From Ignavibacteriota bacterium (GTDB lineage: Bacteria; Bacteroidota; Ignavibacteria; UBA10030), in assembly GCA_003155495.1 (NCBI GenBank), contig PMDB01000091.1, positions 651 to 36,386 of the forward strand: a DNA stretch of 35,736 nucleotides, in the 5' to 3' direction. The translations under genes were made by a program, and so were the position numbers. The notes below the pieces were generated by a model. It made no database searches and had not been told where the DNA came from. It worked only from the letters and a program-made list of their open reading frames with translations. Shown in pieces: positions 1 to 35,736 of the stretch. Every line of letters starts with the position of its first letter. Positions within the stretch are counted from its first letter, which is position 1.

Positions 1-767
1 CCGATACTTTCCATTCGCTGTGATCGAACAAGCTGCTGCTCGAGAATGATTTGCTCTGTGATATCTCGATGAGCTCCCAGGTAACCTGCAATGGCACCAT
101 GCGAATCCACGATGGGAGAAATCACTAATTCTGTAAAGAAAGGATTACCATCCTTTCGCCGATTTTCGACTCTTCCTACCCAGACTTTTCCGGAAATGAT
201 GTGTCTCCACACTTCAGACCAGAACTCTTTACTATGTTTTCCGCTCCGAAGAATTTTCGGATTCTTTCCGATTAACTCCGTACTGGAATAGCCGCTCACT
301 TTTTCAAATCCCGGATTAACATACACCATCATTCCGTCGGCATCAGTAATTTGAATAGGATTGATGGTATTATGAATGACGTTAGAGAAACGAAGAAGGT
401 CCAGCTCCTTTCGCTTTTCTTCTGTGACATCACGAATGAAAAGAATCCAATATTTTTCCTGACCCAACCGCAAAAGACGCACCAGACCCATCACGTCGAT
501 GGTTAATCCGTCCCGCTTGCAAAATTTTGTTTCAAAATTCAATCGGTCGGAAAATGGAAGCACTCTTCTGAAGAGAATCCGCTCATCTTCGGGGATGATG
601 TCGAAGATATACTTCGGACGCGAGGGTTGGGCAACGACTCCAAGTTCATCTGCTGCTGTTTTATTGGTGTCAAGAATCCTGTTTTCATCATCCAGGATGA
701 GTACCATCTCAGGCAGTAGATCAACAACGCGCCCATATTGCGAAAATAGGAACGACAGCTCGGGCAT
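1..767 (-). CDS. PAS-domain sensor histidine kinase, C-terminus cut by window edge
   Basis: Reading the minus strand from an ATG at 767 gives about 255 residues open to the window edge, with no stop. Two PAS modules are visible. The first covers roughly residues 10-115 (LPEMVLILDDENRILDTN to FIRDVTEEK). The second covers roughly 120-240 (ITDADGMMVYVNPGFEKVSG to GYLGAHRDITEQ). It ends in LVRSQRMESIG, the sequence that normally leads into a histidine-kinase H-box, so the dimerisation and ATPase domains should lie beyond position 1. No membrane segment is visible, so this is probably a cytoplasmic sensor kinase or hybrid kinase. An in-frame TAA at 813-815 closes the frame upstream, and ATG 767 is the only good start. 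No clear Shine-Dalgarno; a TATAAT at 774-779 sits just before the ATG. Signal and target are unknown. Confidence 0.85.
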   Translation of the reverse strand, partial: MPELSFLFSQYGRVVDLLPEMVLILDDENRILDTNKTAADELGVVAQPSRPKYIFDIIPEDERILFRRVLPFSDRLNFETKFCKRDGLTIDVMGLVRLLRLGQEKYWILFIRDVTEEKRKELDLLRFSNVIHNTINPIQITDADGMMVYVNPGFEKVSGYSSTELIGKNPKILRSGKHSKEFWSEVWRHIISGKVWVGRVENRRKDGNPFFTELVISPIVDSHGAIAGYLGAHRDITEQIILEQQLVRSQRMESI

Positions 768-820
768 AATGACATTATAAGGTACGTCAAGGTTCGGAGA
801 TTGGCAAGACGCTTATTGAA

Positions 821-858
821 TAATAAAAAAACCGGCGGCCATTTCTAGCACACCGGGT
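821..858 (-). terminator. Probable intrinsic terminator after the PDZ gene
   Basis: Read on the minus strand, ACCCGGTG (851-858) pairs with CGCCGGT (831-837) around one bulged base, and TTTTTTATTATT follows. It lies about 85 bp beyond the stop of the PDZ gene and before the PAS kinase gene, so it probably separates the two units. The stem is short and bulged. Confidence 0.5.
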
Positions 859-942
859 ATTTTTTCAAAAAGACGAAGCGAAAAGGAAAATCTGCAATTT
901 CACCTGATCGGGTGACAGCAGCGTAAACCGCTGTACCTCCTT

Positions 943-1887
943 TTAAATCTCATACTCCCAGTCTTTGAAATTCTTGGTCGACCTCTCAATCTCTTTTTGT
1001 ACTTGATCTATTTCCGGTTGAAATTCATCCATCTCAAGACTCATTTTTGTATCTTCGAATGGGTCGGTTCGGAACATTCGAAGATGGGGTTTCCGAAAAA
1101 AGAAATTCTTCTGGATATTTTGATGTTCTTCCATTTCCACATTCAGTATTTTCTTTGTGCTTTTTCGCATGACTTCAAACTTCACCGTATCGCCTTCATC
1201 GTATTTCTGAAGTTCCTTCCGGATTTTTTCCACTGCATCTACTGTTTTTTCCCCTACACGGACAACAATGTCGCCTGCTTTGAATCCCGCTTTTTCGGCA
1301 CTACTCTTATATTCCACTTCCTCCACCAACACTCCTTCGTTATTCGGTGCGCCGAAGTATTCACCAAGCTGTTCATTGAGTGCGAGAAGTTGCAGCCCAA
1401 GAATGCGATTATCTTCAAAGACATGCACATCGGGAATATTAGGCAATCCACCGACCATGTAACGCTGTGATTCTCTTTTCTTTCCGACTGTCAAATGAAG
1501 CGTCTTTTTTTCGCTCTCGCGAATGATCACGAGGTTTACTTTAGTTTCAGGAAGAGTTCGACGTACTGTTTTTGCCAAATCATCTGAGTCAAAGAGCTTT
1601 TTTCCATTAAACTCAATGATAACATCACACTCCTGAATTCCTGCGGAGTCTGCTGGACTGTCTTCAAGAACCTCATTTACATATGCTCCCTCTTCAGAAT
1701 CGAGCTTTACCTTTCGGGCTATCTTCTTGTTTACATCTTGAACCATGACGCCGATCCAACCTGATACCCTTATCTTTTCTTTCTTTTGTGTCTCGCCTGA
1801 AAATCTACCGGTCGCACTCAGCATAGTACCCATTGTGAGAATGAACACTACCGATACGCACCCCATCATTCGTACCATTGTTTTCAT
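943..1887 (-). CDS. Secreted double-PDZ-domain protein without a protease domain
   Basis: 314 residues. The N-terminal 26 or so (MKTMVRMMGCVSVVFILTMG) look like a signal peptide, so the protein is probably periplasmic. A first PDZ domain covers about residues 42-135 (WIGVMVQDVNKKIARKV, with GAYVNEVLEDSPADSAGI). A second covers about 160-255 (ILGLQLLALNEQLGEYF, with GVLVEEVEYKSSAEKAGF and a GD-IV strand). The PDZ pair resembles that of HtrA/DegP proteins, but no trypsin-like catalytic domain precedes it. The tail is charged, with a helical stretch near the C-terminus. Likely role: peptide or protein binding, scaffolding, or an adaptor for an envelope protease (inference). The start at 1887 has GGATAGAGGG just upstream as ribosome-binding site. 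It is alone on this strand between a terminator and a long spacer. Confidence 0.8.
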   Translation of the reverse strand: MKTMVRMMGCVSVVFILTMGTMLSATGRFSGETQKKEKIRVSGWIGVMVQDVNKKIARKVKLDSEEGAYVNEVLEDSPADSAGIQECDVIIEFNGKKLFDSDDLAKTVRRTLPETKVNLVIIRESEKKTLHLTVGKKRESQRYMVGGLPNIPDVHVFEDNRILGLQLLALNEQLGEYFGAPNNEGVLVEEVEYKSSAEKAGFKAGDIVVRVGEKTVDAVEKIRKELQKYDEGDTVKFEVMRKSTKKILNVEMEEHQNIQKNFFFRKPHLRMFRTDPFEDTKMSLEMDEFQPEIDQVQKEIERSTKNFKDWEYEI

Positions 1888-2205
1888 GGCCCTCTATCCT
1901 TTCCATGGTAAAATATATTTTTCTGTGACATTGAATTCTTCTAACAGTTCTATTTTATAGACGGCACATAGTGCTGAATTGTTCCAAGTGAAGAGTGGAT
2001 GTGGAAAAAGACAATAAAGAGATTGGTAGTAATTCAGCAAAGTATAAAACAAATTCCAAACACTATTAATTTATAATTAGGAACAAATACTAAATATCCT
2101 TTTAATGGTCAGGCATAAGACATTCCGGGATTCTGAACAAATATACATCCAACAGTAATCGCGTTCGATTGATAAATATTACTAAAATCTAAGATTTTTA
2201 AAAAA
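1888..2205. other. AT-rich spacer, no gene seen
   Basis: Gene-free stretch upstream of the PDZ gene. It should hold the PDZ promoter on the minus strand; a TATAAA-like box is present but has no well-spaced -35 box. Translations of both strands gave short unrecognisable frames only. The rest of the spacer up to 2628 holds a repeat, a gene remnant and a hairpin, listed separately. Confidence 0.5.
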
Positions 2206-2259
2206 TACTTGATTAATTAGTACCAATACACTACAATCATTACAATGTCAACTTGAAAG
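2206..2259 (+). repeat. 54-bp dispersed repeat, copy A
   Basis: This segment aligns without gaps to 4433-4486 at roughly 80 percent identity. Shared blocks are TTGATTAATT, AATACACTACAATC, TTAC and ATG. Copy A lies about 370 bp before the TMTC-like gene, copy B about 80 bp before the next membrane gene. It may be a shared regulatory element or the relic of a small repeat; the sequence alone does not decide. Confidence 0.6.
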
Positions 2260-2305
2260 AAAAACAAACGAAAGGGTTTATTCATATAATAAATTGCAAC
2301 GACTT

Positions 2306-2413
2306 TGGGTGTTGGTGAGTGCATCTGGAATGGAGCCGCTGATTAGGTTCTGTGCAGAAACAGAGACACCAGAAAAAGTTGAGATATTACTAAAAGCGGC
2401 ACTAGGGGTATAA
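2306..2413 (+). pseudogene. Remnant of a phosphohexomutase (PGM/PMM/GlmM family), C-terminal domain only
   Basis: The frame ending at the TAA 2411-2413 reads WVLVSASGMEPLIRF, continuing CAETETPEKVEILLKAALGV. This matches the end of alpha-D-phosphohexomutase domain IV, whose family consensus is W-V-L-V-R-x-S-G-T-E-P-L-I-R followed by an acidic ETPEKAEELL-type helix. Only about 35 residues survive of a protein normally 440-550 residues long. In the substrate phosphate-binding loop the usual Arg is Ser and the Thr is Met. No start codon or upstream domain fits the frame. A hairpin terminator at 2453-2483 still follows. Intact family members make sugar-1-phosphates for surface polysaccharides, which suits the neighbouring glycosylation genes. 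This copy cannot be active. Confidence 0.72.
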
Positions 2414-2452
2414 TAAAACAGAGAATTATTTTAGATATTGACTCTGTAAAAT

Positions 2453-2483
2453 AAACCCTCCGGCAGTTCATCGAAGGGTTTTT
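2453..2483 (+). terminator. Hairpin terminator behind the phosphohexomutase remnant
   Basis: AAACCCT (2453-2459) and AGGGTTT (2475-2481) form a perfect 7-bp stem with a 15-nt loop, then a T-rich end. It lies 40 bp beyond the remnant's stop codon, as expected for the terminator of the lost gene. It also insulates the following gene. Confidence 0.6.
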
Positions 2484-2628
2484 ATAGTCAACGAGGATGG
2501 AATCCCCAATAATTTAATAATTTGATTTATTTTTTACATGAATCATCATTCAGATTGCATAATAACAAGATGTCTGAAGCGAAAATAACAACACGGTTAT
2601 AAATTAAAACTTCAATTTCGAAAAGTAC

Positions 2629-4221
2629 ATGAAACGATTAAACCTTCATATCCCATTAATCATCATTGTAATGGTTACCGCCCTTGTTTATGCAAGGACA
2701 CTTGAGAATGGGATATTGAATTGGGATGATCAAACACATATTACGAACAATAGTGATATTCAATCGCTTTCTATTCAAAATATTAAAGCGATTTTCACAT
2801 CTTATTATGTCAAAATGTATCATCCCTTGGTTACGCTTTCTTTTGCAATTGAATATCATTTTTTTGGATTAAATTCCACGGTGTACCATGCCACCAACGT
2901 GCTCTTTCATCTTGCGAATGTTGTTCTCGTGTTCTACTTTGTTCTTTTATTATCTCGACGTCGCGAAACAGCTATCATTGTAGCTTGTCTGTTTGGTATT
3001 CACCCAATGCATGTTGAATCTGTGGCATGGATTGCAGAGCGAAAAGATGTCGTCTATGCGTTTTTTTATTTGAGTGCGCTAATCTTTTATCTTCGTTTTA
3101 TCCGGCAAGGAAAAGTAATTAATTACTGGATGGTATGTTTCTGCTTCATTCTGTCATTGTTTTCTAAGACAGCTGCAATTACTCTTCCAATTGTTCTTTT
3201 TATGGTCGATATCTACCTCCATAGGGAAAGCACAGTACGCACATTCCTTGAGAAGCTTCCTCTATTATTACTTTCTCTTGTGTTTGGTCTTATCGCTCTT
3301 CATTCGCAGGGAGAGGGAGAAGGTGCACGATATTTTGTTGGAGACAATTTCAATTTCATAGATCAATTCTTTCTAGCATCTTACTCTCTCTGTTATTACA
3401 TTATTCATTTGTTCTTGCCTATTAATCTTTCAGCTCTACACCTCTTGCCAATAAAGATAGAAGGTTTATTACCGGCGGAATATTATCTTGCTCTTATTCC
3501 TCTGAGCATTCTAGCATTCATAGGTACTCGGAAGGGAATATTCCAGCGAGAATATGTTTTCGGACTATTGTTTTTTGTTCTAGGCGTTTCTCTTCATATA
3601 CATATCGTTCCAATTGGTATGGCAATAGTGTCTGAGCGTTACACCTATTTGGCCTATGTGGGTCTTTACTACATCATCGGCCAACTGTATAGTTTTTCTT
3701 TTGAACGGTACCAGGATTTCCTTCTTTCTTGGAAAAAACCAATCATCACTGGGATGACACTTCTAACGCTTTTCTTTGGTTATATCACGTATGAACGTAT
3801 TGGTGTATGGAATAATACATCACTTCTTTTCCAAGATGCAGCCATGAAAGCCAGCAGTACAGCAGAAAAAAATTTCATTCAGACATTTAATTATATGTTT
3901 GAGGCAGATGATAAAAACAGAATGAAACTTTACGCTGATGCTATTGAATGCTTCAATAAAGCAATTGTCCTTAGCCCACAAATGCCTGATTTATATGTTA
4001 ATCGTGCTGTAGCAAAGATCAATTTGCACGATTACAATAGCGCAATGAAAGATTGCGAAAAAGCAATCGAACTTAATCCTTCATTCGCACCAGCATATCC
4101 TAATCGCGCTTTACTGTATATTTTATCGAATAGACAGGAGGAGGCTTGCGCAGATTTATGGACCGCATATAGACTTGGGCTGCACAATGTGTTTGACTTC
4201 TATCCTATAAATTGCTTTTAA
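2629..4221 (+). CDS. TMTC-like GT-C membrane protein with C-terminal TPRs
   Basis: 530 residues with about ten hydrophobic segments in the first 400, then a soluble C-terminal part. The first periplasmic loop has ILNWDDQTHI (W32, D33, D34), the acidic motif typical of GT-C glycosyltransferases. FGIHPMHVESVAWIAERKD (about residues 125-143) and FSKTAAITLPIVLF are the signature blocks of bacterial relatives of eukaryotic TMTC O-mannosyltransferases. At least two tetratricopeptide repeats follow at about 430-500 (YADAIECFNKAIVLSPQ, YNSAMKDCEKAIELNPS). Likely role: transfer of a sugar from a polyprenyl-phosphate donor to an envelope protein or glycan, with the TPRs binding the acceptor (family-based inference). 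ATG 2629 is preceded by an A-rich leader without a clear ribosome-binding site. It stands alone, with long spacers on both sides. Confidence 0.82.
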   Translation: MKRLNLHIPLIIIVMVTALVYARTLENGILNWDDQTHITNNSDIQSLSIQNIKAIFTSYYVKMYHPLVTLSFAIEYHFFGLNSTVYHATNVLFHLANVVLVFYFVLLLSRRRETAIIVACLFGIHPMHVESVAWIAERKDVVYAFFYLSALIFYLRFIRQGKVINYWMVCFCFILSLFSKTAAITLPIVLFMVDIYLHRESTVRTFLEKLPLLLLSLVFGLIALHSQGEGEGARYFVGDNFNFIDQFFLASYSLCYYIIHLFLPINLSALHLLPIKIEGLLPAEYYLALIPLSILAFIGTRKGIFQREYVFGLLFFVLGVSLHIHIVPIGMAIVSERYTYLAYVGLYYIIGQLYSFSFERYQDFLLSWKKPIITGMTLLTLFFGYITYERIGVWNNTSLLFQDAAMKASSTAEKNFIQTFNYMFEADDKNRMKLYADAIECFNKAIVLSPQMPDLYVNRAVAKINLHDYNSAMKDCEKAIELNPSFAPAYPNRALLYILSNRQEEACADLWTAYRLGLHNVFDFYPINCF

Positions 4222-4432
4222 AAAACGGCGCTAATTCTACAAAAGTGTTGCCCCGGAGATTTATATTAATTTTCTATGAATTAATAATTTCGAAATGAAG
4301 GTATTTGCTAAGTCATTGTTGGTACATTATATATAAACATGTGCCAGCAGAAGTACTATCACCATAAGAATCATGCTGTAAACATGTGCAAAATAAACTG
4401 GGGATAGAATAACTATTAAGAAATGTTTAAAA
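4222..4432. other. AT-rich spacer, no gene seen
   Basis: Between two membrane-protein genes. Only a short direct repeat (TAAACATGTGC, near 4334 and 4379) was noticed. No recognisable coding frame was found on either strand. The spacer continues through repeat copy B to the next gene. Confidence 0.5.
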
Positions 4433-4486
4433 TATTTGATTAATTTGGATTAATACACTACAATCGTTACGATGGGTGCTTGATAA
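4433..4486 (+). repeat. 54-bp dispersed repeat, copy B
   Basis: Second copy of the sequence at 2206-2259 (blocks TTGATTAATT, AATACACTACAATC, TTAC, ATG; offset 2227 bp, no gaps). It ends 80 bp before the GTG start of the next membrane protein, in a position where it could act as promoter or leader. Confidence 0.6.
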
Positions 4487-4565
4487 AATAAGAAAAGTGA
4501 TTTTATATAAATAAAGAACCGGAGCAAATCGCAATATTTTCATTCCAACAAATTGAAGACCGAGC

Positions 4566-5801
4566 GTGAATACAAAACACAACTCACATAATATCTTAAT
4601 AAACTATAAAAATATTGCATTTATATTCTTAGCGATACTTATACTCTTAGTCCGAAAATCGGATTCCTTATCCAACTCACAACTATGGGCAGAAGACGGA
4701 ACGGTATTCTTTGCTCAGCAATACGAATATGGCGCCGCATCCATATTTATTGCGTATGCCGGCTACCTTCATATTGTCCCAAGACTTATAGCAACATTAT
4801 CCGACTCATTCTTTTCATATGCTAATATACCGGCAGTCTATAATTACACGTGCCTATTTATTACCATTATAGTAATTGCTCATTGTTTTTCGCCAAGACT
4901 TCAATTGCCGTTTAAACCACTCTTAGCTCTTTCAATTGTACTTGTTCCTCATTCATTGAATGAGGTCTTCCTTAATATAACAAATCTCCAATGGATCCTG
5001 TGTATATTGCTTGTATTAACATTACTAAAAGCTGCGCCAAATAAGAAACATGGAAACTATACTCTGCAAGTACTATCTGATTTCATCATCGTCATATTTG
5101 CAGGATTAACAGGACCATTCTTGATTTTCATGTTTCCTTTCTTCGCGTGGAAATTATTCAATCTAAAAAAGACATATGGATACATATTACTAATGATAGC
5201 ATTTTCTATAGCATTGATCCAACTTATCCATATAATTCCCAATACAGTAAATACACAAACAGGTAGCATATTCAATTTGGAACTCTATCTTTCTGTAATA
5301 GGGAGACAATTGTTTGGGGGTCTGTTTGTTGGAAGAGCTTTGAAGTACAGCGATGGAATATTAGCAGGTATCAGTGCTTTAGCCTATTTTGCAATTCTCT
5401 TACATCTTTCCTATAAAAAATCTCCAGAGGATAAGCTACTATTAAAGATAGTTTTTATGATTTTAAGTATATCGGCAGCAATACTGGGAGCTGTCATTAT
5501 TAATTTTAATTTTTCTCCAAATATCATGTCAATATCCAGTGGTTGTAGATATTTTTATGTACCCTATGTAATGGTAGCGTGGTCCTTAATACTCTGTATA
5601 AACCAAGACGGAATATGGAAAAATATATTTGTGATATCATCGCTGCTTCTTATACTATATTCATCTGTTTCAGTCGGTATGCGAACAAAAATGATAGACT
5701 ATAATTGGAAATATCATAGCAGCTTGATTGGAACAAAAGCTGTTGTAAGCATTCCAATAAATCCGGATTGGTCCATAACCCTACACAGCAAAAAGAAATA
5801 A
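4566..5801 (+). CDS. Polytopic membrane protein, putative GT-C-like, function unknown
   Basis: 411 residues with about ten hydrophobic helices covering nearly the whole length. After the first helix comes a loop with SQLWAEDGTVFFAQQYEYG (E43, D44 in the centre). An acidic pair in the first periplasmic loop is the hallmark of the GT-C glycosyltransferase fold, and similar WAEDG proteins occur in polysaccharide loci, but I cannot name the family with certainty. A GxGxxG-free, very basic C-terminus ends in HSKKK. The start is GTG at 4566; no better in-frame ATG lies upstream and no strong ribosome-binding site is visible. Its neighbours are the TMTC-like gene in the same direction and a GT-C gene facing it. 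It could also be a polymerase- or flippase-like protein. Confidence 0.7.
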   Translation: MNTKHNSHNILINYKNIAFIFLAILILLVRKSDSLSNSQLWAEDGTVFFAQQYEYGAASIFIAYAGYLHIVPRLIATLSDSFFSYANIPAVYNYTCLFITIIVIAHCFSPRLQLPFKPLLALSIVLVPHSLNEVFLNITNLQWILCILLVLTLLKAAPNKKHGNYTLQVLSDFIIVIFAGLTGPFLIFMFPFFAWKLFNLKKTYGYILLMIAFSIALIQLIHIIPNTVNTQTGSIFNLELYLSVIGRQLFGGLFVGRALKYSDGILAGISALAYFAILLHLSYKKSPEDKLLLKIVFMILSISAAILGAVIINFNFSPNIMSISSGCRYFYVPYVMVAWSLILCINQDGIWKNIFVISSLLLILYSSVSVGMRTKMIDYNWKYHSSLIGTKAVVSIPINPDWSITLHSKKK

Positions 5802-5842
5802 TTATATGTCGTGTGCCCAACCAATGATATCCATTCGTTCAC

Positions 5843-5983
5843 TCATTCTTCAACAGATGAAAATGTAAGCATTACAGCTTTCTTGCATTGTAATTGTTTG
5901 AGTGCGACAACCAATACACTCATCGATTTAATTCCTTTGACTCTTCTAAATATATTCTCTTCCTCCACTGACCTGCCACCAGT
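5843..5983 (-). pseudogene. Possible remnant of an AAA-ATPase (DUF4143-like) C-terminus
   Basis: A 46-residue minus-strand frame has the segments ENIFRRVKGIKSM and LVVALKQLQCKKAVMLTF, then a TGA at 5843-5845. The rhythm (Arg-rich strand, helix ending in a KALKELNCK-like motif, then AVILT) resembles the last 60 residues of the AAA ATPases with a DUF4143 domain. The final strand normally ending in VIPVWKW is not convincing. Identity is tentative; the frame may be chance. Confidence 0.22.
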
Positions 5984-6025
5984 TTATGTGCAAATAAAAG
6001 GTAATGAGCACAACATTTATTGATA

Positions 6026-7804
6026 TCAATCTTTTTGCAAAGACAAAGGCTGTAATGTTTTACGATCTAGTTGCCAGATTTTATAGAGAGTATTTTTCTT
6101 GTCGTAATGCAAAATGTACGGCGTTCTATCGCTAAAATAATTAGCGACAGTGCAATTTGAAATACTATCGGTATATCGACAGTACACAATATCATCGTCG
6201 AAAACAGGAGAAGGATTTCTATATCCAAAGACCTGTCCTTTGCTTGACCACGAACTTATCATAATCAGGGCATGATGAATATTGGCAGATCGAACAACTT
6301 CATACGGCGCGCGAATTTGTTCCGTTAATCGAGCAATATGAGAGATCCGCTCCGGAATATATGTAACGAAAGCAACGATACACGAGGTAACAAGAAAGTG
6401 AAGAATAAAAACCTTTCCCCGATCAAAACGATTAAAAACCATTTTATGTAAAAAGAAAATCCCTCGTGCACTTAATATGAACAATGGAATTATAGCTTCA
6501 TAATAATAGATTGGACCAAGATCTTGAACCCCCGGAGAATAGTAAAAACAATATGCAAAGATAATACCCCCCAATATTCCGAACAATAATCGGTCAGCAA
6601 ATTCTTTTTTTGCAAAGAAACAAATAAATACAAACAACAGACTGAGAGGGAATCCAAACAATGCACCATTCATTCGAACAATACTTATCGCAAGATTATG
6701 TAGTGCTGAATATGGTGTATGGTAGAGACTGAATCCAATGCGTTCAATTGGACCATAGTAGTGAAAAGGAAACTGCAGCCAATTTCCCGTAACGATAGAG
6801 TTATACCAAAGTGTTAGGGTAAGCATAAAGAAAAAACCAACAAACAGGAGAAACCCAGTCCAAAATGTTCTTTTGGGAAATTGCCGATGATTCATGAGCC
6901 ACACGACAGCAAATGGCAACGAAAAACCAAATGCAGTCAATGATCTCACATTGAATGCATAACCAAGAACCAAACCAGCAAGAAGTGTCATAAAAGTTTT
7001 TTGCTGCCATGCTTTCATATGTCTTAGGCGCAAAAACAGATACATAAACAATGCGAGGAAAAATGCACTCGTCGTATGGCTTAATCGGGAAGACGAAACA
7101 AAATAGAAGAAGGGGGAAACACTTCCTAAACAAAATGCTAGAAAGGCGAGCTCTTTGTCATTATATAATTCCTCAGCAATGAGATAAATAAGCAAGAGAG
7201 TGAGAACACTTATTCCAATAATAACGATATAACGATTCCCTAGCGCCATTCCAAGCGCAATGATGGCGGGATGACCAAGAGTATATTTACCCGTCCATAG
7301 GCGACCATCATTAATAATCATAAGATTGTCAAAACTTGTTTTTTCTGAATATCGATCATCCATGCTCTTGCCTAAAACTGGCGGCGGCGGGTTTACAATC
7401 CTTCCGGCAAGGAGCGTCTGTGCCTGAAAATCGTATGCATTCTCGTCATCTGTTACTTCCGTTTCGTGAAATAGGAACTGCGTGGATAAAACAAGAATAA
7501 TCGTAACAGTGAGAAGTATTGCGCCAACAATCAGACGGTAATTTATTTTCTCTGGTATCGGGAATTGGACTCCGGCTCTTGTTAAAGCTACAGCAAAAAG
7601 AATTGTTGCTGGAAGAAGAAGGATTATTTTCCAAAGATGTGATTTAAAAACCTGATTCGGTATTCCGAAGACAAACGTCTGAATATCTTCAATGTAATCA
7701 AAGTTAGTTATCATAACATTATAGTGACGCAATGTAACAACATAATAGAGTATAAAAAGGGATATTGCACCAACAAGTAAACCCAAAAAACGGTTGGACC
7801 TCAT
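6026..7804 (-). CDS. GT-C glycosyltransferase (PMT/ArnT-like)
   Basis: 592 residues, about twelve transmembrane segments. After the third to fourth hydrophobic stretch lies the periplasmic loop [18 protein letters not shown] (D119, D120, E121), followed by [11 protein letters not shown] and a [13 protein letters not shown] motif. These are typical of glycosyltransferase family 39/83-like proteins that use polyprenyl-phosphate sugars. The C-terminal 110 residues after about 480 form a soluble periplasmic domain ([19 protein letters not shown] onward). Likely substrate: lipid-linked sugar onto an envelope acceptor. Its ATG overlaps the stop of the upstream flavoprotein gene as ATGA (7801-7804), so the two are very probably co-translated and act in one pathway. 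Confidence 0.85.
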
Positions 7805-9366
7805 TTTTTCTTTTCCTCGTGATAATCAGATTCTGTATTGACCTTCCAAAGGTTATCCTTGGATGTAATGTTTCCAAGGATATTGTCAACCGCTGTCATA
7901 GCTGCCAACATGGAATGATCCATATTGTTGTACCTGTGCATTCCGTTTCTGCCAAGAAGAAATAAATTAGCATATTTATTCACATAGTCTCTCACAAGAT
8001 GGAATTGTTCATATCCGCCGAAGTATGCCGGATATGCTTTTGGCATCCGCAGCACCACACCATCTAAATAGTTATCAGAATCCGCAATTCCAAGAGAAGT
8101 CAACTCGTTTATTCCGAGTTGAATGAGATTTTGATCCTTCATCGACCATATATCATCACCTTCCTGGCAAAAATATTCGAGACCCAGCCATATATTTTCT
8201 GGATGACGAACAAGATAGGGACTCCAATTATTAAACACCTGAATTCTCCCGACTTTGACATCCTCTTCTTGAATATAAACCCAATTATCTGGGAGCTTCC
8301 CATCCGGTGTATTCAAACGTGAAAAGAGAAGTCCAATAGTGAGGAAATCTCGGTATTGCAGTTGCTCTGCCGTTTGACGAACATCTGCAGGGACGTCGTT
8401 TCCCATACCTGATATAAGATCTCGAACAGGCATAGTAGAGAAAACGAAATCTGTGTGTTTGGTATGAACACTCTCAGTTGTCTCGTCTCGCACACTGACA
8501 CCGGTAATCCTCGTGTCCTTTTTGTTGATACCGACAACGGTATGTCGGAAATGAATTTCACCGCCGTTTGTTTGAACAAAATCAGCAATTTCTTCCCATA
8601 GCTGTCCTGGTCCATATTTTGGGTAGAGGTAATAATCTACTAAACTTGTCTCGATTTCTTTTTGCCGGTAACCTGTACTTTTCTGCACAATGGCTTTGAT
8701 GGCCTGGCTGATAACTTTTGTCACCGAGAGCCCTTTTATTCGTTGCGTACCCCAGTCTGGCTTAATTGATGTACATGGAACTCCCCAAACTTTTTCAGTA
8801 TAGTTTTTAAAAAATGTTTTGTACAGCTCACGTCCAAAGCGGTTGATGAAAAAATCCTCTAATGATGCTTCGGAACGGATGGGAAACAGTTTTGCCAAAA
8901 GAAAACTTACTCCAATATGTATAACACGGATATAACCTAAATTTCGAAGTGTTGCAAGTTTTAACGTAATCGGATAATCAAATAATTTCCTGTGAAAGAG
9001 AATTCTTGATAATCGTTTCCGTACAAGCATAATACGTTCATGGGTATGAGGATTGAGATCTGATTCAAGATACGATGCTGGAGTATCACCCAGGATAGTG
9101 TTCATCCGATTTTTAGTCAAGTCGTCTATGTGTTGAAGAGGAAATTTGGAGAGCCACCATTCCATCACACGCGAAGATTTCGAAAAAAAACGGTGTCCGC
9201 CTAGATCGATTCTATTACCGTTGTAGTTGACCGTGCGCGCAATGCCCCCCACCATATCCGTCGTTTCAAAAACAATAGGTTTGATATCGGATCTTGTAAG
9301 AAGTTCATACGCTGCCGTAAGTCCTGCTGGACCAGCTCCAATAATGATTGCCGTTCTTTTATGCAT
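7801..9366 (-). CDS. FAD-dependent oxidoreductase of the UGM/amine-oxidase-like family
   Basis: 521 residues. The dinucleotide fold is at the N-terminus ([18 protein letters not shown], residues 5-22), followed by the glutamate-ended second strand ([15 protein letters not shown]) and the GGHRFFSKS motif near residue 57. The C-terminal FAD-binding part has [20 protein letters not shown] (about 472-491), the signature of flavoproteins in polysaccharide clusters that are often annotated as UDP-galactopyranose mutase or protoporphyrinogen-oxidase-like. It is longer than true UGM (about 370-390 residues), so the substrate may differ, for example a lipid-linked or nucleotide sugar. Cytoplasmic, with no signal peptide or membrane helix. 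It overlaps the GT-C gene downstream by ATGA. Start 9366 is chosen because the Rossmann strand begins at residue 5. Confidence 0.85.
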
Positions 9367-9437
9367 ACTATCCAGTTTGACCTATACCGAACGTCATTAT
9401 TTAATCTGATAATGTGATGTCTCAGCATCAGAAAAAA

Positions 9438-9593
9438 TCAACAGAAATAAATCACGTCTGTATAACAGAGAATGCCGAACGGATGATCATGGAGACTCGG
9501 CACTGCACTGTTAGGCACGTTGCTTGTCAGGTGGATCTCCAGCGGAATACGCTTATACATTACATACTGCTTGAGCGTCCCCATATTTAATAA
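9438..9593 (-). pseudogene. Remnant of adenosine deaminase (central fragment)
   Basis: Reading the minus strand from about 9593 to a TGA at 9438-9440 gives a frame with LKQYVMYKRIPLEIHLTSN, then VPNSAVPSLHDHPFGI and a short tail before the stop. This matches the adenosine deaminase segment around Y-V-x-x-H-R-I-P-L-E-x-C-x-T-S-N-V-x-T-x-A-V-P-S-x-x-x-H-P-F. The family continues into a strand ending N-T-D-D/N-P with the catalytic Asp pair; here the frame stops just before it. Only about 45 of some 340 residues remain, and the usual Cys and Gln positions have changed. A decayed gene, not functional. No ribosome-binding site or complete domain is near. Confidence 0.68.
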
Positions 9594-9778
9594 TTACCCC
9601 TCCTGTGTCACCCACTAAATAACGAAATTGCTAGCAGAGCCATCCCTTCATTCGTATCCTCTGAGTGTGACTCAATGTACACAACTACGATATTATCAGC
9701 AATAAAAAACTGAAATGAAAGTGATATCTCTTTTCTAATGTACCGACAATTGTTTTTTCCCTCTTTGAGACACATCAG

Positions 9779-11389
9779 TTATTTATTCTTTTCATAAATC
9801 GTGATCCAAAATAAATGTGTTGGTTTCTTTAGTAAAAGTGCCGGATCTGTAATAAGTAATGTGTCTTTATTATTATAGTATTCAAAACGACTAATTGGAG
9901 TATAGTGCAACTTCGCAAAGTTAAAAAACCAGTTATCTAACTCCTCCAAACTTTTAGGTTTTTCATACCATTCAGGTTGAATATTTGTATAAATGAGCAG
10001 TTTGGGAGAAGCTGATTCTACTTGATGCATCATTTCAAAACGAAATTGTTCAGCTAAAGGTTGGTCTTCGGCAATGGAGTAAGTATAAATAAATGATGTA
10101 GCAGACCGGCGCTGGGAATAGAATAAAAATTGCGGCTCATTTCCCATGATTGCTATTCTATCTTCTCTTGAGGTTTTCTCCTTTATTATTTTTGCGATTA
10201 ATGCAGAATAAGGGAAGGGATGTTGATGATATACTGTTTCGGTTACCTCATCAGGTGAGAACTGATAGAGGACGTCCCAATGAGCAGCAAGAGTACCAAT
10301 AATTGCTATCACAACAGTAAAGATGGGTGGGAAATAGCGTACAATTGGCAATGAAGCAGACGAAAAAATATGAAAAATAAATCGAATTCCAATTCCAAAG
10401 AGTAAAGCAGCGGCGGGCAATACTAAGATAAAATAATGCGGCCTGAAATAGAAACCAACGGAAAGAGCAACGATGCCAGCTATGAGCAATCCTATAATGA
10501 GAATACCCGATTGTTTATTATATTTGTTAGAAAATAAAGCAATAAGCCCCACACCGGCAATCATCCAAATAGGCGATGCAAAATACCAGATGGATTGGAA
10601 ACCTCCGATAAAACTGAGTTTAACACCATCTATTAATAGAATCGAGCTATATTCCTTTGCATAAATAAAAGTCCAAAGATAAAATTTTCCAAGAACTCCT
10701 GCGTAAGCAAGATAGAAAAGACACAGGAGCAGGGGGATGATAACTCCTCCAGAATAAGCTAAAATATATTTCCAATAAATCTTCTTTTCAAATGTTTTGT
10801 TTTGCCATAACAAAATAAGCATGGCGATGAATCCGAAGAAACCAAAGAACGCGCCGTGTTGTTTCACAAGGGCGGCACAACCAAACAGAATACCGCTGAA
10901 TAGAATAAAATTTATTCGGTTTTTCTTCAGCCCAAAAAGTAAGAGGATATTTGCGCCTATCATAAAAGGTAAAACAAAATGTTCGGCGTTTGCCCAAAAT
11001 CCTTGAACATGGTAGCTCATACTCAAAAGTGCAAAAGCGCCTGCAGAGGCTGCCGCAACCCAATCATCATACGCTGTGCGCGCAAAAATGTAAAGAAGTA
11101 TAATTGACAGCACATTGACAATGAGCAGACAAAAATGGATTGCCGTGTGTGTCTCACCGAAAAGCCATAGTATTCCGGCATAGATAAAGTAAATGCCGGG
11201 GAATTTCATATTATACGCTTCAGTGTAAGGCGGAGTTCCATCGAGAATGAGCTGGCCCATATAGGCATATTCACCTTCATCGCGCTCAAGTGGAACATCT
11301 AATAATCGCACCCGAAAAATAATTGTAGAAACAATAATGAAAAAGAGGAAAATGAGGGGGAGGAGATTGCTTAGTATTTTTAATCTCAT
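9779..11389 (-). CDS. Family-39-like glycosyltransferase (PMT_2, GT-C)
   Basis: 536 residues, about eleven transmembrane helices. Directly after the first helix comes LLDVPLERDEGEYAYMGQ (D37, E38 in the ERDEGEYAY motif), the acidic loop typical of the PMT_2 family, followed by the amphipathic YNMKFPGIYF segment. The C-terminal 150 residues are soluble and probably periplasmic (ISRFEYYNNKDTLLITDP near the end). Family members transfer mannose or another sugar from a polyprenyl-phosphate carrier to proteins or glycans; the exact sugar cannot be read from sequence. It lies 413 bp upstream of the flavoprotein gene on the same strand, with an adenosine deaminase remnant between, so it is probably a separate transcription unit. 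Confidence 0.87.
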   Translation of the reverse strand: MRLKILSNLLPLIFLFFIIVSTIIFRVRLLDVPLERDEGEYAYMGQLILDGTPPYTEAYNMKFPGIYFIYAGILWLFGETHTAIHFCLLIVNVLSIILLYIFARTAYDDWVAAASAGAFALLSMSYHVQGFWANAEHFVLPFMIGANILLLFGLKKNRINFILFSGILFGCAALVKQHGAFFGFFGFIAMLILLWQNKTFEKKIYWKYILAYSGGVIIPLLLCLFYLAYAGVLGKFYLWTFIYAKEYSSILLIDGVKLSFIGGFQSIWYFASPIWMIAGVGLIALFSNKYNKQSGILIIGLLIAGIVALSVGFYFRPHYFILVLPAAALLFGIGIRFIFHIFSSASLPIVRYFPPIFTVVIAIIGTLAAHWDVLYQFSPDEVTETVYHQHPFPYSALIAKIIKEKTSREDRIAIMGNEPQFLFYSQRRSATSFIYTYSIAEDQPLAEQFRFEMMHQVESASPKLLIYTNIQPEWYEKPKSLEELDNWFFNFAKLHYTPISRFEYYNNKDTLLITDPALLLKKPTHLFWITIYEKNK

Positions 11390-11504
11390 ATATCTTTGTT
11401 TTCCTTTGCCACTTTTTCAATATCTCTTAGCTTTGGATTTTAATTTGAAACGCACTTTGTGCGTTACATTTTCAGGCTTCCAGCTCTTGAAAAGGTAACA
11501 ACAG

Positions 11505-11548
11505 TACAAATAGATCCCCACCACCTCGGTGCGCAAGATGGTTGGGAT
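11505..11548 (-). terminator. Terminator of pilin-like gene copy 1
   Basis: On the minus strand ATCCCAACCA (11539-11548) pairs with TGGTGGGGAT (11514-11523) with one mismatch, followed by CTATTTGTACTG. It is homologous to the perfect hairpin after copy 2 and lies 40 bp past the stop codon. Confidence 0.65.
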
Positions 11549-11587
11549 GATAACAAAAACTTCTATGCCTTTATGTAGGCGCAGATG

Positions 11588-12001
11588 CTACTGGGCAAAA
11601 TCGCCAGTAAAACTGGAAAATGTTACTCTTCCGCCTGCATCGACCGAACCTATAACATTCGATGTCTGCGAAGCAGTTACACTTTTTCCTGTAAACTGTA
11701 CCGATCCAGTTGTTCCTGATCCTGCAGTCACAGCACATGTGTATGTTGCATTATCATTACTTGACATCTTAAATGGAATTTTATAGCCGAGTCCACCAGA
11801 ATAATCTCCACTACCGCCGGCCATTGAAACTGGACGAATACGAAATTGATATGCATTTGCAGCAAGGTTGTTTATATCATTAATGATAGCATCTTTGTTT
11901 GCCTGAATACTGTTTGCTCTAAACAGGCTCAATCCGACAGCAATTGCGATACCGACAATGATAACGCCGAGGATGATAAGCAATAATTGTTGTTGTCCCA
12001 T
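11588..12001 (-). CDS. Pilin-like single-pass protein, copy 1
   Basis: 137 residues. The N-terminus MGQQQLLLIILGVIIVGIAI is one hydrophobic helix (residues 4-27), directly followed by an amphipathic stretch (ANKDAIINDINNLAANAYQF) and a small Gly/Ser/Thr-rich beta domain (residues 60-137). This is the plan of a type IV pilin or pseudopilin: hydrophobic N-terminal helix, alpha-spine, C-terminal globular head. A very short leader cut after Gly2 is possible, but the usual Glu at position 5 of the mature protein is absent, so assignment to classical type IV pili is uncertain. The ribosome-binding site TTGGAGGT lies 8 bp before the ATG. It differs from copy 2 at three residues: R28 and I32 replace Ala and Val, and GGSGDY replaces GGGGDY. 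Its own terminator follows. Confidence 0.8.
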   Translation of the reverse strand: MGQQQLLLIILGVIIVGIAIAVGLSLFRANSIQANKDAIINDINNLAANAYQFRIRPVSMAGGSGDYSGGLGYKIPFKMSSNDNATYTCAVTAGSGTTGSVQFTGKSVTASQTSNVIGSVDAGGRVTFSSFTGDFAQ

Positions 12002-12087
12002 AATGAGACCTCCAATGAGTTTTCTTTATTTAACAAATAAATCAATCGTTATCACTATACAGTTCAACTCTTCACATATCTTGCTAC

Positions 12088-12130
12088 AGAACAAATCCCA
12101 ACCACCTTTATACACAAGATGGTTGGGATG
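12088..12130 (-). terminator. Terminator of pilin-like gene copy 2
   Basis: ATCCCAACCA (12121-12130 on the minus strand) and TGGTTGGGAT (12096-12105) form a perfect 10-bp stem around a 15-nt loop, then TTGTTCTG. It sits about 40 bp after the stop of copy 2 and upstream of copy 1, so each copy appears to be transcribed separately, or expression of copy 1 is reduced when driven from copy 2. Confidence 0.72.
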
Positions 12131-12168
12131 ATAACAAAAACTTCTATGCCTTTATGTAGGCGCAGATG

Positions 12169-12582
12169 CTACTGGGCAAAATCGCCAGTAAAACTGGAAA
12201 ATGTTACTCTTCCGCCTGCATCGACCGAACCTATAACATTCGATGTCTGCGAAGCAGTTACACTTTTTCCTGTAAACTGTACTGATCCAGTTGTTCCTGA
12301 TCCTGCAGTCACAGCACATGTGTATGTTGCATTATCATTACTTGACATCTTAAATGGAATTTTATAGCCGAGTCCACCAGAATAATCTCCACCGCCGCCG
12401 GCCATTGAAACTGGACGAATACGAAATTGATATGCATTTGCAGCAAGGTTGTTTATATCATTAATGATAGCATCTTTGTTTGCCTGAACACTATTTGCGG
12501 CAAACAGGCTCAATCCAACGGCAATTGCGATACCGACAATGATAACGCCGAGGATGATAAGCAATAATTGTTGTTGTCCCAT
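12169..12582 (-). CDS. Pilin-like single-pass protein, copy 2
   Basis: 137 residues, 134 identical to copy 1, with the same MGQQQLLLIILG helix, the same amphipathic spine and the same Ser/Gly/Thr-rich head ending in SSFTGDFAQ. It is the promoter-proximal copy. A ribosome-binding site TTGGAGGT precedes the ATG, and the 325-bp spacer upstream (12583-12907) must contain its promoter, divergent from the response-regulator gene. Proteins with this start are common as abundant unknowns in FCB-group genomes (recalled, not searched). Likely exported and assembled or anchored in the inner membrane. Having two near-identical copies suggests high dosage of a structural subunit or antigenic/functional variation (inference). 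Confidence 0.8.
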   Translation of the reverse strand: MGQQQLLLIILGVIIVGIAIAVGLSLFAANSVQANKDAIINDINNLAANAYQFRIRPVSMAGGGGDYSGGLGYKIPFKMSSNDNATYTCAVTAGSGTTGSVQFTGKSVTASQTSNVIGSVDAGGRVTFSSFTGDFAQ

Positions 12583-12907
12583 AATAAAACCTCCAATAAA
12601 TTGTTAGTTATAAAGTGAATTATGTTAATTATTCAGTTCATTCAACAGATATTATATCTCCAAGTTCCGTACCAAGATTATAACATCGGATTTCAATTGA
12701 CCATTCCTCTTTTTCCACGTAAAAGACTGAATAGATTCTTAAATGTACGGAACAAATTACCTCTTGCAGTCAAGATTACATAGGACGAGATTACTACAAC
12801 TTTCAATTTTATCAATATTCCCCATTTTTAAGTCCAGTTTGCTTTCCAATCTCCTCCTTCGTATCTTGGACATAGGAAAGAAAAAGAATTATAGAATCAT
12901 AGTTAAT
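12583..12907. other. Divergent intergenic region with a 9-bp inverted repeat
   Basis: This spacer separates pilin copy 2 (minus) from the response regulator (plus) and should hold both promoters. GTTCCGTAC at 12664-12672 is repeated as its exact reverse complement GTACGGAAC at 12745-12753, 72 bp apart. A TATAAT occurs on the minus strand near 12650, but its -35 partner is not clearly placed. An open frame from 12743 runs into the regulator gene but is not protein-like. Confidence 0.45.
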
Positions 12908-13288
12908 ATGGCTTCAAAAATCAAGAAACATATTCTCATCATCGATGACGAGCCTACTTGGCTCAAGATTAGCTCGCACATTCTCCGGAATTGTGGTTAT
13001 GATGTTCATACTGCTGGAAGTGGAAAAGAAGCACTGAAAGCACTTACAAACTATAAGCCGGACTTAATTCTCAGTGACGTACGTATGCCGGATATGAATG
13101 GTTTTGATCTGGTGGACAACTTGAAACGTATTCCGACAGCTTCTTCCACCCCTGTTATTTTTTTCTCAGCGATTGATGATTATGACGCTCGAAAAGTGGC
13201 GCGTACTCTTGGAGCTGTTGATTATTTAGTGAAGCCATTCAATAAAGACGACGTGAGTTCTGTTCTTTCCAAGCATTTAGCCGTATAG
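12908..13288 (+). CDS. Single-domain CheY-like response regulator
   Basis: 126 residues, almost entirely one receiver domain. The key residues are visible: acidic pair in ILIIDDEPTW (D15-D16 region), phosphoacceptor Asp in LILSDVRMPDMNGFD (about residue 60), Ser in VIFFSAIDDYDA, and Lys in VDYLVKPFNKDD (about 110). There is no output domain, so it probably acts by protein-protein contact or as a phosphorelay intermediate. The open frame extends upstream to 12743, but those 55 residues are Leu/Arg/Ser-rich with no domain; ATG 12908 places the receiver strand seven residues in. It is followed after 72 bp by a hybrid kinase and lies divergent from the pilin genes, so regulation of pilus or motility functions is plausible but unproven. 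Confidence 0.88.
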   Translation: MASKIKKHILIIDDEPTWLKISSHILRNCGYDVHTAGSGKEALKALTNYKPDLILSDVRMPDMNGFDLVDNLKRIPTASSTPVIFFSAIDDYDARKVARTLGAVDYLVKPFNKDDVSSVLSKHLAV

Positions 13289-13360
13289 CAAGCCTTTATC
13301 GCCTGAATTTGGTTTTATGGAAGCACAATCACTCAAATACCATACTTCTTATCTAATAAT

Positions 13361-15589
13361 ATGGTAAGCTTCCAAAATCTTCGGAAATTTCGCGTCTCTC
13401 TTGGGCCTGTCGATCAAGCACAAATTGTGGTTACTGTCGCTGTCGTAGTTACCCTCGCTACTATTTGGGTTGTACGAATAACAAGCGGCCGTACAATTGA
13501 ATGGCTGCTCTTCGGAAGTGTTTTAACTGTCGGTATCTTTGGTTTCATTATCGTCTTCTTTTCGCTGAAGTATGGACGACTGCTTGAAGAACAAAAACAG
13601 GAGTTGCTTGCATTAAATACTTTTGCCGAATCCGTCAATCGAGCAATAGACGTTCAATTCCTTCTTCAAAACGCATTGTATGAAATGAGACGTTTATTGA
13701 ACGTGGAATACGGATGGATTTACCGCGTTGAGGGTGACTTGCTTTTGCTCAAAGCTTCACGAGGAACCGAGGAACTGGATATTTCAATTATTGAAGCCGT
13801 GGACGATCTAAATCAGGAAAAAATGTTTTGGATCCGCTCTCCGCGGATTGCTAAACGTCCAAGGAAAATCAAATCAGATGCAAACAAGAACTCCAAATGG
13901 GAATATGGAAGCATTGGATCATGGGCATCTGTGCCAATAATGATGAAGGACCAAATGTCCGGATTGATCGTCTTGGCAAGTAAAAATCCAGAAGCTTTCA
14001 CAAACAAACAAATCGACTTTATTATGGCGTTTGCCAACCAAATCGGCGTTGCCATGGAGAATGCAACTCTTTTTGAACGAGTTCGCAAATCAGAAGAACG
14101 CTACATTGATCTTTTTGAACATTCCCCGGATATGTCCCGCATCATAAATAAATTAGGAATCATCACTAATTGCAACCAGACAGAAGCGACACGGCTTGGA
14201 TATAACAAAAATGAAATAATTGGCCAATCCATTTTAAAGTTCTATCCACCGGAATACCACAATGAAGCACAACGCTTATTACATAACATTTTTGAAAATA
14301 ATCTTGAGGTGAAAGGGCTCGAAGAAAAAATGTTGGCAAAAAAAGGTGAGTTGATTGATGTCAGTGTCAATGCCTCTATTATTCGAGATGAAGCGGGACA
14401 ACCGTTGGTTCGCGCCGTTGCCCGTGATATCACAGAAAAGAAAAATCTCGAAGCCAAGGTTATCCATGCGCAACGCATTGACAGTATTGGGAATCTTGCA
14501 GGCGGTGTTGCCCATGACTTCAACAACATTCTCACATCCATTCTTGGCTCCACGTCTATTATGAAACGTAAGATGAAACACGACGACCGCTGGTATCGAT
14601 TTGCCGACATTATCGAGACTGCTGCCCGACGTGGAGCCGCTCTGACACGGCAATTATTGACATTCGCCCGTAAGGGGAATGTCCAATTTCGACCGGTCAT
14701 CGTCAATGACATCATCGAAGAAACCCTTCGACTTTTTGAGCGCAGCATTGACAAAAAAATTAGTATTGAGAAAGATCTGATAGGGGAAGTATGTATCATT
14801 AGTGGAGATGATGGACAACTGCAGCAATCACTTCTCAACCTGCTCATTAATGCCCGCGATGCGATGCCGGAAGGCGGTACTATTACGGTACAGAGCCAAA
14901 AAAAGCACATAGAGGAAGACACTACTAATGCAGTGGAAATTCTGAAAGGTGAATACATTGCTGTCTCCGTTATTGATACCGGTATTGGGATGGACAAGGA
15001 CGTTCAACAGCATATCTTTGAGCCCTTTTTCACAACGAAAGATCGAGGGAAAGGAACGGGACTTGGACTTTCTGTTGTCTATGGTGTTGTAAACTCTCAT
15101 AATGGTTTCATCAATGTTCAAAGCGAACCAATGCATGGAACACAATTTACCATGCACTTTCCTCTATTGCCTGCTTCAGAAAATCTCCAGAGCAACATCC
15201 GCCATTCAAAACTCGAACGAGGCACTGAACAGATCATTATTATCGATGATGAAAAGGATGTTGCGGGTGTCATAGGCGGGATGCTGGAAAGCATGGGATA
15301 TCATGTAACAATTGTTGACAGCGGGCGAAAAGCAATTAATCTCTTCAAGAAGAAAAAGAGATTCGACGTTGTCATCCTCGATCTCAATATGCCAAAAATG
15401 AGCGGGAAAGAAACTTTTGAAAAATTGAAGGAAATTGATCCGAAGATTCCGGTGATCATCTCCACCGGATATAGTGATCGAGACATGGATGTCTCCCAAT
15501 GGCGGGATGCGGTCGATGCATTCCTCCAAAAGCCCTACCCGATTGAAGAGCTCTCCAAAGCAATCCGTCTGATTTTGGACAACAAATAA
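13361..15589 (+). CDS. Membrane hybrid histidine kinase (GAF-PAS-HisKA-HATPase-REC)
   Basis: 742 residues. Two N-terminal membrane helices (about 20-41 and 49-70) form a hairpin with almost no periplasmic domain. A GAF domain follows at about 90-240 (AIDVQFLLQNALYEMRRLL to FANQIGVAMENATLF), then PAS at about 250-365 (DLFEHSPDMSRIINKLG to VARDITEKK). The H-box AGGVAHDFNNIL has the phosphoacceptor His385. The N-box is LLINARDAMPEGG, the G1-box DTGIGMD and the G2-box GKGTGLGLS. A receiver domain at about 625-742 has phosphoacceptor Asp674 in VVILDLNMPKMSG and Lys in FLQKPYP. It senses a cytoplasmic or membrane signal and can relay phosphate internally. The separate receiver protein just upstream is a likely partner. 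The start at 13361 lacks a clear ribosome-binding site. Confidence 0.92.
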   Translation: MVSFQNLRKFRVSLGPVDQAQIVVTVAVVVTLATIWVVRITSGRTIEWLLFGSVLTVGIFGFIIVFFSLKYGRLLEEQKQELLALNTFAESVNRAIDVQFLLQNALYEMRRLLNVEYGWIYRVEGDLLLLKASRGTEELDISIIEAVDDLNQEKMFWIRSPRIAKRPRKIKSDANKNSKWEYGSIGSWASVPIMMKDQMSGLIVLASKNPEAFTNKQIDFIMAFANQIGVAMENATLFERVRKSEERYIDLFEHSPDMSRIINKLGIITNCNQTEATRLGYNKNEIIGQSILKFYPPEYHNEAQRLLHNIFENNLEVKGLEEKMLAKKGELIDVSVNASIIRDEAGQPLVRAVARDITEKKNLEAKVIHAQRIDSIGNLAGGVAHDFNNILTSILGSTSIMKRKMKHDDRWYRFADIIETAARRGAALTRQLLTFARKGNVQFRPVIVNDIIEETLRLFERSIDKKISIEKDLIGEVCIISGDDGQLQQSLLNLLINARDAMPEGGTITVQSQKKHIEEDTTNAVEILKGEYIAVSVIDTGIGMDKDVQQHIFEPFFTTKDRGKGTGLGLSVVYGVVNSHNGFINVQSEPMHGTQFTMHFPLLPASENLQSNIRHSKLERGTEQIIIIDDEKDVAGVIGGMLESMGYHVTIVDSGRKAINLFKKKKRFDVVILDLNMPKMSGKETFEKLKEIDPKIPVIISTGYSDRDMDVSQWRDAVDAFLQKPYPIEELSKAIRLILDNK

Positions 15590-15623
15590 GAAAAACCTGG
15601 ACCAATCTGTAGGAAATTATGGA

Positions 15624-17408
15624 ATGATCCATATTGAAGAACACCTTCCCTTCCGCAATTATTTTCTCCGCACCTATCGCCCCTATCTATGGCTCACACT
15701 TATCAGCTTTCTACTTTATCTTCAACTATTCACATTTTCCGAATACACCCATTTTGATGATCACTTCCTCATCGTCGAAAGCTTTTCACATATCGACAAG
15801 CTATCAGATATCGGACATGCTTTTTTAGAAGATGTGAGTCACCAAGAGCAAGGAGGAAACTTATATCGGCCCCTATTAACAGTTTCTCTTATCCTTAGCG
15901 CACAAATAAGCGGAACAGCGCCTTATGGTTACCATTTAATCGATGTCATTTTGCACATCGCAAGCTGTTGTCTTCTTTTTTCTGTTCTTCAAATACTAGG
16001 CTTTAAAAGATCAATCTCTTTCTTGGGCACATTGTTATTTTGTGTACATCCTGCGATATCTCAAGCGGTTGCATGGATAGCAGGGAGGAACGATTCTCTC
16101 CTGGCAGTTTTCATTCTTTCCGGATTTATTACATACACAAAATTTCTATCGACCTCCTTGTTGAAATGGTACATTCTTCATCTTCTCTGTTTCACGCTTG
16201 CCATGTTCACAAAGGAATCGGCTATCATGTTTCCTATTCTTGCCTTAGTGTACACCATTAGTCTGAAAAGAGAAAATATATTCTCGCTCACAACAGTTCT
16301 CCTTCTCATAGGCTGGGCAATCGTCCTCGTCAACTGGCACATTATACGGTCGGCTGCAATGGTTGCACCAGTTGGGAACAAACTCCAAGCAGCAACAACG
16401 GTTTTATCGAATCTCTGGATTACACTATTTTATTTTAGTAAAATATTCTGGCCGTTCAATCTTGCTTATGCTCCTATCGCATTGGATATTCACATCACTC
16501 TTGGAATCATTTCTGTGGTATTTCTTTCCCTCGCCTTTCTCTTATCTGAACGAAAAGACTGGAAGCTTATCTTCTTTGGTATAACATGGTATATTGCATT
16601 TCTTGTCCCAACATATTTTTATGATTTGGCTGTCCGTATACCGCCAAAATTTTATGAACACCGAGTTTATATTCCTTTTATGGGAATATTGTTTGTGCTT
16701 CTTTCCCTTTCTTATACAAAGAGAACAGAATCTTTCAAGAAATTATTTCCTTTCGTTTTCATTTTTGTGTTCAGTGTTTTGGGATGTTTCAGTTTTATCC
16801 ACACCCTCAATTTCAAAAATTTTATTACTCTCAGTGAATTTGATGCAGCAACATCACCAAATGATCCGAGACCGTACAATGCTATCACAAGAATGAATAT
16901 TCCTAAAACACTTGACCAGGAAATAAGTGTTCTACAAGGGATACCACGACATTCGGGAGATAGCCTCACTGCAGTGTCAAAAGAGGAATTGTGGAAAATC
17001 ATTGATGATCTAAAAAACAAACTGAGATCAAGTCATACTGATCTAGAATTGCACCATTCTCTCGCGATAGTTTATTTTGCTCGAGGTTTGCTCCTCTCAT
17101 CTGAAGCAAATTTTCTTGCAGCGATTCAAGATAAGCCGCAAGATGCAAATGTTCCTTATAATCTCGGTGTCATGTATTATAGTGCTCATGAGGGAAATAA
17201 GGCCGAGAAAGCATGGCTTGAAGCCTTGCGATTAGATTCAACAATGGGCAAAGCATATCAGAACCTTTCCTTTCTCTATTATGAATCAGGTCAAAATGAA
17301 CTAGCATGGCTTTATTGTCAAAAAGCCATACAATCCGGAATACTGATTTCTCCTGAATTTATAAAGGAAATTCGAAAGCATACTACTTTGAACATTATCG
17401 AAAAGTAA
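15624..17408 (+). CDS. TMTC-like GT-C membrane protein with C-terminal TPRs
   Basis: 594 residues with the same plan as the protein at 2629-4221: about ten transmembrane helices in the first 420 residues, then TPRs. The first loop has YTHFDDHFLIV (D45, D46), and the family blocks FCVHPAISQAVAWIAGRND (about 138-156) and MFTKESAIMFPILA are present. The soluble part (about 440-590) carries two or three TPRs (DANVPYNLGVMYYSAHEGNK, KAYQNLSFLYYESGQNE). Probable sugar transferase acting on envelope acceptors (family inference). It starts 34 bp behind the hybrid kinase with AGGAAATTATGGA before the ATG, so it may be co-transcribed with the kinase. It is a distant paralogue of the first TMTC-like gene rather than a recent duplicate. 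Confidence 0.82.
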   Translation: MIHIEEHLPFRNYFLRTYRPYLWLTLISFLLYLQLFTFSEYTHFDDHFLIVESFSHIDKLSDIGHAFLEDVSHQEQGGNLYRPLLTVSLILSAQISGTAPYGYHLIDVILHIASCCLLFSVLQILGFKRSISFLGTLLFCVHPAISQAVAWIAGRNDSLLAVFILSGFITYTKFLSTSLLKWYILHLLCFTLAMFTKESAIMFPILALVYTISLKRENIFSLTTVLLLIGWAIVLVNWHIIRSAAMVAPVGNKLQAATTVLSNLWITLFYFSKIFWPFNLAYAPIALDIHITLGIISVVFLSLAFLLSERKDWKLIFFGITWYIAFLVPTYFYDLAVRIPPKFYEHRVYIPFMGILFVLLSLSYTKRTESFKKLFPFVFIFVFSVLGCFSFIHTLNFKNFITLSEFDAATSPNDPRPYNAITRMNIPKTLDQEISVLQGIPRHSGDSLTAVSKEELWKIIDDLKNKLRSSHTDLELHHSLAIVYFARGLLLSSEANFLAAIQDKPQDANVPYNLGVMYYSAHEGNKAEKAWLEALRLDSTMGKAYQNLSFLYYESGQNELAWLYCQKAIQSGILISPEFIKEIRKHTTLNIIEK

Positions 17409-17420
17409 TTAGTTAAATTA

Positions 17421-17460
17421 AAGAACCCCAATCATTCAACCGGAATTCTTTATGGTTCTT
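17421..17460. terminator. Possible bidirectional terminator between convergent genes
   Basis: AAGAACC (17421-17427) and GGTTCTT (17454-17460) form a 7-bp stem with a long loop between the ends of the TMTC-like gene and the TonB-family gene. On the minus strand a T-rich tract follows; on the plus strand the tract is weaker. Confidence 0.4.
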
Positions 17461-17488
17461 CTACTCAACGACTAACTTGCACATCCGC

Positions 17489-18208
17489 TTACTTCTCTGT
17501 CAATCTAAATCGAAACGGTATTGATACCCATACTTGAACAGGTTTACCATTCATTATTGCGGGAGTAAAAACCCACTTCATTGCAGCATCCATAGCTGGT
17601 TGAATAAACAAATCACCATCAGATTTAACAAGAATCGCTTTCTTCACTTTGCCTTCCTTCGTAAGCAATACCTTTATAAAGACATTTCCTTCAAGGCCTA
17701 CTCTGAGAGGAATATCTGGGTACTGTGGAGCTATAGTGTGAATCGGAACTGGCTCCTTTTCAATAGGTTGAAATATATCTGGTGAAGGATCACTCGGATC
17801 CGGGGGAATAACTATCAAACCACCATCACCTATTCCTCCAGATCCAGAAATATTTGGATCAGTAGGATTCGGAGTATTGGGATGAGGTGTAAATTCTATA
17901 TCCGGATTTACATCGCAATCAGGCACAGGTATCGGAATTCCCACTGAAAACTTCGTTGGTATAACTGCTGTGCCTATATTAGGCATTGGAGTAGTTAATG
18001 ATGGAGGAAGAGGAAGAAGTTCAAAACGTATCTGCGGACGAGAAATGCCGATATTATCATCCGGTTTCAACCATTCTACAAGATGGTATGTTCCAATCAC
18101 CAACATTTGAATTGTTATTGCCATCAACATTGCCAGCATCATATAGGAATGATGGACTTGGTGGAGTTCCTGATAGCCGTATGGAGTTGGGGCAGTGAGC
18201 GTTTTCAT
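17489..18208 (-). CDS. TonB-family energy-transducer-like protein
   Basis: 239 residues. A short cytoplasmic N-terminus and one membrane helix (about residues 22-43, MMLAMLMAITIQMLVIGTYH) are followed by a Pro-rich periplasmic linker (about 55-160, many PxP and DP repeats). The TonB C-terminal domain is at about 160-239: IAPQYPDIPLRVGLEGNVFI, the strand GKVKKAILVKSDGD, and AMDAAMKWVFTPAIMNGKPV. It spans the periplasm to couple inner-membrane energy to outer-membrane transporters, or acts as an ExbBD-independent paralogue; no exbB/exbD is in the window. A strong GGAAAGGAGAG ribosome-binding site precedes the ATG. It is divergent from the ECF sigma operon with a 107-bp shared promoter region, suggesting joint regulation. 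Confidence 0.88.
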   Translation of the reverse strand: MKTLTAPTPYGYQELHQVHHSYMMLAMLMAITIQMLVIGTYHLVEWLKPDDNIGISRPQIRFELLPLPPSLTTPMPNIGTAVIPTKFSVGIPIPVPDCDVNPDIEFTPHPNTPNPTDPNISGSGGIGDGGLIVIPPDPSDPSPDIFQPIEKEPVPIHTIAPQYPDIPLRVGLEGNVFIKVLLTKEGKVKKAILVKSDGDLFIQPAMDAAMKWVFTPAIMNGKPVQVWVSIPFRFRLTEK

Positions 18209-18315
18209 GGCAATCTCTCCTTTCCAATTTGAATGTGGATTTGATTCTTTGTATCATTTTGTTGCAATCTCCATTCACCTTCTACGTATGAATGACATAA
18301 ACAGACGAAAGGTAA

Positions 18316-18894
18316 ATGCAAACACCTTTATTCTTTCTCAATAATGACTCGAAACTGCTTGATGCGCTGCGAAACGGCGATGAACATGCACTGGCTGAGC
18401 TTTTTCAGAAAAACCGACGTCCCATCACCGCTCTTATTCAAAGAAATCAGGGCACAGAGGATGATGCAGAAGATATTCTTCAAGAAGCATTGATAGTGCT
18501 CTGGGAGAAAATTCGCAGCGGTTCATTCGAATATCAATCAAAATTGAGCACGTATATCTATGCTACAGCAAAAAACATATGGTTTCGGCAATTGGCGCGA
18601 CGGCGGCGGGAACTTCCTGCAACCAATGAAGCCTTTGAAGTGGCGTCGGAAGATACAACACCTCAAGAAGAATTGGAGGAAAACGAGCGTGTTACCGCTG
18701 TTCAATATGCAATGGAACAGATCGGGAATCCCTGCCGTGATATCCTTCTTCTCTATTACTGGGAAGAGCAATCGATGGAAGAAATTGCATTAAAACTTGG
18801 TTTTGCAAATGCAGATACGGTAAAGTCAAAAAAATATCAATGCAAAAAAGCATTGGAAAAATTAGTAAAGAAAGCGCTTGGAGGTACACAATGA
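18316..18894 (+). CDS. ECF-type RNA polymerase sigma factor
   Basis: 192 residues. Region 2 is at about 15-90 (LRNGDEHALAELFQKNRRPI, EDDAEDILQEALIVLWEKI, TYIYATAKNIWFRQLARRRR). Region 4 is at about 125-190 (YAMEQIGNPCRDILLLYYW, SMEEIALKLGFANADTVKS with its helix-turn-helix, then KYQCKKALEKLVKKAL). Regions 1 and 3 are missing, as expected for extracytoplasmic-function sigma factors, and the length is normal. GAAAGGT precedes the ATG at 18316. The gene's stop overlaps the start of the zinc-finger anti-sigma gene (ATGA, 18891-18894), the standard pairing for such sigma factors. Target promoters are not visible here; the divergent TonB-family gene is the nearest candidate. Confidence 0.92.
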   Translation: MQTPLFFLNNDSKLLDALRNGDEHALAELFQKNRRPITALIQRNQGTEDDAEDILQEALIVLWEKIRSGSFEYQSKLSTYIYATAKNIWFRQLARRRRELPATNEAFEVASEDTTPQEELEENERVTAVQYAMEQIGNPCRDILLLYYWEEQSMEEIALKLGFANADTVKSKKYQCKKALEKLVKKALGGTQ

Positions 18895-19901
18895 ATAATA
18901 CATTTTCACAGCATTGGGTATCCGACGAGGAAAAGCTAGAAGCGTTCGTTCTTCACAAGATTGATAAAGAAGAAATTTCAAACCTTACTGCACATTTAGA
19001 GAAATGCGACGAATGCCGCAAGCGTGTGCAGGAAGAACGGGAGCTTCAAGCCGGCATTCAGAAATTCGGTCGTATGGAGATGAAGCGCAGATTAAAATTA
19101 CAATTGCGACGCGACCGGAGCAGGCATCTCGAGTGGACACATGTCGCCAGTATAGCCGCGGCTGTTGTTGTAGTATTCAGTGCAGTACTTACTGTGCGCT
19201 GGTTTTTTGATATCGAGAAGGAAAAGACACAGGTGCGCGAAATTATTCTTCAAGAAAGCAAACCGGCCGAACGAGCAATGTGGATTATCGGAAAAGTGAT
19301 AGAGATAAAAGACAAATCCAGTTCTCTTGCGCATTCCAGAACAAGTACTCCATCGATAGCCAAGAATGAGCCAGAGTTTCGCGATAATACCCGTTTCGAA
19401 ACGGAAGCACGTCAGAAGCTGACAGTGGAGAGTAATGCAAAATCAGACAACGTTGAAACTTTTGCAGCACAAGAAAGTCCGACATTAGTAGCTGAGGATA
19501 AGGTAAAATCCCGCATTGGATTTGATTCCAACATTAAACACGGTTCAGCACCAACGACCGAAAGTAAGACGGAGTTGCACAAGCATGCTTTCGCGGAAAC
19601 AGGAAGAGGTCCGATCATGATCGCCAAGAAAGCGCTAAAAGATAAAAAAGCACCTGCTGTTCTCGTACGCCGGGGAGACTTGAAAGATCTTCCGGTTTCC
19701 ATGAGAAACGGGGACGCATCTGTTATTCATACACGGCTGGAGCGAACACCGCAAGGAGTGCTGCTGACATTTTATTCCAGTGCAATTACAGATTCGGTAG
19801 CGACGGATATTGAGACAATTGCACCGGATTCGATCATCGTTACATTCCGCAACCGACAGATTGCATATCATATTCCTGGTGGATGGGCTGGAAAGATGTA
19901 A
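18891..19901 (+). CDS. Membrane-anchored zinc-finger anti-sigma factor
   Basis: 336 residues. The N-terminal cytoplasmic domain holds NLTAHLEKCDECRKRV, giving the H-x3-C-x2-C zinc-binding anti-sigma motif (His and two Cys near residues 34-41). One transmembrane helix follows at about residues 88-108 (VASIAAAVVVVFSAVLTV). The remainder is a long, low-complexity, Ser/Thr/Lys-rich periplasmic region with a small beta-rich end (GVLLTFYSSAITDS to RNRQIAYHIPGG) that resembles no family I recognise. It should bind and hold the upstream ECF sigma factor until an envelope signal leads to its release or cleavage; an RseP-type protease is encoded 8 kb away. ATG 18891 is chosen over an upstream in-frame ATG because GGAGGT lies 8 bp before it and it gives the ATGA overlap. 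Confidence 0.85.
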   Translation: MNNTFSQHWVSDEEKLEAFVLHKIDKEEISNLTAHLEKCDECRKRVQEERELQAGIQKFGRMEMKRRLKLQLRRDRSRHLEWTHVASIAAAVVVVFSAVLTVRWFFDIEKEKTQVREIILQESKPAERAMWIIGKVIEIKDKSSSLAHSRTSTPSIAKNEPEFRDNTRFETEARQKLTVESNAKSDNVETFAAQESPTLVAEDKVKSRIGFDSNIKHGSAPTTESKTELHKHAFAETGRGPIMIAKKALKDKKAPAVLVRRGDLKDLPVSMRNGDASVIHTRLERTPQGVLLTFYSSAITDSVATDIETIAPDSIIVTFRNRQIAYHIPGGWAGKM

Positions 19902-19908
19902 GAAACAC

Positions 19909-19942
19909 AAAGCCCGATTCCGTTTTCGCGCAACCGGGCTTT
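19909..19942. terminator. Bidirectional intrinsic terminator
   Basis: AAAGCCCG (19909-19916) and CGGGCTTT (19935-19942) form a perfect 8-bp GC-rich stem with an 18-nt loop, followed on the plus strand by T-rich sequence. It lies between the convergent anti-sigma gene and adenylate cyclase gene and can serve both. Confidence 0.75.
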
Positions 19943-19974
19943 CTCAACTTCTCATAGCACTCACATTCTCAAAA

Positions 19975-22185
19975 TCATTTTGATGTCATGATAAAGATAC
20001 CGTTCCAATCATCCGGTGGCGGAGTCAGCTTGTACAGGCTGGCACGTTCGGAGTAAATCTGTGCGGCATAACAGGTCTCATCGAACGAATACGCTTGCTG
20101 CATGTAAGCATTCGCTTCTTCCCACTGGCGTGCACGGTAAAGCTTCAGTCCTTCGTTGTACAACTCCAAAGATTGCCGCTTGTTGTTGGTCATCTCCATC
20201 TTGGTAGTACCGAGCAGTTCATACACTTTCACCGGTTCATTTTTACCCTTTACCTGAATCAAATCAAGTTCCCGTACAACTACTTTTTCTTTAACGTGTG
20301 TATAGGTAAAATCACTGATCATAATATTCGACTTGTATTGCTTATTGGCGCCTTCGAGGCGCGAAGCGAGGTTCACGCTGTCGCCGATCACGGTATAGTC
20401 GAATCGATCCTTGCCACCCATATTTCCAACAATCATAATGCCGGTGTTGATCCCCATACGCATCGTGAGTGCCGGTTTCCCTTCCTTGGCCCATTTGATT
20501 CGAAGCACTTCTAATCGTTTTTGCATGTCCAATGCTGCGAGGCATGCGCGAAGGGCATGGTCTTTCTGCGGAAGCGGAGCGCCCCAGAACGCCATGATCG
20601 CGTCGCCTTCATACTTATCCAGCGTTCCTTCGTACTTCAGCACCAAGCGGGTCATCTCATCTAAGAATTCATTAAGCAGTGCGACCAAGCCTTCTGGTCT
20701 GCTATGGTACTGTTCGGAAATGTTTGTGAAATTTGCGATATCAGAGAAGAACACCGTCAGTTCACACCGATCGCCTCCTAATTTAGCTTTCTCTGGATTT
20801 GCAACTAACTCGTTGACTACAGCCGGATTGATATAGTGACCAAACATATTCTTGATGACTGCTTTTTGCTGCCGTTCGGTTAGGTATTGATAAACTGCAG
20901 TGCCGAAATACGCTAGTACAATCGCAAAGCTTGGGTTCACTACATTCATCAACACATTACTATTGATAAAGGTAATGATAGAAATTTCGAATACTGCACC
21001 GATGAGTGCAACTGTGAGAAGAAAAGCACAGATTTCCAGCAGCCAGATATGACGCATATGAATCTGTTTCAACGCCAGCAATCCAACGAAACTAAGTAGT
21101 GAGAGGACAATGATCATTATACTTTCGACGACCGGATCAGCCGTTGAAATAAAATTTTTATCGATCACATTCTGAACAGCAGTAGCATGAATCTCCACGC
21201 CGTTCATCGCATAATTATTTTTTCCCCCTTCTTCAATGTATAACGGAATATTGTGGAAATCGCGCTCTTCCGGCATCACAGAGCCGATGATCACAATTTT
21301 ATTCTTGAACCTACTCATCATCTCCTCGTCAAAAGTGTTGAGATCCGTTTCGTATTGGATCTCGTCCTTCGTTTTAAATGATGAATCGTCGATGACTTGA
21401 GAAAATTCTTCATAGTGGAATGTTTTCACTGGGCCATAATAGTTGAGCAAAAAAGTCGTGCTTTGATATCGTGGAATAGAACGGTTTTGGTAGAGAAAGA
21501 ATTGATCTGTCAAACCAACGCATGTCTCCGGCTTTAATTTGTACACCCGATTGAGGGCTGCAAAGGCGAGTGATGGAGTTAAATATCCCTTCACATCGAG
21601 CATCGGAAAATAGGAACGACATACATCATCGCGATCTTTGTAAATATTTACCACTCCGATGTTTTTAGATGTATCATAGAAGATATTTTCGTAAGATCGA
21701 TTGGCGTTACGTAGATCGTAATTCTCACTCGTGCCGCCCGTTTGCACTTTTGTAGCAAGTATGACATTATCATACTTCTTTAATGTTGCACGCATAACAC
21801 TATCATCACCCGCACCATACTTGCTTGGTGACTCGAAGGTCATATCAAATATAATCGCTTTGGCTCCGGCCTGATTCAAATTCTCGATGATATGAGCATA
21901 ATAAGACCGGGGGAAGGGAAACGGTTCCGGCAACGCTTTAAGATCCGCATCGGAGATTCCGATAATAACGACATTTCCATCCTTCTTGAGATCGCGTCTC
22001 AGTACTTCGCGTTCGTATTTGCTCTGATAGCGAAAATCAATCGTCAGCAGATCGATGTTCTTCAAAAAGTTCAATTCGAAAAGCCATCCTTGCCCGAGAA
22101 TGACAACGAACACACCGATGCCCAATCCGATTGCAATCTTTATGAGAAGGGGCAGGATTTTTTTCTTGAATTCATAGGAAGCCAT
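19975..22185 (-). CDS. CHASE2-domain class III adenylate cyclase
   Basis: 736 residues. An N-terminal membrane helix (13-33) is followed by a periplasmic CHASE2 sensor domain (about 40-345: NIDLLTIDFRYQSKYE, VVIIGISDADLKAL, FPFPRSYYAHIIENL, GVEIHATAVQNVID). Three membrane helices follow at about 355-440, then the cyclase domain at about 470-655. Catalytic residues are intact: metal Asp482 (VFFSDIANF) and Asp528 (DKYEGDAIMAFWG), adenine-selecting Lys524 and Asp596 (RFDYTVIGD), and transition-state Asn605 and Arg609 (NLASRLEG). The Lys/Asp pair points to ATP rather than GTP. One TPR-like unit lies near the C-terminus (QSLELYNEGLKLYRAR). It converts an envelope signal into cAMP. AAAAGGAA precedes the ATG. 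It is last in a minus-strand series with FecR and barrel genes. Confidence 0.93.
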   Translation of the reverse strand: MASYEFKKKILPLLIKIAIGLGIGVFVVILGQGWLFELNFLKNIDLLTIDFRYQSKYEREVLRRDLKKDGNVVIIGISDADLKALPEPFPFPRSYYAHIIENLNQAGAKAIIFDMTFESPSKYGAGDDSVMRATLKKYDNVILATKVQTGGTSENYDLRNANRSYENIFYDTSKNIGVVNIYKDRDDVCRSYFPMLDVKGYLTPSLAFAALNRVYKLKPETCVGLTDQFFLYQNRSIPRYQSTTFLLNYYGPVKTFHYEEFSQVIDDSSFKTKDEIQYETDLNTFDEEMMSRFKNKIVIIGSVMPEERDFHNIPLYIEEGGKNNYAMNGVEIHATAVQNVIDKNFISTADPVVESIMIIVLSLLSFVGLLALKQIHMRHIWLLEICAFLLTVALIGAVFEISIITFINSNVLMNVVNPSFAIVLAYFGTAVYQYLTERQQKAVIKNMFGHYINPAVVNELVANPEKAKLGGDRCELTVFFSDIANFTNISEQYHSRPEGLVALLNEFLDEMTRLVLKYEGTLDKYEGDAIMAFWGAPLPQKDHALRACLAALDMQKRLEVLRIKWAKEGKPALTMRMGINTGIMIVGNMGGKDRFDYTVIGDSVNLASRLEGANKQYKSNIMISDFTYTHVKEKVVVRELDLIQVKGKNEPVKVYELLGTTKMEMTNNKRQSLELYNEGLKLYRARQWEEANAYMQQAYSFDETCYAAQIYSERASLYKLTPPPDDWNGIFIMTSK

Positions 22186-22214
22186 AATTCTGATTCCTTT
22201 TGAGATGAACGGGA

Positions 22215-22256
22215 GGAAAAGCTTCGTATCTCTTCACGAAAGAACAGGCACGAAGC
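22215..22256 (-). terminator. Hairpin between barrel and cyclase genes
   Basis: On the minus strand GCTTCGT (reverse complement of 22250-22256) pairs with ACGAAGC (22221-22227) around a 22-nt loop, followed by TTTTCC. It is a weak terminator or attenuator 22 bp after the barrel stop codon; read-through into the cyclase gene is possible. Confidence 0.4.
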
Positions 22257-22278
22257 CCTCGTTACTTCACTTGGTTCG

Positions 22279-24798
22279 TCAGAACATAAACCGATATAAG
22301 ATACTAAAGACTACATCACTCGCTCTATCCGAATTCTTGATAAAATCGAATTGGCTGACAAGATAATGATTTTCCCCCGCCTGAAACTCGGCGCCGGCTT
22401 GTAGAAGAAGCCGTTTAAAATCACCAAACGATGGAGCCACTGTTGCCAGCAAATTGAGCCGGTCGTTCATTATCCGATATCGTGCACTGAGTGAAATAGT
22501 TTGATAATTGAACACCGTCTGTTTCTGGGTAGCTCCCAAATATATGTGTTGTACTGAATCCCACGCAGAATACGCGGCAGTATGGTTCACAATAACTCCA
22601 ATAGTTGTCTGCAGCGGTATAGAAAAGAACGAGGACACCAGAATAGAAAAATTATTATTGTCTTGATCGCGTCCATAGAATGTATTGTCTTTTTTGTTTG
22701 ATATGCTGACAGATGCCGTCAGACTATTCCGTACAACCATCTGAAAATCGTAATTCGTGGCAATAAAAAACCGGTTGGTCTTTTCTGAGACAATGCCGAG
22801 TGAATCGATTTGTATTGTATCGATAGATAGATCGATAGGGTTCTTACGGGTATTCAGACCATACCCAATGGTGAACGATGGAAGCTCTGCGCTTGGATAC
22901 GCTGTTAGAGATGTATTCAATGTATTGTACGTTGTTGTCGGTGTATTTGCATCGTTCTGCGTGTTATTGCTTTTAGTTTCGTACGAAACACTTGCCATGA
23001 TTTTGTTGTTGAACATCCGAACACGGTCGGAGATATTGACGCCGGCAATATCGTTCTGAACAAAATCATTGCCAAACGATGCATATGCAATACCTCTCCG
23101 GAACACCATGGCGCGAAGATAATTGTTCAAATAATTCAACGATAGTTCCGATTCGAACGCAAGAGATGGCATTCCTTTGATAGGATTTAACGGCGACAGG
23201 TTCGTATTGAACGTAATGAATTTGCGGCCGGTCTTGGCAATGTTCTCTATGTCCTGCGCGTCGCTGAGTGCTTGCGCTGAATCTGCAGCATTCCTTGCCT
23301 TTGATAATTCATATTGCTGGAAATCATCAAGAGTAAAGCTACCGAGCGAAATGTCCGTGTTTTCAAGACTGATGGCTGCCTGGCTTGCCCACCTCACCTT
23401 CTGATTATCAAATGCAAGCAGCAAATCAGCACCTGCAACAAAATTCTCCTTCGGATATGTTCCGTTCGCAATAGAACCTATATCGTCTTTCGCCTTCATA
23501 TAGGTGAGACCGAATTGAAAGTTCCCCCCGCTTCCGAAGCTTGGACGTATGGCTAAAATGTTACGTGCGTATGTACCAGAAGTGTACATACGATAAAAAA
23601 GTGTATCCATAGATGTACCATAATTTGGATTTTGTCCTCCAAATCTTTCAAATGTTGTTTCTTTTGGACGATTCGAGGCTGAAGAAGAATCACCATAACT
23701 GATTAATCCACCTATCGCCCCATCAATTGCACGATCCGTTTGCCCGTACGACACATCGAGGTTGAAAAAACCGAGTGTGACTGAACCTGTAATACCACGA
23801 ACGCGTTTGCCGCTCACAATAAGCGAAGGAAACTGTGGATAAGCATCGCCAATTTGCACTTTTGCATAGTCAGATTCCTGGAACGTTGCAAGAAATCTAT
23901 CCTGCGGTTGCAAGTACGATTTTTCTTCATTCGTCAAGTGCACATCACCGCTAAAGAGGAAGTCTTTATACGAACCTCCCAGATGAACATCCCCGCGTAC
24001 ATATTTTGTCGTAGCAGAATCAACTTTCTCGTTCCGGAATTCAGCCTGTGCATTACCTGTATATTGAAGCAAAGATTTCTGTTCTTCCAGAGCCGTGGCC
24101 GTGGAAAGATTGAAATTCTCCTGTTTCGTATAATACAAATTTCCCAGTGTATCTTTCAGTTCTATTTTAATTGAGTGCGCGCCAAAATTGAGCGGTTTGT
24201 CAAAATTCTTTGGACTGTACAGCAGCACATCATCTGATATTAATGCTTCACTTGTGACATCTGCCCCATCAAGGGAGATGCGAGTACGTCTTTTGTCAAC
24301 GATGTCTGAAGCGTACATCAATGATACAGCAACTGCAAGATCTTCTGCTGCCAATGTTTCACCGGGTTCGGGGCTTAGGAAACGAACTTCAAGATCTTTC
24401 ACATCTACTTCTTTGACTTGAATTTTTAGCGGATTCGTTTCAGGGCTTTCAGAAGGAAATGTTGCTTGTTTGCTATCGGCAAGCTGCATGCTGATATAGT
24501 ATTCAATGTACGGCGGTGTCATTGCCTTGGCTGGTACTGTTGCAACTGCGGTGCGCCCGGAGAGGAGCATATCAGTTTCTTTGAATTCCGTCTTTCCAAA
24601 TTCCCGATAGTGAAGCACTACTCTGCGAATCTGAGTATTCTGTGTCAGTTCTACACTGAGTGAAAGCGGTGTCTTCTCATTGGCTGCCGGTACTTTGACT
24701 TCGATAACATATTGACTGACCTGCCCATAGACAACCGGAAGAAATATCACAATGAGTAAGAACGAGAAAACGAGGGTTTTGGAGAGGGTCTTGTTCAT
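22279..24798 (-). CDS. Outer-membrane beta-barrel protein with N-terminal Ig-like domain
   Basis: 839 residues. Signal peptide at 1-25 (MNKTLSKTLVFSFLLIVIFL, cleavage near VYGQ). Residues about 58-131 form a small beta domain (LHYREFGKTEFKETDML, PPYIEYYISMQLAD) that resembles the C-terminal domain of the FecR protein encoded just upstream. A second Ig-like region lies at about 135-235 (VRFLSPEPGETLAAEDLAVA). From about 260 to the end the sequence shows alternating amphipathic strands and ends in SILYRFMF, the terminal-Phe signature of Bam-assembled barrels. No plug domain or TonB box was recognised. It is probably an outer-membrane sensor or channel. The frame is open 38 codons further upstream, but that stretch crosses a strong hairpin, so ATG 24798, at the signal peptide, is preferred. 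Confidence 0.78.
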   Translation of the reverse strand: MNKTLSKTLVFSFLLIVIFLPVVYGQVSQYVIEVKVPAANEKTPLSLSVELTQNTQIRRVVLHYREFGKTEFKETDMLLSGRTAVATVPAKAMTPPYIEYYISMQLADSKQATFPSESPETNPLKIQVKEVDVKDLEVRFLSPEPGETLAAEDLAVAVSLMYASDIVDKRRTRISLDGADVTSEALISDDVLLYSPKNFDKPLNFGAHSIKIELKDTLGNLYYTKQENFNLSTATALEEQKSLLQYTGNAQAEFRNEKVDSATTKYVRGDVHLGGSYKDFLFSGDVHLTNEEKSYLQPQDRFLATFQESDYAKVQIGDAYPQFPSLIVSGKRVRGITGSVTLGFFNLDVSYGQTDRAIDGAIGGLISYGDSSSASNRPKETTFERFGGQNPNYGTSMDTLFYRMYTSGTYARNILAIRPSFGSGGNFQFGLTYMKAKDDIGSIANGTYPKENFVAGADLLLAFDNQKVRWASQAAISLENTDISLGSFTLDDFQQYELSKARNAADSAQALSDAQDIENIAKTGRKFITFNTNLSPLNPIKGMPSLAFESELSLNYLNNYLRAMVFRRGIAYASFGNDFVQNDIAGVNISDRVRMFNNKIMASVSYETKSNNTQNDANTPTTTYNTLNTSLTAYPSAELPSFTIGYGLNTRKNPIDLSIDTIQIDSLGIVSEKTNRFFIATNYDFQMVVRNSLTASVSISNKKDNTFYGRDQDNNNFSILVSSFFSIPLQTTIGVIVNHTAAYSAWDSVQHIYLGATQKQTVFNYQTISLSARYRIMNDRLNLLATVAPSFGDFKRLLLQAGAEFQAGENHYLVSQFDFIKNSDRASDVVFSILYRFMF

Positions 24799-24845
24799 AT
24801 CAATCACTTTCAATGATGTGTACTGCTTGAATTTTTGAATCGAAG

Positions 24846-24882
24846 ATAAAAAGAAACGGCGGGTTATGCTACGCCCGCCGTT
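24846..24882 (-). terminator. Strong hairpin terminator/attenuator between fecR-like and barrel genes
   Basis: AACGGCGGG and CCCGCCGTT (24855-24863 and 24874-24882) form a perfect 9-bp GC-rich stem with a 10-nt loop. On the minus strand TTTCTTTTTATC follows. It lies about 50 bp after the FecR-protein stop and about 50 bp before the barrel start, so it should limit transcription into the barrel gene. Confidence 0.75.
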
Positions 24883-24932
24883 CAATTTATAAAAAGCATC
24901 TATGTGAAGCAAGACCTGAAATAGTAAGATCC

Positions 24933-25946
24933 TTATTCATTCCATTTTAAGACGACTACTTTCTTTTGTAAAGAGCCGGTTTGACCCGGTATGCGAAGTT
25001 CACACCGAACCGCTTCTACCGGAACAAAGGCAGGTTTTGTTGTTCCATCCTCTGGGACTAATATGATAGAGCCGTCATTTAGCTTTATTGAGAGGTAATA
25101 TTCAAGTTTTGGATATTTTACTTTGTTCGCCGGTAATTGACCCGTTGCAACCTGCCCTGTAATGGTTAAGGGAAGTTCGGTAAACGTTTGTACATTTTGT
25201 TTCCGATAAAAGAGGCTGGCAGCTATTGCTTTTCCTTGGAACGAAGATAAGTTGACACGGACTGAACCGGTTTGTTTTGATTTAAGATGACCGAAATCCG
25301 GACCAATGCCTCCAGAATCAATATCTCCCAAGTTTTGACTCAGTCTTATATTGTTCAATGTCAGCGCATTTGCTTTGCCGACTTTGAAATTACCGGTACT
25401 GTCGGTAACACCGGTTTGTCCTGCACCAACGGATCCCTTTTTACCAGAGATAGAATTTGTGAATTCCGCAGCACCATCAACGATAGTCAAAGAATCCGCA
25501 TTGCCGCCGGCAATATAGCCGCCCAGCGTTCCGCGAATGGATGCAACAGAAATGGGGGATGAGAATCGGAATTGTTCCGTTTCTGCTTTCTTCACGTTGA
25601 AAATTATATTCCCGCGATCCATATGAACACTGCGGCTGAGAATTTCTTTTCCCTTCACTTCACCCTTAATAGTGACAATAGATTTTTCTCGGAGAATTAG
25701 TTTCGATTGATCCGCGAAAAGAATCATCGCCAAGGATCCTTTATCCGTTTTCACTTCATAGCCGGACTTTAACGTACTCAACGGAACTGCCTTCTGCCAT
25801 CCCTTTGAAGGAGATTTCATATTTACATCCCGAATGACTTTCACTATGTAGGCAGAGATATCTTTCTTGTCTTGTTTTCCTACTTGCCCCAGCGAAAGCA
25901 CTCCAAGGAGTGTGAAAACACCGATTATGATAATCTTCTTTGTCAT
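24933..25946 (-). CDS. FecR-domain secreted protein with C-terminal Ig-like domain
   Basis: 337 residues. Signal peptide at 1-20 (MTKKIIIIGVFTLLGVLSLG). The FecR domain covers about 45-170: LKSGYEVKTDKGSLAMILFA, DQSKLILREKSIVTIKG, then the VHMDRGNIIFNV and SVASIRGTLGGYIAGG blocks. Residues about 243-313 carry a second beta domain (LFYRKQNVQTFTELPL, YPKLEYYLSIKLNDG) that resembles the N-terminal domain of the barrel protein. Unlike classic FecR anti-sigma regulators it has no cytoplasmic domain or transmembrane helix, so it is probably a periplasmic or surface structural or signalling protein. AAAGGAG precedes the ATG. It follows the secreted unknown gene by only 18 bp. Confidence 0.85.
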   Translation of the reverse strand: MTKKIIIIGVFTLLGVLSLGQVGKQDKKDISAYIVKVIRDVNMKSPSKGWQKAVPLSTLKSGYEVKTDKGSLAMILFADQSKLILREKSIVTIKGEVKGKEILSRSVHMDRGNIIFNVKKAETEQFRFSSPISVASIRGTLGGYIAGGNADSLTIVDGAAEFTNSISGKKGSVGAGQTGVTDSTGNFKVGKANALTLNNIRLSQNLGDIDSGGIGPDFGHLKSKQTGSVRVNLSSFQGKAIAASLFYRKQNVQTFTELPLTITGQVATGQLPANKVKYPKLEYYLSIKLNDGSIILVPEDGTTKPAFVPVEAVRCELRIPGQTGSLQKKVVVLKWNE

Positions 25947-25964
25947 GGTCTTCTCCTTTAGTGC

Positions 25965-27113
25965 TTATTGGTTTTCAACACTCAGTTCGAGTTTCACATC
26001 TTGCTGAGTGGAGAGCTCTTTCAGTAACACTTGCAGGTCGCTTTCTGAAAGCATATTGCCATTCAATGTAATGTTCCCATAGGGAGACCATGGGATCCAT
26101 TTTGTTGGATCTGCTCGAAGTGTGGAATAGGTTGCTGATGCGTTCCCTGAAACAGAATTTAAGAAGTAATCAAGGATGCTTCCGAGATTATCATTCGTGA
26201 TCCGAAAAACGACCGGTTGACTTACGCTTTTCATCGGACCACGAGAGGATGAGACGTTCGCTTCTATCTGAAGAACGTACGCTTTGTTTTCCTGAAGTTG
26301 ACGTTTTGCATTTGCCGGATACGTAAGTGTATTTGTTCCAACAACATTTTCTTCTAGATACGGATTACCTCCGGTGAGCGCATCCTGAGGTGAGTGATGA
26401 TTCAATCCCGCTTCATAGACACGAACGGTTACGTTGGGTTCTGTAGATGTCCAACTGAATGTCGGTGCTAAATTATTGGAGTAACTTCCATTCTTGGGAT
26501 CATTGATTTCTACAAAGACCTCATCCACCGCTGAATATGGAATGACGATCGTTTTTGAGTCCCCTCCGTATGAATTATTTGGATCCGTGGTACCTTGTGG
26601 AAGCGCCTTTACAGTAATCTGATATGTACCTGGAGGTGCCGCTGAAGTCGTTTGTGCAAAATCTGTTATTCTTTTCTTGAGATTCGAATTCTCGATATTC
26701 GAGTTTGCACCCAGTGGATAGAGTACAGCAATTCCACCCGCAGCCTTTACGAAGTCACGTGCAGTAAGCGTAAGTCTTCCGGTAAAAGGGATGTCGTGTG
26801 AAAGTCCTTCTAACAATTGTTCCGCATGAGCATCGCCCCGCAACTGAACGAGCACTTTCATGTAGATGCGGATTTGCAGTGGCGGGACTTGTTGCGCTCC
26901 AACAAGATCCACAGAAAATCCAGAGACAGCGGAATTCAAATTCTGTGTCTTTGCATCAATAAAATCAGTAAGATAAAGAATATCATATTCGGCGATGTTG
27001 ATCGTAGTATTTATCGAACTCTTTGTGTTCTGTGCGTTAGCGGGCGCGAACCACAGTCCCAAGCCGAACACAGTGAATATGAACACGAGTAATTTCATAC
27101 GGAGGCTTTTCAT
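25965..27113 (-). CDS. Secreted protein of unknown function
   Basis: 382 residues. A signal peptide is clear (MKLLVFIFTVFGLGLWFAPA, cleavage near ANAQ). The middle carries a beta-rich module; NLAPTFSWTSTEPNVTVRVY at about residues 215-235 looks like an Ig/fibronectin-like strand pair, with the preceding DEVFVEINDPKNGSYS as a linker. The N-terminal 140 residues (NIAEYDILYLTDFIDAK, LTARDFVKAAGG) match nothing I recognise. No Cys-lipobox, membrane helix or catalytic motif was seen. AAAGGAG lies 9 bp before the ATG. It is transcribed immediately upstream of the FecR-protein gene (18 bp gap), so it is most likely part of the same envelope module. Confidence 0.75.
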   Translation of the reverse strand: MKSLRMKLLVFIFTVFGLGLWFAPANAQNTKSSINTTINIAEYDILYLTDFIDAKTQNLNSAVSGFSVDLVGAQQVPPLQIRIYMKVLVQLRGDAHAEQLLEGLSHDIPFTGRLTLTARDFVKAAGGIAVLYPLGANSNIENSNLKKRITDFAQTTSAAPPGTYQITVKALPQGTTDPNNSYGGDSKTIVIPYSAVDEVFVEINDPKNGSYSNNLAPTFSWTSTEPNVTVRVYEAGLNHHSPQDALTGGNPYLEENVVGTNTLTYPANAKRQLQENKAYVLQIEANVSSSRGPMKSVSQPVVFRITNDNLGSILDYFLNSVSGNASATYSTLRADPTKWIPWSPYGNITLNGNMLSESDLQVLLKELSTQQDVKLELSVENQ

Positions 27114-27204
27114 AGCATAGAACTCCTTTGGATTATTGATTTGCCGACTTCATGTTAATCGATGAAGCAATAATGCATGTTGACAACTATCACAGGGAGG
27201 TGAC

Positions 27205-28563
27205 TTAAAAATTTATGACGTCATTATACAGAACGAACGCCATAAACACAAGCAATAAGATAAATCCCGCTTGCTGAATAACAATTTTCACTTTACTTGG
27301 CACTTCCCGTCGAAAAACAGCTTCATAGGCTAAAAACACAAGATGCCCGCCGTCAAGCGCCGGAAACGGAAGAATATTAAGCAAGGCAAGACTAATACTT
27401 AGCAAACCAATGAACCCAAAAAATTCTATAAATCCGCTGTCTGCTGATCTCTTCGCCAATTGTGCAATTTTTACTGGTCCACCCATCGATTTAAGCGAAG
27501 CCTTTCCAACAATTAATTGATACATATTGGAAAGAAAGAGAATACTGGTAAATTGAAGTTCTTGAATACCAGCCGGAAGCGCTTCAAAAAATCCGTATTG
27601 TTGTCGTTTGAGCGGTCCTTGATAGACACTTGCGATTTGAATACCAATTCTGCCCTCCGAGTTCGGAGTCACTTTTGCAGTCATCCTCTGTTCACCGCGC
27701 ACCCAAGTAAGGAGAATTTCTTTGCCTTTATTTGAACGTATGAATTCAGGAAGCAGACCGGCGCTGACGGGAATTCCATTGACCGCGAGAATCGTATCTC
27801 CCGGCTGAAGGCCTATCTTTCCTGCAGGTTTTTCCTTGTCAACAACAACGATAAGCGGAACTTCACCAATCGGACTTATTCCGAATTGTTCTTCTGTAAG
27901 ATCAGGAATGTCCGTACGGCGAATCGTAACAGTGATAGGTGCGCCTAAACGTTTCAACTGAAAGATAAGGTCATGCGTCACTGATTCTGTATAAATGGAG
28001 CTCCCAATTTCATCCCATTGCTGTATCGGATGATTATTAATTGAGAGAATCTCGTCACCAACATGCAGACCTGATTTCGCAGCGGAACTATTTGGCGTTA
28101 CATAACCAATCTCCCTTACCGGACGGATCGTCTTGCCCTGGTAATAAATAATTCCCCAGAAAATAATGATTGCAAGAAGAAGGTTCATCAACACACCTGC
28201 AGAGATGACAAGAGAGCGCTGCCATATGGGTCTCGAACGGAATTCCCATGGCTGTGGTTCTTGTTTTAAGAATTCCGTATCCATGCTTTCGTCAATCATA
28301 CCGGCAATCTTTACATATCCACCAATTGGAAACATTGCAACACGATAGTCGGTATTCCCCTCAAGATCGAGATCGTCGGCAAGTTTGCCGAAAGAAAATT
28401 TCGTTTTTTTATTCCATCCGAACAACCTGTTACCCATACCGACAGCAAATACTTCAGCACGCATTCCGCACGAAATCGCGGCAAGGAAATGGCCGAGTTC
28501 ATGCACCAGCACCAGAATGCCGATAGTAATAATAAAATAGAATAATGTGCTCAGTATAGTCAT
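27205..28563 (-). CDS. rseP: RseP-family site-2 zinc metalloprotease
   Basis: 452 residues, normal for the family. The zinc motif HELGH (H21, E22, H25, in LVLVHELGHFLAA) is in the first helix. Two PDZ domains follow at about 135-215 and 220-300 (SSAAKSGLHVGDEILSINN, PAGKIGLQPGDTILAVNG). The C-terminal zinc-binding block NILPFPALDGGHL (Asp about 404) and the last membrane helix close the protein. It performs intramembrane cleavage of anti-sigma factors and remnant signal peptides in the inner membrane. It is paired with dxr (48 bp gap), a common bacterial arrangement. The anti-sigma factor encoded at 18891 is a possible substrate (inference). Confidence 0.94.
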   Translation of the reverse strand: MTILSTLFYFIITIGILVLVHELGHFLAAISCGMRAEVFAVGMGNRLFGWNKKTKFSFGKLADDLDLEGNTDYRVAMFPIGGYVKIAGMIDESMDTEFLKQEPQPWEFRSRPIWQRSLVISAGVLMNLLLAIIIFWGIIYYQGKTIRPVREIGYVTPNSSAAKSGLHVGDEILSINNHPIQQWDEIGSSIYTESVTHDLIFQLKRLGAPITVTIRRTDIPDLTEEQFGISPIGEVPLIVVVDKEKPAGKIGLQPGDTILAVNGIPVSAGLLPEFIRSNKGKEILLTWVRGEQRMTAKVTPNSEGRIGIQIASVYQGPLKRQQYGFFEALPAGIQELQFTSILFLSNMYQLIVGKASLKSMGGPVKIAQLAKRSADSGFIEFFGFIGLLSISLALLNILPFPALDGGHLVFLAYEAVFRREVPSKVKIVIQQAGFILLLVFMAFVLYNDVINF

Positions 28564-28611
28564 AAATTCAATTCACTCTTAGTCTTTAAATATATCTTTG
28601 AACACAGCAGG

Positions 28612-29766
28612 CTATAATAAAGTTCGAATGTATTCCCGTGTTTTGTGGTCACTTTGAAACGTGTGCTCTAAATCAGGTGAGAGATGGTTTGTTTGTTTGG
28701 CAAGTGCTTGTTCAATAAGTTCAGGAATTCGATGAAACGCAATTTTTCTTTCTAAAAATGCCTGCACTGCAACTTCGTTGGCGGCGTTCATAATGGTGGG
28801 AGCAGTTCCACCTAAAGCAATTGCATCATATGCCAATTGCAGGCAGCGAAATTTTTCGCGATCCGGTGCCAAAAATGTCAACGTGTGAAGTTTAGGAAAG
28901 TCCACTCTGCCTCCACTGAGTTGAACACGATCCGGATATGTGAGAGCATACTGAATCGGAATTTTCATATCCGGCAAGCCAAGCTGTGCTTTGATCGAAC
29001 CATCAATGAATTCGACCATCGAATGAATGATGGATTGCGGATGGATCACTACATCGATGCGTTCCGTCGGCATGTCGAACAACCAGTGCGCTTCAATCAC
29101 CTCCAACCCTTTGTTCATCATCGTTGCGCAGTCGATGGTAATTTTATTGCCCATTTTCCAATTAGGGTGATTCAGAGCTTTCTCCACTGTAATAGAAGCA
29201 AACTCTTCCATCGGCATATTCAAAAATGGCCCGCCCGATGCCGTCAGAATAATTTTAGTAATGCGGCTCCATTGCTCGCCGGCAAGACATTGTAAAATGG
29301 CGCTGTGTTCGCTGTCGATAGGAAGAAGTGAAACACCGTATTCCTTCGCCATGGAAGTCACTAGTTGTCCTGCTATAACGAGAGTTTCCTTGTTGGCGAG
29401 TGCAACGTTTTTGCGATGTTTGATGGCTTCGATAGTCGGCTTCAATCCAGCAAATCCGACAAGGGAATTGACGACAATATCGACATCATCTCGGCGAACT
29501 ATTTCCAGAAGACCTTCGCGCCCGGTCAGGACTTCAACCGAATCACCCACAATTATTCGTAGCGCTGCGGCTTTTGCTTCATCCAACACAACGACACCGC
29601 GCGGCTTAAATTGTGCTATCTGGCTTTGGAGCAGCTCGATGTTCGTGTTGGTGGAAAGATAGGTAACGCAAAATCGGTTTGAAAGATTATGAATGACCGA
29701 TAAGCTGTTGCGGCCTATCGAACCGGTCGAGCCAAGAATGGCGATATTCTTCGGAGTTTGACTCAT
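28612..29766 (-). CDS. dxr: 1-deoxy-D-xylulose 5-phosphate reductoisomerase
   Basis: 384 residues, normal length, from ATG 29766. It converts DXP to 2-C-methyl-D-erythritol 4-phosphate with NADPH, the first committed step of the MEP isoprenoid pathway. NADPH-fold motif IAILGSTGSIGRNSL is at the start, then NKETLVIAG, the metal- and substrate-binding DSEHSAI, LTASGGPF, the flexible-loop HPNWKMG, CATMMNKGLEVIEAHWLF, and HPQSIIHSMVEF. All active-site blocks are present. The frame is open 43 codons upstream, but that stretch has no DXR homology and would overlap the divergent TPR gene's control region. It shares an operon with rseP. Its isoprenoid product could feed the polyprenyl-phosphate carriers used by the GT-C enzymes in this window. 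Confidence 0.95.
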   Translation of the reverse strand: MSQTPKNIAILGSTGSIGRNSLSVIHNLSNRFCVTYLSTNTNIELLQSQIAQFKPRGVVVLDEAKAAALRIIVGDSVEVLTGREGLLEIVRRDDVDIVVNSLVGFAGLKPTIEAIKHRKNVALANKETLVIAGQLVTSMAKEYGVSLLPIDSEHSAILQCLAGEQWSRITKIILTASGGPFLNMPMEEFASITVEKALNHPNWKMGNKITIDCATMMNKGLEVIEAHWLFDMPTERIDVVIHPQSIIHSMVEFIDGSIKAQLGLPDMKIPIQYALTYPDRVQLSGGRVDFPKLHTLTFLAPDREKFRCLQLAYDAIALGGTAPTIMNAANEVAVQAFLERKIAFHRIPELIEQALAKQTNHLSPDLEHTFQSDHKTREYIRTLL

Positions 29767-29912
29767 GACATTCAAATTTAAGGTAATCAAAATCGGTAGG
29801 CATGTCAAGGTAACCGTTTCCATCCTCTTCATGATGACTGTTTCGCAAATCGGTTCTCCTTTTTGTATATTGATGGAAAGATAATGAACAAACAATAAGA
29901 AGAAGGGAAATA

Positions 29913-31742
29913 GTGAAAGGACAAATCGGATATATTGTTTTTTTGTTTACGTTTACCTTTGTATTGTTCAACACTGCCTTTTCCCAAGATGCTGACAAAA
30001 TGATGAAGCTTCGGCTCGCGCAAAACTTTGAAGAAGCAGATGAATGGGAGCACGCAGTCACATTATACGAGGAACTGTACAAATCCGAACCTACAAATTA
30101 TATTTTCCTTGATGGTCTCCGGCGGAGCTACACCCAACTGAAAGAGTACGATAAAGCAATTAGCATTATTCGCCGATGGTTCATCACCCATCCGCGCGAT
30201 ATCAACCTCATGACAACGCTTGGCGGTCTTTATTATGATTCAGGGAACGAAACAGCCGCGGATTCTGTCTGGAAAGTGGTGCTGTCCATTGATCCCAACA
30301 ACGTACAATCCTACCGTATTGTTGCTAATGAAATGATGCAGCACCGGTTATATGAACAGTGTATCCGCACGTATATTGACGGGCGAACGATGAGCAAAAG
30401 CGAAGTCCTCTTTGCAGACGAACTGGGATCCCTTTATGCTGCATTGCAGCAGTACACTTCGGCAACTCAAGAATATCTTCGTCTCATGAAAATAAATCCG
30501 GACCAATTATCGTTTGTGCAATCACGCCTCAGTGCCTTTATTCTCAAACCAGAAGCACTCCGGGCAGCATCAGAGATCGTGAAGGCGGAATTGAAAATCT
30601 CATCCGATAATATTGCGCTCCATCGTTTGTATGTCTGGCTCTTGATGGAAGAACGGCGGTACGATTCTGCCCTTGAACACTATCGCATGATCGACCGTCT
30701 CGCCAACGCCAACGGCAGCGAATTATTCAACTTTGCACAACAGTTGAATCAGGAACATGCTTCGGCAACCGCGGCAGAGGCATTCAAGGAAATTATCAAC
30801 CGTTTCGATAAAAGCGGGTTACTTCCGTATGCACGCTTTGGATATGCCCGCGCTCTTGAAGAATTAAGCGATGAAGTCGACACTCTTGCGCCAAAATCGC
30901 AGCCATCATACCGGGATGCAATTCAAATATATGAATCCATTGCCGCTGCACAAGATCATCCCGACCTTGCCGTGCAGTCATTATTTCGCGTTGGTGTTAT
31001 AAAGTTCGAAAAACTTTTTGACCTCGACGGCGCACTGAGCGCTTTTAACAAGATCAAAGAATTTCCCAACACAATGAACATTCTTTACGATGCCGCGATC
31101 AAAACCGGCGAGGTGCAGATGGCGCGCAACGACCTTATCGGAGCACGTAAGGAATTCGAGAGAACCGCCGAGCTCCCGCTCGTCATCTATCAAGATCAGG
31201 CTGTATTCAAATTGGCTGAGTTGAATTACTTTGAGACACAATTCGACACATCGCTTTCACTGTTGAAGCGGTTCGACTCAAACCTCAACACCGATCTTAC
31301 AAACGATGCATTACAACTCCAATATTTTATACAGGAAAATAAAACTTCCTCTTTGCCGGCATTGATAGAATTTGCAAAAGCCGATTTACAGATGCGCCAA
31401 AGAAAATATCCCGAATCTCTCAGCCACTTCGAGGATATTGTTCAGCAGTACCCAACGACATTACTTATCGATGACGCAATGATGAAAATCGGCGAGCTAC
31501 ATCTGAAACTGAAACAGACGAACAAAGCGATTGAGGCATTTCATTTTATCGCTGACTCGATTCAGTTGAGTATTCTCAAAGACAAAGCTCAATTCCGCAT
31601 TGCTGAAATATCCGAAAGCGTTCTGCATAATAAAACCCAAGCAATAACCGCTTATGAAAAATTACTGGAACGATTTCCGAATTCACTCTACGCAGAACAG
31701 GCAAGGAAGAGAATACGGCTGCTGAGGGGAGATGGTGTATGA
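29913..31742 (+). CDS. Secreted tetratricopeptide-repeat protein
   Basis: 609 residues. An N-terminal signal peptide (GYIVFLFTFTFVLFNTAFSQ) targets it to the periplasm or outer membrane. Nearly all of the rest is helical TPR repeats, for example HAVTLYEELYKSEPTNYIFL, YDKAISIIRRWFITHPRD, YPESLSHFEDIVQQYPT, TNKAIEAFHFIADS and ITAYEKLLERFPNSLYAEQA. The last repeats resemble those of BamD/YbgF-type proteins. It probably acts as a protein-interaction scaffold in envelope assembly; partners are unknown. The start is GTG at 29913, chosen because AGAAGGGA lies 7 bp before it and the signal peptide begins there. It is divergent from dxr (146 bp). Confidence 0.82.
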   Translation: MKGQIGYIVFLFTFTFVLFNTAFSQDADKMMKLRLAQNFEEADEWEHAVTLYEELYKSEPTNYIFLDGLRRSYTQLKEYDKAISIIRRWFITHPRDINLMTTLGGLYYDSGNETAADSVWKVVLSIDPNNVQSYRIVANEMMQHRLYEQCIRTYIDGRTMSKSEVLFADELGSLYAALQQYTSATQEYLRLMKINPDQLSFVQSRLSAFILKPEALRAASEIVKAELKISSDNIALHRLYVWLLMEERRYDSALEHYRMIDRLANANGSELFNFAQQLNQEHASATAAEAFKEIINRFDKSGLLPYARFGYARALEELSDEVDTLAPKSQPSYRDAIQIYESIAAAQDHPDLAVQSLFRVGVIKFEKLFDLDGALSAFNKIKEFPNTMNILYDAAIKTGEVQMARNDLIGARKEFERTAELPLVIYQDQAVFKLAELNYFETQFDTSLSLLKRFDSNLNTDLTNDALQLQYFIQENKTSSLPALIEFAKADLQMRQRKYPESLSHFEDIVQQYPTTLLIDDAMMKIGELHLKLKQTNKAIEAFHFIADSIQLSILKDKAQFRIAEISESVLHNKTQAITAYEKLLERFPNSLYAEQARKRIRLLRGDGV

Positions 31743-31950
31743 AATTCCAAAATACAAATACGAAATCCTAAATAAGCTCCAATATCAAAATCCAATAATT
31801 ATTTTCTTCGCATTGAGTTGATCATTTTTTGATGTCTAAGATGAAGAAGAAAAGAATATTTCTTCTGACCATAATTATTATCTCGTTACTCAAGAAGTAA
31901 AAAAACAAGCAGTTCAGATTTATTCCTAAAAAACTTTGACCACACCATAT

Positions 31951-31985
31951 CCCCTCCTTACCAAGGAGGGGAAAAAGGGGAGGTG
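31951..31985. repeat. Palindromic intergenic repeat, C4TC2T2 type
   Basis: CCCCTCCTT (31951-31959), ACC, AAGGAGGGG (31963-31971) is a perfect 9-bp stem with a 3-nt loop, followed by AAAAAGGGGAGGTG, which repeats the right arm. Flanking CACCAT (31943-31948) and ATGGTG (31988-31993) extend the structure. I recall this kind of sequence as an intergenic repeat in FCB-group and other genomes (not checked). Confidence 0.55.
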
Positions 31986-32076
31986 AAATGGTGGGCGGTG
32001 GAATTATGAAAAAAATGAATGTGAGCACGCACAACCAATAGATTCTCTTAAGGCAAAATATGAGGAATTTTTATGC

Positions 32077-32113
32077 TGTATAAATACAAAAGGCTCAGAT
32101 TGCTCTGAGCCTT
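32077..32113 (-). terminator. Intrinsic terminator of the hydrogenase operon
   Basis: AAGGCTCAGA (32090-32099) and TCTGAGCCTT (32104-32113) form a perfect 10-bp stem with a 4-nt loop. On the minus strand TTGTATTTATAC follows. It lies 45 bp after the hydrogenase stop. Confidence 0.78.
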
Positions 32114-32134
32114 CGTGGAAATGAAGTTTCTTCT

Positions 32135-32162
32135 GTAGGGACATTTAATTGAATGTCCCTAC
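32135..32162. repeat. 11-bp palindromic element containing the hydrogenase stop codon
   Basis: GTAGGGACATT (32135-32145) and AATGTCCCTAC (32152-32162) are exact reverse complements around a 6-nt loop. The TAG stop of the hydrogenase gene (32159-32161) lies inside the right arm. Palindromes built on GTAGGGACRTT are, as I recall, dispersed in many bacterial genomes. Confidence 0.6.
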
Positions 32163-33985
32163 GGATGTACAGGGTCTTTAACTTTTTTCTTCGTTTCTCC
32201 GTTCGTTTTCCATACAAACAATCCGCGCTTCTCATATGTTGTATGGAGAAGGTGATGCGACAATTCTCCTAATGGTTCTTTCAGAAAATCTTTATACAAT
32301 ACAGCGATCTGCGGATTCTCATGCGACTTGCGAATTTGCTTATTGGCATCCTCTTTGTAAATCGATTCGGCTCTTTTCTTCCTGATCTCCCATGTTGTGG
32401 GAATCGGTTGTCCGCCGCCACCGATGCATCCGCCCGGACACGTCATCACTTCGACAAAGGCATACGGAGATTCTCCCTTTTCTACCTGCTCCAATATTCG
32501 CCGCGCATTTTTTAGCGTATGCGCAACTGCCACTTTTATTTTTGTGCCATTCATATCCACTTCTGCTTCCTTAATTCCATCCATACCGCGGACCGCGGTG
32601 AAGTTGATGTCGGCAAGCGTTTTTCCTGTAACCACTTCATATGCCGTTCTCAGTGCTGCTTCCATCACACCGCCGGTTGCACCGAAGATGACCGCGGCAC
32701 CTGTGGATTCACCCAGCGGATGGTCAAATTCCTCAAGCGGAAGATCGGAGAATCGAATTCCAGATTCTTTGAACATCCGCGCAAGTTCTCTCGTCGTCAA
32801 TACATAATCAACATCATAGAACGCATCGTCGTTCACCATAGCAGTTTTTTCTTTCCAGTACTCAAATGCACTCATCATCTCAGGGCGTTTCGCTTCATAC
32901 TTTTTTGCTGTGCATGGCATGATCGAAACGACAACAATTTTTCTCGGATCAATTCCCATCTTTGCAGCATAGTACGTTTTCGCGATCACACCGAACATTT
33001 GCTGGGGCGATTTGCATGTGGAAAGATGTTCGAGTGAATTGGGAAAGAAATGTTCAGCAAATTTGATCCATCCAGGTGAGCAGGAAGTGATCATCGGCAG
33101 TGCGCCCTTCTTGGTTATTCGTTTGATGAGTTCATGCCCCTCTTCCATAATGGTCAGATCGGCTGTAAATTGGGTATCGAACACCTTTTTAAAACCGAGA
33201 CTGCGTAATCCTGCGACCATTTGCCCTGTAACGAGTGCGCCGGGACCCATTCCCATCGCCTCACCGATACCGACACGAATTGCAGGAGCGGTTTGTACAA
33301 TCACTACTTTATCCGGATTTATAATTTCTTCAAAAACAGCGTCGGTATCATCGCGTTCAACGATTGCTCCGGTAGGACACACCAACGCGCATTGTCCACA
33401 ATTGATACAAGCAACATTGCCAAGTCCCTTTTCCATATACGTTGAGATCTTAGTCTTGATCCCGCGTTTAGAAAGACCGATTGCACTCACTGTCTGTACT
33501 TCAGCACACACAGCGATGCATCTTCCGCAAAGAATGCATTTATTTGGATCTCGGATAATGGAGGGTGAAGTTTCATCCAAGGCTTCTTCCTTCTTGGTAC
33601 GGACGAATTGCTCTTCTTTCACACCGAGATCGGCAGAAATTGTTTGGAGCTCGCAATTCTGATTGCGTAGACACGATAAACAGTCTTTCGGATGATTGGC
33701 AAGCAATAATTCAATGTTGGTTTTTCTTGCATCACGAACACGCGGTGTGTGAGTTGCAATTTCCATTCCTTCGTGTACACAACTTGAACAAGAGCGCACC
33801 AATGATCGTGCACCTTTCACTTCAACAACACAGACACCACACGAAGCGTTACGAGCAACATCTTCGAGGTAACATAATGTCGGGATCCTTATCCCTGCGC
33901 GTTTACACGCTTCTAGGATCGTCAAACTTTCAGGAACTTGAAATTCATTTCCATTGATTTTTATATTGGCCATTTTCTTTTCCAT
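32159..33985 (-). CDS. [FeFe] hydrogenase catalytic subunit, NAD(P)-linked HydA/HndD type
   Basis: 608 residues. An N-terminal [2Fe-2S] domain (about 1-80: CYLEDVARNASCGVCVVEV) is followed by a His-Cys [4Fe-4S] site (HPKDCLSCLRNQNCELQ) and a 2[4Fe-4S] ferredoxin domain (CILCGRCIAVC, CINCGQCALVCPTGA). The H-cluster domain has all three signatures: L1 TSCSPGW, L2 MPCTAKKYE, L3 EVMTCPGGCIGGGGQP (Cys516, Cys520). A small-subunit-like C-terminus follows (HENPQIAVLYKDFL). It makes or oxidises H2 and belongs to the trimeric or tetrameric bifurcating group A3, together with the NuoF-like subunit upstream (20 bp gap). ATG 33985 is preferred: AAGGAAGAG precedes it, whereas the upstream ATG at 34036 lies inside the neighbour gene. 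Confidence 0.94.
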   Translation of the reverse strand: MEKKMANIKINGNEFQVPESLTILEACKRAGIRIPTLCYLEDVARNASCGVCVVEVKGARSLVRSCSSCVHEGMEIATHTPRVRDARKTNIELLLANHPKDCLSCLRNQNCELQTISADLGVKEEQFVRTKKEEALDETSPSIIRDPNKCILCGRCIAVCAEVQTVSAIGLSKRGIKTKISTYMEKGLGNVACINCGQCALVCPTGAIVERDDTDAVFEEIINPDKVVIVQTAPAIRVGIGEAMGMGPGALVTGQMVAGLRSLGFKKVFDTQFTADLTIMEEGHELIKRITKKGALPMITSCSPGWIKFAEHFFPNSLEHLSTCKSPQQMFGVIAKTYYAAKMGIDPRKIVVVSIMPCTAKKYEAKRPEMMSAFEYWKEKTAMVNDDAFYDVDYVLTTRELARMFKESGIRFSDLPLEEFDHPLGESTGAAVIFGATGGVMEAALRTAYEVVTGKTLADINFTAVRGMDGIKEAEVDMNGTKIKVAVAHTLKNARRILEQVEKGESPYAFVEVMTCPGGCIGGGGQPIPTTWEIRKKRAESIYKEDANKQIRKSHENPQIAVLYKDFLKEPLGELSHHLLHTTYEKRGLFVWKTNGETKKKVKDPVHP

Positions 33986-34005
33986 AGAATTTTCTCTTCC
34001 TTCTC

Positions 34006-35736
34006 TTAGTCCTGATCCTGACATTTGACATCGCATCGCAAGCAGCGAGTAGCCTCATGAAGTGCCTCTTCTCCGCTGTACCCGGAAAGAACTTCCTGGA
34101 AGTTTGAAACCCTTTCTTTCACGGGAAGCATTTTCGGCTTCACCATTTTTCCGCCTTCCGGTTCCTGCATAACTTCATCTTTATATTGGAAGTCCCTGAA
34201 CAATCGGTGGAACCGTTTCTCCTTCATCAGATCGAAGTCAATTGCTTCTGCGGCATTACGGGCAATTCCCATCGCTTCAGAAACAGTTGCCGGTCCTGTT
34301 ACTGCATCACCGCCGGCATAGACCTTCGGCAAGTTGGTTCGATAACTCGGTTGATGCACTTTCACTGTGCCATTCTTTCGAAGTTCCAGACCTATCTCTT
34401 TCGCCGATTCAAAGTCCACTTTTTCACCAACCGCGAGAATAACCGCGCTGCATTCAATAATAGCCGTTTCACCTGTTTCAACTGGCCTCTTTCTTCCTGA
34501 GCTGTCGAAACCGTCGAACTTCATCTTATGAATTTCAAGCCCTGTTACTTTTCCTTTCAAGTCACCAATGATTCGATGCGGCGCTGACATAAACATAAAT
34601 CGGATGGTTTCATCAATGGCGTCTTTAATCTCATGTTCGTTTGCCGGCATTTCATCTCTATCACGACGATAGACGACCGTTACATCGGCACCCAATCGAA
34701 GACAAGAGCGTGCGGCATCAATCGCTACATTACCTGCACCAACCACCACGACATTCTTGCCAAGATGGAGTTTCTTTCCGCTGGCAAAATCTTCAAGAAA
34801 TTCGTACCCCTGAATAACTCCGTGAAGCTGTCTGCCCGGGATTTCAAGTTCAATATCTTTTTGAGCACCTACGGCAAGGAAGATCGTATCGTTTTGTTTT
34901 TGCAGATTCTTGAAAGACAATTCTTTGCCAACATGCGTATTGAAGACAAACTTGACCCCAAGTTTCTTGAAAAGATCGAGTTCTTTGTTCAAACTGTCTT
35001 TCGGCAGCCGATATGCCGGAATGCCGTATTGGAGAATTCCTCCTGCTTTAGCATGGCTGTCATAAACCGTCACATCATGGCCAAGACGAACGAGAAAATA
35101 TGCTGCCGTCAATCCAGCCGGCCCCGCGCCCACAATGGCAATTTTCTTTCCGGTGGGTGAAAGTCTTTCCTTGATCAATCGTTGATAGATTGCTTTCTCT
35201 TTGCCCATCTTGTACATGGTGTCGGCAAGATAGCGATGAATCTCTCCTTGTGAAACAGGATCGTCGATCGTATCCCTGCGGCACCTCATCATGCAGTGAA
35301 AGTAACAAATTCTTCCGACGGTTCCTGGAAGCGGATTGTCGCGAAGGGTTAACTCGAATGCTTCTTCAATTCTTCCCTCTTTGAGAAGTTGCAAATAACC
35401 GGGAATGTTCATATGCAACGGGCAGCTGTTTTCGCACAAAGCCATAAATAAACTCTCGCATACGCCCGCCTTGCATCGTTTTTGGATGATGTGCTTCTCA
35501 TATTCATCACGGAAATACCGCAGCGTGGACAGTACAGGATTCGAACTCGTTTGTCCCAATCCACAGAGTGAGGAATCACGAATCACGTATGCCAATCGTT
35601 CAAGCGTATCAAGATCTTTCATGGTTGCATCACCACGTGTAATCTTATTGAGAATAGCGAGCGCTTGTGCAAGTCCTTCGCGGCACGGTGTGCATTTGCC
35701 GCATGATTCAGCATACGTCACTTCAACGAAGTACCG
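34006..35736 (-). CDS. NuoF/HydB-like subunit fused to a GltD/NfnB-like flavin domain, N-terminus cut by window edge
   Basis: The frame is open to the right edge, where RYFVEVTYAESCGKCTPCRE is read, the [4Fe-4S] motif near the C-terminus of NuoF/HydB/HndC (the FMN and NADH domains lie outside). Then come DSSLCGLGQTSSNPVLSTLR, a GltD-type N-terminal Fe-S domain (CENSCPLHMNIPGYLQLL, NPLPGTVGRICYFHCMMRCR), and an FAD fold ([20 protein letters not shown]). An NAD(P)H fold follows (VVVGAGNVAIDAARSCLRLG, with VVYRRDRDEMPA), then YAGGDAVTGPATVSEAMGIA. It ends with the Cys cluster ATRCLRCDVKC. The fused flavin module would give the hydrogenase a second pyridine-nucleotide site. Its stop is 20 bp before the hydrogenase start, so the two form one operon; a HydC/NuoE-like gene is expected beyond the window. 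Confidence 0.9.
   Translation of the reverse strand, partial: RYFVEVTYAESCGKCTPCREGLAQALAILNKITRGDATMKDLDTLERLAYVIRDSSLCGLGQTSSNPVLSTLRYFRDEYEKHIIQKRCKAGVCESLFMALCENSCPLHMNIPGYLQLLKEGRIEEAFELTLRDNPLPGTVGRICYFHCMMRCRRDTIDDPVSQGEIHRYLADTMYKMGKEKAIYQRLIKERLSPTGKKIAIVGAGPAGLTAAYFLVRLGHDVTVYDSHAKAGGILQYGIPAYRLPKDSLNKELDLFKKLGVKFVFNTHVGKELSFKNLQKQNDTIFLAVGAQKDIELEIPGRQLHGVIQGYEFLEDFASGKKLHLGKNVVVVGAGNVAIDAARSCLRLGADVTVVYRRDRDEMPANEHEIKDAIDETIRFMFMSAPHRIIGDLKGKVTGLEIHKMKFDGFDSSGRKRPVETGETAIIECSAVILAVGEKVDFESAKEIGLELRKNGTVKVHQPSYRTNLPKVYAGGDAVTGPATVSEAMGIARNAAEAIDFDLMKEKRFHRLFRDFQYKDEVMQEPEGGKMVKPKMLPVKERVSNFQEVLSGYSGEEALHEATRCLRCDVKCQDQD

Follow-up and report, generated by a model that had tools for sequence, protein, structure and literature searches.

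Two neighbouring genes of an Ignavibacteriota bacterium, one encoding a FecR-domain protein and the other an outer-membrane β-barrel protein, share a domain of about 95 residues: FecR residues 218-312 are homologous to D1, the first domain of the neighbouring outer-membrane protein. The whole stretch of DNA analysed, hereafter the window, comprises 35,736 nucleotides and its features are listed in Table 1. Our data support the view that the FecR module and D1 are both IgSF-type β-sandwiches, paralogous and part of one conserved gene system. The domain type itself is common; its place, however, in a conserved operon resembling a known outer-membrane-to-cyclic-AMP sensor suggests an unstudied envelope signalling system, and our literature search found no description of this operon. 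We consider it moderately probable that the module is ancestral in the barrel protein and was copied into FecR, with a trans-envelope cAMP switch as the most likely machine.

Table 1. Features of the operon in the window, with coordinates, strand and basis of assignment.
Feature	Coordinates	Strand	Basis
CHASE2 adenylate cyclase, 736 aa	19975..22185	-	Pfam CHASE2 7e-45, Guanylate_cyc 1e-25
Outer-membrane β-barrel protein, 839 aa from ATG 24798	22279..24798	-	signal peptide by eye; conserved family
Barrel region, after D2	about 24075-22279	-	sequence features and long strands
Second Ig-like domain D2 of the barrel protein	24106..24393	-	AlphaFold2 strands 131-206, pLDDT about 50-77
IgSF-like module D1 of the barrel protein	24415..24699	-	family profile; Foldseek PPAD
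FecR-domain protein, 337 aa, signal peptide, no anti-sigma domain	24933..25946	-	Pfam FecR 2.4e-8
FecR C-terminal hairpin ELRIPGQTGSLQKKVVVLKWNE	24936..25007	-	ends of FecR relatives; kept with or without module
IgSF-like module of FecR, residues 218-312	25011..25295	-	profile match 5e-26; HHalign to D1
FecR domain, residues 64-159	25470..25757	-	Pfam PF04773, 2.4e-8
HYP382, 382-aa exported protein, first operon gene	25965..27113	-	N-terminal signal peptide by eye

The shared domain and its fold

The original prediction had placed one domain in both neighbours, at FecR residues 243-313 (25220-25008) and barrel residues 58-131 (24627-24406, counted from the ATG at 24798; the longest ORF starts at TTG 24912), and both the positions and the homology were borne out. 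BLASTP aligned the two window proteins over 87 aa with 31% identity (E 7e-8). A profile of the barrel N-terminus, built from 43 sequences with no FecR sequence included, recovered the window FecR at E 3.9e-12 in a search of 523 ORFs; beyond it, the profile matched relatives of FecR and a small number of long secreted proteins. Profile-profile comparison of D1 with the FecR module by HHalign gave a probability of 99.4% (E 1.3e-21, 88 columns). In AlphaFold2 models of moderate confidence, the strands of the FecR module (208-212, 220-229, 236-243, 246-250, 261-269, 274-278) and of D1 (20-26, 32-41, 48-55, 58-63, 72-81, 86-89) agree in order and spacing. The window copies are only about 30% identical and Ig folds are common, as would be expected of convergence or chance between two beta-rich segments; nevertheless, the probability of such an origin is negligible, contradicted as it is by the pairwise and profile-profile E-values, by a match that is co-linear over the full length and by relatives such as L038 with three clear tandem copies. 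A weak Tax match in the FecR module region (E 0.077) did not reach the cut-off and was dismissed as chance.

Among solved structures, the shared module is nearest to the IgSF domain of Porphyromonas peptidylarginine deiminase (PPAD; PDB 4ytg, 5ak7), which belongs to the same domain family by sequence profile and fold. It was matched by a mixed profile (E 4.3e-7), by the barrel-only family profile (E 6.8e-5) and by the FecR-only module profile (E 0.0011). Furthermore, Foldseek matched the D1 model to it (E 7.2e-5, 106 columns); the whole-chain structure search with the window FecR returned no match with E below 0.001. Membership of the PPAD-type β-sandwiches is indicated by this similarity to a solved member and by the predicted fold, for D1 from its own model and for the FecR module through the strand order shared with D1. 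In PPAD the domain lies C-terminal to the enzyme and ahead of a type IX secretion signal, whereas the window copies belong to envelope signalling proteins. The YR, F, EYY and P residues, previously cited as a link between the two genes, recur in the PPAD domain, in unrelated secreted proteins bearing type IX sorting tails and in a galacturonidase-like protein encoded by the same genome; hence they look like fold residues and not marks of a common partner. Pfam and NCBIfam held no family for the IgSF module, the window barrel protein or HYP382.

Origin of the FecR copy

The module had been taken for the C-terminus of FecR. It is instead followed by a conserved hairpin of about 24 residues (AlphaFold2 strands 294-302 and 308-316, low confidence), and it constitutes an optional insert between the FecR domain and this hairpin, with a copy number of 0, 1 or 3. 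The window module corresponds to copy 3 of three-copy relatives. Most FecR proteins of the operon lack the module, while the barrel retains D1, which is near-universal in its family (43 of 43 complete members examined). The FecR module is confined to two families of one order, across many genera of which it has been retained, and it diverges at about the rate of D1 and more rapidly than the FecR domain does.

In 78% of bootstrap trees the FecR modules formed one clade, and they were closer to D1 than to the modules of secreted proteins (98/95). In addition, the next best match of the FecR-module profile in whole-genome scans was regularly the barrel D1. Since the FecR copy is confined to two families and its closest genome-wide relative is D1, it looks, from these sequence comparisons, like the product of an old duplication within the operon. 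We rejected recent copying, or gene conversion, between the two window genes, because in the tree each of their modules lies nearest to the orthologous module of other genomes. The module would have resided originally at the N-terminus of the barrel protein and would have been copied from there, probably once, in the ancestor of the order, into the FecR gene between the FecR domain and the hairpin; it would later have been triplicated and lost in different lineages.

The operon and its known analogues

The gene order HYP-FecR-barrel-cyclase is conserved, and FecR and the barrel are encoded by separate genes at every locus examined. HYP382, for which we found no Pfam family above the cut-off and no NCBIfam match, directly precedes FecR in nearly all relatives, even where this pair is unlinked from the barrel. 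Such unlinking is found in families f18 and f33, with the HYP-FecR pair retained in 5/6 genomes. Loss of FecR and cyclase from these isolated-barrel families was ruled out, as each of the six genomes encodes a FecR match and a CHASE2 protein at other positions, and four of the six cyclases match the operon profile closely. The catalytic residues of the window cyclase (D482, K524, D528, D596, N605, R609) are all present and CRP-type cNMP-binding proteins are encoded in the genome. A homologue of RseP lies upstream (27205-28563). For the barrel protein, a C-terminal F is found in 52/77 relatives and two-domain FN3/Ig structural matches (Foldseek) span D1-D2; its C-terminal half is modelled with long strands at low confidence. 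The barrel assignment rests on sequence features, because the barrel half of the AlphaFold2 model, derived from an alignment of five sequences, is poor (mean pLDDT 39).

The best experimental analogue of the operon is NsrA-CyaK of Sinorhizobium meliloti, in which cAMP signalling by an external protein signal requires both NsrA and CyaK (PMC7529298, PMC13001267). There, as in the window, a FecR domain, an outer-membrane barrel and a CHASE2 class III adenylate cyclase are encoded side by side, nsrA adjoining cyaK. CyaK was among the best plasmid matches of the window cyclase and is matched by the operon cyclase profile (E 3e-113); NsrA carries a FecR domain (2.3e-15) with TPRs and is matched by the operon FecR profile (E 2e-17). 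However, the FecR domain, TPRs and barrel of NsrA form one 1200-aa protein, while the window has separate FecR and barrel proteins and an additional conserved gene, HYP382. The window barrel has N-terminal Ig-like domains, lacks TPRs and is not recognisably homologous to that of NsrA. Neither the barrel-family profile nor the IgSF module matched NsrA, thus for these two parts the comparison is only architectural. In Campylobacterota, CHASE2 cyclases likewise cluster with genes for FecR-domain outer-membrane proteins; genes for a phosphodiesterase and a TPR protein are likewise part of that cluster, in which neither the window barrel nor HYP382 nor the IgSF modules are reported (PMC9239204).

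The usual teaching is that FecR domains regulate sigma factors, but in the window operon and in NsrA they are placed between a barrel of the outer membrane and a CHASE2 cyclase. An arrangement of the classical kind, with FecR as anti-sigma regulator and the barrel as its TonB-dependent transducer, would fit the FecR domain beside an outer-membrane barrel and the RseP homologue upstream. The top structural matches of the FecR model were the PupR CCSSD (6ovk) and a Parabacteroides FecR-type anti-sigma factor (4m0n/4m0h), in agreement with a periplasmic FecR domain. The domain content, however, makes this arrangement highly improbable, and we rejected a role of FecR as sigma regulator. Ahead of the FecR domain, where PupR and FecR have an anti-sigma domain and a membrane anchor, the sequence shows a signal peptide of about 20 residues, then a short linker and nothing else; Pfam recognised no further family above its cut-off and no STN at the C-terminus, that segment being the IgSF module or absent. 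Similarly, Pfam STN, plug and TonB-receptor families were absent from all 24 barrel members searched. Instead of a recognisable sigma-factor gene, the operon contains the CHASE2 cyclase, an output unlike the sigma factor of PupR-PupB and FecR-FecA.

Role of the shared module and proposed mechanism

In the original prediction, paralogous β-sandwiches of one conserved system were taken to bind the same partner or each other; the former part stands, and binding is retained as a plausible reading by analogy and no longer as a conclusion. It is plausible because of a precedent: the FecR-type regulator PupR and its receptor PupB each have an STN domain and bind each other, both PupR subdomains being needed (PMC7186176). 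As in the window, a periplasmic FecR-type domain stands beside an outer-membrane barrel and both partners carry the same small domain kind, STN there and IgSF here. Homotypic Ig-Ig contact between FecR modules and D1 in one complex could follow this pattern, and the modules are old paralogues within one operon, with a PupR domain as the best structural match of the window FecR model. We nevertheless regard such pairing as unlikely, as the STN fold differs from IgSF, the conserved residues look like those of the fold and, unlike in PupR-PupB and FecR-FecA, the shared domain is missing from most FecR orthologues while D1 stays. For this last reason the role of D1 cannot depend on the FecR copy. 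A better chance, albeit below even, belongs to the modules being generic structural spacers of a type frequent among secreted proteins of Bacteroidota, in which case their occurrence in the two neighbours would be irrelevant to partner choice. The domain's occurrence in PPAD, long secreted proteins and the galacturonidase-like protein agrees with this, as do its divergence rate and an FecR copy number that varies freely without visible effect on the operon; its affinity to the operon's own D1 and not to cargo modules, and its retention across many genera, argue against it.

By analogy, the operon would act as a "split NsrA", an outer-membrane sensor signalling via periplasmic FecR to cAMP. The barrel would sense something at the surface, and its periplasmic domains D1-D2 would relay its state to FecR, a soluble protein of the periplasm, together with HYP382. 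FecR in turn would act on the cyclase at the latter's periplasmic CHASE2 domain, and CRP-type proteins would read the cAMP. FecR and barrel, as two chains, would have to associate non-covalently, in contrast to the single chain of NsrA in Sinorhizobium. The extra IgSF modules in FecR would probably serve this association as spacers or an added docking surface; since the majority of FecR orthologues have no module, the mechanism does not require one. Rather doubtful is the broader proposal of a widespread, undescribed outer-membrane-to-cAMP system in Ignavibacteria and related phyla, a split NsrA in which the barrel's Ig module was duplicated into FecR in one lineage to build or strengthen the receptor-transducer contact, as an Ig-based parallel to the STN pair of PupB and PupR. 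With separate FecR and receptor, this four-gene version makes what CHASE2 reads testable with two soluble periplasmic pieces. Furthermore, an optional Ig module that was probably duplicated from the receptor into the transducer, and that occurs in 0, 1 or 3 copies among close relatives, provides a natural experiment on how such contacts evolve.

Results and discussion

Positions of the features in the window
Feature	Position	Strand	Remark
Four-gene system HYP382-FecR-barrel-CHASE2 cyclase	19975-27113
FecR gene	25946-24933	minus
FecR C-terminal two-strand hairpin	25007-24936	minus	conserved FecR ends
Barrel protein gene	24798-22279 (from ATG)	minus	longest ORF starts at TTG 24912
RseP-type site-2 protease gene	27205-28563

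The window FecR protein and the neighbouring outer-membrane barrel protein share a homologous domain of about 95 residues. BLASTP of the two proteins aligned FecR residues 245-323 with the barrel N-terminus (31% identity, E 7e-8). A profile of 43 barrel N-termini, built without any FecR sequence, matched the window FecR at E 3.9e-12 among 523 ORFs, where it also detected FecR relatives bearing as many as three copies and, as its only further matches, four long secreted proteins. Profile-profile comparison of D1, the first of the two Ig-like domains (D1 and D2) preceding the barrel proper, with the FecR module (residues 218-312) gave 99.4% probability and E 1.3e-21 over 88 columns, and the predicted strands match in both their order and their spacing. 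The original prediction of paralogous modules, drawn from residue runs that are indeed present in both proteins, was thus upheld by both profiles and predicted structures, except that it placed the module at the FecR C-terminus. Nearly all operon FecR proteins, with or without modules, share a short C-terminal hairpin (RELRIPGQTGSLQKKVVVLKWNE in the window's relatives, KKIRIKTENGTIEIEY elsewhere), as read from the C-termini of the window FecR and of loci L003-L006, L037-L075 and L109-L148; hence the modules are insertions between the FecR domain and this tail, not a C-terminal domain proper. No family model describes the hairpin.

Neither does any Pfam family cover the shared module in the window proteins. 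Among solved structures, the closest in sequence is the Porphyromonas peptidylarginine deiminase IgSF domain (E 4.3e-7, 6.8e-5 and 0.0011 with mixed, barrel-only and FecR-only profiles, respectively), a 4+5-stranded β-sandwich (PMC4487231), and the predicted D1 model also retrieves this enzyme by fold (E 7.2e-5). The deiminase has the same YR, F, EYY, D and YP positions, as do secreted proteins bearing type IX sorting tails and a galacturonidase-like protein encoded in the genome of the window. These residues therefore characterise the fold and, taken alone, are no sign of the shared partner or mutual binding that had been proposed from them; what stands is the presence of paralogous modules in a functionally linked gene pair. 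The galacturonidase-like protein carries the third module copy of this genome at its C-terminus (L151:97-1764, contig G000:C32). The IgSF domain itself is ordinary, and the surrounding operon is the more interesting find.

All 43 profiled complete members of the barrel family contain D1. Operon FecR proteins contain zero, one or three modules. Within the window's order, modules occur only in families f1 and f3; f2, f4 and f40 lack them, as do all relatives outside that order. Phylogenetic analysis of 124 modules recovered the FecR copies as a single clade in 78% of bootstrap trees; FecR copies and barrel D1s together were separated from the secreted-protein modules (support 98/95). Recent copying between the two window genes was excluded, since each copy is nearest its own orthologues. 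Furthermore, across 297 whole genomes of the phylum, a FecR-only profile matched, besides FecR copies, mainly barrel D1, in ORFs of roughly 800-930 aa located at known barrel positions, with weaker matches to some long secreted proteins. The origin of the FecR module is best explained by an old duplication within the operon, with support limited on a 95-residue domain. The window copy groups with copy 3 of the three-copy FecR proteins; the branching of two three-copy relatives, L005 and L038, just outside it makes loss of the first two copies the simpler reading. In L038, from a same-genus genome (G078) with a three-module FecR, the barrel gene lies in two overlapping ORFs of 567 and 317 aa (L038:3519-6090), a frameshift or assembly error.

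The four-gene system is conserved in Ignavibacteria and in a number of other lineages of this phylum. The order HYP382 (a 382-aa exported protein), FecR, barrel, CHASE2 cyclase was found in almost every relative with sufficient flanking sequence, loci fetched through FecR being biased towards having the operon and those fetched through the barrel not. The barrel stands alone in families f18 and f33; elsewhere in these genomes we found a CHASE2 protein and a FecR match (6/6), a HYP382 match at the FecR locus (5/6) and a best CHASE2 protein closely matching the operon cyclase profile (4/6). Thus the genes seem to be retained as one system even when unlinked. In another genome (G140), proteins of 947 aa (L079:4636-7479) and 1422 aa (L079:1-4266) match the HYP382 profile and the former additionally matches the barrel profile, a possible fusion of the first gene of the operon with a barrel. 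Immediately upstream of the operon are the RseP-type gene and dxr, an arrangement shared by L003 and partly by L004 and L005. In other systems, sigma regulators are cleaved by RseP; beside dxr, the gene here may be housekeeping.

The FecR domain of the window protein resembles the periplasmic domain of PupR. The protein has a signal peptide and lacks an anti-sigma domain, and we therefore rejected a role as FecR-type sigma regulator. The nearest experimental system is NsrA-CyaK of Sinorhizobium, where nsrA lies directly upstream of cyaK (L174:1246-6797), NsrA carries a FecR domain and TPRs, its C-terminal part is a barrel (PMC7529298), and both proteins are required for cAMP signalling in response to an external protein signal (PMC7529298, PMC13001267). 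The operon FecR and cyclase profiles strongly match NsrA and CyaK, respectively; the barrel and IgSF profiles match neither. A Methylocystis relative has the same build, a FecR domain and TPR protein directly before a CHASE2 adenylate cyclase (L175:1108-6644). Moreover, gene clusters combining a CHASE2 cyclase with a FecR-domain outer-membrane protein occur in Campylobacterota (PMC9239204), and in Burkholderia a LysM-FecR protein is clustered with a CHASE2 kinase (PMC5192318). NsrA is a one-chain counterpart of FecR and barrel, which are separate chains in the window. By this analogy, the window operon is probably a split version of NsrA-CyaK, in which the barrel would be the surface sensor, D1-D2 its periplasmic output, FecR a soluble go-between and the CHASE2 cyclase the effector; FecR and barrel would then have to find each other. 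PupR and PupB both carry an STN domain and bind each other (PMC7186176), so a domain common to transducer and receptor can accompany binding, for the window pair by analogy only. The hairpin is likely a docking element and is a better candidate than the Ig modules for the core FecR-barrel contact, as it is present in nearly all FecR proteins whereas the modules are lineage-specific. The latter are candidates for a spacer or extra docking surface, and putative module-mediated binding cannot be essential across the family.

The window cyclase retains the metal aspartates D482 and D528, the adenine-specifying K524 and D596 and the transition-state N605 and R609; D596 is replaced by N in 11 of 37 relatives. 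Beside a second CHASE2 adenylate cyclase of the same genome (L159:5402-7723, contig G000:C19) no FecR or barrel gene was recognised. In addition, the genome encodes another FecR-domain protein and five cNMP-binding proteins.
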